Positions 1 to 64,000 of a DNA stretch of 64,000 bases are shown piece after piece (within the stretch, counting starts at the first letter, position 1; every line of letters begins with the position of its first letter). Source of the DNA: Diabrotica undecimpunctata (taxonomy: Eukaryota > Arthropoda > Insecta > Coleoptera > Chrysomelidae). The DNA lies in NCBI RefSeq assembly GCF_040954645.1, contig NC_092804.1:87418217-87482216 (forward strand), given 5' to 3'. The position numbers and the translations under genes are program-made. The notes below the pieces were generated by a model that was given only the letters and a program-made list of their open reading frames with translations, did no database searches and was not told where the DNA came from.

Positions 1-372
1 TCTGGGCTGCTTTAGTGGTGGCACAAGTTAGACATTACTTCACGTGTTTAATGACATCTTTGGACAGTGTGGGCCAGTAGTACACCTCCTTGATGGCTCG
101 AGTGGTAGTGGTTTCCTCCTGGCCGGGGTGGTTTGCCTCGTCGCTGCCGTGGTATGTCTTCAGGATTTCTGGGCGGAAGCCGGGGGGAACTATGAGTCGG
201 AGGTTCTCTTGATCTTTGTAGAAGGCGGCATCGTTTTCGACGGTGAATTCCTCGATGAGGCATCTTTCTACGTCGTCTCGAGGTCCTCGTCGGGAGATTC
301 GGTGCCATCGTTTGATGAACCTCTTCATTCCAGGGTGTACTTGGTGGTCTCTCTGGATTCTGTAGCGGCATA
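1..372 (-). pseudogene. Integrase N-terminus of Gypsy A (frameshifted, window-truncated)
   Basis: Read in a frame different from the RT frame, this stretch carries the integrase N-terminal H2C2 zinc-binding region: a conserved YHGSDEANHPGQEETTTTR segment and EVYYWPTLSKDVIKHVK, then a TAA at 35-37 and the C-x2-C half (CLTCATTK) in the same frame beyond the stop. The in-frame stop and the upstream frameshift make the copy inactive. The catalytic core is outside the window. Confidence 0.8.
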
Positions 373-1736
373 TCTGACAGGTCGTCGAGGATGGGATGCG
401 CCGCTCCCTCTTCTTCGTCATCCAGGAGGCACAGCAAGGGGAAATCGTCTTCTTGCGATTCGGTAGTCTGGGGCCAGGCGAGTCGTTCCACTTCGGCGTC
501 GGCGTCGTGGTGTGGTTGCTCGTCTTGGACTGGATTGCGGGATAGGTGGTCTGGCAGCTCGTTGTCTTTTCCTGGTATGTGGACGACATCAAAGTTAAAC
601 TCTTGCAATAGGAGGGCCCATCGGGACAGCTTGGCTTTATCTGACTTGTAACGGTCTAACCATAGGAGGGCTCTGCTATCGGTGAATAGAGTGAACTTCT
701 GGTCCTGGAGGAAATGTTTGAACTTCTTCAACGCCCAAACCACTGCGAGGCACTCTTTTTCATTAATGTGGTACCTACGCTCTGCTGGTCTCAATTTGGT
801 TGAGCTGTAGGCCACAATTCTTCTGTTGTCTGCTGGTCCTTGGAACAATACCGCTCCCATTCCGATGTCAGAAGCATCTGTCTGTATACTGAACGGTTGG
901 CTGGCATCTGGCCGTTTTAGTTCCAAGTTTCCGGATATGGCATTTTTAATTCGTGTAAATGCCTCCTCGGCTTGTTGGTTCCATTTGAATTTTTTGTTAC
1001 CGGCTGTCAGGTCGGTTAATGGAGTGACCATCGTGGCAAAGTCCGGGATGAAGTCACGTAACCAGCTTGCTGTACCTATGAAACTTCTGGCTTGTTTCAA
1101 GGTTCGTGGTGTTGAGAAGCCTCGGATTTTTTCGCAGTGTTTGTGCAGTGGTTGGGTGTTGTCGGACGTAATTTTGTGGCCCAGGTATTCAAGTTCATCT
1201 GCTGCGAACTTGCATTTTTTCAGCGAAACCCACAGGCCATGGGTTCGCAACCTCTCCAGGACCAGCTGTAGGTGGCGTTGGTGTTCTTCCCAGTTGTTGG
1301 AGAAGATTATGATGTCGTCCATGTACACCTTTACGAAGACATCGATGTAACCGGCTAGGACCGTCGTGACCAGTTTTTGGAAGGCTGCGGGACCGTTCTT
1401 CAATCCAAAGGGCATCACCGTGAACTCGAAGGCTGACCCATCTGGAAGGCTGAATGCTGTCTTCGGCTTGGAGTCTTCATCGAGTGGTATCTGCCAAAAT
1501 CCACTCTTCAAATCGAGGGTGGAAAAGATTGTGGCCGTGCCCAGTTCCTTGATGCTGTCATGGATTGGAGGCATGTTTGATACTTCGTCCACGGTGATGC
1601 CGTTGATTTTTCGATAATCGACGCAGAACCTTGACGTGCCATCCTTCTTGGTCACGATGACGACGGGGCTGTTGTAGGGGCTTTTACTAGGTCGGATCAC
1701 CCCAGCGGATAACATTTCCTGGACCTCTTGGAACAT
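48..1736 (-). CDS. Reverse transcriptase and RNase H of Gypsy A
   Basis: Frame of 562 codons. RT motifs in order: YNSPVVIVTKKDG (~residue 22), FSTLDLKSGFWQIPL (~70), MPFGLKNGPAAF (~108), the catalytic VYMDDIIIFS (~137), and LKKCKFAADELEYLGH. RNase H follows with QTDASDIGMGAVLF (~284), a conserved E in NEKECLAVVWAL, and FTDSRALLW. After the RNase H tail (HIPGKDNELPDHLSR, ~390) there is an acidic spacer, and from about residue 450 the frame no longer makes integrase sense because of a frameshift near 360-375. Confidence 0.92.
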   Translation of the reverse strand: MFQEVQEMLSAGVIRPSKSPYNSPVVIVTKKDGTSRFCVDYRKINGITVDEVSNMPPIHDSIKELGTATIFSTLDLKSGFWQIPLDEDSKPKTAFSLPDGSAFEFTVMPFGLKNGPAAFQKLVTTVLAGYIDVFVKVYMDDIIIFSNNWEEHQRHLQLVLERLRTHGLWVSLKKCKFAADELEYLGHKITSDNTQPLHKHCEKIRGFSTPRTLKQARSFIGTASWLRDFIPDFATMVTPLTDLTAGNKKFKWNQQAEEAFTRIKNAISGNLELKRPDASQPFSIQTDASDIGMGAVLFQGPADNRRIVAYSSTKLRPAERRYHINEKECLAVVWALKKFKHFLQDQKFTLFTDSRALLWLDRYKSDKAKLSRWALLLQEFNFDVVHIPGKDNELPDHLSRNPVQDEQPHHDADAEVERLAWPQTTESQEDDFPLLCLLDDEEEGAAHPILDDLSDMPLQNPERPPSTPWNEEVHQTMAPNLPTRTSRRRRKMPHRGIHRRKRCRLLQRSREPPTHSSPRLPPRNPEDIPRQRRGKPPRPGGNHYHSSHQGGVLLAHTVQRCH

Positions 1737-2341
1737 TATCCGCTTCTTTTCGGGTTTACGGGTCTGTCGTCAGTCAGGTCGATCCGCATGGTCACGGCTT
1801 TCGTTGTCGGCTGGCGGATTCTGTCATCGAAGACGTCGCTGTAGTCTTGGATCGTCTGCTCGATGGTGCGGAAGGCGAATTCTGGAGCTTGGTCCGGTTG
1901 GAGCTTCTGAGTCAGGGTGCTGCTTTTCGTTGTCTTCGGAGACTCCCAGTATAGCGTTCGGCGGCTCTGGATCCCAGCATGCAGACACTTCCGGGGTATG
2001 TCTACTAGGACTTCCTCTTGTTTGAGCCACGGCATGCCCAACACTAGGTCGTGGTGGAGTTGCTCGACTACTATGCATTTGACTCTGGACTTGAAGCTGT
2101 TAGTGAACCGGATGTCCACCTCTGTTGTCCCTAGACTACGGGACGTGTGGCCTTCGCACGCCAGCCGGACTGTTGATGGACTGCCTCGTATCTCTTCCCT
2201 CTGGACCAGGTTGACGCTGACAAAACTTGCCGATGCACCAGTGTCGACTAGTGCGCTGATCCGTCTGCTGTTGATTTCTGCGGAAATCTTCGGGAGATGA
2301 GCTGAGGTAGGTTTGTGTTCCATCGGGTTCAGCTGGGGCAC
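1736..2341 (-). CDS. Aspartic protease and start of Pol, Gypsy A
   Basis: Frame of 201 codons. The retropepsin active site is seen as ALVDTGASASFVS at residues ~30-42, followed by a flap region and the LGMPWL motif typical of Gypsy proteases. The C-terminal part enters the linker before RT (FDD...MRIDLTDDRPV). The frame ends at 1736 on a TAA that overlaps the ATG-like start of the RT frame; the amino-acid pattern indicates a frameshift mutation around 1745-1760, not a natural gene boundary. Confidence 0.85.
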   Translation of the reverse strand: MPQLNPMEHKPTSAHLPKISAEINSRRISALVDTGASASFVSVNLVQREEIRGSPSTVRLACEGHTSRSLGTTEVDIRFTNSFKSRVKCIVVEQLHHDLVLGMPWLKQEEVLVDIPRKCLHAGIQSRRTLYWESPKTTKSSTLTQKLQPDQAPEFAFRTIEQTIQDYSDVFDDRIRQPTTKAVTMRIDLTDDRPVNPKRSG

Positions 2342-2358
2342 TACTTCGGTTGAGGTCC

Positions 2359-3276
2359 TTAGTTGAGTGTGCCCCTGTTTTCGTTTCCCTGGTTCTGGTC
2401 CTGGGTACGGGGTCTGGGCACTGGACGGTTCTGTTGGCGGTTGCTGGGGCCTCGGTTCCGCCAGTCGTCGATTGTTTCCGATGATCTCGGGGTTTGTTGG
2501 CCTCGTGGTGGATTGTCGGATCGATTCGACGTCTGGGTGGTGGATGTGTTGGCGGCTAGACGGTGGTCGAGTTCTAGCTCGTCTGCGGCACGTCTGAGGT
2601 CTTCTTCCGTCCTAGGGGTTGCTATCCGCATGTGTTTACGGATTTCTGGCTTGAGTTGGTCGACAATTATGCGGCATCGTTTCTCTTCGGAGACTTCCGG
2701 GGCTACTCTCCGGAACAGGGCCATCTTCTTCGAGATGAATTCGGCTGCTGTCTCTTTCTTCTGCCATTGACCATACAGCTTGGCTAGTAACTTTGTTATC
2801 TGTGAAGAATGACTGAAATGATCAATCAGACGGGTGAAAAACGTACCGTGATCGAGTCTAGGGTTCGCATGGTCTTCGGCCCACGTGGCTGCATCACCGG
2901 TCAGTCCTTCTTCGAGGATGTATGCTGTCCAATGTTTCTCGTCTAATCCCATGTTTTGTAAGTGGTCCGTGGCCCCCTCTGTCTCTCCGCCTGAGAATTT
3001 TTGCAGGGTCGGTCTCCATCTGGGCTGTGGTGTTGTAGGTGTTGGTGGAGTGGTATCGGGTTCGTTCTTTGTTGTTTGCGCTACCGTGAGCGCGGTTACG
3101 GCTTGCATCAGGGCTGCTAGTAGCGTCGGCAGCTCTGTCGGCGTGGGTGTTTGGGAATCAGTTATCCCCGTTAGTTGGGCGCCATGTCGATGAGGTTGAT
3201 CTACGGGAGGCTGTGGACCACCACCAGTCGCTCTGTCCGCTGAGGCAGACGATCGGAGAAATCTCTGTGTGTCCAT
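2359..3276 (-). CDS. Gag of Gypsy A
   Basis: Open frame of 305 codons starting with ATG. Residues ~85-225 have the helical pattern of a retrotransposon Gag capsid (WAEDHANPRLDHGTFFTRLI and, further on, a Q-L-K-P-E-I segment). The C-terminal 70 residues are rich in Arg, Gln, Asn and Pro and probably bind RNA; no CCHC zinc knuckle is present. The N-terminal part is Pro/Thr-rich. Gag ends about 18 nt before the ATG of the protease frame, so Pol is expressed either by frameshifting/readthrough or by re-initiation. In the living element this protein would build the cytoplasmic particle. Confidence 0.85.
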   Translation of the reverse strand: MDTQRFLRSSASADRATGGGPQPPVDQPHRHGAQLTGITDSQTPTPTELPTLLAALMQAVTALTVAQTTKNEPDTTPPTPTTPQPRWRPTLQKFSGGETEGATDHLQNMGLDEKHWTAYILEEGLTGDAATWAEDHANPRLDHGTFFTRLIDHFSHSSQITKLLAKLYGQWQKKETAAEFISKKMALFRRVAPEVSEEKRCRIIVDQLKPEIRKHMRIATPRTEEDLRRAADELELDHRLAANTSTTQTSNRSDNPPRGQQTPRSSETIDDWRNRGPSNRQQNRPVPRPRTQDQNQGNENRGTLN

Positions 3277-4734
3277 ATTAACTACAACAAAATGATAAAC
3301 AGAGGGAAAAGGAAGAACAAGAAAATCAGAAGACGGTTTTCTTTATTTATTAAAAGTCGACGCGTCGGGGTCAGTTCGACAAGGATTTCCCTATACTGAG
3401 TGTATATCGACGGTCTTCTCTGGACGACGTGTGCGACCAAGCTATATGGATGGATGCACGCCTCGTGCTTGCACGGAGTCAGCCACTTATAATACGAGTT
3501 ATTTTAGTTTGGATCTCGGAGATAGAGATATCTCGGGGACCGTCTTAATAACCGTATAAAATGGTATCTGACTCGCTATTCAAGCTTGTTGAGGACGTGC
3601 TTGTTGCTAAGCTGATAAGGCAGAGCAGAAAGCGCGAACTAACCTCAAGCACGCCGCGTGAGAGGACCTGAGAGGTACCTAAAACAAAAGGGTCAGAATA
3701 TGGGAAATAATAGATGTTAACATAAAATAGTAAGTAGGTAAAAATGAAAGTAAAAATTAATGAAAGTTCTGAAAGAGAGAATAACGGTGGGTTATCAATA
3801 AATATACGCACAAATATATATATAAGTACAACTAGGATAAGATAATAAGCTGTAAGAGAGAATAATATTAGTAAAAAAGCGATAGGCTGCAAAGGAAATG
3901 GCAATACATAAAATATCTGTGGCAACGAAGTTGCAACAAAGCAATTACACACAAATAAGTAGCAAAAACCAATATAAAATAGCAATATCGAAATAACACA
4001 AATACAAGTATCAAACGTAACCTAAAAAGTAATAGATTTGGTAAAATAAGATATACAGTATAAGACACAATAAAATGGAAATATCGCTGTAAGAAAAGGA
4101 ATAAAATAAAACCAACTAATATATGGAAGAATATTAGACTATTACCAAGCAGGAACAGTGATGCAGAAGGGAAGTCTAATTCCCTTCCAGTGGTAGGAGT
4201 ATAAGAGAAACTAGTTATTAACCGTGGTAAGGTATTCCCCAACCAGAGGTCTTAGCTAGTCGTCAGACTCAAACCGAATAGGCCTTCCGAAAAGGTGCAC
4301 CGTCTTTTATCCCATTTTCGTCACCTTGGTGAGTGTTAAAAAGGGGCGTGACCCGTAACTCACCAATTAGAAAATAGGATAAACTCAGGGACCAATCAGA
4401 AGGCTAAGAGGTGAGAATGCGCAGATCTGACTGCGTAGTCGTCAGTTTCGAGCTGGTGACGTGGCAGATCTGTCGACACTGCATTAAGGTATTTTCTTCA
4501 TTCTGTTTCAGATATTCCTATCGTTCAGACGTGTGCTTTGGTGAGTTTAAATCTGCGCTCTGGTGAGTGATAAATTTTAAAAATTTTGATTTCTTTGAAT
4601 ATTTTGATTCTTTCTTAAAATTTTGACTTTTTTGATATAACGTTTTTTGGAAATTTTTTTTTGGTTTATAATTTAACTTTTTTTGTGTAAAAATGTTGGC
4701 CGAAATTATCAAATATATTGCATCCATCTTGTGA
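3277..4734. other. Leader / possible LTR of Gypsy A plus AT-rich DNA
   Basis: No supported gene. Immediately 5' of the Gag ATG (minus strand) there is a purine/pyrimidine-biased leader, an AATAAA on the minus strand near 3343 and a TATAAG-like box near 3490, which would suit the R/U5 and U3 of a 5' LTR at about 3300-3690. No second LTR copy is visible in the window, so the limits cannot be confirmed. Hydrophobic minus-strand frames at 3545-4242 look like chance frames in AT-rich DNA. Confidence 0.3.
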
Positions 4735-6033
4735 TTGATTAGAAATGATTATAATGATGAAAATTTAAGGAAAGGGCTGGTAGAGTGTAGAAAAGGGGTT
4801 AAAAAGATAAAAAATAGTATGAGGACTGCAAAGACGATGGGAGAGAAGCAGCATTTGGAAGCCCAGATGAGGCAGATAAAAACACTGCGAAATCAGTTAA
4901 AGGCTGAACAAAAGAGGGGGTCGGGACTCACACCTACGAAGAAAACTGCTAAACATAGAGTACAATGGGATGATTCCTTATCAGCGTTCAACTCAAGAAT
5001 TCGAATTGGAGTCATCTCAAACCTCAAACACAAGGACCCCAGCAGTTACCTGGTAGATTGCAAGGCGCTATTCAAACGTAGGATTCAAAACGCACTAAAG
5101 AAAGATGAGGTAGTTAAAGTTAATACTGCTTTTGGGGGAGAATTCGAGATAGCTAGCGGAGAGAAAATCCTAAAAGACACCAAATATTTTACCACATCAA
5201 ACTCACCCATATACAAAGATACAAACTTGGATGAGTGGTTCGAAAACCATGTGTCTGAACCCCTCAGCAAAAAGTTGGAGGAATTCCAAGAGAGAGATAG
5301 TGGCTGAGCACTAAAGGCAGTTGTTAACCTGGGGGTAAATATAAACAAATACACACCACAACTTGGTTCCTCTTACATTGAACTTCCTCCTCAAATAAAG
5401 AGAAAGGAAGCATGCGTTAACGTCAAAAATGATGACGAGGCATGCTTTGCGTGGTCTGTCATATCAGCGTTGAATCCTGTTGATAAAAATCCTCAAAGAG
5501 TGTCAAAATATCCGCATTACTCCCAAGTGCTGAAGTTGAAGGGAATACAGTGGCCAATGACGATGAGGCAGATTCCTAATTTTGAAAAACAAAATGGTAT
5601 TTCTGTAAACGTTTATATTTTGAAAAAAGAAAAAAGGAATTTCACAACCCTCCCAACTTATTTAACTAAAAACAAGAAGGATAAACATGTGAATCTGCTT
5701 CTTGTTCAAGATAAATACGATGATGTAGAAGGTCCTATTAGATACCATTACGTTTGGATAAAAAGCATGTCCCGCCTCCTCTCCAAGCAACTTAGCAAAT
5801 GTGATGGAGCAAAATATTTCTGCGATGCCTGCCTCCATTACTTTCGATCGCAAGAAAAGTTAAATATTCATAAGGCATGCTGCAGCGGCCGATCAGATCT
5901 TATATGTGATAGATGCCTACAACCGTTTTCATCATCTACTCAGCTAGAAGCTCACACGGTAGATTGCATAAGAATTAATGAAACAGCCATTAAAATGCCC
6001 GAGGAAAGCAACAACAAGAGCATATTCCTGTAG
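4735..6033 (+). pseudogene. N-terminal part of the PolB relic with two C2H2 zinc fingers
   Basis: One frame of 433 codons broken only by TGA at 5305-5307. The first ~190 codons are lysine-rich and probably helical. The section 5308-5620 holds a conserved block (NKYTPQLGSSYIELP, then ACFAWSVISALNPVDKNPQR). Codons near 5818-5945 encode two zinc-finger-like modules: CDACLHYFRSQEKLNIHKACC and CDRCLQPFSSSTQLEAHTVDC (21 residues each; C-x2-C-x12-H-x3/4-C). The frame shifts at about 6024, after which the protein continues in another frame. Confidence 0.8.
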
Positions 6034-6464
6034 CAGTTGGGTACTTCTTTAAATGCTCGTATGATAATGCGCTCTCTTTTTACAAATCGTATAGAGGAAA
6101 AGATTGTATGCGGTGGTTTGTAGATGAACTTAATCAGCTTGCTGAGGATGTTTCTACAGTGTTTTTGTGTCCATATGATATAAATACGACAACTCAGCAA
6201 GAGAGTGATTTTCATGCAGCCACTCATTATCATATCTGCGAGCAACGCTTCTCTCGTGAAGATAAGAAAGTTCGAGACCATGATCACTTTATTCCTGGCA
6301 ATAATTATCGCGGCGCAGCTCACGAAGGGTGTAACATTAATTACAAAGATGCTCATACAATTCCAATAATATTTCATAATCTCTCCGGATATGACGCACA
6401 TTTTATTATTAACGATATTGCTACACACATCAAAGGTCCCGTAGATCTTCTTCCTATTACTTAG
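6026..6464 (+). pseudogene. Endonuclease-VII-like HNH domain and start of exonuclease, PolB relic
   Basis: After the frameshift the reading continues with the HNH/endonuclease-VII-like signature: a zinc-binding C in HICEQRFSREDK, then VRDHDHF and GAAHEGCNINY, giving the D-H-D-H and H-x3-C-N pattern of recombination endonuclease VII. It is followed directly by HNLSGYDAHFIINDIA, which carries the N-x3-YD ExoII-type motif of family B polymerases. The frame ends with a single TAG at 6462-6464 and resumes in the same frame. Confidence 0.8.
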
Positions 6465-7421
6465 GAAAAATACATTTCTTTTACAAAACATATTGATGAT
6501 GCTCGAATTAAATTCCGTTTTATCGATAGTTATCGATTTATGTCTTCTTCTCTTGATAAATTAGCTTCTTACCTAACCGAGTTTCCTAATCTCAAGTCCC
6601 AATATACTTCGCTTCCTGAGGAAAATTTCCATCTTTTAACTAAAAAAGGTATCATGCCATATGATTATATAGATTCATTTAAAAAATTCTATGAGACTTC
6701 TTTGCCTCCTATTGAGTCTTTTTACAATAAACTTGAAGATAAGCCATGTCCTCGTCGACATTATCGTCGCGCTCAAGAAGTCTGGTCGTCATTCAATTGT
6801 GCAACTCTCGGGGATTATGTCGATTTATATATGAAAACTGACATTCTACTTCTTGCAGATATCTTTGAGCGATTCCGATCCAGCTCTCTTCGAACTTATA
6901 ATCTTGACCCTGCTCACTATTATACTTTACCTGGTTTTACGTGGGATGCAATGCTTAAATATACAGGTCAAGAACTGGAGCTTTTAACCGATCCTGACAT
7001 TCATTTGTTTGTTGAACGTGGTATTCGTGGTGGTCTTAGTCAAGTTTGTAGTAAACGTCGATCTCGCGCTAACAATCCATACATCGACAACTATGACCCA
7101 TCTAAACCGAAAACGTTTCTTATGTACTTTGACGTTAATAATCAGTATGGTTGGGCAATGTCTCAATATCTTCCGTATGGAGGTTTCGAGTGGGTCGATA
7201 CCAATACTGACGTCCTTTCCATTGCTGACGATGCTTCTGAAGGGTACATTCTCGAGGTTGATCTGGAGTACCCTCAACATCTTCATGATCGTCATAAAGA
7301 TATCCCGTTTTGTCCTGAGTCTTTAAATCCTAAGACTATGCTTCCTCCTAAGCGTCCACGAGAGCAGACTAAATTAATGGCCACCCTACATGATAAAGGA
7401 AGATATGTAAATACATTATAG
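6465..7421 (+). pseudogene. Exonuclease / polymerase palm first half, PolB relic
   Basis: In-frame continuation after TAG 6464. Visible motifs: RFIDSYRFMSSSLDKLA, DLYMKTDILLLADIFERFR, HYYTLPGFTWDAMLKYTG, and the polymerase motif A region FLMYFDVNNQYGWAMSQYLP, in which the catalytic Asp and following Tyr are kept. The end (LHDKGRYV) is the conserved lead-in to motif B; a one-base insertion just after it (about 7410) sends the frame into a stop at 7419-7421, inside the arm of a perfect hairpin. Confidence 0.83.
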
Positions 7422-7459
7422 AGCACTAAAACAGGCGCTTGCCTGTTTTAGTGCTCTAT
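7418..7459. repeat. Perfect 19-bp hairpin with 4-nt loop inside the PolB relic
   Basis: 7418-7436 (ATAGAGCACTAAAACAGGC) is exactly complementary to 7441-7459, with loop GCTT at 7437-7440. The left arm corresponds to conserved coding sequence of the polymerase; the right arm sits where the protein loses its frame. Downstream, TATTTC is duplicated. This looks like a quasi-palindrome made perfect by template switching, with the indels that broke the frame. Confidence 0.8.
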
Positions 7460-7469
7460 TTCTATTTCA

Positions 7470-8202
7470 ATACATAGAGTATTGAAATTCAGACAGAGCG
7501 CTTGGCTTAAGCCATATATCGATCTAAATACAAATCTCCGGAAGGTAGCGAAAAATGAATTTGAAAAGGATCTTTTTAAGCTCATGAACAATGCCGTGTT
7601 CGAGAAGACTATGGAATCAGTGCGCAAGCGCGTTGATATAAATTTGCTTACTTTGTGGGAGGCTCGTTATGGAGCTGAAGCTAGAATAAGTAGCCCATTG
7701 TTTAAGAATGCTACGATTTTTAGTGAAAACTTGGTAGCTGTTGAGATGCTGGGAGCTGAAATATGGTTAGATAAACCAATCTATATCGGAATGAGTATTT
7801 TAGACTTGGCTAAAACGACAATCTATGATTTTCAATATGGATACTTAGCTAGTAGGTTCGGTGAAAACTTTACGACCTGTTATACTGATACCGATAGTAT
7901 AATCGTGGAAATACGTGAACAAGACCCATGTGGCTATGAAAGAAGATTGCTACAAATATTTTGATACATCAGACTATCGTAAAGACAATATTTACGGTAT
8001 CCCTCAGGTTAACAAGAAGGTGTTGGGCATGATGAAAGATGAGAATAATGGCCGCATTATGACCGACTACATAGGTCTTCGAGCAAAATTGTACACGGTA
8101 AAAGTAGCTGCCACTGAAGATGAGCTAAAAGAAAAACGTAAAGAGTTGAAAGACGAAGAATGTGAGGATGAAGAAATTAAATTATTAAAAATTTTAGGTT
8201 AA
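7470..8202 (+). pseudogene. Polymerase motifs B and C, PolB relic
   Basis: After the hairpin the polymerase resumes at [20 protein letters not shown]. Motif B is seen as [19 protein letters not shown] (Lys and Asn-Asn-Ala kept) and motif C as [12 protein letters not shown] with both catalytic aspartates (YTDTDS). A frameshift at about 7920 moves the thumb region ([20 protein letters not shown]...DYIGLRAKLY) to a frame that ends at 8202 in an acidic/AT-rich run. TPR-type loops needed for protein priming cannot be judged by eye. Confidence 0.83.
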
Positions 8203-8462
8203 CAAAGAAGGCGAAGGGGGCAAAGAAATCTGTGGTGAACACTAAAATTACGTTTGAGGACTATGTAGAGTGTTTGGATAACTTAAAAGATGTGTATGCT
8301 TCACAGAATCTAATACGCTCAGATAAGCACCATGTTTATACCATAACACAAAGCAAGATTGCGCTAAGCCCCAATGATGATAAAAGACGTCACCTTCCGG
8401 AGTCATATGATACACTTCCGTGGGGGCATTATTTAATCGATTCTAATATGGATGTTGATTAG
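8203..8462 (+). pseudogene. C-terminal end of the PolB relic
   Basis: After another frameshift around 8200-8230 the last ~77 codons match the end of this polymerase group: TKITFEDYVECLDN, a basic HHVYTITQSKIALSP segment, then DDKRRHLPESYDTLPWGHY just before the stop at 8460-8462. The W-G-H-Y ending is characteristic of these arthropod PolB proteins. Confidence 0.75.
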
Positions 8463-9630
8463 ATTTAACGCAAAGTAATATATCTAATATATCAATAGTC
8501 ATATTTTAACATTTATCCTTGATGGTTGACTTTAAGATGGATGCAAATTGTATATTGTTATTTTTTAGAACTTGGTTTATTTATTACAACTAAAATATAT
8601 CTGATTCAGAATTTATTACAGTCATTATTTCATCATTTCATTTCGCTTTTCGTTTTTATATTATATGATAATTGTGATAGATCTTAGTTTCTAATATATT
8701 ATTTCTAAATCAAGATACTTAAGATTAGCACATTTAAAAAAGATGATTATTTAAGACCACTAAAAAATATCTGATATGGACCACTGGCAAATTAATGAAC
8801 CGTTCTGGTTAATTCCAGAGCTATGTGTTCGTGCAGCCTCCTAAGACTATCGATAACTTAATGGTCTTCCTCGATTTAGATTTAAGTCAATTCTTTGATA
8901 GCCTGTCCCAAAACAGGAGTCGGAGAATTTCCTATTTTTAAAGATAACCTAGAGTTATTCACCCCCAATAATTCATTTGAACGCTATACAACATAGTAAC
9001 TAATGAATTTACACCAAAGTATCGATGTCTTAACATAAAAGATGTCCATCAATAAAAGATGTCTACTAATCCAGTAAGCTGATCTTAATAAGTTAAGTAT
9101 AATTATTAAATAAATTATCATATTATGTAAAAGAATTCATTCATACTAACTGTTTGTCCTATACTAACATAACCTCTCCCGGCTGTCATGTAGTCTTACC
9201 TTCTTGTTGGTGACTGCCGTTAAGAACAAATTTTTGTTTTTCAACAAATGATTGTTTGAACCGAATTGACTACGTACCTTTCATGGCATACTTTTAATCA
9301 TTTTCATGCATGGCTCTATATTCGCTAACTTACTATCATTCTTTTGCTTAGATACTAACAGCAGTTTATTACTTATTACACTTAACCATTACTTATTATA
9401 TTTAAGCATTACTTATTGCTTGACTGTCTTTGCTAACATTTTTTTGTAGTCTATGTAGCTATATATACTCTAAATTATGGTTGTAGATATAATATAGTAT
9501 GCAGCTCGTTACTTTTCACGCGTTAGTGTGAAGATTATATAGTGGATGATTGTTGGTATGATCATATTGAAAGAATGGTAAACGTTCCTATTCGTTTTAT
9601 TTCCAGCGATAGCCGCTGCTGTACGTTATA
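8463..9630. other. AT-rich DNA without recognisable genes
   Basis: No convincing coding frame. The downstream flank of the PolB relic shows no second terminal inverted repeat that I could pair with its upstream flank. Confidence 0.5.
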
Positions 9631-10262
9631 TTCATTTGATACCTCATACGTAGTAATCGGGTTAATAGACCCTGAGATACGTTATAGTGCCGTTTTGGCA
9701 TTGATTTTGTTGCTTGTTTTTCATCTCCATGTATTCATTACCCCTTCCTCTTTCATTTGACGCCTGATACGTTGCAATCGGATCAATAGGCCCGGAGATA
9801 CGTTATAGTACCGTTTTGACATTGATTTTGTTTCTTGTTTTCAAGTTTTAATCTTGACGTATTCGTTATTCTCTCACCTTTCGTTTGACGCCTCATACGT
9901 TGCAATCGGACCAATAGACCCGGAGATACGTTATAGTGTCGTTTTGACTATGCCGCCATCTTTGTTTTTTCTCTCTACGTGTTCCCCGTCCCCTTCCCGT
10001 TCGTTTGACACCTCATACGTCGCGATCCGCCGAGCCAACGCCCCCTTTTTCCAACAACTCCTGTTACACTTTAAAAGAATTGACGCTATTTTCAAGTTTG
10101 AACGATACGAAAAGAAGAAGAATTCACGCTATCTTCACGTTTGGACGATTACGCCCTACCACCACCACCCCGTAGCCAAAACGGTGTTACCCATAGCTGC
10201 GCGAAACCCGTTGCGCGTACGGTTCCACAATACCTCATACGTCGCGATCCGACGAGAGGTCG
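9631..10262. repeat. Array of ~120-128-bp tandem repeats, degenerating rightward
   Basis: The block TTTGAYRCCTSATACGTNG, followed in the first three copies by ATCGG...AATAGRCCC...GAGATACGTTATAGT...CGTTTTG, begins at about 9634, 9754, 9882 and 10004, and a last partial copy (CCTCATACGTCGCGATCCG) lies at 10233. Unit length is about 120-128 bp. The fourth and fifth units keep only the first ~25 bp and are followed by GC-richer DNA. This may be a minisatellite or the subterminal repeat region of a DNA transposon. Confidence 0.8.
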
Positions 10263-10455
10263 CGCCTCCACCACGAAATGAGCCAAAAATGACCAGAATG
10301 GACCTTAGATTTTCTTATGGAGATTTACATGGGAAAATGACCTGTTTTGTGCTCGAACTGTTACTGCCCCTTTACTGATGTTGTTGGCACAAATCGGGAA
10401 TGTTGTTGAACACAGGACTATTCAACCCAGTAAGGCAATCGATCTCTGGTTCAAA

Positions 10456-10917
10456 CTAATTTACCTTTGGAGTTGCATAGATCATATTTTTTCGCCATGA
10501 TATATTTTTTTTGGGCGTTAGCTCATTTTCTACATAATACTTATTGAGAAGAGCGGCTCTACTACTTTTAATGTTTTTTTGACAGACAGTAGAGGAGAAG
10601 GGCTGACGTTCGATTACTTCAACATCTAGTACCTCTGAAGAATTTACTTGCTCGTCTTCACTTCCTTGTTCAGGCTGCACTTCCTTTGAGGTTGTGGCAA
10701 TTGCTTCGTCAGCGCAATCACGAAAGCCTAAATATACAAAAATATAATTTACTAACATTACTGGTATTGTCTTATAAACATTACCATTTTCTTCGTAAAA
10801 ATCTGTTTCCCATCCATCGTCTCCGTCATCACTAAGAACTTCAATGTCTGATAAGTCGTTTATCAATTCAACAAGTTCGTCGTACGTCAACGGCTTTTTT
10901 CGACCAATTCGACTCAT
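10456..10917 (-). pseudogene. piggyBac-like transposase N-terminal fragment
   Basis: 153-codon frame starting at ATG with an acidic N-terminal region rich in Asp, Glu and Ser (LINDLSDIEVLSDDGDDGWE) and ending near WRKNMIYATP, an arrangement typical of piggyBac transposase N-termini; the same frame continues beyond one stop for ~25 residues and then decays. The catalytic domain is absent. A TTAA-type terminal repeat lies 460 bp upstream (11371-11389), supporting piggyBac. The internal hydrophobic segment (VMLVNYIFVYLGF) is odd and may be an inserted or mutated stretch. Confidence 0.55.
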
Positions 10918-11370
10918 TGTTATCTACAAAAAACATGTTTAAAAAAAAATTAACAAAAAGTGAGGCTACACTTACCTAGTTCGATTTGACCGTTGAAACA
11001 CAGTGTACACCATAGTGCACGCATCTTTAACTCACTCAAATAACAAAACAAAGTAAAAAATGCACCAAATAAACACTTTGTACATCACAAAGGTACATTT
11101 GTCTGTAGCAAAGAATTTTTCTAGCCGGTTGGTAAAATCTGTAGTACAATAAAACAACGATCTTTTAGAGTACTGTATTGCCAATAGAAGTCATCCATGT
11201 TTTCTGTAATATTTTATTTTATTTAATCTTTTTGGCGCTAGATCACAGCACCTGCTTATGATAAATCTATGGTATGTTTGTACACTCACATATACACCGG
11301 GACTATACCATAAAATCAAACTAAAATTTTGGTTGAGATGCCTTGAAAATTTTGTACGCTGTAGTGTACG

Positions 11371-11389
11371 CTGGGACCGAAAGGGTTAA
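11371..11389 (-). repeat. piggyBac-type terminal repeat with TTAA target
   Basis: On the minus strand the sequence reads TTAACCCTTTCGGTCCCAG and then GCGTACACTACAGCGTACA, i.e. a TTAA target site (11386-11389) followed by a CCCTTT-like terminal repeat and short GCGTACA repeats. It lies upstream of the piggyBac-like frame in the right orientation. The opposite end was not found. Confidence 0.6.
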
Positions 11390-11625
11390 GATGGATGTCG
11401 TTAAGATTGTGCAAGCTCCAAAAGTACATTATCGTGGTAGACAAAAAATTAAATTGGACGAGTAACAGAAAAATTTTGTACGCTCTACTATTCATTCTTT
11501 CTTTTTTTTGAGAATAAGGCGCCAACCCTTGAATCCCTTAAGACAAAGGTAATGGATAATGATCTCATTCCAAAAATGAGCGCTGGTCACACAGTATCTG
11601 TCAAGATACTACTATAACGAGTTAT

Positions 11626-12349
11626 CATCAAGCATTTGTGGATGGTTTATCAACAGGGTCACGAGGACCAACGGGTAAAGGCAACGACTGATTTTCGCAA
11701 AAAAAAAAACGCGTAATTATCACGAAGACATGAACGCCCAATGCTTTGAAAAATGATTTGAATCCCTTCTTTGACGAGTCGAGCCAAATTCGGTAATAGT
11801 GATGGATAACGCTTCTTATCACCGTCGATTAGTAGAACATCTGACAACTATGACCACCAGAAAAGCAGATATACAGAGTTGGTTAGGACAAAAAGGAATA
11901 CCATTTTCCGAGGACACGTTTAAGGCTGAGCTTATAAGTGTAATTAGACAGCATCGTGACAGATATCGCCAGCATGTTGTAGATACAATGGCTCGTGCTA
12001 AAGACATCACCATTTTGAGATTTCCTCCTTACCATTGCGAGTTAAACCCGATAGAATTAATCTAGGCTCAAATAAAGGGTTACATAGCTCGTGAAAACGT
12101 GACATCTAAAATTTCTGATGACCAACGTTAGAACTAGCAATGGAACGGATACGGAAAGAAGATTGGGCTAATGCCGTGGCACATGTGATCAAAGAAGAAG
12201 AGAAAATGTTGAAATTGGACGGGATGGTAGACACTGTTTCCGACAAAATAATAATAAACTTAACTGTGACTGGAGATTCCTCATCGGACGAGTCGCTGGA
12301 TCCGAAACTTCATAAGCATAACTTAGGTAATTATTTCTTTGCTTTGTAG
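11626..12349 (+). pseudogene. Tc1/mariner-superfamily (DDE_3) transposase fragment
   Basis: The C-terminal two thirds of a Tc1-like transposase of a family common in insects. Visible: a G-x-R-G-P-T-G-K-G segment (~11660), HEDMNAQCFEK (~11727), the second catalytic Asp in SVIVMDNASYHR (~11790-11820), and the third acidic residue in PPYHCELNPIELI (~12030-12063). A TAG follows ELI at 12063; the remainder (EDWANAVAHVIKEEEK, then an acidic/Ser tail) is in the frame 12140-12349. The first catalytic Asp is not clearly preserved. A second member of the same group is at 40310-41159. Confidence 0.8.
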
Positions 12350-13124
12350 CTATCCTTCTATATAAACGGAATATAATAATTATTTTGCAAAGTTCTCGGT
12401 TTTTTTAAGTATTGTATTAGGCACCCTATAATAACAATAAAATTTTACTTTTTTTTGTTAGACAACTGTAAGATAAAGTTAAAGCCACGTACAAAGACCG
12501 CTTTGACATTTAATGCTGATAACTAGTCGACCAAGTAAGCGAAGCTATCTTTTACAACATCTTTATGTATAACATTTTACTGCTCTGTTGTGTCAATCCG
12601 CCCTGCTTAACAAGTTTTCGATTTATTTTATTGAAATAGAACCTACGGAATATAATATATCGTATTCATACAGTTAATTTATTGTTTATTTATTTTTATT
12701 TTAACGATTTTATTTAATGAATTTAATTTTTGTGAAGTATTAAGTATGTAGGTTTACCAACTAAACAAAGTTATGCATTTGCAAGAACATATTGATATTA
12801 GAAAAATAAGGTTTCATCCACACATATCATTAAAAAAGATTCATGTTATCTAAATTATTGTTATGGACAAAGAAATATGTGCTACAGCCGCGATATATGT
12901 GAATATCGTATTGCTGATGGTTAAAAATTAAATGATCTAGTATTATTTAATACCTTAGTGAGAGTTACATTTAGGTAAATGGACAATCCTCAAAAACGTT
13001 ATTTAAAGTTTTTGCAATCTCAGTGTTTAATTTATCGTTGTTATATGATTACTTCCATCTTATTTTGGGCTTTAAATTTTTGGATAATTAGAGATCACCT
13101 AGTAGGAGCTTAGAACACTTAGAT
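12350..13124. other. AT-rich intergenic DNA
   Basis: No coding frame, tandem repeat or terminal repeat that I can support. Confidence 0.5.
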
Positions 13125-13272
13125 GGGACGTCGGCCAGTATAAAATCCAAGGAAGCGGTGGATAGACGAAGTAAGAACCGATGCTAAAGAGATAATGAGA
13201 GTGGAAAACTGGAGGAGAGTAGCCAAGGAAAGGGATGCCTGGAGGCGGATACTGGGAGAGGACAGGGCCTGA
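13125..13272 (+). pseudogene. LINE tail (C-terminus of ORF2), 5'-truncated
   Basis: Reads as the extreme C-terminus of an endonuclease-RT LINE ORF2: a basic PRKRWIDEVRTDAKEIM followed by NWRRVAKERDAWRRILGE and a stop at 13270-13272. One in-frame stop lies near its start. The R-x-R-W-x-D and W-R-x-x-A-x-D-R-x-x-W-R pattern recurs at 25430-25560 and 32918-33060. Confidence 0.75.
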
Positions 13273-13430
13273 CGTGGGCTGTAGCGCCATAGGAAAGAGA
13301 TATTATATGGAGAGTTATAGTATAGTACAGTAAACTTAATGATTTCTATATTAAAAATGTCATTAATAAAATAAATTTTATTGTGTGTAATAAATTATAT
13401 ATATATAAATATCATATTCATTTCCATTAG

Positions 13431-13565
13431 AGGAGAAGAGGAAGACCCATTAAAGAATGGAACAGTGACATCTCGCAGATACTGCAGAGTAAGGGTAAGA
13501 CTTGGCAGGAAGCAACACACATGGGATCCAATAGGAAGGAATGGGGAAAGTTCGTTAAGAGCTAG
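13431..13565 (+). pseudogene. LINE tail of a second lineage
   Basis: Frame RRRGRPIKEWNSDISQ...GKTWQEATHMGSNRKEWGKFV ending in TAG at 13563-13565. This is a LINE ORF2 C-terminus different from the one at 13125. Only the last ~45 codons are present, as expected for a strongly 5'-truncated insertion. Confidence 0.7.
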
Positions 13566-13934
13566 GTCACCTCAGAAGATTGTAAAATATTGTAATTTAA
13601 TGAAGTGTATTATAAACGGCCCAACACCGAAAGGTACAAATGGGTCTACTAATAAGGTAAGTATTAGAATATCATAACAAAAATTGATGCAAATTAATAC
13701 TATTGTTTAATAATGTAAAATATTCGTTTTTATATAAAAACCACTTATATAAATAATATAAACCATTATACATATTGAAACAGTATTAACAAACCATAAA
13801 CCACTTCAGAGGACTTTTTTAAAATTTCATTGCGTATAAAACTATAGTGAAGCTTTCATATAGTAAACAACACACATTCTAAACAATATACTATACATTT
13901 TTCTTTGCCTGATAAATAAAATCGTATACACATT
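13566..13934. other. 3' flank of the SLC10-like gene
   Basis: AT-rich. On the minus strand this is the 3' UTR and downstream region of the SLC10-like gene. An ATTAAA lies on the minus strand at 13707-13712, about 225 nt after the stop codon, and is a weak candidate polyadenylation signal; no AATAAA was found closer. Confidence 0.35.
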
Positions 13935-14119
13935 TCAGTAGACCGTTCTTAATTCGCTGTTGTTGGATATGTTTTCAGTCGAGTTATTATTGTCTACTTT
14001 TACGTTGTCTTCTTGTGATAGTTTTGAATGCGAGTGATAAAACTGGGCTTTGAGCTTCTTAATGATAAACAAGAACAATAAAGGAAATGGTGTTAAAACT
14101 GCCACTGAGACTGGAGCCA
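13935..14119 (-). CDS. SLC10-like gene, last exon
   Basis: Acceptor TTTTTTAG at 14120-14121 (read on the minus strand); the split codon G|TG joins the preceding exon. It encodes the end of the last membrane helix (APVSVAVLTPFPLLFLFII) and a short hydrophilic cytoplasmic tail rich in Asn, Ser and Glu, ending in LRTVY-stop (TGA at 13935-13937). About 61 codons. The tail is poorly conserved in the family. Confidence 0.88.
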
Positions 14120-14254
14120 CTAAAAAATACATAAAACAATTAATAACAAGTTACTATTAAAACAAATAATTATTAAAAATATATTGATGCGAATAACATA
14201 AATCTCATAAAGTAAATGGTTTCTATTGGATTTTCCAATTTAAAAAAAATTAAC

Positions 14255-14969
14255 ACTCCCGTCGATTCGTAGCAACCTCCCCCCACCTTGTGACCCTTAG
14301 AATCATAAGGTTCATCAATTCATCTTCTACGCTGTCGTCCTCTTCTTCTTCTGCCCTCTGGTTTTGCGAATGTCAATATTTTCGTGTAGTCGTTATCTGA
14401 AATCCTAGCAATGTGTCCAGCCCATCTTAGTCTCTGCACCTTATTAAATTTCACAATATCTGGATCTGTGTATAGCTGGTATAATTCAGTTATAACTTCG
14501 ACGCCATAGAGACCATTACGGCCCCAAAAATCGTTAGAAGTATTTTTCTCTCAAAGATAACAAGTAGCCTCTCGTCGTTTTGGGATAAAGTCCATGTTTC
14601 AGCCCCACAAATAAAAAACGGTCTAATTAAGGTCTTGTAAATGTTAAGCTTAAAGTTTACTGTACGTTTTCGGTTTTTATTTCTCAGATGTTTTTGAAGA
14701 CCATGGAGACTTCTGGTAACATATATTTGGTTTTTTTCTCGTTTAAAAGTTCTAGTTCACTCGCCGCGTAAACTTTGTAAAACACTTCTCTCATACTTCT
14801 GCCCACTATAACGAATTATCAGCGAATGCGAGAATTTGTGTCGAGCTATTAAAGATGGTTCCGTTCAATCTAATATGTATCTGCCTGACTGCCTTTTCCA
14901 AGACGAAATTAAAGAGGAGGCACGCTAGACCATTATTAATATTAATGCCGTCTCCCTGTCTTAAGACCC
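14255..14969 (-). pseudogene. LINE ORF2 3' half, interrupted by a TIR element
   Basis: Minus-strand remains of RT motif (RQGDGINI), LACLLFNFVLEKAVRQ, ILAFADN (degraded Y/FADD catalytic box), then KTLIRPFFICGAETWTLSQNDE and LLVIFERKIL, all characteristic of the RT/thumb region of endonuclease-type LINEs, ending in the basic C-terminus near 14255-14330. Several stops and frameshifts. The same copy continues at 15936-17015, beyond the inserted element. Confidence 0.75.
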
Positions 14970-15935
14970 TGATCGACAGGCGAGTAAAACCGCGGTTTTG
15001 TGGCTCGTCGGTAAAGCTCGCCAGTGTATCACTGCAATACCGCGGTTTTATATACCGACGAGCCTGGCTTGTGGCTCGTCAGTTTGTTTTATTTTTTACT
15101 TGGCTCGTCATTTAAAACCGCGCGTGTATAACTACTGGCGAGCAAAACCGGCAATTTTCAGCGACCGTTGAAGTGAAAAGATCAGTTTTTGCGAACTTTC
15201 ACCCACGACTTTTTATTATCATCATGTGCTTGTCGGTCCTGTGCCAGTAATTCCCATTGTCGCACTCCCATTTTCTCTAGATCTTCTTTGACTGCATCTT
15301 TCCACCTTTTTCTAGGCCGCCCTACACACCTTCTTCCCTCTGGCCTTTCCCAGAACACATTGTTTATAAGGCGATTGTCGTTACTGACGTTACGAATAGA
15401 GACTCTAGCTCGTTATTGTATCTGCCCCTCCATTCGTTTGTCACGCTGTGTCTGCAAGGGTCATATATCATTCAAAGAATTTTACGTTTCCACAACAGCA
15501 ATTTATTTATTTCTCTTTTGGTTAGCATCCATGTTTCGCTTCCATACGCGACTGCTGGTCGTATTATGGTCTTATATATCCGGATTTTTGTACCGTTTTA
15601 TTAGATTTTGGACTTTTTATTAGAATTTATATATTGTTTACGAGACTGTTTGTTTATGGAAATGTACATCGCCAGAATACAAAAACAAAACAACTCGACT
15701 TACCGCATATGTTAAACTTTTAAATACCCAACGTCTAGGGCCGTCTTCGCTCTTTTTTGTAATTTCGTAGTATGCTATAGCGAGGTAACATAAAACTTCA
15801 CTTTTAGTTGAACACGATATGTTAGCTATGGACGGTTGACAATGACTGTTTTGCTCGCTAGTCGATCACCACCAACGAGCCGCGAGTAAAACTGTCGTTC
15901 TTAAAACCGCGGTATTATGGCTCGCACGTCGATCA
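14970..15935. mobile_element. 966-bp non-autonomous TIR element inserted in a LINE, carrying a LINE tail
   Basis: Both ends begin TGATCGAC..GCGAG; CCGCGGTTTT modules and GGCTCGTC motifs recur in both flanks, giving a subterminal repeat-rich structure. CCC flanks both sides (14967-14969 and 15936-15938), a possible 3-bp duplication. It splits a minus-strand LINE. Its middle holds an antisense LINE C-terminal fragment (15225-15610). No transposase is visible. The right TIR pairs with the left only in blocks, so limits are approximate. Confidence 0.65.
15225..15610 (-). pseudogene. LINE ORF2 C-terminal fragment inside the TIR element
   Basis: On the minus strand: AVAYGSETWMLTKREINKLL, WKRKILRIIYDPCR, NEWRGRYNNELESL and a degraded R-R-x-x-W-K-D end, i.e. 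the post-RT region of a LINE. Its lineage differs from the host LINE around it. Confidence 0.7.
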
Positions 15936-17015
15936 CCCACTTTAGATCATTATTAATATCAAACGATGTAGAGTTTTCGCAAACTCTACGTATGGGATCC
16001 CAAAGTCTACCATTGCATTATATAGTGCAGTTCTTTTAACAATTTTATAGGCTTGTTTAAAGTAGACGAAGAGATGGTATGTATCTACATTATATTCTAG
16101 TGATTCCGGTAGTGAATCCACATTAGTAATGTCCCATAATACTCTTTTTAAAGAGTTTGAGTCTCTCAAAAAGTACGTTGCTGAATATTTTATATGCAGA
16201 TACTAACAGAGTCATGACTCTGGGCATATTAGTCCCTTTAGCCACTCCTTTGGTATATATTCGTTCTGCCATATAAGTACTATCAGTTTATGGATAACTG
16301 CCAAAAGATGGTCACCACCTTCCCTGTACATTTCAATGCGTAGTTGCTGATGTGTGTTTAGTTGATTTTCTATATTGTCACCTTCTTCAACTTAGCCTAA
16401 ATTGAGGTGATCTCTGAAATTTTGTGTTCATCTATTAAGAACAGAGTGTGTATCATGTAGAATTTCGCCGTTAATATCTTTACTTCTTTTTATTCATGGT
16501 TTAAATTCTTGACGGCTACTATTAAGTAATCTGTAGTATTTTCTTGTTTAATTTTTATCAAATAAACTTTGTATCTTATTTAACGTTTTCTGTTTATACT
16601 CCCTATTCTAAGTCGATGGATACGCTTTTCCTCCCTTCTGAGGGGTCTATACTCTTATTTTTTCTCCGTGTGCAACCTGCTTCAAGAGTTTATTTGATAT
16701 GTTGAGTTTTTGCTGATTCTGCAATACAATATCTCGTATTTTTATCCATAGCTGGTTAATATCTCCCACTACGTTTTCTGTCCTTATTTTATCTTCTATT
16801 TGCTCTCTATATACATTTGTTTTCTACGGATCTTTTAGTTTGTTAATATTTATTTTTCCTTTCCTTCAACCGATCTTTTTTGATTGGATATTACTTCTTT
16901 ACACCGAGACTTAACCAAATAGTGATCACTATCTACATTTGCTCCTATGAAAGAGGTAACATCTAAAAGGTTGGGGTATTGTCTTGCATCAATGACTATA
17001 AATATCATCTATTTA
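15936..17015 (-). pseudogene. LINE ORF2 5' half (endonuclease end, linker, first RT motifs)
   Basis: Minus-strand remains of the endonuclease end (SLMQDNTPTF... I-V-I-T), an early linker with REQIEDK and NYQLWIKIR-like pieces, and RT segment DTYHLFVYFKQAYKIVKRTA followed by LYNAMVDFGIP, where the conserved D of F-x-D-F has become Y. Same orientation as 14255-14969, with about 20-25 residues missing at the junction. Heavily mutated. Confidence 0.65.
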
Positions 17016-17111
17016 ATTAATCGCTTCGATATATTTCGAGTGTTTATTTATATATAAATTAAAATTTTTGAATTTTTTTTAAACATAATAAAAAGATTGT
17101 TATAATCTCAC

Positions 17112-17298
17112 CTGTTGTTAAATCTGCTTCAGGTTGGGTTAAAGCAAAATTGAGCAAGAATATAGCTATACCAGTATTTTGAATACCAACTTCAATGGCA
17201 ACCGTTAGAGAGTCTATGGGATTTTGTCTTAACAATTTCGCTATCAAAAAACCTGCTAGATACCCTATCCAAGGTATACCCATCCCTGCTACAATTAT
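17112..17298 (-). CDS. SLC10-like gene, exon with the E-x-G-x-Q-N motif
   Basis: 187 nt, acceptor TGTTTTAG at 17299-17300 and donor GTGAGA at 17106-17111. Phase 0 in, phase 1 out, fitting both neighbours. Contains AGMGIPWIGYLAGFLIAKLL (membrane helix) and AIEVGIQNTGIAIFLLNFAL, the most conserved SLC10 segment; E and Q of E-x-G-x-Q-N correspond to sodium-coordinating residues in BASS structures. The exon lies between two minus-strand LINE fragments only ~100-140 bp away on each side. Confidence 0.93.
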
Positions 17299-17439
17299 CT
17301 AAAACATTAAATACCAATAACAATGAAATCTCAGAGTAGACCATTAAGACATTTAAGACTAAGTACATGTTGACTAAAGAAGGCAGTTTTCTAAAGAGAT
17401 TATTTCGCGAAAATGAGAAAAATATGGCATCCAAGTATT

Positions 17440-18830
17440 TTATAGACTACTTCTAATAGTGCTACTACCTACAGTTTTCGCACTCCGTTTTGTGGTCTTT
17501 TTTATAGATAGGACAAATACGAGCGCTATTCCATTGTTTCGGCATTTCTTCATTTTGCTAATGTCAAGCGGAATTGTCTTTCTTTCGTGTTTCGCAGTCT
17601 TCCTTAAAAATCTTAGCTAGGATACCACTTTCTACCGCTCTTGTTATTTTTAGGTCTCTTATTATTACTTTGACTTCATTCAAAGTCAGTTCCTCGCATG
17701 TAAACATATGTTTGATTTTTCTGTCGTTTCTCCTAGAAGTAAACCTTATTTGTTCCTGCGATACTTAGTTTCTCTGGATTTTTTTTAACTTCTTGGTAAA
17801 AATTTTTATTTCTTCGTTCTTGTAGGCTTCTTCTGTTTTTTGCTTTTCTAACTGTTCTCTTTTCTTTTTTCTGCAAATTCTTTTAACTTCTCTTCTTCTA
17901 GCCACATAGTTTTTCATCATATTTTGGACATTTTCTTTGTCTCTTTATAGTTTTGCTCTATTTCTTCTTGCCAAAGCTTTCTTCATCGAACGGTATCTTT
18001 ATATGCATGTTTCCAAGAGCTTTTCCGCTACTTCCGACATGGATGTCTATATGGTCTGCTTTTCTTCTTCTCTTTCCTGCTCGACTGGATTCTCTAGTTT
18101 TTTATTTATTTCTTCCTCTAGTTTGTTGTCTTCTCTTGAAGACGCTCTAATTGGTAACTGTCACTAACAGGTTTATTAAATTATTGGTAATTCTTGTTTT
18201 AATTTTGTTATTACTAGAGTATGCAATCGAATATTTCCTTATCAGGTTTGCTTTCTATTAGGGCATGATCTATCTGATTTTTTACTTTTCCATCGGTGGA
18301 AGTCCATGTTACCTTATAAATATCTTTATAATCAAATTTGATTCATTTGATAATTTATGCAAACTTCGTCCCCAGAAGGCAGTTATTCTCCTATATATTT
18401 TCCATATATTTCCGACTTTCGAATTCATGTCTCCAACGATTATTTTTATATCGCAGGTCTATATATTCCCTATTAGAACTCTGTTTTGATTTCTAGATCT
18501 TTATTTTCAATGTGTGCATGTACGTTAATGTCTTTCTATACTTTCCTCTTATTCGCAAGTAACATATTCGGTCTGATATTGGTTGAAAATCTACAACTAC
18601 TTTGTTTACTTTCTCGGATACCATGAATCCCACTCCAAAATATATCTTGATCCCCCCACTCTTGAACTAGAATGAAATTTTTTTCTATTTTTGTTTTTCC
18701 ATTTCCCAGTTGTTTCGTTTCTTACAGGGCAAGGATATCTATTGTATATTTTTCTCTTTGTGTTTTTTCTATTTTTGTTATTTCATTTCCCGTTGTTTTG
18801 TTTCTTGCAGGGCAAGGATATCTATCGTAT
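17440..18830 (-). pseudogene. LINE ORF2 (endonuclease to first RT motif), right end split by Gypsy B
   Basis: Reads leftward: endonuclease start IDILAL-ETKQLGNGKTKIE (18660-18740), EWGDQDIFWSGIHGI, GKVKNQIDHALIE (18250-18300), then the linker, and RT block LTLNEVKVIIRDLK...AVESGILAKIFKE and NSARICPIYKKDHKTE at 17460-17690. It stops at ~17440, about 140 bp from an SLC10 exon. Its 5' continuation is most likely the minus-strand piece at 24912-26562, the two being separated by Gypsy B and a MITE copy. Confidence 0.75.
18676..18830. repeat. Tandem duplication (~85-90 bp) within the LINE endonuclease region
   Basis: The block TTCTATTTTTGTTtttCCATTTCCC...GTTTCTTRCAGGGCAAGGATATCTAT occurs at ~18682-18747 and again at ~18768-18830. 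The second copy is cut exactly at the 5' LTR of Gypsy B, so it arose before or during that insertion. Confidence 0.75.
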
Positions 18831-19335
18831 TGTTACGATAAATTATGATTCATATTTAACTGTAAACATCTTTTTCTAAGTATTTTTTAGCAGGTAATAC
18901 CCAAACGGGTCCCCTCTTATACCTGCAATTGGAACTCTCCAGAAAAAGGTCGAGTAAATTCGTTGGCGACCGAAGATCAAAGAAGCTTCGAGATAAATAA
19001 AATGAGGTATAAGACCGGTCTTTTTCCATGGCATTCGAGACAATTCAAGGGTCAACACAGGTCAACATCCATGGGATTCGAGAGATTCCAGGCTAACGGC
19101 TGTTTGATATATATAGCGGAACTTTCATTGTGTGAGGCAGTCTGAAAATATAATCGAGTCGATTTTCGAATTGTAACGCGGAAATAAATATTGTAAATAA
19201 ATAATATAAATTAAAGTAGTTGTAATAAGTGTAAGAATATTGTATATATAAATTAAATAAAGACTTTAATAAAGTAATTGTTAGAATATTTTATAATAAA
19301 TAAAGTGAATAAATTAGACTAATAAACTTAGTTCA
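18831..19335 (+). repeat. 5' LTR of Gypsy B
   Basis: Begins TGTTACGATAAATTATG and ends ..GTTCA just before the primer-binding site. A TATA box (TTGATATATATAGCGG) lies at ~19103-19118 and an AATAAA-rich stretch at 19240-19330. The first ~155 bp recur at 24589-24745. Confidence 0.88.
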
Positions 19336-19350
19336 TTGGTGTCAAAAGTG
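19336..19350 (+). promoter_or_regulatory. tRNA primer-binding site of Gypsy B
   Basis: TTGGTGTCAAAAGTG directly follows the LTR end; TGG-x-GTCA-type sites at this position are typical minus-strand primer-binding sites of LTR elements. The tRNA species was not determined. Confidence 0.7.
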
Positions 19351-19372
19351 AAATATAAAATAAATTGTGAAA

Positions 19373-19858
19373 ATGACTACGATTTATGAGCTCACAGTTA
19401 CGAATTTAAAAAGACATCTCGAGGATAGAAAATTAGTTTCTACCGGAAAAAAGGCTGAGTTAGTTCAACGACTAAAGAACGCTTTGGAGGAAGAGGGTTT
19501 AGACCCGGAAACTTATATATTTGAAGCCAAACATGTTGCTGTCATCTCGTCGATTTCGAAAGTTTCTGGTGACATCGCATCATTAGAGAATAAAGTTTCT
19601 GACGATATTTCGAAAGTTTCTGGTGACATCGCATCATTAGAGAACAAAGTTTCTGACGATATTTCAAAAGTTTCTTCTTATGTAGCCAAAGTTTCTGGTG
19701 ACATCGCATCATTAGAAGACAAAGTTTCTAACGAGATTTCTTCTCTGGAAAGCAAAGTTTCTACTAACATCTCTTTGGAAATCTCTAAAGTCACTTCTGA
19801 GATCTCTGCCCTCGACGATAGAATATCTTCGTTAAAAAAACCAAGTTGCTGCCGATAA
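19373..19858 (+). CDS. Gag N-terminus of Gypsy B: SAP domain plus repeated coiled coil
   Basis: ATG at 19373. Residues ~5-45 form a SAP motif (LTVTNLKRHLEDRKLVSTGK, then KAELVQRLKNAL), a helix-turn-helix-like module that binds scaffold DNA in nuclear proteins. Residues ~60-160 are an almost pure coiled coil made of repeats of KVSGDIASLENKVSDDIS (two near-identical units, then two diverged ones). The frame ends at 19858 only because of a slip in an A7 run (19836-19842); the coiled coil continues in another frame as DKLAFEEKMKEMERKMEE. Confidence 0.85.
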   Translation: MTTIYELTVTNLKRHLEDRKLVSTGKKAELVQRLKNALEEEGLDPETYIFEAKHVAVISSISKVSGDIASLENKVSDDISKVSGDIASLENKVSDDISKVSSYVAKVSGDIASLEDKVSNEISSLESKVSTNISLEISKVTSEISALDDRISSLKKPSCCR

Positions 19859-20713
19859 GTTGGCCTTCGAAGAGAAGATGAAAGAGATGGAAAGAAAGAT
19901 GGAGGAAACAGGGACAGCAGAGAGAGGAAACAATCCAATTACAGTAGAGACAAAAGAAGATGAGACGAAATGTAAGTTGGAAACACGAAATTTGAAGGAA
20001 GTGGAGGTTCTGTTCATGTTAAAGTCCCAACTTTTGACAGAAAATCGTCATGGAACAACTACATGAAACAGTTCGAATCAGCTGCAAGAGCGAATGGATG
20101 GTCTGAAAAAGAAAAGGCTGTAAACCTGACTATCGCTCTTCGAGGAGATGCCTTAGATGTGCTTCAGACAATAGCCGTAGAGGAGATGGATGATTTCGAA
20201 CAACTTAAGAAGAGGTTAAATATGTGATATGGCCACGAACATTTGGAGCATGTATATCAATCGCAGCTTAAAAATAGAAGACAAAAGAGAGATGAGGCTC
20301 TTCAAGAATATGAGGTAGATATTGCCAGATTAGTACGATATGCTTATCCAACAGTTCCCGAAGACATGATGGAAAAATTGGCCGTTCAAACATTTATTGA
20401 TGGTCTTCGTGATTATGAAATGCAGAGAACACTGCGATTAGCTCGTTACAAGACGCTGGCTGATGTTTTATCCGCCGCCCTCGAATACGAGTCAGCTACG
20501 CAGGCCTCTGGCGGTTACAGTAAAGTTAGGACTGTAAAAGAAGAAGGAGATGAAGATAAATTTGACCAGCTCGTTAATATGATGAAAAGTATGACATACA
20601 AGAAAACGAAGACCATAAAATGCTGGAATTGTGGCGAAATAGGACACGTACGAAGTTCATGTAAGCACCCTAGGTACGACGCAAATCAAGAAACTCACCA
20701 TCAGGAAAACTAG
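19843..20713 (+). pseudogene. Gag capsid and CCHC part of Gypsy B
   Basis: After the A-run frameshift a further frameshift near 20025 leads to the capsid-like segment WNNYMKQFESAARANGWSEK...VNLTIALRGDALDVL, a TGA at 20225-20227, and LKNRRQKRDEALQEYEVDIA...VQTFIDGLRDYEMQRTLRLA, which is a retrotransposon Gag domain. It ends with one CCHC zinc knuckle, CWNCGEIGHVRSSC (20622-20663), and a stop at 20711-20713. Confidence 0.85.
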
Positions 20714-20724
20714 ACCGGGTCGGC

Positions 20725-21105
20725 CTTAGGGGAGCAGCTTCGACCCGTAACTTTTCCAAAGACCCTCTCATACTAATAGCTTCTTTGAAATGTCGTGAAG
20801 ATAGTGTATATGTAGATGGAGAAATAAATGGTAAAAGGCATACGTTGTTGGTGGATACCGGAGCGACCAGAACCATTATACGCCCGACAGTTATAAACAG
20901 CCGTAAGAAACTGTTACGAACGAGGTTGCGACTTCGCACCGCTACAGGTGAAAATGCCAACATTCATGGAGAAATCCAGGTACAATTAGGAATTGGAGCA
21001 GAAAAGTTCGTCCATACTGTTATAGTTGCTGACATCGAAGAGGATGTTATATTAGGAATGGACGTAATGAATATGCATGGATTCCAATTGGATTTTAAGA
21101 ATTAG
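20725..21105 (+). CDS. Protease of Gypsy B
   Basis: Retropepsin: LLVDTGATRTIIRP carries the catalytic DTG (~20842-20885) and DVILGMDVMNMHGF is the conserved C-terminal strand. The frame is open from about 20725 without an ATG, as expected for a Pol reached by frameshift or readthrough from Gag. TAG at 21103-21105 closes it within a linker and is probably mutational. Confidence 0.85.
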   Translation, partial: LRGAASTRNFSKDPLILIASLKCREDSVYVDGEINGKRHTLLVDTGATRTIIRPTVINSRKKLLRTRLRLRTATGENANIHGEIQVQLGIGAEKFVHTVIVADIEEDVILGMDVMNMHGFQLDFKN

Positions 21106-21132
21106 GTAATCAAAGAGAAAGGGACACCTGTT

Positions 21133-22425
21133 ATGATGGAGCCTTGGAACCATGACGACGAGGTTGGCCGAGGAATCATAATTGGAAAGGAATTGGTGAC
21201 TTCGGCTAAAGAAATACCCAGTGAACATCTAGAAAGAGGAACTTGTGTACCTGTGACATCCATAATCCTTCAGACGACAACATCCGATAATTCCAACGAC
21301 AAATTCGACCAAATGGTTTCAGTTCCTGGACAGTCTCTAAATCAGATGGAGAAAAGGAAATTAAGGGAATTTCTTCGGCAGTATCGTGATATTTTCGTAC
21401 CGAAAGGAGGAAAGACGGGAAGAACTACCGTTGTTAAGCATAAAATTGATACTGGTAATGCTAAACCAATTCGTCTAACAGCTCGACGATTACCACAGAC
21501 GAAAAGAGAGGAAGCTGAAACGATTGTTCAGGAAATGAAGAAAGACGGGGTGATAGAACCTTTTACGAGCCCATGGGTCGTTACCGTTTGCTGAACAACG
21601 TTACCAAGAAAGATAGTTATCCTCTGCCTCGGATCGACGATACATTTTACACATTGGCTGGAAGTAAATTATTTTCTACTTTGGATTTGAAGTCTGGATA
21701 CTGGCAGGTAGAAATGGACCCAGTAGATAAAGAGAAGCCCGCCTTCACCACAGGATCTGGATTGTGGCAATTCAACGTGATGCCATTTGGACTCTGTAAT
21801 GCTCCTGCGACATTTAAGAGGCTTATGGAAAATGTGTAACCCCAAGGGGTTATCTTGGAAAACATGCCCGGTTTATCTAGATGACATAATTGTCTTGGGG
21901 GAGACGTTTGAAGATCATCTGAAGAATTTAGAAAACGTTTTTAATCGACTTAAAGCTGTCCAATTGACGTTAAACCCCAAGAAGTGCCAGCTATTTGAAG
22001 GTAAAGTCAATTATCTGGGTCATATAGTCAGTAAAGAAGGAGTGGCCGTGGATAAGGGAAAAATCGATTCCATTAAGGAATGGCCAGTACCAACGAACAT
22101 ACATCAAGTGAGAAGTTTTCTTGGACTATGTACTTACTACCGGAGGTTAATTAAGAAGTTTGCAGATATCACTAAGCCATTAACGCGACTTACGGAGGAA
22201 GCAAGAGATTACTGCTGGGATACAGACTGCCAAAATGCCTTTGAGACCTTGAAAAAGAATTTAATCACAGCACCAATTTTAGGATATCCACTGCCAGAAG
22301 GAGAGTTCATCTTAGATACAGACGCAAGTAATGTGGGAATCGGAGGAGTGCTATCTCAGATTCAAGGTGGACAGGAACGAGTCCTTGGATATTTTAGTAA
22401 GATTCTTTCAAACGATGCAGTTTAA
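21133..22425 (+). pseudogene. Reverse transcriptase and start of RNase H of Gypsy B
   Basis: Three overlapping frames together give RT: RLPQTKREEAETIVQEMKKD and GVIEPFTSPW (to 21594), NVTKKDSYPLPRIDDTFYTL, FSTLDLKSGYWQVEM, MPFGLCNAPATFKRLME (to 21839), CPVYLDDIIVLGETFEDHL (catalytic YLDD, ~21870), and FLGLCTYYRRLIKKFADI. RNase H begins with FILDTDASNVGIGGVLSQ (~22310) and breaks after YFSKIL at ~22410, where about 60 residues of the domain are deleted; the next recognisable part starts at ~22428 in another frame. Confidence 0.88.
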
Positions 22426-22956
22426 GAATCCAAAGGATCAGATAGCCAGATGGATCGAACGACGATTTCAAGATTGAGCACTGGGCTGGAGTTAGCCACA
22501 GAAACGCTAATTCTCTTTCCATAAGGCCATGCCCAGCAGATTGTTCCCACTGCAACAAAACGAAATCCAAGGAAGCAGCAGTGCTAAGAACAACGATGGT
22601 CAACGACTATGGGACGCCTACTAAGATAAGGGAAGAACAAGAGAGAGAGAGATCCAGTTATACAGAAAATTCGAAAATCTAAAGAGGAAAACCGTCGACC
22701 ACCTTGGCAAGAAATATCAAACCTATGCTCAGTAGTTAAGACGTATTGGGCCCAGTGGGACTCATTTATCATGGAAGATAGCTTGCTCAAACGAGTACTG
22801 GAAAATGATGACGGTTCAGAGAAGAGAAGACAGTTGGTGATCCCAAAGAGCAGAATAGCCTTCTAGTACTTCGTCAGTTACACGACAGTCCATCAGGAGG
22901 GCATTTCGGTGTAAAGAAAACAAACCATTCAGCGAATTCGGGAACAGTTTTATTGG
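22426..22956 (+). pseudogene. RNase H tail and integrase zinc region of Gypsy B
   Basis: Frameshifted remains: NPKDQIARWIERR, an HWAGVSHRNANSLS end of RNase H, and a CPADCSHCNKT-like cysteine cluster (~22530-22560), then a linker. The integrase H2C2 region is present but broken around 22800-22950. The RNase H active-site centre is missing, so this copy cannot reverse-transcribe on its own. Confidence 0.7.
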
Positions 22957-24264
22957 ATGAACAGTTCCGACGACGTAAAGGACTGGTGTAAGAAATGTAC
23001 TATTTGTGCCTCGAGTAACGGGCCTCACCGAAAAAGGAGAGGTCCTATGAGACAATATAATGTTGGAAGCCCGTTTGAAAGAATAGCTTTGGACATCGCT
23101 GAGCCATTTCCAGAAAGTGAAAATGGAGGCAAGTACATGTTGGTAGTAATGGATTACTTCACTAAGTGGGTCGAGATTTACGCACTTCCAGACTAGAAGG
23201 ACGCCAACGTTGCAGATAAGTTGACCTAAGAATATATCTGCCGATTTGGAGTGCCTTTGGAGATCCATAGTGACCAACGAAGGAACTTCGAAAGCGATCT
23301 ATTCCAAGGAATATGTGATAAACTAGGCATAAAGAAAACAAGAACTACAGCGTATCATCGGCAATCGGATGGTATGGTAGAACGGATGAATAGGACAGTT
23401 GGCAAGTATTTGACAAAGATTGTGTCCGATCATCAGCGAGACTGGGACCAGTATCTTCCGTTCTTCACAATGGCCTACAGATCTGCTGTTAACGAATCAA
23501 CAGGCCAGACACCAGCCAGGGTCGTATTCGGACGCGAGATGCGACTACCTTGTGATCTAGAGTTTGGGTGTCGGCCTGGAGAAGATTTAGCAGGTGAAGA
23601 TTATCTGATTGAATTACGAAGAAGAATGGACGATGTACACGAGTTGCTCCGTTCCCATCTTCAGATCGCTAGCGACCGAATGAAGAAACGATACGATACG
23701 CAATCCGAAAAGGGGTGCTTTAAGAAGAACGACAAAGTCTGGCTCTATAATCCCAAAAAGCGAAAAGGTTGTTCTCCCAAATTGCAGCCGTTTTGGGAAG
23801 GTCCATACCTCATTATGGAGAAGATCAACGATGTCATCTACCGAATAAGCAAGATTCCGAGGGGAAAGCCGATGATAGTACACCATAACCGGCTGGCGTC
23901 TTTCGAAGGTGACCACGACGTAGATGAAGAAGTAGAAGTAAACCACGTCCAAGATGTGTCTGACCTCACGTTTGGGGAATTCATGGGGGCCTATGGAGGT
24001 ACCGGTAAAGCAAGACATGGTGTTACCACTGAAGAAAAGCAAGATCTACTTGCGCTTCCCGATGACTACTCGCTGGCCCTTACCATTCCGGCCAGTATCA
24101 AAGACGCACCAGGGTTGGCATCCGTCTTTCGAAGGAAGTTCGGTCGAGTTGCAGAACTTCAATGCCAAGTGCCAGCTCCCGGGAAAGCCTTGAAACTCCA
24201 AGATGCATCACATTACCTTTTCTACCTGGTAACAAAAGACACTGCCCGTGACCAACCTACCTAA
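22957..24264 (+). pseudogene. Integrase of Gypsy B and beginning of the fused macrodomain
   Basis: Integrase in two pieces: C-x2-C half (WCKKCTICASSNGPHRKR) and first catalytic Asp region IALDIAEPFPESENGGKY (to 23196, TAG), then from 23251 HSDQRRNFESDLFQGICDKL (second Asp) and TAYHRQSDGMVERMNRTVGK with the third catalytic residue Glu. The GPF-like C-terminal module is PKLQPFWEGPYLIMEKINDV (~23780). After an acidic linker a macrodomain begins near 24040 (DDYSLALTIPASIKDAPGLA, FRRKFGRVAEL, HYLFYLVTKD) and is cut by TAA at 24262-24264. Confidence 0.87.
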
Positions 24265-24438
24265 CGAGATGTATGGGGAGCCTTACTTCAATTGAGAGAG
24301 CACGTACTAGAGTTCGACGTGAAAAAGTTAGCCATGCCAAAGTTGGAGTGCCGCCAATTAGATTGGAGGGTTATCCGAAGTATGGTGGAGGAGATCTTTA
24401 AAGACACCGAAGTCCAGGTGGTAGTCTGTTGCAATCCG
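24040..24438 (+). pseudogene. OARD1/TARG1-like macrodomain at the C-terminus of Gypsy B Pol
   Basis: The segment follows the order of OARD1-type macrodomains: a YSLA strand, an A-G/P-G-L-A-x-x-F-x-x-K-F-G helix (APGLASVFRRKFGRVAEL), a GKALKLQ strand, YLFYLVTKD with the Lys that is catalytic in this family, a Q/K-P-T-Y-like turn broken by TAA, LLQLREHVLEFDVKKLAMPK, and EEIFKDTEVQVVVC. In OARD1 the catalytic Asp sits in a G-C-G-L-D loop; here the loop reads LECRQLDW and is two residues short, so this copy has lost it. The frame is the same on both sides of the stop. Known members remove ADP-ribose from proteins; a role in the retrotransposon is inference. Confidence 0.8.
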
Positions 24439-24471
24439 CATAGTTACTGGAGCGGAGAGAAAACCGTCCCT

Positions 24472-24528
24472 TGTCATTTTTATACAACTGGAAGTTGTAA
24501 AAGTGGGTCCAGTTGCCGATACCAGCAT
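24472..24528 (+). pseudogene. CCCH zinc finger at the end of Gypsy B Pol
   Basis: In frame with the macrodomain: CHFYTTGSCKSGSSCRYQH, i.e. C-x7-C-x5-C-x3-H, the classical RNA-binding CCCH spacing. A proline-rich tail follows and the frame runs into the polypurine tract. All four ligands are intact. Confidence 0.85.
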
Positions 24529-24588
24529 ACCGTTCCAGTTCCAGTCCCGACAAGGTTCCAGGAGGAACCATCTTTTAAGAGAGGGCAA

Positions 24589-24745
24589 TGTTACGATAAA
24601 TTATTATTCATATTAACTGTAAACATCTTTTTCTAACAAGTATTTTTTAGCAGGTAATACCCAAACGGGTCCCCTCTTATACCTGCGATTGGAACTCTCC
24701 AGAAAAGGGTCGAGTAAATTCGTTGGCGACCGAAGATCAAAGAAT
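24589..24745 (+). repeat. Truncated 3' LTR of Gypsy B
   Basis: Starts TGTTACGATAAATTATT right after the purine tract TTTTAAGAGAGGGCAA and matches the 5' LTR up to GACCGAAGATCAAAGAA. The remaining ~350 bp are absent; a MITE-like repeat follows immediately. Confidence 0.9.
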
Positions 24746-24911
24746 ATTGTTCTGAAGCTATTTTTTGACGTTTCAATTTCTACTTCGGAAATCGTTCTCA
24801 AAATACAAACATTAGTAAATTAAACAAATTTTGTTTTTTTGTTACTTACTGAAAAATTCTTCTAATAATTTAAATTTATCTGACTCATCTATATTGACAA
24901 TTCAGACATTG
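24746..24911 (+). repeat. MITE arm copy 1
   Basis: Contains TTTCAATTTCTACTTCGGAA..CTCAAAATACAAA...TTTTTGTTACTT...AAAAATTCTTCTAATAATT...GACTCAT..ATATTGAC..TTCAG, the same ~150-bp unit that forms the inverted arms of the element at 39579-40189. Here it is a single arm joining the truncated LTR to the LINE. Confidence 0.75.
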
Positions 24912-26562
24912 TTAACTTTTAACTGTTGTTTTTTTGCATCCTATAACCATTCCTTCTCATTCACGATCAACTTCTTATAGCCTATTTTTGTCTGTTTTTT
25001 TTTACTTTTTTCTTTTTTTGCTATTCTATATTTTTCTGTATGTCTTTTTATTTTGATGTCAGATCATTATTTATGTAGATGCGATCTTAATGGTAAAACT
25101 CGTATAAGGCTGTATAGAACACTGATAGTCACCGTTCTCACATATGGATCAGAGGCATGGATGCTAACGAAAACAGATGAATCCGCTCTATCCATTTTTG
25201 AAAGAAAGGTGCTACGCAAGATATTCGGAGCGGTCTGTGAGAACGGAATATGGAGGCGTAGATATAACTTTGAACTGCAGAATATCTACAAGCATACGTT
25301 TGGTGGTAAAGATATTACCACTATAATTAAGCGAAACCGCCTGCAGTGGGCAGGACATGTAGCCCGGGCCCCTAAGTCAAACATGATAAAAAAGATTCTA
25401 ACAGCGCAACCCGTGGGAATGAGAAGACGGGGTAGACCAAAGCTGAGGTGGATTAACGGGGTAACACAAGATGCCGAGAAGATCGGAGTCGGCAACTGGA
25501 AAATGCAAGCGAGGGACAGAATAGAATGGCGTAGAAAGCTTGAGAAGGTCGAGGTCCTCTAAGGGCTGTAGCACCAAGATGATGATGATGATGATCTTAA
25601 TGGTATTTCATCTTACTTTTCTTATTTAATATCTCAATTTTATACGTGAATATTTCTCTTTCTATGGCGTAGACTGTTTCTCCTATTTTTGTTGCGTTCC
25701 TCAGTTGTATTTGCACCTGCAGTTCTTGTGATATAAATGCTTCCATGCTTTGTTTTAGTTTATTATCGTCATTTGTATCTATTTTTAAACTATAAATTCA
25801 AACTTCTCTTTTTACTTGTTTTTTTTTTCAGTTGTTCTATTCTGTCTTGTAATTGTTTCATGTCGTTATTTTTTTCGTTCTTTATCTCTTTTAGTTGTTT
25901 ATTACTTTCCATTTGTTTTTTTCTTTCTTTTCCTTTTTCTCCGTGTCACTTTTAGAAGGTGTTCGCTTTGTCATGTTACAATGTAAATACTTTCAAAATG
26001 TCATGCTGCTCTCTTCTCTTCTTCATGCCTCTTCATTCTTCTGCTCGCTTTTTCATCTGTATCAATTTCGCTTCCTATTCTTCTGTTACTTGTATTCATT
26101 TTCTTATTTTAATAAAACTTTTAAATTACGATATCAATTATTAATTAATATTATTTAGTATTTTAATTTAATTCTAATCTAACTTTAATTTCATTTATTC
26201 TAAGGCCGGATCTGGATTTTTGTGATAATATTATGAACCTTTTATTTTAATACCTAATTTCTTGCTGTCACTAATTAAGTTCTTATCTATCAAAAATGCG
26301 TATGAATGCCGAAGCGATTCAACCTCAATATGACTTAGGCATTCGCAAAATTGGTTTTCCCAGCTTTAACAGAATTATGAATTTAATAAATCTTGTTAAA
26401 ATGGTCACAATAGTTCAATTTTAGTTGTCTGATGTTGTTTCTTTAATTCACTATTTAAACATTTGTTTCTGAGCTTTGTTGCATTTTCTTACTTTTAATT
26501 CCCCAATTATTGGAGTTTATTACGAAGCGAAAATCAAGTGTAACTACTGTTGTTACTTGCAG
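24912..26562 (-). mobile_element. LINE 5' part (5' UTR and coiled-coil ORF1), minus strand
   Basis: This is the reverse complement of the sequence at 57385-57800 plus 60654-61490: the same 5' UTR start (26562: CCTGCAAGTAACAACAGTAG), the Lys/Glu-rich ORF1 coding for a coiled coil (KMTKRTSSK-type start, many KEQMESNK-type repeats), and the GATCGCATCTACATAAATAATGATCTGA segment. It contains an inserted LINE tail (25095-25591). Its downstream half is probably 17440-18830. Confidence 0.78.
25053..25562 (+). pseudogene. LINE ORF2 C-terminus (5'-truncated insertion 25095-25591)
   Basis: From ~25095: KTRIRLYRTLIVTVLTYGSE, WMLTKTDESALSIFERKVLR, IFGAVCENGIWRRRYNFEL, RLQWAGHVARAP, RRRGRPKLRWINGV, ending in a stop at 25560-25562 and a (GAT)n tail. 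GATCTTAATGGTA at 25082-25094 is repeated after the tail at ~25593-25606, a 13-bp target-site duplication. The first ~14 residues of the frame belong to the interrupted LINE. This tail is one of the best preserved in the window. Confidence 0.9.
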
Positions 26563-26599
26563 GACCACTGCTATTGATCAATATTCTTGTGTCAATATT

Positions 26600-27790
26600 T
26601 ACATATCTGATTTATCTCTGCTTTCCAACAAATCAGTCGTGTTGATCTACGCCACTAATTTAGGTATTATGATTTATTCAACCACATACACTTGTGGTTG
26701 AGAACTTAATCGTTTTCCTTTAAACTTCCAATTCCGTGTACTATCTTGTGCAAGAGATTCTATATTATCAAGATTAGATGATATAGTAACACATGTATTC
26801 TCGTTTAATTTTACAAAACGTAAATCATTTACATCAAATCGAAAATCATATGATCCACGAGATTATTTACCAAGAGTTTTTGTATCTTGTAAAAGACACT
26901 TCGATAATATATTTTCCCGTAAGGTTCCTGTTGCACGATATCCGCATATTTGTAAATAAAGTAATATATCTCTGCTGGTAAATAAATTATCAAAAAATAC
27001 CCAGTGGCTTGCGGGTTCAGAAATGCAATCTAACACATTAAGTTCTGCCCTTGAATCTAAGGTCAAATCTTCGCAATCTTTTTGCCAGTCTAAAAGTCAA
27101 AATCATAACAGTAGGGACATTGTTTCAATCAATGATGTACATGGTATTTCACAATCCTTTCATCAATAGATAATTCTTTTTTGAAAACTCCATATTGAGG
27201 AGAAGTCTTACTTTGAATCATCTGTCATCTATACATTACATTCAATTTTGCATACATTTTTTATAATATATATACCAAGATCTTCTTCCTCACTCCAATA
27301 TTGCAGCAGAGAGGGTACTTGATAATATCCAGAGAATAAAAGAATATCAATGAATGCTTTGAAGTCATTCCAAGAAAATATAAAACTAGGAGTATTTTTA
27401 CTATCTGCATATCTAATTGTTTCTTTCACAATGTGTTATAATAAATCATTTTTGAAAAATTATTCTGAAATTGCAATAGTAGTTTATTTACCAAATTTTC
27501 ATGATTTACATTATATATTGATCCTTCAGGTGGAAGTTTTGTGTAAACTGGTAAAACTTAAATTACTCTTCTATAAGATAACGTCTTTTCGATTTACCTT
27601 TTTTCGACACTGTTCTTCAGAATATTTGGTGGTGCGGGTTCATTATCAATAAATAGACTCATCGATTTCGGATGATTGTATATTTTTTTAATGATTTGCC
27701 GTTTATTCTCCGTTTACTTTGGCTATTCCTAACAAATCATCATCCGCTTTATCTTCAAGACTCAGGTTCTGGCGGTAGCACTATTATATC
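26600..27790 (-). pseudogene. piggyBac transposase relic
   Basis: Minus-strand pieces in order: N-terminal residues near 27430-27790, FIFSWNDFKAFIDILLFSGYY and QVPSLLQYWSEEEDLG (27229-27429), then ASHWVFFDNLFTSRDILLYL and GYRATGTLRENILSKC (26863-27066), which hold the FDN-x-F-T-S and R-x-A-T-G-T motifs around the second catalytic Asp, and weak remains of the C-terminal part to ~26600. Frameshifts and stops separate the parts. No TTAA termini were located. Confidence 0.82.
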
Positions 27791-28293
27791 AATCAAATAT
27801 GATTAAATATAAAACTTTTAATGCAAATCGCAATAACAAATGTAAATTTAAAGAATACAGGATTTTTACACAGATAAATTCAACTGAATACTGAAATGAT
27901 GCACATTTTGATAACGCTACGTACCAGAGTCCTATTTATAGGATAGTAAATCAAAACTAATAACGACGATTCAACAATAGATATTTCAAATATTTATTCA
28001 CGAATATGGCTTAGAATAAATATTACTTAACAAAAACAATTCATAGAAAGATAAAAAAGTGCCGATATGAAATTTTTATTTTTAAATAATGTGTAAATAT
28101 AAATGCTAAAAGTCAGCAAATGTGTCCAATGTTTATAATGTTTTTATAGAAAGGATATTCGAAATATAATACAACAAAAATTATAATTCGGTTTACTTCA
28201 GCCTAAAATATATATGGAAATTTTTTCAGTGTATTATAAATAGGACGCTCGCATAGGTGTTAAAACTTAAAAAAAATATATTCAATTTCTTAC
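27791..28293. other. Intron of the SLC10-like gene, unassigned AT-rich DNA
   Basis: No coding frame or repeat I can support apart from short A/T runs. Confidence 0.4.
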
Positions 28294-28526
28294 CTGCCAC
28301 GAGAAAAGTTTAAATATGTATGCATTTGTCACAATTGCAAAAATTATAATAAATAATATCAACAACGCTGAGAATCCTTTCATAATTTTTACTAAAAAGT
28401 GGGAAACCTTTTTTAAGTATCTTTGTATTAAATACCCAATTGCCAAAGGTACGACTAATGCTACAACATAAGTCATTATCTCTACATAAGGTACTTTCAA
28501 CTGTGCGTTGTCGAAAATGACTCTGC
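28294..28526 (-). CDS. SLC10-like gene, central exon
   Basis: 233 nt, acceptor TTCTTGCAG at 28527-28528 and donor GTAAGA just below 28294. Phase 1 in, phase 0 out. It encodes VPYVEIMTYVVALVVPLAIG, a basic loop (QRYLKKVSH) and a second strongly hydrophobic stretch (SALLILFIIIFAIVTNAYIF), i.e. two membrane helices of the BASS fold. Confidence 0.92.
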
Positions 28527-28639
28527 CTGCAAGAAGAAATAGTAGTTATTTTAACTTTCCAAATTAGTTATCAGAGATATCATTACTTTAATGAAATTAA
28601 AATAAATAAATAAATAAAATAGTTATCATCCTATAGGGT

Positions 28640-28717
28640 TTCGGACAGAAAAATCCAGGGAAGGAGAGGTGTAGGAAGAAGAATCTCATGGCTGCACAAC
28701 TTGCGGGATTGGTTTAG
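28640..28717 (+). pseudogene. Short LINE tail
   Basis: Reads KIQGRRGVGRRRISWLHNLRDW, a short stretch from just upstream of the C-terminus of a LINE ORF2, similar to the region at 58440-58490 and 44750-44800. Confidence 0.6.
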
Positions 28718-28902
28718 ATGCTGATATATCTAAATTTTTAATGCAGGATTTAAATGTAAAAAAAACTAATACAAGCAAAATAAAAAAACTGACTCGTTTA
28801 ATATAAAGAAAATATTTATCAAATATGTTGTTGAGAATAAATGACAAATTATAAACTAAATTATTTATTTGATATTTCAAGAAAATGTCGAAGAGTTTAT
28901 AT

Positions 28903-29560
28903 TAGTGATGTAACGAATATTCGCATATTTTTGCATATTCAATGTTTTGCGATATAAATATGTATAAGAAAAAAATAATTTGAAGATTAGATTAATAAAA
29001 TAAAAATCCATTCACTTCTCAGTTTTTTTTATTAAGAAAACTCACTTTATTTTACAAGCTTAGAAAACTATAAAATTAGAAAACAAAAAATAAATGATGC
29101 AGTGTAAATAAACAAAAACAAATTATTCTCTGAAACTTTTATTTTAATTTTAGACAATCATCTTGAAAAAGTCTAAGAATTATTAAACTACAAATTAAAA
29201 ATAGTCTATGTGGTTTTATGTAAAGAGTTTAAACAGTTCGATTTCAGTTAATTATAAGTTCAGATAAATTTATTAATTCAGCAATTTTCGGAATAAGATA
29301 CATATTATAATGTACAGTACACTGTAATGTAATACAGTACATGATTTGTATAATAATTTTATTATTCTGAAAATTGCTGAATTACTAAATTTATCTGAAC
29401 TTATCTAACTACACACCTCACGCAAATGAGACTGTCGGTAGTGCCGAAGACAATTAAAATTTCCAAATTAAAAAAAAAACTGAATATTCGTATTCGCGAA
29501 TGTCGGTGGCATATATTCGTATTCGCGAATGTTCAAAAACTGACATTCATTACATCACTA
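28903..29560. mobile_element. 658-bp hAT-type MITE with 8-bp target-site duplication
   Basis: Ends are TAGTGATGTAACGAATATTCG and, inverted, TAGTGATGTAATGAATGTCAG. Flanks are identical 8-mers GTTTATAT (28895-28902 and 29561-29568), the hAT hallmark. Tandem GAATATTCG / ATTCGCGAAT motifs sit subterminally. No transposase frame. The centre holds a further inverted repeat (29257-29403). Confidence 0.9.
29257..29403. repeat. Imperfect palindrome inside the hAT MITE
   Basis: AAGTTCAGATAAATTTATTAATTCAGCAATTTTC..GAATAA (29257-29297) is inverted at ~29362-29403, with a ~65-bp core rich in TACAGTACA motifs. It may be a second MITE nested in the first. Confidence 0.75.
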
Positions 29561-29879
29561 GTTTATATCATAGAGAACATAATATGAATTTTAAGAAAGA
29601 AAAAATCATGGAACAATCCAAGTATAAAGAATAATGGTAATAAAAGTTCTAAGAAATCGGAAAGTAATATAACCTAAATAAAAATATAAAATAGTGATAG
29701 AGGTAGTGGATTTTAAAAATTGAATGTATGGATATGCAATCAAATACTTCTCCGTGTGGAGTTGTGTGTCGGTCTTAGGACCGGCGAGTAGGTGTGAAAT
29801 GAAATACCACCCGCGAAACAAATCAGACTAAAGTATGGCAACCCTAACAGAAGCGTACCTGTGTCTCCAGGTTTGGGGT

Positions 29880-31640
29880 AAGGTAGAAGCCAACAACCTG
29901 CTCCTATAAAAAGGCATATGTTACGGAATCTCAGGAACTATTAGCTGGACGTAACTTACGACGACGACAAACGAAAAAGGGAATTGAGATTAGGAACATG
30001 TAATACCCGAACACTGTACCGAGCTGGAGCACTCACATCTTTACTAGACATAGCGAACACGTGCAAAGTAGACGTTTTAACATTGCAGGAATTGCGATTG
30101 ACCTTAACTGGCGTTCTTGACAAGAGAACCTATTCTATACATTATATCTGAACTGAAAGTCAACACATAGATGGAGTGGGATTTATTACAAATTAAAGAA
30201 CAAAATAGCTTATTATTGCCTTTAAAGCCTACAGTCAAAAGATGCGCCATTTCCGCTTAAAAGGCATAGCCTACACAACGTCAGTAGCGATAATGGATTA
30301 CGACTGATATACTTAGCAGCAGCAGTAAACATGACAGTCACTAGCACCAATTTTTAACACAAGAATATACACAAGGTAACCAGGACCTATCCTGATGGAA
30401 AAATAACGAGTCGGATTGATCACATCTTCATAGATTCAAGATATGGAACAGACGTAATGAACTGCAGAAGCTATAGAGGCGCAAACATATACTAAGATAA
30501 TTGCCTAGTGATCTCAACATTCACGGCTGTAATGAAATGCAGAAGCTACAGAGGCACAAACATAGACTCAGATTATTGCCTAGTGATCTCAACATTGAGG
30601 GCTAGAATTTCAAACGTCAGCAAATAAAATAAAATGCATGAAAATAAATGGAATGTGCAAAAGCTGAGAGATGCAACAATTGCTGAACGGTACTCGGAAA
30701 ACATCACCAACAGGCTAAGAAATCAAAATGTAAATGAGGAAGGCCTGAAAGATATAAAACCAGACTAAAGGAAGATATTGAAGCAGCTATGAAAGATGAA
30801 ATGGGAACAGAAACCTATGCCAGTAAAAATCATTAGTTTGACGATAATTATAATTAAATGAAAAGAAGATATCCGCCCTACACAAAAAAGAAGATATCCT
30901 AGAATGTTCTAACCACAGAGGAATTACACTTCTAGACGCAGCATATAAAATATTCTCTACAATACCACGCTGGTGTCAGAGGTGGTAAAACGACAATTCA
31001 TCAGATTGTAAACCTGATACAAATTTGTGAGAAAAGACTTGAGTATGGTATACAAACTCATCACATATTTATTAATTATAACGCAGCCTACGACTGTCTA
31101 AATATAAGAGAAATATTCAGAGCAATGAAAGAGCTAGTGGCACCAAATCAGTTGGCAAAGTTAACAAAACTAGCTCTTGAAAAAGTTAAATGGAGAGACC
31201 TTCTCTCCTATATACTGTTCAATCTGGCTCTGGAGAAAATAATATGTATGTCAGAAAACACAATCACCGGTTCAGTATATAAAAAATCAGTTCAAATCCT
31301 TGCCTATGCTGATATCAATATTGTTGGGAGAACGGAAAACGCTGTACGAGAGGCGAAGTAGCACTAAAAGAATCGGCTACAAAAATGGGTTTAATCATAA
31401 ACACCAACAAAACGAAATACATAAAGCTAAACACGCAACACAAATCCTACGGCCACTTGTTATAGAAAACGACGTCATGGAAGCAGTTAAAGAATTTGTA
31501 TATCTGGGAGCGCTCGCCAACACTGAAATAACACTACCAGAGAATTTGCACGGACAACAAGTGCTATTTCGGGCTAAATCGCCTTATTAAATCCTCAATT
31601 ATACCCAACAGACCTAATTCGACTAGCTAGGTGTGCGGAC
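29880..31640 (+). pseudogene. Degraded LINE ORF2 (endonuclease to thumb)
   Basis: Endonuclease start GTCNTRTLYRAGALTSLLDI and VDVLTLQELRLT (29995-30110), a duplicated SYRGANIY-type endonuclease motif (30458-30604), RT pieces CSNHRGITLLDAAYKIFS (~30910), LLSYILFNLALEKIICMSEN and VQILAYADINIVGRTENAV with an AYAD-I version of the catalytic YADD (31200-31360), then FVYLGALANTE. Numerous stops. Lies in the second-largest SLC10 intron. Confidence 0.78.
30458..30604 (+). repeat. Tandem duplication of ~72 bp in the LINE endonuclease
   Basis: AACTGCAGAAGCTATAGAGG to TCAACATT (30461-30522) is followed by AAATGCAGAAGCTACAGAGG to TCAACATT (30535-30597). The unit encodes a conserved endonuclease block (SYRG-N-x-SD), so the duplication alters the domain. 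Confidence 0.8.
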
Positions 31641-31900
31641 GTATTCGAGTGCTGGTATTTTTACTTTTTGTTGAGATAAGTATATTGCCTGTTATATCAT
31701 AATCATAATTATATTTTAATTTATATACTATTTCAAATATTAATTCTCGTTAATTTTTCAAACTTTTGTTTTGATTTGTCTAATTATTATGTTATAAGTA
31801 TTAACTGGTAGCATTTCAAATAATTTAAATTTATAAGCTGTGAGATATAAACTCATGGTTTAATTAGTTAAACCATGGGGGAAAATATGGGTGGGTAGCC
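31641..31900. other. AT-rich spacer between LINE and Jockey relics
   Basis: No supported feature. Confidence 0.4.
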
Positions 31901-32670
31901 GCCTGATTTAAATGAATGTGTCAAAAATAATGAAAGGGCAAATAAAGATACTTATAATATTAATAATCTGGAAAATTATTATCGACCAAGAGATAAAAGT
32001 CCTTATTTTGTATTTGCAGAGCACCAAGAAAAAAATCTTGAAAAGCTTTTCCCAATTAAAATCAGTCACTACCTACTCCCTAATGAAGCAATAAGTAAAT
32101 CAAATAAACCGCGTGAATGTTATATTTAAATCTTTGGGAATCGGCTAATTCCCTAGTTAATAATTGTCATTACACAAAATAATTTACTTGCATATATACC
32201 TAAACTTTACACCCACAAAAAATATATCATAAGAATGGCTCATACTTTTTTTACCGAGGAGTACCAACTTTTATTTCCAATAAAAAATAGTAAGTATATA
32301 AAGGATGAAAAGACATATATGAGATTGCGATGGAAATCCCTGTTTAGTTAATAGATAGACGATTGTAGTACAATTTCTGGGCAATGAAATTCCACAAAAC
32401 ATACAAATTAATATTTGTAACTTTCAAGTAGAGCCATATAACCAGTTGTCCAATGCTTCAAGTGTTTGCGTTATGGTCATTCGGCCCGATAATGCAAATC
32501 TAAAGGTAGCAGATGCAAAAAATGCACAGATCTGGATCATCTGGAAGATGAATGTCAATCAGAAAATGTTTGCATATACTCTAAAAACAATGAACACACT
32601 TCAATCTTCCGTAAATTCCCCTTTTCATAAAACAAAAACAAATAAAACAGATTATGGCTAAATATTTCCT
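31901..32670 (+). pseudogene. Jockey/I-type LINE ORF1 (Gag-like) with CCHC knuckles
   Basis: Frameshifted but recognisable: NLENYYRPRDKSPYFVFAEH near 31950-32010, and around 32450-32600 three zinc knuckles in one frame: CFKCLRYGHSAR-x-C (one stop inside), CKKCTDLDHLEDEC and a damaged third. Such knuckle arrays are typical of ORF1 in Jockey, I and related LINEs. Confidence 0.75.
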
Positions 32671-32905
32671 TTAAAGAATATAAAAACGTGTATATAAATC
32701 CTTCTTATGCGAAAATTGTTACACATAACAAGTTCTCAACATTAAATAATAGTAATAACTTTCCACCATTACCTGATATCAAGCAAATATCTCCTGATCT
32801 TTCTTCGGCAGTCTTAAAGAAACCCACTATCAAAACAGACATGCCTACTTCCAAAAAACGAAAACCTTCTATACTATCTCCCACTATAGAAACTTCCTAA
32901 TCCTT

Positions 32906-33059
32906 CTATCTAATTAGCCTTCTTCGGTCCATCTTTGGACATAGGCCTCCCCAATCCTTTTCCATTCTTCTCTGTCTGTCGCTATACTCATCCACCGAGA
33001 ATCCACGTGGTTCTTGATGTCATCTGCCCCTCTCATTTGGGGCCTTCCTCTGCTTCGTT
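32906..33059 (-). pseudogene. LINE tail inserted in the Jockey relic, with 12-bp TSD
   Basis: Minus strand reads KRSRGRPQMRGADDIKNHV then SRWMSIATDREEWKRIGEAY and VQRWTEEG-stop, a LINE ORF2 C-terminus. TTCCTAATCCTT flanks it at 32894-32905 and 33060-33071, a target-site duplication. Only the last ~50 codons are present. Confidence 0.88.
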
Positions 33060-35155
33060 TTCCTAATCCTTATAGTGACGAATATATGAACTATAAAGAA
33101 AACTCCTTACTTATACCATCTACATTCATTAAACAACTCAAAAAAAAAATCTGTCTAGCTCAGTTACTTTTGCAGAGTCAGATATAAGGGAATTTGTTAA
33201 TATGTTTGATACTGCTAATACCACAGATGGAATGGATTTTAGTATTAGGATCTGAATCCGTATATTATTAACCTTCGCGATTCCTAACCATACAATTAAA
33301 AAAAACTATCTATTTTGCAGTTTTAATTTTGTTAAGAGTACACATATTGACATTATTGTTTTATCAAAATTATGGCTTAAATTTAACGAAAACTTTTTTC
33401 GAGAGTTCAATTTAGTTAATTTCAAGATTTTAGTAAAGTTCAAGAGTTAATAGTTATGGCGGCGTAGGCATTTTTACAGCGCAAGGGATACATTTAAAAA
33501 GGTTAATATCATTCAATCGTTAGAAGTTTGCGCAATTACTTTATCTACTTGTCGATAGTGTCTATTTACCGACCACCCGACGTGGTTGTCAATTTTAACG
33601 ATTGCTATTGGATATAATTATTTGAACACTTGCTTGCCCATACTTTTTGTGTGGAGACTTAAACGCGCACCATGATAGGTGAGGATCTATACCTGATTAT
33701 CGACATGGTAAAATTTTAGCTGATGCCATAGATCATCAAGACCTCTTTGTATTAAACAATGGTACTCCCTGTTAAATATTGGGACACTTAGTTTTATCAA
33801 AAGCATGGCAACACCGAATCAATTCACGGAGTAATCAACCGATGACAGTGAAACAGACATTTCTGATGACAGCGACGATTATTAAGAATTCGCCATTCAT
33901 ACAATATACTTGTACCTTATTTAAATTGTAATATACATTCAACAAAATAAAGTCTTATAGTTACATAATATCTAAATTAATAGGCCTTGGGTGGCAACAA
34001 AAACATCACTCCCACTAGAATTAACTCTAGTGGAAATGATTCAACGGTGGACATAGCATTAATTTCCCATTTTTTAGTTGATAAATGAACTTGGACGATC
34101 TCAGCTGACACAATGGAACCAGATCACTACCCAATAGCTATCGATATTAAAATTAACCCTTCATCTTTTTCAATAAATCCCCTACTAAATGAAATGACAC
34201 ATGCGCAGACTGGGAACTATTTCAAATGCTCTTGGAAAAAGATGTTACTCAGTAACTTACTGAAAATAAAAATTATGCCTCAACATTTTTCGAGATGATT
34301 TCCACTGCAAAGACTCGGCCTTGCCTGTTAAAAAATCTTTTACTCCCATTTCCCCTAGACGAATTTGTTGGGATCAGGAATATAGTCAGATGGAGAAAAA
34401 CGGAAAACGGTCTTAAAAAATTATAGAATTCAGTCCAATCACAATATTTACTTAGTTTATCAAAACGTAGCTGCCCAAGCTAAACGTTTATTTAAAAACA
34501 AACAACGTTGCAGCTGGATTAACTTTGTAAATAAACTTAACAAAAATACACCACTAACGAAAATTTGGAAGTTCGTCAAAGCTGTAAATAACAAAAATTT
34601 TCATTGTCCCAAAAAACCTCTTTCAAAAAAAATTAATAGAGGTAATGCTAAACAAAATAGGTCCTCCCTCTACTTCTAATTTCGAAAGAACTAGATTTAG
34701 CGATTAAATACAAGCAAGTTAACCTAAATATTTTAGTAAAAAAAAAAAAAGAAAAAAATGGAATTAGGGGTCCGTAGTGAGCCTTATTTTATTTATTATT
34801 TACTCTACAAATCTGCATACGTGAGTAGGTGACAAATTTATTATAATACAATACGCAGATGATTTATGTTTTTACTTTAGCCATGATTCATATGAGAAAT
34901 GTTTATATAACTTAAAAGAATGTACGTATTTACTAATAGGTCGGTTTAATGACATGGGATTTAGTGTTTCTCAGGATAAGACTGTGTTAGTATGTTTTAA
35001 TATTCACCGAATTAGAACTGCTATAGCTGCTTGTCTAGAGGAGTTCACGATTCCATAAGTCGACGAATATAAGTACCTACGTATTGTCTTAGATAAGAAA
35101 TTACTTTGGACTAACCACATCAAATATATTAAAAAAGATGTGAAAAAGACATAAA
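33060..35155 (+). pseudogene. Jockey-type LINE ORF2 relic (endonuclease, RT)
   Basis: Endonuclease parts: YRPP at ~33570, a GDLNAHHDRW-like block (33655-33690), and STVDIALISHFLVDK...DTMEPDHYPIAIDIKI (34040-34160). Between them (33779-34005) is an insertion. RT parts: WINFVNKLNKNTPLTKIWKFV (34510-34580) and QYADDLCFYF with catalytic YADD (~34850), VDEYKYLRIVLDKKLLWTNH (35070-35120). Stops and deletions throughout; the RT fingers/palm region between ~34740 and 34840 is lost. Confidence 0.8.
33779..34005. other. Unidentified insertion in the Jockey endonuclease
   Basis: Separates two endonuclease segments that adjoin in intact Jockey elements. It contains a short frame ending STDDSETDISDDSDDY-stop (33832-33885) followed by a 3'-UTR-like stretch with AAAATAAAG (~33940). 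It may be the 3' end of a retroposed transcript or of a Tc1-like transposase gene, whose C-termini are often acidic. Flanking duplications were not clear. Confidence 0.4.
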
Positions 35156-35171
35156 TCTGCTACCGTTTATT

Positions 35172-35206
35172 CAGAAAGAACCCAAGGTTCGCTTAGGTTC
35201 TTTCTG
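35172..35206. repeat. 11-bp hairpin
   Basis: CAGAAAGAACC (35172-35182) pairs with GGTTCTTTCTG (35196-35206) across a 13-nt loop. It marks the junction between the Jockey relic and the DUF7869-like element and may be part of a terminus. Confidence 0.5.
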
Positions 35207-35566
35207 CGGTAAATTTTACTCGCGACGGTTAGCGGTCTTGTTGACATCACCTGTTTTGTGACTCACTGGTTTGTTTAAAGGTTACCTAACACTAAGCGGT
35301 TAGTTTTCGTGAGTTTTCGGTGAAATTAGGTGTTATTTTGTTGTTTATTATTACATTATATACCTAGTTCTTAAGCCATGTCGGATAGTGATAGTACATA
35401 TTATGATGAACCTAATCCCAAGCGTAGGCGTTGAGTTGTGAACGAAGAAAAATACAAACGGAACATTAGTCGGAATGCTAGACTCAAAGGACTACAGTAC
35501 ATCTCATACAAAGAAAAATAAGTTCTCAGCAAAGCTCCGCTGAATGATATAAACTTAAAGTGCAAC

Positions 35567-36820
35567 ATGAAATTTTACTCTTTAGAAAATAAAAATACCC
35601 AAGATACGTACCTCCAAGCTTTAGTGGAGGTTATACCTGTGAAACTCAGACGCAAAAACCACAGGTCTAACGTAAATAATGATCAAGCTCAAGAAAAGCC
35701 TGATGTGCCTACTGAGGACTTGCCAAACAAAAAATCCCATTCATACAAATATAACTTAAAAGTAAATCGTGTTCTTACTCAAGTTTGTAGAGGTGTTTTC
35801 TTAAAAATGTTTGGTATTTCTGACAATAGAATCAAAAGATTAAATAAATGTTCTCATCTTTACAAAAGCCTTGCTTTATGTTAAGCCCTGTAGATATGAG
35901 GGGAAAATATAGAAGCGGAAACGCTCTTCCAGGTAACGTTTGTGTGAGAATACAACAGCACATTGAGAAATTTGATGTCAAGGAAACCCATTTTGGAGGA
36001 AAACCTAAAAAGCATCTTGACATTAGGCTTGATGTCGCAAAAATGCATGCAATGTTTATTTTAGATAATCCGGATCTAAAAAATAAAAATAAAAAAAATA
36101 AAGTATAGTTTCTATAACAAATACTTTAAAGAGAACTTTACTTACTGTTTTGGACGACCAAAAGTTGATGTGTGTTCAACTTGCGAAAGACTGTCGGCCA
36201 AACTGAAAGACAAGTGTTTAAGCGACAACGCTAAAAGTAATGTGACTGCTGAGAAAATGATACACTCACGGCGAGCAAAAAAGTTTTACAAAGCTATGGA
36301 TGAGGCAAGGAAAAACAAAGATAATAACACGATCGCACTAGCCTTCGACTACATGCAAAACTTACCCTTGCCGTACATACTTGTACAGGAGGTTTTTTAT
36401 ATGAGGCAGCTCTGGGCAAATGTGTTTTCGTTACACGATTTGAAAACTAATTCTTCCAAGCTGTGTGTCTATCATGAGGGCGAAGCAAACAAAGACCCAG
36501 ACGAAGTATGTTCAATGCTGCTGAACTACTTCAAAGACATTCCAATTAATGTGAAGCATTTCGTACTGTTTCGTGATGGGCCATCAGGTCAAAATAAGAA
36601 TCATACAGTTGTGCGTTTTTTACTAAACCTCTGTGACTCAGGTCGGTTTGAAACAATAACTCACAACTACCCTGTACGTGGTCACTCATTTTCCCCGTGT
36701 GACAGAGATTTTGGAAGCATAAAGCGTCTCTTGAGAAAGGTGGACAGGATTTATACTCCTGATGAATATACAGAGCTCAAAAAGCTAGTAAGTCTAGCCG
36801 ATTTACTGTATATTACCTAA
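35567..36820 (+). pseudogene. DUF7869-like transposon-borne protein (two frameshifts)
   Basis: Three consecutive frames (35567-35884, 35848-36108, 36170-36820) join into one protein of a family found in many copies in arthropod genomes and probably transposase-related. N-terminal part: VCRGVFLKMFGISDNRIKRL; middle: GNALPGNVCVRIQQHIEKFD; then a CSTCERLSAKLKDKC cysteine cluster, and the C-terminal core: DYMQNLPLPYILVQEVFY, VLFRDGPSGQNKNHTVVRFL, YPVRGHSFSPCDRDFGSIKR. The D-x-x-x-GQNKN and GHS-x-x-x-CDRDFG motifs suggest an RNase-H-like metal site. I assign DUF7869 from memory of these motifs; function unknown. Confidence 0.75.
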
Positions 36821-37410
36821 CATCAGACGATGTTCTCAGTTTCAAAAAGTGGTAGCCCAAATCATATAAGAAAATGCCAAATTCGGATGAAACATCAAGC
36901 AGAAAAGTATCCAAAGAAAGTAAGGAGCCATTCAAAGTGTCCAAGTACAAGCCGTTTGGCTTGATCGTTTGCGGAAGGTATATTTAGGTTTTTATTTTAC
37001 CAAGGTTATTTTAAATATTGATGCTTTACTTTTAGATAAACATTTTTATAGGCTATAACAAATAAAATTTATCGGGTTTTGAACAGTGAGATGTTTGATT
37101 TTCGGTCCCAATTTACAAAAAAAAAGATAGGCGATATAAAAGTTGATGGAATACACTGTTGGATATGAAGACTTCTTTGGCACTATTAAATCACGACCAA
37201 CAACTGAAAAGGAGTTGGACAAGGAGTTGCCAAAAGCTGAATAAGTGAGCAAGGTCAGATCTTTGTATATAGACATACTGTAGCGAGTAGTCTACTTGTA
37301 TTTTTCAATTTAAACATAGTAACATATACTTAAGTGTGTCTGTTACTTACCTTTGACACCAAAATAGAAAAAAATTAATGGTTTGACTTCATTTTAAAAA
37401 TAAATTTTAA
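36821..37410. other. 3' remains of the DUF7869-like element and AT-rich DNA
   Basis: Minus and plus frames are closed. Near 37140-37245 a plus-strand VGYEDFFGTIKSRPTTEKEL stretch may be the degraded end of the element. Terminal repeats could not be paired. Confidence 0.35.
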
Positions 37411-37442
37411 CACACACATGCACCCACACTCACACACACACA

Positions 37443-37507
<65 letters not shown>

Positions 37508-37572
37508 CCACACACAAACACACACTCACACGCACACACACACACACACACTCACACACACACACACACACC
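37411..37572. repeat. (CA)n microsatellite
   Basis: About 160 bp of (CA)n with scattered interruptions (ATG, CCC, AAA, CT). Confidence 0.97.
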
Positions 37573-37597
37573 AGAATTTAAATTGTGATTTAATTTG

Positions 37598-37678
37598 CCT
37601 ATAATATAATTATATTATATTATATAATATAATTATATTATATTATATAATTATATTATATTATATAATATAATTTAA
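37598..37678. repeat. AT-only palindromic repeat (TATAATTATATTATAT)n
   Basis: A cryptic satellite of TATAATATAATTATATTATAT units, self-complementary, only 27 bp from the donor side of an SLC10 exon. It could extrude as a cruciform. Confidence 0.9.
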
Positions 37679-37704
37679 TTTAACTTGTGATTTCATATTT
37701 TTAC

Positions 37705-37909
37705 CTAGTGTGAAAATCCATAATGGCATGAAAGCAAAAGCTGCTATGGTACTAGCAGCTGTCATTGTGATTGATAAACTTATGTTTCCTTCAAGAAGTA
37801 CGGCCCAAACATTTGACGCACCTCCAGCTGGTGACACACCCGTGAAAAAGAGACCCAACTGCATTTCGGGGGTATTTGGAAACAATATTACTCCTAAGGT
37901 ATAACTCAG
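37705..37909 (-). CDS. SLC10-like gene, exon with SPAGGASN motif
   Basis: 205 nt, acceptor TTTTAG at 37910-37911 and donor GTAAAA at 37704 and below. Phase 0 in, phase 1 out. Starts LSYTLGVILFPNTPEMQLGL and contains FFTGVSPAGGASNVWAVLL and SITMTAASTIAAFAFMPLWI. The PGG/AGG-x-SN segment is the broken-helix crossing that lines the substrate/sodium sites in this family. A (CA)n and an AT-palindromic repeat lie only ~25-290 bp beyond the donor. Confidence 0.95.
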
Positions 37910-37980
37910 CTAAAAATACATGAAACATAATATTAATTGATATAATAAGTAAGTGATATAAAGATTTCTTTTTAGGAGGA

Positions 37981-39053
37981 GGAAAAAGACAGTTAGGGTT
38001 TGATTTCACGTACAGTGCGTCTGTGTATCCGCTTATACGTATTTCGCCCTAATAGGGCTCTTCAGAGACGTTTATTCACAGTCGCTCTGAACGTGAAAAT
38101 AAATCTTTTCTGTCTTAGGAAGCAACTCTAACATGGCTTCGTATAGACACAAATAGCGACATCTGATATTAAAATCCGTAAACTAATTTTCGAAACCAAA
38201 TTCAGATTTTTGCTTTAATCTGTGCCTTCTAAGAATTGCAAGGCAAAACAGACGTTGATAAAGATGTTATTAGAGACATGGGGAAGTTAGGAGATATATT
38301 GTGGAATGCAATTTTTAGATTCCCCATGTCTCTAATAACATATTTATTAACGTCTGTTTTGCCTTGCAATTCTTATAAGGCACAGATTAAAGCAAAAATC
38401 TGAATTTGGTTTCGAAAATTAGTTTGTAACGGGATTTAATCAAGCATCAGATCCAAGTAATCTTTTTTAATAACGTGACACACATTTGCGAAAATATATT
38501 ATTTGTTTACGACATTGAAAATATCGTTGTAAGGAGGACACACTCTGACCTAGTGAAATTTGCAATGTAGTCGAAAGATTATTAAATAATGTGTATCAAT
38601 TAACAAATAACAAACGTATTATAATAACAAACTTACGTGTGTTAAATAGCTGGAAATCACGGGATTATTAGCTTTATTATTATTGTTAAGAATGAAGAAT
38701 CAAGAGAACGGTCTAAGTTAGTATTGTCAACGTCAACTGAGTACTATCTAGTATTGTACTTAGATAACTAATAAACCAAATCATGAGTATCTAGTGTGTT
38801 TTAAATAAATGTACCATACGATACCATAAGCGAAGCATTATTTATTACAAGTTTACGGATTTTAATATCAGATGTCGCTATTTGCGTCTATACGAAGCCA
38901 TGTTAGAGTTGCTTCCTAAGACAGAAAAGATTTATTTTCACGTTCAGAGCGACTGTGAATAGCCGTCTCTGAGGAGCCCTATTAGGGCGAAATACGTATA
39001 AGCGGATACACAGACGCACTGTACGTGAAATCGAATCTTAACTGTCTTTTTCC
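37981..39053. mobile_element. Foldback element: 204-bp outer arms plus 105-bp inner hairpin
   Basis: 37981-38184 is the near-perfect inverse of 38850-39053 (GGAAAAAGACAGTTA at the tips; CCCTAATAGGGC and GTACAGTGCGTCTGTGTAT inside). Between them, 38180-38284 is the inverse of 38321-38425, separated by 36 nt, and a 424-bp unique stretch lies before the right outer arm. No transposase is seen. The arrangement O-I-I'-unique-O' suggests a foldback transposon or a TIR element that took a second inverted insertion at its arm boundary. Confidence 0.9.
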
Positions 39054-39578
39054 TTTTATTCCGATATACTATGTGCTTGTGTTTGTGTGTGTGAATCAGC
39101 ATCTCAAGGTGTTTTCTACAGTGATACATGTTTGTTATAATTATGATAAATTATTCTTTGTCTATTCTTGACCCAAGTAGTGTGTATTCTTTCCTCTCGT
39201 CTTTAAGTTTTTAGATTGCGATTTCATTCCATTACATCACAGTGATAACTATACGTTAACGCTGATATAGACTTGAAATAAAGTAAACAATCAATAAAGA
39301 TCAATTGCCGCCTTACCAGAACATTTAAGGAAAAAACAATGAATTTTGGTATTATTTTAAAAATGATACAATTTCGTATTGTACAGCTTGTCAAATTTAA
39401 GGTGATACTTGACAAATTTGTCCACTTACGTAGAAAATTAAGTGAGAACGCATTCGGAGGAAAAGAGATACATAATGCGCTCGGTCTCTTCGCCTCGTTG
39501 GTACACTCCGTACTACAAGTTTACAGAGAGTGACCTTATTTATTAATGGAACTTCTATGATATGTCTATATTGTATGT
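39054..39578. other. Unassigned intron DNA
   Basis: No gene or repeat supported. Confidence 0.4.
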
Positions 39579-40189
39579 TATTTTGACTTTTCAATTTTTC
39601 CTTCGGAAATTTTTCTCAAAATACAAAATAGTTTGTTTTTGTTGCTTGGTAAAAAAATTCTTCTAATAATTATATTTTATTTGACTCATTAATATTGACC
39701 ATTCAGTCATGTTGAAGCGGAAGTTTTTTCGAACACTTCTATAAATGTCTCGTTCTGTAATTTTATAAGAGGAATATTGGCAGAGATGAAAGCTTTACAT
39801 TTGCGTTACAGTAAACTGTAAAAGAATAAAAGAACAGTAGTTCTAAATTTTAGTAAGTCATAAATATTTTAATCTGTTGTTTATTTCTTTACAATAGAAT
39901 AATACCAGCCCCGTTGGGATGGCTGTCAACATCCGGTATTTAGGTACTAAACTGTATAACTTTATTAACTTTCCCGAATATTTTATTTTCGTAAGGAGAT
40001 TTTGTAGAAATATATCGTATAAAATATATCTCAAATAGTGACTGAGTTGTCAATATAAATAAGTCAGATAAAATAAAATTATTAACAGAATTTTTTTACC
40101 AAGTAACAAAAACAAAATTTGTTTAATTTATTGGTATTTCGTATTTTGAGTTAACGATTTCCAAAGTGGAACTCGAAACTTCAAAATAA
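39579..40189. mobile_element. 611-bp MITE with ~140-150-bp inverted arms
   Basis: Left arm 39579-39714 (TTATTTTGACTTTTCAATTT, CTTCGGAAAT, AAATTCTTCTAATAAT, TGACTCAT) is inverted at 40039-40189. A single arm of the same family lies at 24746-24911. The internal 320 bp is AT-rich and non-coding. Confidence 0.85.
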
Positions 40190-40309
40190 ACTTATTTTAA
40201 ACTAAAATTGTGGCTTATTCCCAATTAAAATAGTAAATTACATTATTATGCCACAAGAAAATAGCCTAAGAATAATTTTTATTTTAAATAAAAACACACA
40301 CACACACAC

Positions 40310-41159
40310 ACAAGCGTACAACCGAGCTCCTACAGAGATATGTGTGTTAACCATTCCTTCATTTCGTCTTTTCTACACCCCATAGTGGGACATTTTTGCA
40401 CTTGGACATTGTGGTATGATGCATTGTCTATAACCAATACACTACGGGCTGGTATATTAGGAATAAGTTTTTCATGAATCTATTTTTTATAATTATTATA
40501 GTTCATTTCGCTATGATAATCTCCAGACTTCGTACCAGATTTAAATGTCAAACACGCGTTTTTTATGAACCCCATTTGGCCGCCGGCGTGAACAATAATT
40601 ACCCTTTGAACACTGGCTTGTGCAAACCTTCGGTGGTATTGTCTCCCCAGTATCTGTCATGGGTATGACAGGAATGAATATAAGTTTCATCCAAGTAAAT
40701 TATGGGCCGATTTTCTTCCCTATATTGTTTAATATTTCTGAGAAACTTCCTCCGGAGCACTTGTATATCGGGTTTTTCCATTAGGATTTTCCTGTTATTC
40801 TTCGCTTTCTTCCATCGAAATCCCATATCTCTAATCACTTTTCTCAAAGTTTCATGCAACCCTGTATAAATATTGTCTTCATTAATTTTTTTTGTTATAT
40901 GTCGCAATGTAGGAATTCGTTTTTCCGTGACATAATAATTTATTATTATACGCCGAAGTAAACCTTTGTCAAAATCGCCCAAGTTGGATTTTGGAGCAGA
41001 TCTCATTCTTTTGTTGGGCGTCGAAAATGATGTAGAAGCACCTTCTTCTGTATTTTTCATTTCACGAGAGATCCGTTTTATAGTGGCTATACTTACTCCC
41101 GTTGCTAAGAAAGCACGCTCTTGATCTTTTTCAAAATCTTTAACAAGCGGATTTTGCAT
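40310..41159 (-). pseudogene. Tc1/mariner-superfamily (DDE_3) transposase, C-terminus lost
   Basis: Frame 40599-41159 holds an N-terminal helix-turn-helix region (FEKDQERAFLATGVSIATIK), IPTLRHITKKINED, and the catalytic-domain start NRPIIYLDETYIHSCHTHDRYW with the first catalytic Asp. After a frameshift near 40600 the second Asp region VVYWL-TMHHTT and CPTMG-like residues can be read down to ~40310, where a (CA)n run (40296-40312) truncates it. Upstream, an ATG at 41251 with a possible small intron (41180-41215) may be the real start. Same family as 11626-12349. Confidence 0.85.
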
Positions 41160-41675
41160 CGCATTCTCTCTGCATAAAAATAATTACATTTGCTATTACC
41201 TCCCTCGTTTGTCCAGACAAGACTGCCTTCTAATTTTGAATGAAAATCCATGTTTATAACTTAAAATACTTAACAATAATTATTTAAAAAGTCAAATCTA
41301 TTGTAATACGATATTTCTTTAACACACAGTAACTTTAAACATAATTAAAATAAAAAAAACTTTGTCGCAGACTATACAAGTACCTTACACTTCGAAGGGC
41401 CAAGAAATAATAAGGACGAATTGTGTTGTGGTCGAATGTGCATCGTGGGTGGAGCCCACGAATCATTAATCAATAATTTCAAATCGGCCAAGTATCACGT
41501 TAAATTTGACAAGCAATACAAAGCATTATTTCGATTTTGGTTTGCTCAGAATTATGAATGAAAGTAATAATGAACTGATTCATCCAGTATACAATACTGT
41601 GTACAGTATTATGTACACACTAAAAAAATGCCGTCTTTAATTTTATTTAGTAACTCCCTCATTCAATAAACTTAC
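41160..41675. other. Intron DNA next to the first recognised SLC10 exon
   Basis: The right part of the Tc1-like element (possible 5' exon near 41190-41260) and otherwise unassigned AT-rich sequence with a small GTGGGTGGAGCCCAC palindrome at ~41448-41462. Confidence 0.4.
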
Positions 41676-41923
41676 CAAAGGCATTACGACAAAATGGCCA
41701 AATAGTCCTATTGCTGGCCCAATTGGTTTCTTCAGAATTGTCTTAAGTTCTTTCCAGTCTAAAGCACAACCAAAATTAATATACAAAACACTGATTAATG
41801 TAGCCACAGAACCGGTAAACATTTTATCAATAAACCGCTTTTTTCTGACAACTATAACATCCATACTGCTGTTTGGCGTTTTAGTTCCTTGTATTTTGTT
41901 TCTACAGTAAACTACAGTTTTAC
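41676..41923 (-). CDS. SLC10-like gene, first recognised exon (upstream limit uncertain)
   Basis: Donor GTAAGT at 41670-41675 is strong and leaves phase 0. The exon encodes the first recognised helix (MFTGSVATLISVLYINFGCA), a loop with LDWKELKTILKKP, and the start of the next helix (IGPAIGLFGHFVVMPL). Upstream of the ATG at 41864 the frame stays open, and three acceptor candidates exist (exon ends 41923, 41911 or 41901), so the ATG is probably internal. Known insect relatives carry a larger N-terminal region, which must be encoded by exon(s) not identified here. Confidence 0.85.
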
Positions 41924-42069
41924 CTATAACATATAGAACAGATATATAGTAATACTAGTGTTTCTACAGAAATATCAGTATGATTAAAAATATATGATAT
42001 TTATAATTATAACCTAAAAGGATATCACTTTGCATTTATTATGATGTATTAGAATTTATTTCGGGTCAG

Positions 42070-42520
42070 CTAGTATAACTAATTTACGTAAACTTGATAG
42101 AATCCAATTTAAAGCTTTAACAATTGTGTTAGGGTTGATAAAAGCACTCCAAATGAAGCCACACTGGTTCTAGCCTCGGAAAACCCATTCTCATTACGCA
42201 GAGAAAAAGCAAATACTTGCTAAACCAACATTATCGGTGCACCTATAACGCTAAAATAATTAATCAGTTAAATACAGCTGATTTAACAAATACATTCATC
42301 TTAAAAAAGAATTCTCCACCACTTGCAAAAGCATTTGTAATTTGCAAATGAACTTAAGTTAATAAATTCTCCTTATAATCCTATTTGGGAATCATTTGGC
42401 ATACCACACCTGACAAGTGTTCTATCTACAAACATTATTATTCCTAAATACCAAACTGAATTTTGTCATAATACTCTCAAGCAGATCTTAAATAACTATT
42501 TAGATTGTGAACTGATGAAC
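42070..42520 (+). pseudogene. Jockey-type LINE, C-terminal fragment
   Basis: LRKLDRIQFKALTIVLGLIK, TPNEATLVLASENPFSLRRE: the region after the RT domain of Jockey/CR1-like LINEs. Further downstream only scattered pieces (NSPYNPIWESFGIP-like) remain. It is a separate insertion from the Jockey relic in 31.9-35.2 kb, because SLC10 exons lie between them. Confidence 0.7.
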
Positions 42521-42734
42521 GGATGAATCTCTGAGCGTGAAAACTGTGCTCCCTGTACAATTCTGAATGAATGAATACTAATATCTGTATGTAATTACGT
42601 GCCTAAAGGTTGTAAACCAAGGCTAAAATATAAAAAAAAAGAATGTATTTCATGTTGTATTGTTGACCGAATTCTGCCAACAACACAACATGGTAGCGAC
42701 AAATACATGGCTTAAATTACATCCCAGCAGATTA

Positions 42735-44895
42735 TAAACTTGAACACCACAAGAACATAATGAAAACAGAGTAAACCGTTACCAAATAGATTATATGTTG
42801 GTTAACAAAAGGTATCACAACGCTATCATCAGTGTAAAAACATATCCTAGAACTGACATCAATTCTGATCATAATCCTGTTCCGATCATAATAAAGAAAC
42901 AAAAACCTCAAGACAAACCAGACATACCTCAAGACAAACCGACAGTACACAAAGAATTAAACAAAAATTTAGGAAATACTGACCACCATAGAATTACCGG
43001 GTCCGGTTATATTAACGTCCCGTGGAATAATATTAAAGAGAAAATTAACAATGTAATAAGTAAACATGTAAAAGTAACCCCCAGAAATAAAAATCAGAAA
43101 TGGATAACAGATTTAATAAGATAGATAATAATAAGAAGAATGGATAAAAGATTTTACAATTAATGGACGAACGAAGAGAATCTAAAGGAAAATATGACAA
43201 GGACGAAGAATACAAAAGACTAAATAAAATAATTCGAAAAAAAAAAACCGAGGCAAAAGAGAAATGACTGGAAACAAAATGCGTCGAAATCGAAGAACTG
43301 CAACAAATGAACGATTTTTTAATTTACATAGAAAGATAAAAAGAGTTCTCATCAACAAACAGAAGAACAACCGAATAGACCATGCTGAATACGGATGGCA
43401 AACTGCTTGAATCGACCGAAGATAAACTGTAAGAATAGGAAAATTATATCAAAATTCTTTTTGACTGCATACAAGAACAACCAAGATGATTGAACAAGAA
43501 CGAAGGACCACAGACTCTGAAAACCGAAATTATAAATGCAATTAATCTACTCAAAACAAATAAGAGGCCAGGTCCAGATGGAATATACCTAGAAACGTTA
43601 AAACTAATCAGCGACGAAAATATCGAAATACTTGTCATGGGAAAAATACCCCAAGACTGGTTAGAATCAATAGTCATCCCACTACCGAAAAATACAAACC
43701 CACAACACTGCAACGAGTTCCATCTGATAAGCCTTATGAGTCGTGCAGTAAAAGTCCTATTAAAATTCGTATATAATCTATAAAAAATGCGAAATAATCA
43801 TCAGAGACCTTCAGATAAGATTCAGAGCCGGCATGGGGACAAGAAACGCCCTGTTCAGCTTACCAATTCTGGCCCAAAAAATACTACGACCAACAGAAAG
43901 ATATATATTTATATGCTTCATAGACTTCGAAAAAGAATTTGATAGAGTAAGATACGACTTACTATTAGAACGTTTGCAAGAAGTCGGTTTAGATGGGAGA
44001 GAAATCAAACTACTAAAAAACTTATACTAGAACTAAAACGCCAGAGTTAGGATCGAAGTTCAAGTCCGCAGACATAGAAATTAGAAGAAGAGTTAGACAC
44101 GGATGTGTTTCGCCACCCCTGCTATTTAATCTTTATTCTGAGTTTCTACTTGAAGAGGCACTGGAGGATTCCAAGAATGAAGTCAGTGTGAATGGCGTAA
44201 ATATCAACAGCATCAGATACGCAGACGATATGGTGTTAATTGCGGATTCCGACTTGGGTCTACAACGACTCATCCATAGGACCAACTCAGTCTGTGAGCA
44301 ATTTGGTATGTAAATAATCATTAAGAAAACCAAAGTGATGTAAATCCGAAAAACCAAAATGTACCTCAACCTTGCAAAATAAGAGGGCACATTTTAGAAC
44401 GGGTCAACAAATTTAAGTACTTGAGATATTAGATCGATAGTAGCCTAAATCCTGATCTAGAAATAAGATCAAGAACAGAACAAAAAATCAAAAGACTGCT
44501 ATGTGATTCTCGAATAAAACTCAAAATTCGACTAAGAACGTTTATCAAAATGCTACATCTGGTAGCAACTCTTCCCTATATAGTTGACACGTGGACCCAT
44601 CAGAAATAAATTGAAAGCCTTTGAAATGTGGATCTACCGAAGAATCCTCAAGATTACATGGACATCGCATACCTAAAACGAAGAAATGCTGCATATAACA
44701 GGCAAGGAGAGAGAACTTTTCAACACAGAAAAATATCATATCTAAAAATCGAGAAAAGGAGAGGTCTAGGAAGGAAAAGACTATCGTGGCAAATAAACAT
44801 CAGATAATCGACAGGGCTAAATTTTGAACCGCTTAAGACAGAGAAAAGTTTGCAATTGTAGTAGCCAACCTTCATTGAGGAGAGCGCATTTTAAG
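42735..44895 (+). pseudogene. LINE ORF2 relic, endonuclease to C-terminus
   Basis: Endonuclease: YQIDYMLVNKRYHNAIISVK and INSDHNPVPIIIK (42780-42900). RT: INLLKTNKRPGPDGIYLETL (43540), IPQDWLESIVIPLPKN, FICFIDFEKEFDRVRYDLLL (43905; the F-x-D-F-x-x-x-F-D motif), SIRYADDMVLIADSDLGL with catalytic YADD (44215), then the C-terminal MWIYRRILKITWT and GRKRLSW. Stops and frameshifts throughout; the most complete ORF2 in the window. Confidence 0.85.
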
Positions 44896-45113
44896 AAGAA
44901 AAAGAATTAGAATGTATAAACTATTCCCTTTAGCACATTTTATAAACGTTTGAATTTGAATTACTATGTTCAATAGTTTCTTTTGAGATTAACTCGATTC
45001 CATACTGGAGTTTAAATTGAAAGCGCTTTTCGCCAAGTTTTCCAAACTACTTGTCAGTATAACCATAAGACCCAACATGATTGTCATAATATTGCTTTGT
45101 TATTCCCCATATA
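44896..45113. other. Spacer
   Basis: No supported feature; ends with CCCATATA (45106-45113), a candidate hAT target site copy before the hAT end at 45114. Confidence 0.35.
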
Positions 45114-45265
45114 CAGTGCGCATGTAAAGTATGGAAACAAAGATATCTGTGACAACCCGTATGATAACAAGATGTTGGTTATGTATATTAGATGAACCGG
45201 CGATTTAAAATTTTATATTTGCGACGTTGCCAAATGTACAGTTTCTGAGATATACGGATAATACG
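45114..45265. repeat. hAT-type terminal region (copy 1)
   Basis: Starts CAGTGCGCATGTAAAGTATGGAAAC, then GTGACAACCCGTATGATAACAA, GGTTATGTATATTAGATGAACCGGCG and AAATTTTATATTTGCGACG. The same sequence, inverted, ends at 56861. The CAGTG start fits hAT termini. Confidence 0.7.
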
Positions 45266-45479
45266 GGTCAATTTAAATTTTAAAATTTTTTGGCCGGCTC
45301 TACATTAAGTCACAGTTATTATTAATTTATTGTTTATTGTGTTATTACCAAAATGAGGAAAAGAATATTTCTTCAAGAACGATTGTATTTCGCTTTTTAA
45401 CATTTCACCTAAGCCAACGTACTTCGGTATTTAAAACCACGTCGCCATATTCAGTTTTTAATTCTAGAATTTCTTTAAA

Positions 45480-46130
45480 TTCACGGTGACTTAACGCGCG
45501 CGACTATAAAATTGATTAGTATAATTATTGGTAGTGTGACATGTGACACTTTTCTCAATCTTTTCACATACAAATTTTCCTGGTGAATTATGCAATGGTT
45601 ATCAAATATTTCCCTTCCTGTGACCTTCTTAATGTCTTGAAATAGCGTTTCTCCTACCTCAATGCTTGGCATTGTTCGTCCTCCATCTGTCGATATAGAA
45701 TAATCTTTTTTAATAAAATTGAAAAATTTTCCAACGTAGACTTCACTTCATAGTACAGGTCTTTGCCGTTTGCAGTCCCTTGCATTGGAATCAGTGAACA
45801 CAATTCTTCGGCAATATTGAATTTGGTGTCAATACCACGTAAAAATATAGCTAGTTGTGTTTATCGGTAATATCTCAACTCTCATCAAATTCCAAAGAAC
45901 AATATTAGAATTTTGCAATGCGTTCACGAAGCGTTGTTGCTATGTTCTCGCAAAAGTGTTCAATTCTCCTTGCAATGGTGAATCTTAACAGACTAATGTT
46001 TGGAATAATATTTATTTTATCAGGAAGTGCCATTTCAACAACAGCAGTTATACATTCTTCTATGATCTCTCCATCCGCAAAGGGTTTCATTTTTTGAAGC
46101 AAAGCTTCTATACTGGCGCTGTATTACTTT
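45480..46130 (-). pseudogene. hAT transposase relic (GTF2IRD2/ZBED-like group)
   Basis: Minus-strand fragments: KMKPFADGEIIEECITAVVE and LRFTIARRIEHFCENIATTL (45905-46102), then FDNHCIIHQENLYVKRL and a following RVK-SP end (45481-45672). NHCIIHQ-x-L is a signature of hAT transposases related to the vertebrate GTF2IRD2/FAM200/ZBED5 group. The BED finger and the C-terminal dimerisation region are absent. The left hAT-type end at 45114 probably belongs to this element. Confidence 0.75.
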
Positions 46131-46659
46131 TTTTCTCTACAGTACAATGCTGAGGCGAGCGTCACGGAACTAGCACCACGAAATGGCATCATGACGGGTA
46201 TCGTCATAGAATAGCGGTTCTTGATATCGATTCACTACTCTCGATCAACTCGTTTCTTGTCATATATTTACTCTTAGCAGGTTTAAATTAAAAACTGCAT
46301 GAAAAATAACATAAAAAAGATCTTACTAACGAATGCGATAAAGCATGAAAAAAGATACAAAATCTTCCTATCTACAAAAACTTCCGCTGAATAGAAATTT
46401 GAAAATATTACGAAATTGTAAAGCGAATAGTAAAAACAGCAATTTTGTTGATTAATATAAAGCTTGGCGCTAGTCTGAACCTTTTTTTTTGCCAGTATTT
46501 GACTGACAACAAAACTAGCCTTTACTGCCGTGTTTGGCAAAATAGTTTTATTTTTAAAAATAGCCTGTTGTTTTTCCAAGTTTTGCTCCATTGGATTAAA
46601 CTATCATTCTATCCGATTAAACTATCAAACTATCATTCTATCAGAAAAGCCTTATGGAA
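46131..46659. other. Unassigned DNA with a short ATTAAACTATCATTCTATC repeat
   Basis: ATTAAACTATCATTCTATC occurs at about 46595 and again, slightly changed, at 46613-46640. Otherwise nothing supported. Confidence 0.45.
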
Positions 46660-47475
46660 TAAAGAGGGAATAAGAATTGGTTTATAAATCGTAAACACCA
46701 TGAGATTTGCAGCTGACACGGTAATTATGGTTGAGAGTATAGAAGAACTACAAACTTTACTAGATGCAATAAATAGTGAATGCATTCAAATGGGACTTGA
46801 CTTCAACACAGATAAGACCAAATTTATGATAGTATCAATGAGTCCAATAAATAATGAACAACTAACCCTTGGTGGACAGCAAATAGAGAGAGTGACAAAA
46901 TATAAATATCTGGGAGCTTACATCAACACAGAATTAGATTCAGACTAAGAGATTAGGGTACGAATAGAAATGGCAAGAGCAGCGTTCTTAAAATTCAAGC
47001 AATTGTTCTGTGACAAAAATCTGAATACTGCGCTGAGACAGGTTTGCTGAATGTTACATCTGGTCCACACTATAGTACGGGGTAAAAACATGGACGTTAA
47101 AAGCGCAAATAGTTAAGAAGCTTGAAGCCTTTGAACTTTGGATATACCGGAGAATGTTGAGAAGTCCATGGACCGCCAGGGTCACCAATGAGAAAGTGCT
47201 GAGAAGGATGGGTCGAGACAAAAAATTGTTGAGATCAATAAAAGTACGCAAGACTGCATATCTTGGACACATACTGAGGAATGATAAATATAATCTTCTG
47301 CAGGTCATCATGCAGGGTAGAGTCGATGGCAAAAAGGGAATAGGTAAAAAGAGGAAGTCATGGCTGCGAAATATTCGAGACTCGAGAAACATGACTGTAG
47401 ACGAATTATTCCACGTTGCAAAAAACAGAGAAACCTTAAGAAATGTGGTCGCCAACCTCCTTATTTAGGACGGCA
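46660..47475 (+). pseudogene. LINE ORF2, RT catalytic region to C-terminus
   Basis: MRFAADTVIMVESIEELQTL (YADD changed to FAAD), MGLDFNTDKTKFMIVS, TKYKYLGAYINTELDSD; then in other frames FKQLFCDKNLN and FELWIYRRML, and from 47154 TARVTNEKVLRRMGRDKKLL, AYLGHILRNDKYNLLQVIMQ, KKRKSWLRNIRDSRNMTVDE, ending RNVVANLLI-stop (47468). A 5'-truncated copy. Its closest relative here is the tail at 58265-58586. Confidence 0.88.
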
Positions 47476-48049
47476 TAGGAAGAAGAAGATCTTCTATCCG
47501 GAGCTGTCCTGTAAAGTTTTTATATTGTTGTTCATGTTTTGTATCGTAATGCCTTTTTATGTTATATTCTTTTAATGTCAACGCAGACTATCAGCATATT
47601 AAGGATACAGTTTTATCTTTGACGAAAATGAAAAAAATAATCAAACTCCTACTTTTCTTGGAAACGCATGTGTTCATCCGCAACTTTCCGTTTTTTGGTT
47701 TGCTTTTCCAACATGATATTAGGCATTAAAAATTTGAAAGTTAAAAAAATTAAATTATTTTATAAAAAATTTTATACCTATATTTCCCTTTCACTGGACC
47801 TCCAGGAAGTGTGTCTGTTATAGTAAGTCAATTTTAAATTTTCAGACTGCTTGGATATCATAAAAATATAAACTACATAGATAAAATATAACAAAGAAAA
47901 CAACTACATTAATTTATAATATTAGTTTATGTGTTTTTATTTTATATTCGGTTGAATTTATATTTTATAACAATATGTTGATGAGAGAAACTCGATAAAA
48001 TAAATTCAATTTTAGAAATGCTTTGTGGGCCGCATAAACGTGTTTAACG
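47476..48049. other. Unassigned AT-rich DNA
   Basis: No supported feature. Confidence 0.4.
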
Positions 48050-48880
48050 GACAGCAAGCGGCGGCGTGTAGCTTATCCCTGCTCTATATTTTTCAGCTCA
48101 GCTTCATAATACCTGCTTTTCTCTTGTTCCTTGGGTTATCATTTTTAATCGTAGCCTGGCCCGCTCTTCCAATTATTGTTCACAGTCTTCATCAAACCAT
48201 TTTTTTTTGTTTTTTCTTTGTGTTGTCATTGGTGCTGGAAATATTTGCTGCTTCTTTAATTACATCTCTCAATGCTCCCCACATGCATTCTACATTCCTT
48301 TTATCCACTATGCTCTTTAATTTGTTGTTATTAATTTGTCCATACAACGTTTGCTCACTTTCTGTCTGTAATCTGATTGGCTTGTTTCTTTCGTATTTTA
48401 ATTTCTTTTTGTTTCGAAGATTTGGTACTAATTGTTTCATCCATATTCCAACCAAAAAGTGGTCTGAGTCCATATCGGGTACTGCTCTCACATTTGTTAT
48501 GCAGTTTTCTTAGTCTTTCTGAATTAAAACATGGTCAATCTGGTTGACTGTACGGCCATTCGGAGATCTCCATGTTCCCTTATAAAAATGTCTTTTCGTT
48601 GGTGTTTTTTTTTTATTATAATTCCCTTTTCTTTCGCAAAATCCACCAGAAAATATCCATTTTAGTTGGTCTCTGCATGTAAATTGTGCTTGTTTATAGT
48701 GATCATTGATATTTCTTCTCTGCATATTTTGGTATTAGCGTTTTCTAGAATAATATTCATATCATACTTGGGTATAGTCTCATATACTTCATCTAACTTG
48801 CTATAAAATTGCTCTTTCAGCTCTATTCCCTTTTACTCCGAGGGTGCATGTATATTCACAAATATAGCTTTTATTTATTT
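48050..48880 (-). pseudogene. LINE ORF2 endonuclease fragment
   Basis: Minus strand: YKGTWRSPNGRTVNQIDHVL (48510-48600) with the catalytic N-Q-I-D-H, then after a stop DSDHFLVGIWMKQLVPNL (48430-48470), the catalytic SDH of the endonuclease, and the linker toward RT (NNNKLKSIVDKRNVECMWGA). Related to the endonuclease at 18250-18300. Starts near a CCTAA run at 48883. Confidence 0.8.
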
Positions 48881-48882
48881 AT

Positions 48883-48901
48883 CCTAACCTAACCTAACCT
48901 A
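48883..48901. repeat. Short (CCTAA)n run
   Basis: CCTAACCTAACCTAACCTA, the insect telomere repeat in complementary orientation, less than four units. It borders the LINE fragment and may be chance or a scar. Confidence 0.8.
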
Positions 48902-49019
48902 TCAGATATTAATCCATTCTCTGAATGAAAATTCATTCACAACTTTTCTAATCGTTTAGGGAGAAATTAGTGCTATCTCTTCTGTATTTCAGTACTTGGA
49001 TAGAGTAGTCTATTTAAAT

Positions 49020-49345
49020 ACACTTTGTTTTTTAAATAAACCATAAAAAATAATCTAAAAGTGTCAAATCCGAGGATCTTGCTGGCCATTCGATAGCTAC
49101 TCTTCTTCCGATCCAACGAGTTGGAAATGTATTGTCGAGAAACTCACGAATGCCTGGAAGATAATGAGGAGGTGCTCCATCTTGCTGAAACCAAATTGAT
49201 CTATTCCAGACATGACGATTTATAGCATCAGGAAAGAGTCTGGCTAATTCTTTTATGGTTCTATTTAAAAATAAGGTCCAATAATATATATAATTTAGCT
49301 CCCCAGGCCTAAAAGACCCATGGCTTAGTTTATTTTTTTCCATTC
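49020..49345 (-). pseudogene. mariner-like transposase fragment
   Basis: Frame of 103 codons with WFQQDGAPPHYLPGIREFLD, where the second catalytic Asp stands in Q-D-G-A-P-x-H, and RSSDLTLLDYFLW, the third catalytic region (S-x-D-L-x-x-x-D). Preceded by LFPDAINRHVW. The first Asp region and C-terminus are missing; the frame is cut at 49020. Confidence 0.82.
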
Positions 49346-49630
49346 TTTCCTGTCTTCTGCTTGTGAAGACCTCAGGTAATAAATAACAGTCGGAGACAGA
49401 ATTCGTTTTAGAGACATTTATTTCGATCTAAATAGATAATATAAAAATCATTTCATTATTCCAATTTTATACAAATTCAATATGTACATGTTCGGCTTTC
49501 GTAGACCTTAAAAGGATAATGTGACGATATTTGGCCCGTGAATAAGCCCGCAACAAATGAATGTTTACGGAAAGGAATATCTAATTGAACACATCAGACA
49601 GTATGGGTAATTGGGTAGCTACATTCAGCG
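49346..49630. other. Unassigned DNA
   Basis: No supported feature. Confidence 0.35.
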
Positions 49631-50411
49631 CACGATACACAGACTAAACGGTATGCCGATTGTCGTCGCTAAATTTGGTTCGGCCGCGCACCTACGTCAC
49701 GCGGGAACCTAAAATTTATTTGCTCCATTTGCTCCTTATTTGTTTGGAGTTTCGATACATTAAATTCGTACTTGGTGGCGTTGAAAGTGATTAAATTGAG
49801 GTTTTAAAATATTAAGCTGTAAACGATTAAAGTAATTCTGGATTATTTTAGTTACAAATTGTTGTTTATTGTTGTAATATTGATTAATAAATTTAAACAG
49901 TTTCTTTTTATAATATTCAGAATTTTATATTTTTTTGAGTACAAAACATATGAACAAAGATTCCAATATTTAAAAATTTTCATAGGAAGTGTAATTATTT
50001 TACGAATATCCAAATTTCTTGTTTATGTTGTTTTATCAATGTTATAAAAAAACAAATCGATAAATATTTGGTATATTAAAATTGTTTTATGTTTTTCATT
50101 GGGACAGTTAAGCCCATGGAATTTATTTGATAAGTCTTCATATTATTTCTTTTGATAATAAAAGATATTTGTATTTGTTTATTTATGTTATTTCTATTTA
50201 TTTCCTGTTCCTATTTTATACCGATTAAGAACAACTAAGAGATACTGGAAGCCACGAGAAAAGATAAGTATAACCTAAGCTGATTTATTCTTTTTTTGTA
50301 TAATAAAATGGCACCCTGAGATTATTTTTTTATGTATAATTTGCGTTGCGACACTTAGATAATTAATTAAAGTAATTAAATAAATAAAAAGTTAATAAAA
50401 AAGTAAGGGAA

Positions 50412-50416
<5 letters not shown>

Positions 50417-50462
<46 letters not shown>

Positions 50463-50464
50463 TA
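50417..50464. repeat. (TA)n microsatellite
   Basis: Pure TA run of about 48 bp with one CA near its end. Confidence 0.95.
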
Positions 50465-50479
50465 AAATAAAGTTTTATT

Positions 50480-50785
50480 TTGAGGATGCAGTCATTAATA
50501 GGGCAGGAAAGTGAAACTCTTTGTTCTTTAATCAAGCTTTCGCAAAATTTATTTGCTTCTTTAGGATATGCTAAAATATGGTATCAGTAAATACCCCGTC
50601 CCCTGGTCCCAGTCGTAGTAGTGAACTAGTGAGTGAACTAGAAGTGACTAGTGAGTGTAGTAGTGTCTGGGGGCTCGGGAGACTGAGACCTCGGAAGCCC
50701 TGAAGAAGACATTAGAGAGGATGTCGAAAGCTCGGCAAAATGGATATCGACGCGGTTCAACCCGGAAGACTGGTGAGTTTAATAT
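50480..50785. repeat. Conserved-looking repeat block between two (TA)n runs
   Basis: GC-richer block containing AATCAAGCTTTCGCAAAATTTATTTGC and CCTGAAGAAGACATTAGAGAGGATGTCGAAAGCTCGGC, then GGATATCGACGCGGTTCAACCCGGAAGAC. Such CTGAAGAAG..TCGAAAGCT phrases occur at ends of Penelope-like elements, but I have no RT here, so the assignment is weak. A short repeated GTGAACTAGTGAGTGAACTAG motif lies at ~50617. Confidence 0.35.
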
Positions 50786-50819
50786 TAATTTTTATAATAA
50801 TATTAATCTTAGCTCTAAG

Positions 50820-50825
<6 letters not shown>

Positions 50826-50877
<52 letters not shown>

Positions 50878-50880
50878 GTA
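50826..50880. repeat. (TA)n microsatellite
   Basis: Second TA run, about 55 bp, with a TTTA interruption. Confidence 0.95.
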
Positions 50881-52249
50881 TAGCAAAGTCTAATAAATTT
50901 TCTCACTTTAAATTTTTAGATTCTTGACCTGGTTTAACTTGAAATCAACCTTTTTTTACTTTGTAAATAAAATTTGAAAGTCATCAAGTAATTGGTTCTA
51001 AGTATTTTATCTAAAACTTAAAACTTCTTAAATGATTTGGGGTTAAGTTTTTATTTTTAGTCAAATTTTTTTCAACAATTTAGAATAACAGTAAATAAAC
51101 ACAATTTTATGTGAAACATTTTTACAGACCCAAAAGTAAAGTGAATGTTTATATTAATTTTGTTTAATTTTTTAAAAATATTATGGTAAATGTATATTGG
51201 ACAAAAGATAAAATCTTTATTTTTCAATGAAAATTCATGTTTAAATAAAATGCATACTGGAAAATGGCAGTAAAAAGAATATAAAATACAATTTTTTATT
51301 TAAAAAGCGATGATAGGTAGATACTTTTAAAATTCGAATAATATTACCGCTTGATTTAGCATTGCCGAATGAAAATTAAGGTTCCCATATGACGTCACGC
51401 GTTCGCCTTTCATGCGCAAGAACATACCGGTAGTCTGTGTATCGTGCATTCAGCGCATGTTACCGATAGGAAGAGGAATTATCGATTTCGTTCAAGTCCA
51501 AAAACGATAGAATAAAACACGTTCAGCGCACCTGTTCCAGTAGGTAGATAGGTAGGTATTCTTCGTTCAACACACAAAACATGCCTCGAGTGGGTTTCTG
51601 CTCGGTCTTTTATACGGCCAGTGGCGGTATAAAAACATGTTTTGTTGAATACATAGGCGTACTCTAGACTGGACGATAAGATAAAATTTTTTGTTATAGC
51701 CGTCGTATTTACAACCTATAACTTTACAAAAATTATACTAAAACTGTATCACACACAATTGTTTCTTATGCACTAAGACTGTGACTATTTTGTGTAGAGT
51801 ATCCGGATGGTCTTGGTGGAAGATATTCTTAGCCGGTATGATCCTTTCCCTTTTTAAGTTGGGTGGTAGCAGCGACTGAAATGGTATTGACAATTTTAAT
51901 GTTTGTTTTGGCTTGGTTTTGGTGTTAAGTAGTTGTGATATCCCCATTTCGGGATCCTCGCTTGTTGCAGGTCCGAACAGAGTATCGAATTTTTTAAAGC
52001 TGCTATGATGGTTTCGCAGTCTCGGCCTGCAGTGGGCGGTAGTGTTCTGACTGGGCTTTCAGGTAGCGGGCTCATCATAGATAGAATCTCTAGGATATCT
52101 TCCATTTGTATTTATATTAAGGTTTCTGTAATACAGAAATATCGTCTTATAACTTGTGGGAAAGATAGGGGTGTCGTTGAGGTTGGTAAAAGGGAGTGAT
52201 TTCGTCTAGGTGGGATTATGTGTTATCGACGTAAGCCGGTTTCATATCT

Positions 52250-53165
52250 TTAATGTGAACTTTGTTAATTGTTCTTCCGGTTGCGTTTTTTAAATGAAAA
52301 ATTACTTTTGATATTTTGTGAATAGTGTACGGACCGGAGAATTTGAGAGCTATTTAGGAATATGGGAGAATTTTGTAATCTTTTTTCATGACTTTGTCTC
52401 CGATTTTCGGTGTCCACTCTCTGCGGCGTAGATTAAAGTAGTGGCTTTGTGATAAGTGCTTTGGCCAAATTGATTCTTAATAATTCGTATATTTCTCATA
52501 ATTTATTCCACCTGTCTGTTAGTGGAATTGTGTCGGTCAGATTAGGTGCCTCTATAATCTTACTGGGTATGTCTAGTTTATGTCCGAAATTTAAAAATGC
52601 TGGGGAGAATCCAAGGGAGTTATATTTTGCTGAGTGAATTGCTAAGGTCAGTTCTAGGGTGTATGTGTCAAATTTTTTGTGATTGTTTTCGCAAAATTGA
52701 GCTATCATTGTCTTGATTACTCTGTTTTGTTCTTCCTACTGTGTTATTCTGTGGTGAATACGGTGGAATTTCGTGTTTTTGGTGTTCGATATTGAATTCA
52801 TTTAACAGGCTTCTGAATTCTCTGTTTGCGTATAAAGTGGCATTGTCTGAGATAAGTTTGGCCGAACATCTAAATTTCATTATTATTTTATCTTTTAGTG
52901 CTTGGTATACAACGCTAGTTGTGGCATGTCTTATAGGGACAATTTCATCATCATGTCGGTAATGACAGTATGCCATGAATATTCTGGGATGTAAGTTGAC
53001 TACATTTTTCCGGGGGTTTATTATTGTGATGTATATTTGATATATTGTATTTGATATTTGTATGTACATTTGACAGCTGTGACAACTTTTGACTAATTTT
53101 GCGGTGTCCCTAAACATGTTTGGCTGGTAGTATTTTCGTGCCAGTCTTGAAATTGTTTTGACCAT
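52250..53165 (-). pseudogene. Integrase of Gypsy C
   Basis: H2C2-type end CHSCQMY (53060-53085), HPRIFMAYCHYR (first acidic region lost or changed), KFRCSAKLISDNATLYANRE with the second catalytic Asp, and FNIEHQKHEIPPYSPQNNTV with the third region altered (Q-N-N-T-V where Glu is expected). Frame 52496-52708 continues with LTLAIHSAKYNSLGFSPAFL, and 52250-52330 with the end region. Several stops. Confidence 0.8.
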
Positions 53166-53167
53166 AC

Positions 53168-53464
53168 CTAAGTGTCCAGAGTTTCCACGGGTTGGATAAA
53201 TCTGTTTTTTTTTTTGTAGTCATATTTATCCCAGAAATGTCGGTACAGTCGGTTGTCTTTCATCATATAGTCCGAGAATTGTGTGTTGTTTTTCATCTCT
53301 TTTAGTTTATTCTTATACCAATCTTTTTGTAGTTCACCGAATGTAATGGTACTAATTGTGTCTACTGGTTCCCGGGAGAGGGCGTCAGCCAAATGATTTT
53401 GTGCGCCTTTGCGGTAGATGACGTCGAAATCGAACTGTTGCAATGCCATGACCCATCTGGACAA
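53168..53464 (-). pseudogene. RNase H end / integrase start of Gypsy C
   Basis: SRWVMALQQFDFDVIYRKGA and QNHLADALSREPVDTI are the classic end of the Gypsy RNase H. A linker and YMMKDNRLYRHFWDKYDY follow, leading to integrase. Confidence 0.85.
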
Positions 53465-53469
53465 TCTTC

Positions 53470-54302
53470 CTGCTGGATTTTATATGGTTTGTAGGTATTT
53501 TAAGTTTTGGTCGTCGGTTACGACTGAAAACTGATTCTCCTACAAGTATGGTGGCATTTTCTCTATTTCGTATACGATGTCTAGTAGTTCTTTTTTTGTT
53601 ACGCTGTAGTTTTTCTCTGCATTTGACAAGGACCTGCGTGTTTTTTCTTTAATAATTGAGTTAGTGGTGCTATGTTCGTAGAATAATCATGAATAAAACG
53701 CTCAAATCAAGCGGTAGTTCCTAGGAATCTCTTAGCTTTGCGTCTTACAATCTTTTCAATACTTGTTTTAAATTCTGCATGCGTTCTTCAAAGGTTTCTA
53801 GTAGAACTATGTTCTAGGAACTATGTTGGAACGTGGCTGATGCAGCGCATAACCTGAAAGGAAGAACTTTGAATTGAAATAATCCTTTACCCGGTGCTAC
53901 GAATACTGTCAAAAGCTTGCTTTCTTCTGCTAGTGGTATTTGTCAATAACCGTTTTTTAGATCTAACGTTGAAATGTATTTTGCCGCCTTTAGTTTGTCG
54001 AGTATGTGATTGATGTATGGGAGTGGATAGTCTTTTTTGGAAATCTAGTTGATACGTCTGAAATCTATGCAAAATCGTTAAGTGTTATTTTTCTTTTTTA
54101 CGAATACGATTGGTGAGCTGTAGAGGCTGTTTGATTTTTCTATTACTCCTTCTTTTAGCATGGTATCTATTTCGTCGTTTATGATCTTTTGCATGGCGAG
54201 ATTTATCGGTCTGTAACTTTGTTTTATCGGCGTATTGTGTGTTAGTTTAATTGTGTGTTCAATTAACGGAGTTACTCCTGTGATGTTGTCGAATTTGGAC
54301 AC
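53470..54302 (-). pseudogene. Reverse transcriptase remains of Gypsy C
   Basis: Frame 54078-54302: TPLIEHTIKLTHNTPIKQSY, MLKEGVIEKSNSLYSSPIVF and VKKKN, the entry of the RT fingers. Frame 53887-54072 and sequences to 53470 keep pieces of the palm (TKDYPLPYINHILDK-like) and the connection domain, with the catalytic box not clearly intact. Confidence 0.78.
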
Positions 54303-54923
54303 TTCTGTTTGTAGAAAATGTTTGTTATTCCTGAGTTAAGCTGGAGTTAATGTTGAATTTGGTTTTGTTGATGGTGCCGTTGTAAGCATTTTCTGTGAAG
54401 TTGTTAGCAACTCGTTCCTGTATTACCGAATACAAATCATATGCTCGTGTTAGAGATTTGGCATTGACGTCTGCACTGTCTTTGATATGGTTGGTGCAAT
54501 TTGTCGGGAAATCGATACAGAATCTGCATTTCCGTATGTCATCGATGCCTAATATTGCTTGTGAGGAAAGATTAGGCGTGTAGTAGAAGTTAATTTGACG
54601 CCATTCTTCATTAATTAGACATATGGATTGATAGTTGTGTCCGATTTCTTGAGTGCTACCCTCTGCAAGCCTAATATCTGTTCTTGTTCTGTATCTTCCG
54701 AACTGTTTCCCCGATAAATGATTTCTGTGATCCGGTATATATCAGTGCTTGAATCGTTTCCCCGTTTGTAAAGGTTAGTGTGCAATGCGGTCTGTTGTCG
54801 AAATAGGTTATCTGTTTACGGCGGGATGTGACAGATGACCTTTATTCTGGTTTGGGTTCGAGACGCCTCTGGGTCTCACAAAAATGCCAGTTTTTTTGCC
54901 AGTTCTGTTTTCATACTTATTAT

Positions 54924-55767
54924 TAGTTTTATTCGCGGAGACAGTCCGTGACTAGTTTTTGATAAGTTTCGGACGATTCGGGATTAATGTTGTGAGCTGG
55001 CGCGATTAGTTACTAGTTTTCAACAGTCAATTCTCCGCGAACGATTTCCGGACATTTTTGACTGTTTCTAACCCCAAAACATCAAAACGTTGTTTTGTTT
55101 ATATGTACAAGGAGAAACACAGAAGTTTGACAAAATTTTATTTTAAAGACGATATTGCCAAAATGTGAAAGTAAAAAATAGGGTATTAGTGTAGTAAGAC
55201 GGAACGATGTCTACGGAAATGAAATTTATATCAATGACCCTAAACGTCCAGAATTTCCTCTAAACACTCATCGCTGGATGTAAAATGATCACTCATCTGT
55301 AAATAACAATAATTCCTTAATACCGATAAATATGTGTACCGTTTTTAGTTCCATATTTATAATGTAATAAAATGTTAAATACTTACTTTTTAATCTTATT
55401 TATTTATATCGCTAAAAAGATGAAAGTTTTAGTTATATTATATAAGATGTACAACATAAAGATTCTATTGGCACGTCTCAATAAAAATAAATAATAATTA
55501 GTATTAACGATTGATAAAAAAAAATAAACAAAAAATCTGACAATTTACAGTTTCTATAGCGCTTGCGCTAACTAAAAATCCCACTCTAATTCATGAACCA
55601 AATGGACTGATCATAAATCAGTTAGAAACAATCCGCGAACATCGAACTCTTTGTCAAAGTCCCGGATTTTTAACCGCGAACCGCGAGTACCGCGAACGCT
55701 TGTAAGCAGAACTGCGCATGCCAAACAGTCAGAATCCAGTCAGGGACTGTCTCCGCGAACAAAACTA
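54924..55767. mobile_element. 844-bp TIR element (Tc1/mariner-like ends)
   Basis: Thirty-bp inverted ends, TAGTTTTATTCGCGGAGACA at 54924 and its inverse at 55738-55767, 28 of 30 bp identical; TA at both outer ends is compatible with a TA target duplication. Internally a minus-strand frame ending MSDHFTSSDECLEEILDV-stop (~55210-55300) looks like a residual coding C-terminus, so this may be a deletion derivative of an autonomous element. Confidence 0.85.
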
Positions 55768-56040
55768 TTAAATATTTCACATACCTCTTCATGTGTTCGT
55801 GTCATTCAAATAATGTCGCAAGTAAAACCTACTCAAATTTTATAATTTTTTGATATTATTACCTGATACCACATCCTTTTAGTATTAAAATTTCAATTTT
55901 TTGACGCTCTGTAAATGTAGAATAGTATTTGAGTCTAATTTTTATCAAAATGTTTTTATCAAAAATGTTTTTACTAATTTCTGCATATTAATGGTTAATA
56001 TTGGGCATTAACAGGATATCGGTAATAAAAAACTGTAACA
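55768..56040. other. Unassigned AT-rich DNA
   Basis: No supported feature. Confidence 0.35.
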
Positions 56041-56861
56041 GTATATTATCTCAGAAATATAGATGTATATTTGGTAAGGTCGAAAATATATAAAATTTTA
56101 AATAGCTGGTTCATCTAATATATATTTCATCTAATTTACTTACCGTTGCACGTCATCCGCGTCATAGCCCGTGAGGTCACATGATACCAACACGAAATAT
56201 TTAGGCGGTAGGTGTGTTTTTTTTTAGAAACACTTTGCCGAGTACACTGGCATTACAGCCACTAGACATATTTTATTATACGTAGAAATAATATTTAAAG
56301 ATTTCTATTAATGTTAACGTAAAGAAATACACAATAATATGTTTCATTTAATTTGTATAAATGCATTATAAAGCGTTTTTATGCAGAACGTTTGTTCGGA
56401 ACACACTGTAACTGTAATCGAACGAAGGTGATGATATTTTGGCATAAATTGGTAACACTTTTAACAGTTGCGATGTTGACTAATGTTAATAAGTAATGAA
56501 AAAGTGTTGTTTTTGTTTAAGCATTCCATTTTACATCTTTATACGACGCATACAAGCGGCTCAAATTTTTTTTTAACAAGATTATTTTTTAACTCCTGTT
56601 TTGTTTCTATTTATTTACATTAAATATTAATTTGTTTTGTTGTATAATCCACTTTTGCAATAATTATGTGACGTATTTGATTTAAAATGGATTCAAAATT
56701 TTTTTATACTTTGGCAACTATGTCAACTTCGATCTCTGTCAATGATAATGACGTGCAACGGTAAGTACATTAGATGGACTGTACATAACCAACATTTTGT
56801 TACTATATCATACGGGGTTGTCATAGATATCTTTATGTTTCCATACTTTACGCGCGCACTG
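56041..56861. mobile_element. hAT-type terminal region (copy 2) split by a nested TIR element
   Basis: 56048-56120 and 56777-56861 together form the inverse of 45114-45265: TCTCAGAAATAT...AAAATTTTAAATAGCTGGTTCATCTAAT, then ACATAACCAACATTTTGTTA and CATACTTTACGCGCGCACTG. The left end was not found, so the copy is partial. The interruption is the element at 56128-56776. Confidence 0.7.
56128..56776. mobile_element. 649-bp TIR element nested in the hAT-type copy
   Basis: CATCTAATTTACTTACCGTT (56128 on) and its inverse at 56748-56776 share 28 of 29 bp. It sits between sequences that are contiguous at 45180-45195. No coding frame. Confidence 0.8.
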
Positions 56862-57384
56862 TATATTCGATGATATACAGCCTAGCATAGAGTACATATA
56901 CAGTCTAGTGTGGAGTAGATTTCAATAATCTACTCCACCATAAAAATTTTTGGTTTCGCATGTTGTTTTGCCAAACAATTAAAATAAATTTAAAACAATT
57001 ACGCTGGGCTCACTTAATACGGGGAGCAGTTTTTTACGCAACCATTTTCCAAACATTTTAGTGTTCTTATTGTCATGATAATCACCTTTGTTTAATGTGC
57101 ACTAAAAATGGCTAACATATACATGAAATTTACACAAAATCACATTCACCTCAACGATTAATTAATGAACAAAAATTGATTTCTTTGATTTAAATATGAT
57201 GTGTAGGCACAATGACAATTCAACAGTACTGCTTTAGCTGATTTGGTTGTTTTATTGCCTCTGGTGATTTTGGTTTTACTCGGGTTATACTGCAACGTTA
57301 CAAAAGTTATATTTTCCACCTATTTTACTACCTATTAGTTCCCATTTCTAAATACTATTTATCTTATCTAATTCCGGAATTGTT
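56862..57384. other. Unassigned AT-rich DNA
   Basis: A short direct repeat (CTACTCCAC / GTGGAGTAGATT) forms a small palindrome near 56918-56940; otherwise nothing supported. Confidence 0.35.
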
Positions 57385-58010
57385 CCCTGCAAGTGACAAG
57401 AGTAGTACCGTTGATTTTCGATTGGTAATAAACTTCAAATAACTGGGGAATTACAAGTTAGAAAATTCAACACAGTTCAAAAATAAGTGTTAAAAGTTAG
57501 TGCATAGAGGTGATAGTAGTGAATAAATAAAATACCATGTGACAAGTATGATAGAACTATTTTAATAATTTTAACAAGTTGTGAGTAAATAAATAATTTT
57601 GTGAAATCTTAAAAAACAGGTTTTGGCGAATATTTTAAGTCCGAGGGGTTGACTTGCTTGGGCATTACTACGCGTTTTTGGTAGATAAAAAAGTAATTAG
57701 TGCCGACAAGAAATTAAATATTAAAATAAAAGCCACATAGTTTTATCACAAAAATCCAGATCCGACCTTAGAATCAATTAAATTAAATTAAAATAATAAA
57801 TAGAGCTCGGGAAATATGCACTCAAAAAACCCTAAAATATGCATGCAAATATGCACAAAAAACAGTTGAAATATGCACTAAAATATGCTTTTATGCATTT
57901 AATGCATATAAATTAAAAAATCAGTAATACTTGTATTGAAAGTATTTAATTTATTTTATGCTAGTCACAAAAAATATTTATTGAAATTTGTATTATCTAC
58001 ATCATTATAT

Positions 58011-58247
58011 TCATTTATTCTTTGATTCATCATCATTCTTTATTATACTATTATTACAGTTAAAACTATAAATTATTATACGTTTATTTAAATGTTCTAG
58101 AGAAAAACTGTGCCATCTATCCGATAATAATTGTTTATATGCTGAAAAACTTCTTTCTACTTCACATGAAGTTAAAGGAGCAAACTTAAAATATTGTATA
58201 ATTGAGGGTTCTACTCGTAAAATTAAATTATCTTCACAATTCCCCAT
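58011..58247 (-). pseudogene. hAT transposase C-terminal dimerisation region
   Basis: YFKFAPLTSCEVERSFSAYK followed by QLLSDRWHSFSLEHLNKR: the hAT C-terminal (hATC) motif with P-L-T-S-x-x-V-E-R-x-F-S. The upstream part of the protein lies beyond the inserted LINE tail. Confidence 0.9.
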
Positions 58248-58264
58248 CTTAATAATATTATTTA

Positions 58265-58586
58265 TGGACAGACAAAGTTACCAATGAAGAAGTACTGCGG
58301 AGGATGAAGACAACTGCGGATTTGGTCAACATCGTGAAGAGCTGTAAGCTGCAGTACTTGGGACATATAATGAGAAATCAAGGCAGATACGAGCTACTTC
58401 AATGCCTTTTGCAAGGTAAAATTGAAGAAAAAAGGGCTCCAGGACGAAGAAGGATATCCTGGCTTGCTAACCTGAGAGCTTGGTATAGAAAGACCTCAAC
58501 ACAGCTATTTCGTATAGCAACCAACAAAGTCATCATAGCCAGAATGATCGCCAACATTCGGAACGGACAGGCACCCTAAGAAGAAG
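58265..58586 (+). mobile_element. 5'-truncated LINE tail nested in the hAT, 14-bp TSD
   Basis: Encodes TDKVTNEEVLRRMKTTADLV, LQYLGHIMRNQGRYELLQCL, LQGKIEEKRAPGRRRISWL and ends NIRNGQAP-stop with a (GAA)n tail. AATAATATTATTTA flanks it at 58251-58264 and 58587-58600. The open frame 58304-58579 is intact, which makes it the youngest event of the nest. Confidence 0.95.
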
Positions 58587-58600
58587 AATAATATTATTTA

Positions 58601-60283
58601 TTTGAATTATTTTTTGATATCCCTCATTTTTCTTTAACACTGCGCAGAATTTTTGATACACTTTGTTGGTTTCCCCAAGGTGTTTGTTTTACTGAATTGG
58701 ATTCATTAAAAATTGGTTTGGGTATGTACCAAATTACTTTTTAATAACGGATTTTTTAAAACGTCCACACATTTTTTATAGCAACTGAGCTATCTACATA
58801 CATGGCAATTACAAATGAAGTCTCTAATTCCCTTAAAATTATCGGTTATGAAATTTACTGAATTTAATCATGTTCCCCATCTAGTTATCACCAGTTCAGG
58901 TGGTGAAGGTACATTAGATAAACGATCTTTATACGCCTGTACTCGCAGAGGGGCTTTTAAAAATATTTTTTTATATTTGATACAAGGGTATTGACCATTG
59001 GAAACTCTGTCCTTACAGTTTCTGCAACACTATTTAAAGCATGTACTAAACAGGTAACGTGTATCAAATTTGGAAAAATATTTTTAAATACTGTACAGCT
59101 TTGATCATATATGGCGCAGCATCGCTTAACAATAACAATTTTTTTTCAGTTGGTATCGGTTGAGGAAAAAAAGTTACTCATACATTCATTTAGAAATCTA
59201 CAAATAGTTACATTGTTCTTTTTTTGCAACTCCTTAACGGAAACTGAATATCCGATGGTACACTCACTCCCGTTTAAACTTACTATAACTTATTCCCAAT
59301 TGTAGTTTTAATCGTTTCAACTTGCAGAATTGCATGCTGGAATCTACATATTTTTTTCATAGAGTCGTAGCAGAAGGAACTTGTACAACATCAGTATTGC
59401 AGTACTTTTTAAAAAAATGTTGGAATAATGGATTATCCAATTTTGTAATTGGAATATTGCAACCAACCAGCAAACTGTAGAGATCCTTATTAAAATGTTG
59501 TTGTTAAGAAACTTTCGTTTTATTTGTATGAGCTGCTGAACCGAATCTTGAGGTTTTAGTGCACGAGATTTATGCGTTGTAGTGCCCAAGGGTTGATCAA
59601 CTTAAAACTTTTTTTCACATACAATCTGAAAATTGGAAAATAAAACTAACCAATAAACTTTAGTACGCCACTTTAAAATTAATATAATATAATATCCTAA
59701 TTTAATTGGTTTTGACCTCTATTATAATTTTATATACAATATATTAAGACAAAGGGTGATTTCCTTAGTCAATTTTAAACGGAAAAAACATTAATCAAGC
59801 ACACTACATGTTACAATTTTATAAAACTTGTTTCCCGAAGTAGGTACCTCCTATATAAACTATTTTTTGAGTTTTGATCGTAGAATTTTTCTTCAAAAAT
59901 AACAGGTTTTAGTAAAATGTCGTTTAGTAAATTGTCGTTAAAAACATTTTTATCGTTAAAAAAATAACGTCTTAATTATTTATGACGAAAAAGTCAGTGT
60001 CGAAATTATGTTTACACTTTTGCTAAAAATAATTTTAAAATTAGTACAATAAAATAAATAAGTTTTTCATAATGAATGACAGTCCTATTCTACACTTTAC
60101 TTACCTTCCGTAAGTTTTTCATAATGAATGACAGTCCTATTCTACATCTTACTTATCTTTAACGTAAAATTATATTTGGCTTATATTTTTAGAAAAATAT
60201 TTAAAAATTAAAACAATAATTAAATTAAACAATACTTACCGGTTTTTCAGAAGAATTGATTTACTTGCACTTTGTTTTGGCAT
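58601..60283 (-). pseudogene. hAT transposase N-terminal and central part (degraded)
   Basis: An ATG at 60281-60283 starts MPKQSASKSILLKNR, which reaches a donor GTAAGT at 60234-60239; this start resembles hAT proteins of the CGGBP1-like group. Central pieces are only faint (58900-59600), with the frame 59344-59589 of uncertain relevance. The copy has lost its coding capacity. Confidence 0.55.
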
Positions 60284-61610
60284 TTTGAAACACTTTTGAT
60301 AAACACTTAACACAACTTTACTTAGCCAAAGAATACAATAAACTGAACTAACTGTAACTACGGACCGAACGACAATTGTGTTTTATATTTTGCTAATACA
60401 AATTCTGGTAATTTGTTATTTGTTAAGCTTTCGGGAAAAAACACATTTTACTTAATGCCGGCAACCGGCTTATCGCGTTTTATTGTTCATATTGTCATAT
60501 TATGCTAATACAATTCCTTCCGAGGAATATTTTTACCTAACTCGCTTAATTGCATTACTTGCGTTCTCGGATATTTGGTTATATTGTGGTATATCTGAAA
60601 ATATGCACTTTTAATAAATGTATTTTGCATAGTTCCCGAGCTCTAATAATAAATAATAATGGACATTGTAATAAACAAGTTTTATTAATATAGGAAAATG
60701 AATGGAAGTGGAAGGAACACGAAGCGAAATAGATACAGATGAAAAAACGAAACGCAAGAGAAGAGACCAGGATGAATATTTTAGAAGAAGTAAAATGACA
60801 AAGCGCACATCTTCTAAAAGAGACACGGAGAGAAAGGAAGAGAAATAGGATGTCATGATTAAAATGATGCAACAACTAATGAAAAAAAAAATGAAGAAAT
60901 GATGAATGAAATAAAGCAAATAAGGAAAGAACAAATGGAAAGTAATAAACATCCAAAAGAGATAAAGGAGGAAAACAAAAAATTAAAAAAAAAACGAGGT
61001 GAAACAATTACAAGACAGAATAGAACAAATGGAGAAAACAAGTAAAAAGAAAAGTTTGATTATATTGAGGTTAAAAATAGTACTATCGAAACATGGAAAC
61101 ATAAAAAGAAAGTATGGAAACATTCATATGTTTCCATACTTTTCACAGTTTTACCAGTACTTTTCAGTTTCGCAAATAAAACTGAGAAACGCAACAAAAA
61201 TTGGAAAAACAGTCTATGCCATAGAAACAGAAACCTTCACGGATAAAATTAATATACTAAATAGGAAAAGTACGTATAAGTAAATATGAAGTATCATAAA
61301 GATCGCATCTACATAAATAATGATCTGACAAAATAAAAAGAAAATCAAAAGAAAAAGAAATACAGAAAGAAATAGTTAAAATAGCAAAAGAAGAAACAAG
61401 TAAAGGAAAACAGACGACAACTTAAATAGGCTATAAGAAGATTTTCGTGAATGGAAAAGAATGGATATGCGATGAAGAAAAAAAATAACTAAAAGAAAAT
61501 AGCAAAGAAAAATGACCATGGAAAACGGAAAAATAAACACAAAAGAAAGGCAACAATCCAAGGAAATAATAAAAATTGGGACTTGGAATATGAAAGGTAC
61601 TATTGTAGCA

Positions 61611-61939
61611 TGATCTTTTCCTTTAAATATCGAATATTTAAATATATTAAAAAAATTTAATACGCCCCTGGCTGATACGTCACAGCGACCTGAAGTTGTT
61701 TACCCAAGTGTATTTGCCGACTCATTTGAAAAAATATTAATTGCGTAGTTATCGAGTTCGAATTCGCCTTAATTGCGTTGTAATTTTAATAAGTTTCGAC
61801 AAAAATTTGAAGACCCAGCGCTTAAAGGTTCAATATCGAATTAAAAGGATCACAGAAGAGATGTACGATTGGCTGCGAGTAAAATCTGGTAGGAGGAAAT
61901 ATGAGTTTGACATAACGAGAGGTTGACGGTAAGAGGAGA
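61611..61939. other. Unassigned region with a short conserved-looking frame
   Basis: A plus-strand frame ends EEMYDWLRVKSGRRKYEFDI-TRG at 61926; it has no ATG nearby and no family I recognise. Confidence 0.3.
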
Positions 61940-62340
61940 ACAATTTAGGGTCTGCACGGAGAAACATCGTTCGCGTAGAGTTTTAAAAAACCGGCAAATT
62001 TTCCCTTAATTCCATAAGTTTTGGCGAGAAAAAGATGATTTGAGCTCAATATGCCATGGGCAATCTTTGTAATATGAGTTATTTACCGTTTTGCTGTGTC
62101 CTTGTGCCAACGGATTTGATAACAGCGTCCTGAGGGCGAAGTGAGCCAACATGGTTTTAAGTGGAACATAAGCAGCTGAGTTTAAGGAATCACAGATTGC
62201 TATCATCCAGGATAACCTTAAAGTCCAGTTTTGGTATCTAATTTAATTTCTCCCAGGATTTATCAAGCTGCAGCCTCCATTTTGTGTTTTCCAAAGGTCA
62301 GGATTAGATTGTTTTGAAGTTAGTTTTGCTCTCATCATCA
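61940..62340. repeat. Diverged ~390-bp repeat, copy 1
   Basis: Shares with copy 2 (62740-63125) the ordered blocks GTTTTAAAAAxCGGCAAATTTT, TTAATTCCATRAGTTTTGG, AGCTCAAT, TTTGATA/TGAAAGCGT, TGAGGGCKAAGTGAG, ACATGGTTTTAAGTG, AAGCAGCYGAGTTT, AGGATAACCT, and a CCAGTTT/CATTTTGT end. The two lie in the same orientation ~795 bp apart. Confidence 0.85.
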
Positions 62341-62739
62341 ATTTAAAAAGTTTATAAATAAACTATATAGTATATGTAAGTCATATTTTAGTTTTTTTGT
62401 AACATTTTCATTTCACTCCGTATATAATAAAACACCGAAAAATATTTTTATTCTATTTGTGTCTCTGAGATTGATAATATAAGCATTTTCGAGTCTGTTT
62501 ATAATAATTTTAATTGCTATTTCGTTTGATCTTGATTACACCTTGATATTTGCGCATCAAATAAACAGGAATCTTTCCGTTTATGTTTATAAAGATTTTA
62601 GAGGATGAGGCCACTCCTCGATAGACCAGCGCGATAGCAGTCAGTTTCATTGTTTGAGTGCGGATTTTCTTAAAAATTCGTTAGTTATTCGTTCGTCGTT
62701 TTTGTCATCGAAAATTCGTTAGTGAGCAGTCAAAAGTAA

Positions 62740-63125
62740 AACAGATTGGGTTCTGAACGGGAAAAGATGGTTCTCGGAAGAGTTTTAAAAATCGGCAAAT
62801 TTTCATTTTAATTCCATGAGTTTTGGTTAGGAAAAGGTGATTAAGCTCAATTTCTATTTGGTAGTCTTTGTGAAGCGAGATAATCGCCGGTTTGTTGCTG
62901 TATTCCGTGTCACAGGATTTGATTGAAAGCGTGTCTGAGGGCTAAGTGAGGCCCACATGGTTTTAAGTGAAAATTAAGCAGCCGAGTTTTGAAGAATACA
63001 CATTGTTAATATTAGGATAACCTGAAGTTCAATTCGATGTTTGACCTTTCCACAGATTTGTCCAGTTTCCATTTTGTCTCATATGGGTCGAATCCGGATC
63101 GTTTGAAGTTTGTGTAGGATAGTGA
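62740..63125. repeat. Diverged ~390-bp repeat, copy 2
   Basis: Second copy of the unit at 61940-62340 (see the ordered blocks there). Spacer 62341-62739 holds GTTAGTTATTCGTTCGTCG and AATTCGTTAGTGAGC. Could be duplicated parts of a long LTR or 5' UTR. Confidence 0.85.
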
Positions 63126-63930
63126 TTTTTTTGAATCCAATTCCAAGGTAATAAACTGTCTTAATGACTTAAAAAGAAATAATCAGCCAGGGAAGCAAAG
63201 TACTTTTGTTAAATTTTTTTAAATAAAATAACTATTCTTCGTTAATATACTAAGATTTGCTTTCATGACAAATTAAAAAGTTATACATAAATATAAGTTT
63301 TATGGGTCAGCTAATTGTCATATTGTAGTTTTCTTTTAAATAAAGTTAACCTTGATAATTAATTAATAATTTAGAAAAGTTTGATATTTCATTTCGACAT
63401 ATGACAGTCAGTATTATCCTTTTCTTTCATTTGGTACATAACCAAAATTTTGTTTTGTTAAAAAGTTAAACTCAATGTACGGTTTGTTGATAAATTTGGA
63501 TAATTTTATTTGTATTAACTGTTTATGTGAAATAAAAATAAATATGTAACGCTTTTCTTTAAACCAGGAGTTTAAAATTATTTTTTTTTTAAAGATTTTC
63601 ACCCTTAAATTTTTTTAGGAAAGAAAAGCCTTTCTTTCTAACAAGCAAGAGGATTTTTTTAAACGGCGTCCATTATAAACAATTTAGGAATCTTCTTGTG
63701 TATTGTTGCCCAGGACATCTCTGTAAGTATTTTTTTACTTCTTTTTTTTTGTAGTTAGTTTCTCCAGTCCCTCAAATAAAGAAACCTTTATCCAAGACCT
63801 AGCTCTCCAACCAAAATACGAGTAGCCGTTCGCAAACGTTTCAATTTATTTGCTTACCCTATCTCCAGCCCAGTATTTGTTCAGTTCCCCTTTCTACCCC
63901 CTAGAAGCAATTATACACATATTGTTATAA
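63126..63930. other. AT-rich DNA, possibly the R-U5 part of an LTR
   Basis: Contains a CCTCAAATAAAGAAACC polyadenylation-like signal at ~63770 and ends with TTGTTATAAC just before the primer-binding-site-like sequence at 63931. Confidence 0.3.
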
Positions 63931-63948
63931 CTGGCACCCAACGTGGTA
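63931..63948 (+). promoter_or_regulatory. Possible retroelement primer-binding site
   Basis: TGGCACCCAACGTGGTAG closely resembles the TGGCGCCCAACGTGGG primer-binding sites used by many Gypsy and BEL elements. If real, an LTR ends at 63930 and the internal region runs out of the window. Confidence 0.5.
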
Positions 63949-64000
63949 GGCAAATAAAAATTGTTACACTTTTAAATAAAATTAATTTTTGATAATTAAT

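What the first reader, a model, noticed from the sequence alone, without database searches (positions are those of the whole stretch)
24040..24528. Gypsy Pol fused to an OARD1/TARG1-like macrodomain plus a CCCH zinc finger
In the same frame as the integrase, after its GPF-like module and an acidic linker, the protein runs through an almost complete OARD1-type macrodomain signature and then an intact C-x7-C-x5-C-x3-H finger, and ends at the polypurine tract. Macrodomains of this clade hydrolyse ADP-ribose from proteins; CCCH fingers bind RNA. Host ADP-ribosylation and CCCH proteins both take part in antiviral defence, so the element may have acquired a counter-defence or RNA-targeting module. 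The frame is kept across a single TAA, so it was coding until recently. Whether such elements are already described I cannot tell.
Basis: partly seen in the sequence, partly recalled or inferred. Interest (0 to 1): 0.9.

Follow-up and report, generated by a model that had tools for sequence, protein, structure and literature searches.

The report
Beetle retrotransposons with captured TARG1-like macrodomain
A group of jumping genes in leaf beetles and other beetles carries, fused behind its integrase, a captured copy of an animal enzyme domain that removes ADP-ribose plus a zinc finger; in this beetle the domain is kept by selection although its catalytic centre has changed, which suggests it was put to a new use.

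Summary
The window copy is a broken Ty3/Gypsy element. In frame behind its integrase lie a TARG1/OARD1-type macrodomain (24028-24426, split by a TAA) and a CCCH finger (24460-24528), ending at the polypurine tract. It is not a neighbouring host gene: an uninterrupted 1339-aa database protein runs protease-RT-RNase H-integrase-macro-CCCH. The window's genome holds at least 150 such places; 110 of the 150 scored have open frames of 1300 aa or more. Of 30 copies chosen by integrase alone, 27 run open through the finger. The macrodomain is under purifying selection (pN/pS 0.14). Related element macrodomains occur in six named beetle genera and group next to animal OARD1, so one capture is likely. 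What changes is the reading of function. The catalytic Lys84/Asp125 pair is whole in 8 of 14 database rows, but the window's family has lost the Asp loop, and a second family in the same genome has Arg for Lys84. Best reading: a captured hydrolase turned pseudo-enzyme, kept as a binding module on the integrase tail. No assay or integration-site data bear on this. Ten paper searches showed no description of it.

The parts
18831..19335 (+). 5' LTR (start clear, end inferred)
   Evidence: TGTTACGAT start shared with the 3' copy; the end is inferred from the likely primer-binding site at about 19337, not from a full 3' LTR
19373..20713 (+). gag region: SAP domain, tandem repeats (19538-19762), CCHC knuckle (20615-20668); broken by stops
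   Evidence: Pfam SAP 1.1e-6, zf-CCHC 2.3e-5, both above cut-off; repeats
20812..21072 (+). aspartic protease
   Evidence: PF13975 6.4e-13 on piece 20674-21102
21859..22410 (+). reverse transcriptase (C-terminal part) and RNase H, pieces
   Evidence: PF00078 8.5e-12, PF17919 8e-20 on piece 21781-22422
22918..23358 (+). integrase zinc-binding and core, pieces
   Evidence: PF17921 4.5e-9; rve 0.0021, below the curated cut-off
23800..23898 (+). integrase p58 C-terminal (GPF-like) module
   Evidence: PF22938 2.1e-13
24028..24426 (+). TARG1/OARD1-type macrodomain, split by TAA 24262-24264
   Evidence: halves apart; fold of relatives
24460..24528 (+). CCCH zinc finger
   Evidence: PF00642 3e-5, above cut-off; CPSF4 chains
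24576..24588 (+). polypurine tract
   Evidence: read from sequence; in 23 of 29 other copies fetched, GCAA stands directly before the LTR start TGTTACGATAA
24589..24744 (+). 3' LTR remnant, cut off at 24744

Best explanation
The locus is a degenerate copy of a high-copy Ty3/Gypsy family in a Diabrotica-like beetle. Its Pol polyprotein ends in a macrodomain derived from an animal TARG1/OARD1 gene plus a CCCH finger, fused behind the integrase. Shown: the architecture in open copies, a grouping of element macrodomains beside animal OARD1, and purifying selection on the macrodomain. Inferred: the ancestor captured a working ADP-ribosyl hydrolase. In the window's family it became a pseudo-enzyme whose remodelled pocket no longer cleaves, and probably no longer tightly binds, ADP-ribose. 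It is kept as a binding module on the integrase tail, where chromoviruses carry a chromodomain. There it would hold the Pol or integration complex to a host or element partner, with the CCCH finger adding RNA contact. Other beetle lineages that keep Lys84 and Asp125 may still erase ADP-ribose.
Against: No biochemical or integration-site data. Residue loss is argued from alignment; K84 is kept in the window's family, so a different chemistry or ligand is possible. pN/pS uses simple pairwise counts of related copies; copies were chosen by the macro N half. CCCH constraint is uncertain: 0.07 (0.00-0.15), 0.33 (0.00-0.63), and 0.68 (0.39-2.30) in family B. The finger is seen in 8 of 14 database rows; of the other six some are cut short, but P0012 and P0013 run on without it. 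Single-clade support fell to 89/85 when family B and the host gene were added, so more than one capture is not excluded. A tether is an analogy from position only.
Confidence: 0.5

Rival explanations
1. Active counter-defence enzyme: the macrodomain, also in the window's family, removes ADP-ribose put on element proteins, RNA or cDNA ends by host PARPs, and CCCH directs it to RNA.
For: TARG1 acts on proteins and nucleic-acid ends (PMC7050489 passages) and reverses DNA ADP-ribosylation, which its K84A mutant does not rescue (PMC8501950 passages). Both catalytic residues are kept in 8 of 14 element rows. Viral proteins, several from insect-associated RNA viruses, match the P0009 model. ZAP, a CCCH/PARP-family protein, restricts retroelements in mammals (PMC4982230 passages).
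Against: Family A lacks the Asp125 loop; family B has Arg at K84 in 27 of 27 copies examined. Both are abundant in this genome.
Confidence: 0.2
2. ADP-ribose reader: a non-cleaving macrodomain that steers integration to ADP-ribosylated chromatin, like a chromodomain.
For: Position behind integrase; chromodomain precedent (PMC3605345, search listing); family B keeps D125 in 26 of 27 copies and more of the pocket.
Against: Window family: M40 replaced by Asp and G121 by Glu in 5 of 5 database rows without Asp125, acidic where phosphates bind. No integration-site test was run.
Confidence: 0.2
3. Decaying passenger domain with no function.
For: Catalytic residues lost differently in two families; the macro evolves faster than integrase (67% against 83% identity, P0001 to P0006).
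Against: Macro pN/pS 0.14 in family A and 0.29 (0.22-0.39) in family B (chosen by macro); the frame stays open through the finger region in 29 of 29 non-window copies, which were best matches.
Confidence: 0.08
4. Chance match or read-through into a host OARD1 gene.
For: None found; the window copy alone is broken.
Against: P0006 in one frame; LTR directly behind the frame in 23 of 29 copies; the host-like OARD1 gene lies elsewhere and differs (L032).
Confidence: 0.01

Closest known systems
Human TARG1/OARD1 (C6orf130), ALC1-like macrodomain class
   Different: Fused to a retrotransposon Pol; window family lacks the Asp125 loop and has acidic residues at M40 and G121; CCCH attached
Chromoviruses (Ty3/Gypsy with chromodomain behind integrase)
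   Same: Extra host-like domain at the integrase C-terminus
   Different: Macrodomain plus CCCH instead of chromodomain; no chromodomain hit
Orchid Gypsy elements with AlkB m6A demethylase domain (PMC9289625, passages)
   Same: Ty3/Gypsy that captured a host-type enzyme domain
   Different: Separate ORF, other enzyme, plants
Fish endogenous retroviruses with macro-domain ORF (Basta 2009 as cited in PMC4977317, passage)
   Same: LTR element with a macrodomain
   Different: Described there as an additional ORF in vertebrate ERVs; sequence not compared here
Macrodomains of RNA viruses such as Kadipiro virus VP8
   Same: Predicted fold matches the P0009 macrodomain, 39% identity
   Different: RNA viruses, no integrase

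Membership tests
Ty3/Gypsy LTR retrotransposon | PR-RT-RNase H-IN order | tested here: met
   Pieces in window; order in P0006 (its protease part is cut short and below the cut-off), Ty3 Gag-Pol match 2.1e-127
Ty3/Gypsy LTR retrotransposon | LTR pair | tested here: met
   About 150 bp shared, 3' copy cut off
Ty3/Gypsy LTR retrotransposon | tRNA primer-binding site | tested here: inconclusive
   Likely site read at about 19337; not matched to a tRNA
TARG1/OARD1 macrodomain | fold and sequence similarity | tested here: met
TARG1/OARD1 macrodomain | catalytic Lys84 | tested here: met
   Kept in window copy and 13 of 14 element rows; but Arg in family B, 27 of 27
TARG1/OARD1 macrodomain | catalytic Asp125 (called Glu125 in PMC7050489) | tested here: not met
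   Missing in the window's family with a 2-residue deletion (5 of 14 rows); kept in 9 of 14
TARG1/OARD1 macrodomain | ADP-ribosyl hydrolase activity | not testable with these tools
   needs assay
Pfam Macro (PF01661) | profile hit | tested here: not met
   no hit in window, P0001-P0003, P0006 or copy L006; HMMER's filters drop most weak hits
CCCH zinc finger | C-x7-8-C-x5-C-x3-H, profile above cut-off | tested here: met
   window; relatives
CCCH zinc finger | RNA binding | not testable with these tools
   needs assay
Chromovirus | chromodomain behind integrase | tested here: not met
   no chromodomain in Pfam scan of P0006 at E up to 1

The most novel reading that the evidence does not exclude
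A beetle-wide Ty3/Gypsy lineage once captured a host ADP-ribosyl hydrolase as a counter-defence domain on its integrase tail. Different sublineages then broke the catalytic pair in different ways while selection kept the domain, turning an eraser into a new kind of integrase-bound targeting or adaptor module.
Probability: 0.3. Interest if true: 0.87.

Novelty: new variant of a known kind. Interest (0 to 1): 0.74.

Why it matters
It adds ADP-ribose biology to the short list of host-type domains that Gypsy elements have taken up, in abundant families with many open copies. It gives a natural series of the same domain with the active site whole, lysine changed, or aspartate lost. That makes the question 'eraser, reader or adaptor?' directly testable, and with it whether host ADP-ribosylation acts on retrotransposons in insects. 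It also suggests that some beetle genes named OARD1-like are pieces of retrotransposons.

Tried and rejected
Pfam Macro as the test: no hit in the rows scanned, so its absence says little; direct comparison with OARD1 chains and fold searches did the work. Viral contigs and genome-contig scans with the element macro profile: nothing. Host-gene read-through and chance: rejected (see rivals). A family in this genome with both catalytic residues: the 150 best places for the Pyrocoelia-type macro were not cut out; many coincide with places of the OARD1 search that gave family B. Because abundant families fill the list, its absence is not shown. First family B selection counts were spoilt by copies out of register and were replaced; one copy (L031, small in-frame deletion) spoilt the CCCH count and was left out. 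LTR comparison of the window with other copies gave only short matches. A brittle star paper that holds all search words lists separate transcripts only, no fusion (PMC7217437, passages); two ADP-ribosylation reviews mention transposons only for mutagenesis (PMC8883491, PMC8385414, passages).

Rows left out before counts: nine truncated or chimeric database rows (P0004, P0005, P0011, P0017, P0020, P0021, P0022, P0042, P0055); seven more (four long-branched P0035, P0054, P0058, P0059; three redundant P0008, P0013, P0015); L002 (window copy) and L031, family B copies L044 and L051 in the integrase segment, two further family B copies not open in the macro, and 3 of 30 family A copies (the window's own among them) not open through the macro.

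Full report
What is in the window. The window lies in a 1.74-Gb genome at C2:87418217-87482216. The closest named proteins are from Diabrotica, and the assembly is nearer the 1.56-1.64 Gb flow-cytometry sizes of the fucata group than the 2.26-2.59 Gb of the virgifera group (PMC8982398, passages), so I take it, by inference, for a Diabrotica-like beetle. From 18831 to 24744 runs a Ty3/Gypsy element: 5' LTR, gag with SAP domain, tandem repeats and a CCHC knuckle, protease, RT, RNase H, integrase and a 3' LTR cut off at 24744. The shared LTR parts differ by three substitutions and two indels over some 150 bases. The Pol frame carries 16 stop codons between 20674 and 24636, the terminal one included, some of them where the true frame has shifted. 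This copy is broken in gag and in several places of Pol.

The tail. Behind the integrase p58_C module (PF22938, 2.1e-13) and an acidic linker, the same frame encodes the first half of an OARD1/TARG1-type macrodomain (E 1.3e-8 to 2eee), a TAA at 24262, then the second half (4.9e-4) and a C-x7-C-x5-C-x3-H finger above the zf-CCCH cut-off. The halves were searched apart. Pfam's Macro model does not see the domain in the window or in the relatives scanned, which may be why it goes unnoticed.

Relatives in the databases. P0001 from Diabrotica virgifera virgifera holds Ty3-type integrase, OARD1-type macro (1.3e-22) and CCCH in one 419-aa chain. P0006, from an unnamed assembly contig of 5313 bases, is 1339 aa long and runs without a stop from within the protease through RT, RNase H and integrase to macro and CCCH; it was the only long protein found among 346 candidates. 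A profile search with four rows gave 56 proteins at E up to 0.001 among 1454 candidates. The named ones that carry element sequence come from Diabrotica virgifera, D. undecimpunctata, Gonioctena, Molorchus, Pyrocoelia, Acanthoscelides and Psylliodes: six genera, all beetles. For Psylliodes only the linker and macro N half are seen, and for Acanthoscelides a macro alone (P0018) and one joined to gag-like sequence (P0042). The other rows are mostly unnamed stand-alone macrodomains; the two named ones are bacterial. Only proteins of about 102-326 aa could appear in that search, so the range is a lower bound. The finger is present in 8 of 14 element rows; of the other six some are cut short, while P0012 and P0013 run on without it.

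Copies in the same genome. With the macro N half as query the tool scored 150 of 4913 candidates, and all 150 matched, the window's own place among them. 110 of 150 have open frames of 1300 aa or more: 62 at 1390-1440 and 44 at 1700 or more. In 29 of the 29 non-window loci fetched the frame stays open through the finger region. In 23 of 29 it ends on a stop a few codons into the LTR, right behind the polypurine tract. To avoid choosing by the macro I also chose by integrase: of the 30 copies fetched out of 150 scored, 27 are open through the finger; the three that are not include the window's own copy.

Selection. In integrase-chosen copies pN/pS is 0.07 (0.01-0.12) for integrase (30 copies), 0.14 (0.10-0.22) for the macro and 0.33 (0.00-0.63) for the finger (27 copies). 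In macro-chosen copies the macro C half, not part of the query, gives 0.13 (0.09-0.21), the finger 0.07 (0.00-0.15), both together 0.12 (0.08-0.16), 28 copies. These are simple pairwise counts on related copies, with ranges by resampling copies. They support constraint on the macro and are weaker for the finger.

Active site. TARG1 uses Lys84 and an acidic residue at 125 (PMC7050489, passages; K84A fails to rescue, PMC8501950, passages). Of 14 element rows, 13 keep the lysine, 9 keep Asp125 and 8 keep both: Gonioctena, Molorchus, Pyrocoelia, Acanthoscelides and one unnamed. Five of 14, the window's relatives, have a two-residue deletion that removes Asp125, with Asp at M40 and Glu at G121 in all five. 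A second family in the same genome, family B, was found with human OARD1 as query. I examined 27 copies out of the 150 places listed. It has the same integrase-macro-CCCH build, Arg at the Lys84 place in 27 of 27, and Asp125 in 26 of 27. Its macro pN/pS is 0.29 (0.22-0.39, 25 copies, chosen by the macro) with integrase at 0.16 (0.09-0.24, 17 copies); its finger, at 0.68 (0.39-2.30, 22 copies), is undecided. An unnamed row, P0007, also has Arg for Lys84. So in the two families seen in this genome one member of the pair is gone, a different one in each.

Origin. L032, the best match to human OARD1 in this genome (49%), lies in a 760-aa open frame without a Pfam hit and keeps both residues; I take it for the host's own OARD1-like gene. 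In a midpoint-rooted tree the element macros, this gene, human OARD1 and three unnamed rows (P0019, P0049, P0057) stand apart from 29 other rows (99/95). The element macros form one clade at 98/92 before family B and the host gene were added and 89/85 after. One capture from an animal OARD1 gene is the simplest reading; support is moderate.

How it may work. Shown: the fusion, its spread, its constraint, the altered catalytic pair. Inferred: the ancestor took up a working hydrolase, perhaps against host ADP-ribosylation of its RNA, cDNA ends or proteins; in the window's family the pocket was rebuilt and the domain now binds rather than cleaves, at the place where chromoviruses carry their chromodomain (PMC3605345, search listing). 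I hold the pseudo-enzyme adaptor most likely for this family (about 0.5), an active eraser or an ADP-ribose reader about 0.2 each.

Known or new. Gypsy elements that take up host-type domains are known (AlkB in orchids, PMC9289625, passages). Fish endogenous retroviruses with a macro-domain ORF are mentioned in PMC4977317 (passage). Ten paper searches over the open-licence library, and passages of 11 papers found by them, showed no account of a macrodomain fused behind a Gypsy integrase. Most listed papers were not opened, and most subscription papers are not held, so this is no proof of novelty. I rate it a new variant of a known kind.

Noticed in passing
P0008, P0011, P0021 (Diabrotica proteins named ADP-ribose glycohydrolase OARD1-like): Public gene names 'OARD1-like' in Diabrotica fall on pieces of this retrotransposon (P0008 holds the element's linker, P0021 its integrase tail), so they look like misnamed element fragments.
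   Followed up: partly
G000 copies: Open frames fall into two classes, 62 of 150 at 1390-1440 aa and 44 of 150 at 1700 aa or more, as if Pol stands alone in some copies and is in frame with Gag in others.
   Followed up: no
window 19538-19762: Tandem repeats in gag (KVSGDIASLENKVSDDIS units, coiled-coil-like by eye); may explain the length spread of the longer open frames.
   Followed up: no
window 24981-25562: Open frame just behind the cut-off 3' LTR that looks, from memory of such sequences, like the C-terminal end of a LINE reverse transcriptase; it may have replaced the rest of the LTR.
   Followed up: no
L001:8001-8444 (249-kb viral contig): A viral contig encodes a 43% relative of P0019, the non-element row with the best score to the element profile.
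   Followed up: no
BFVD search: Kadipiro virus VP8 (39% identity) and thrips flavi- and virga-like viruses (20-34%) are among the top five viral fold matches of the P0009 model, hinting at repeated uptake of macrodomains by insect genetic parasites.
   Followed up: no
P0042 (Acanthoscelides): Gene model that joins a gag-like N-terminus to the macrodomain and skips Pol; likely an annotation join.
   Followed up: no
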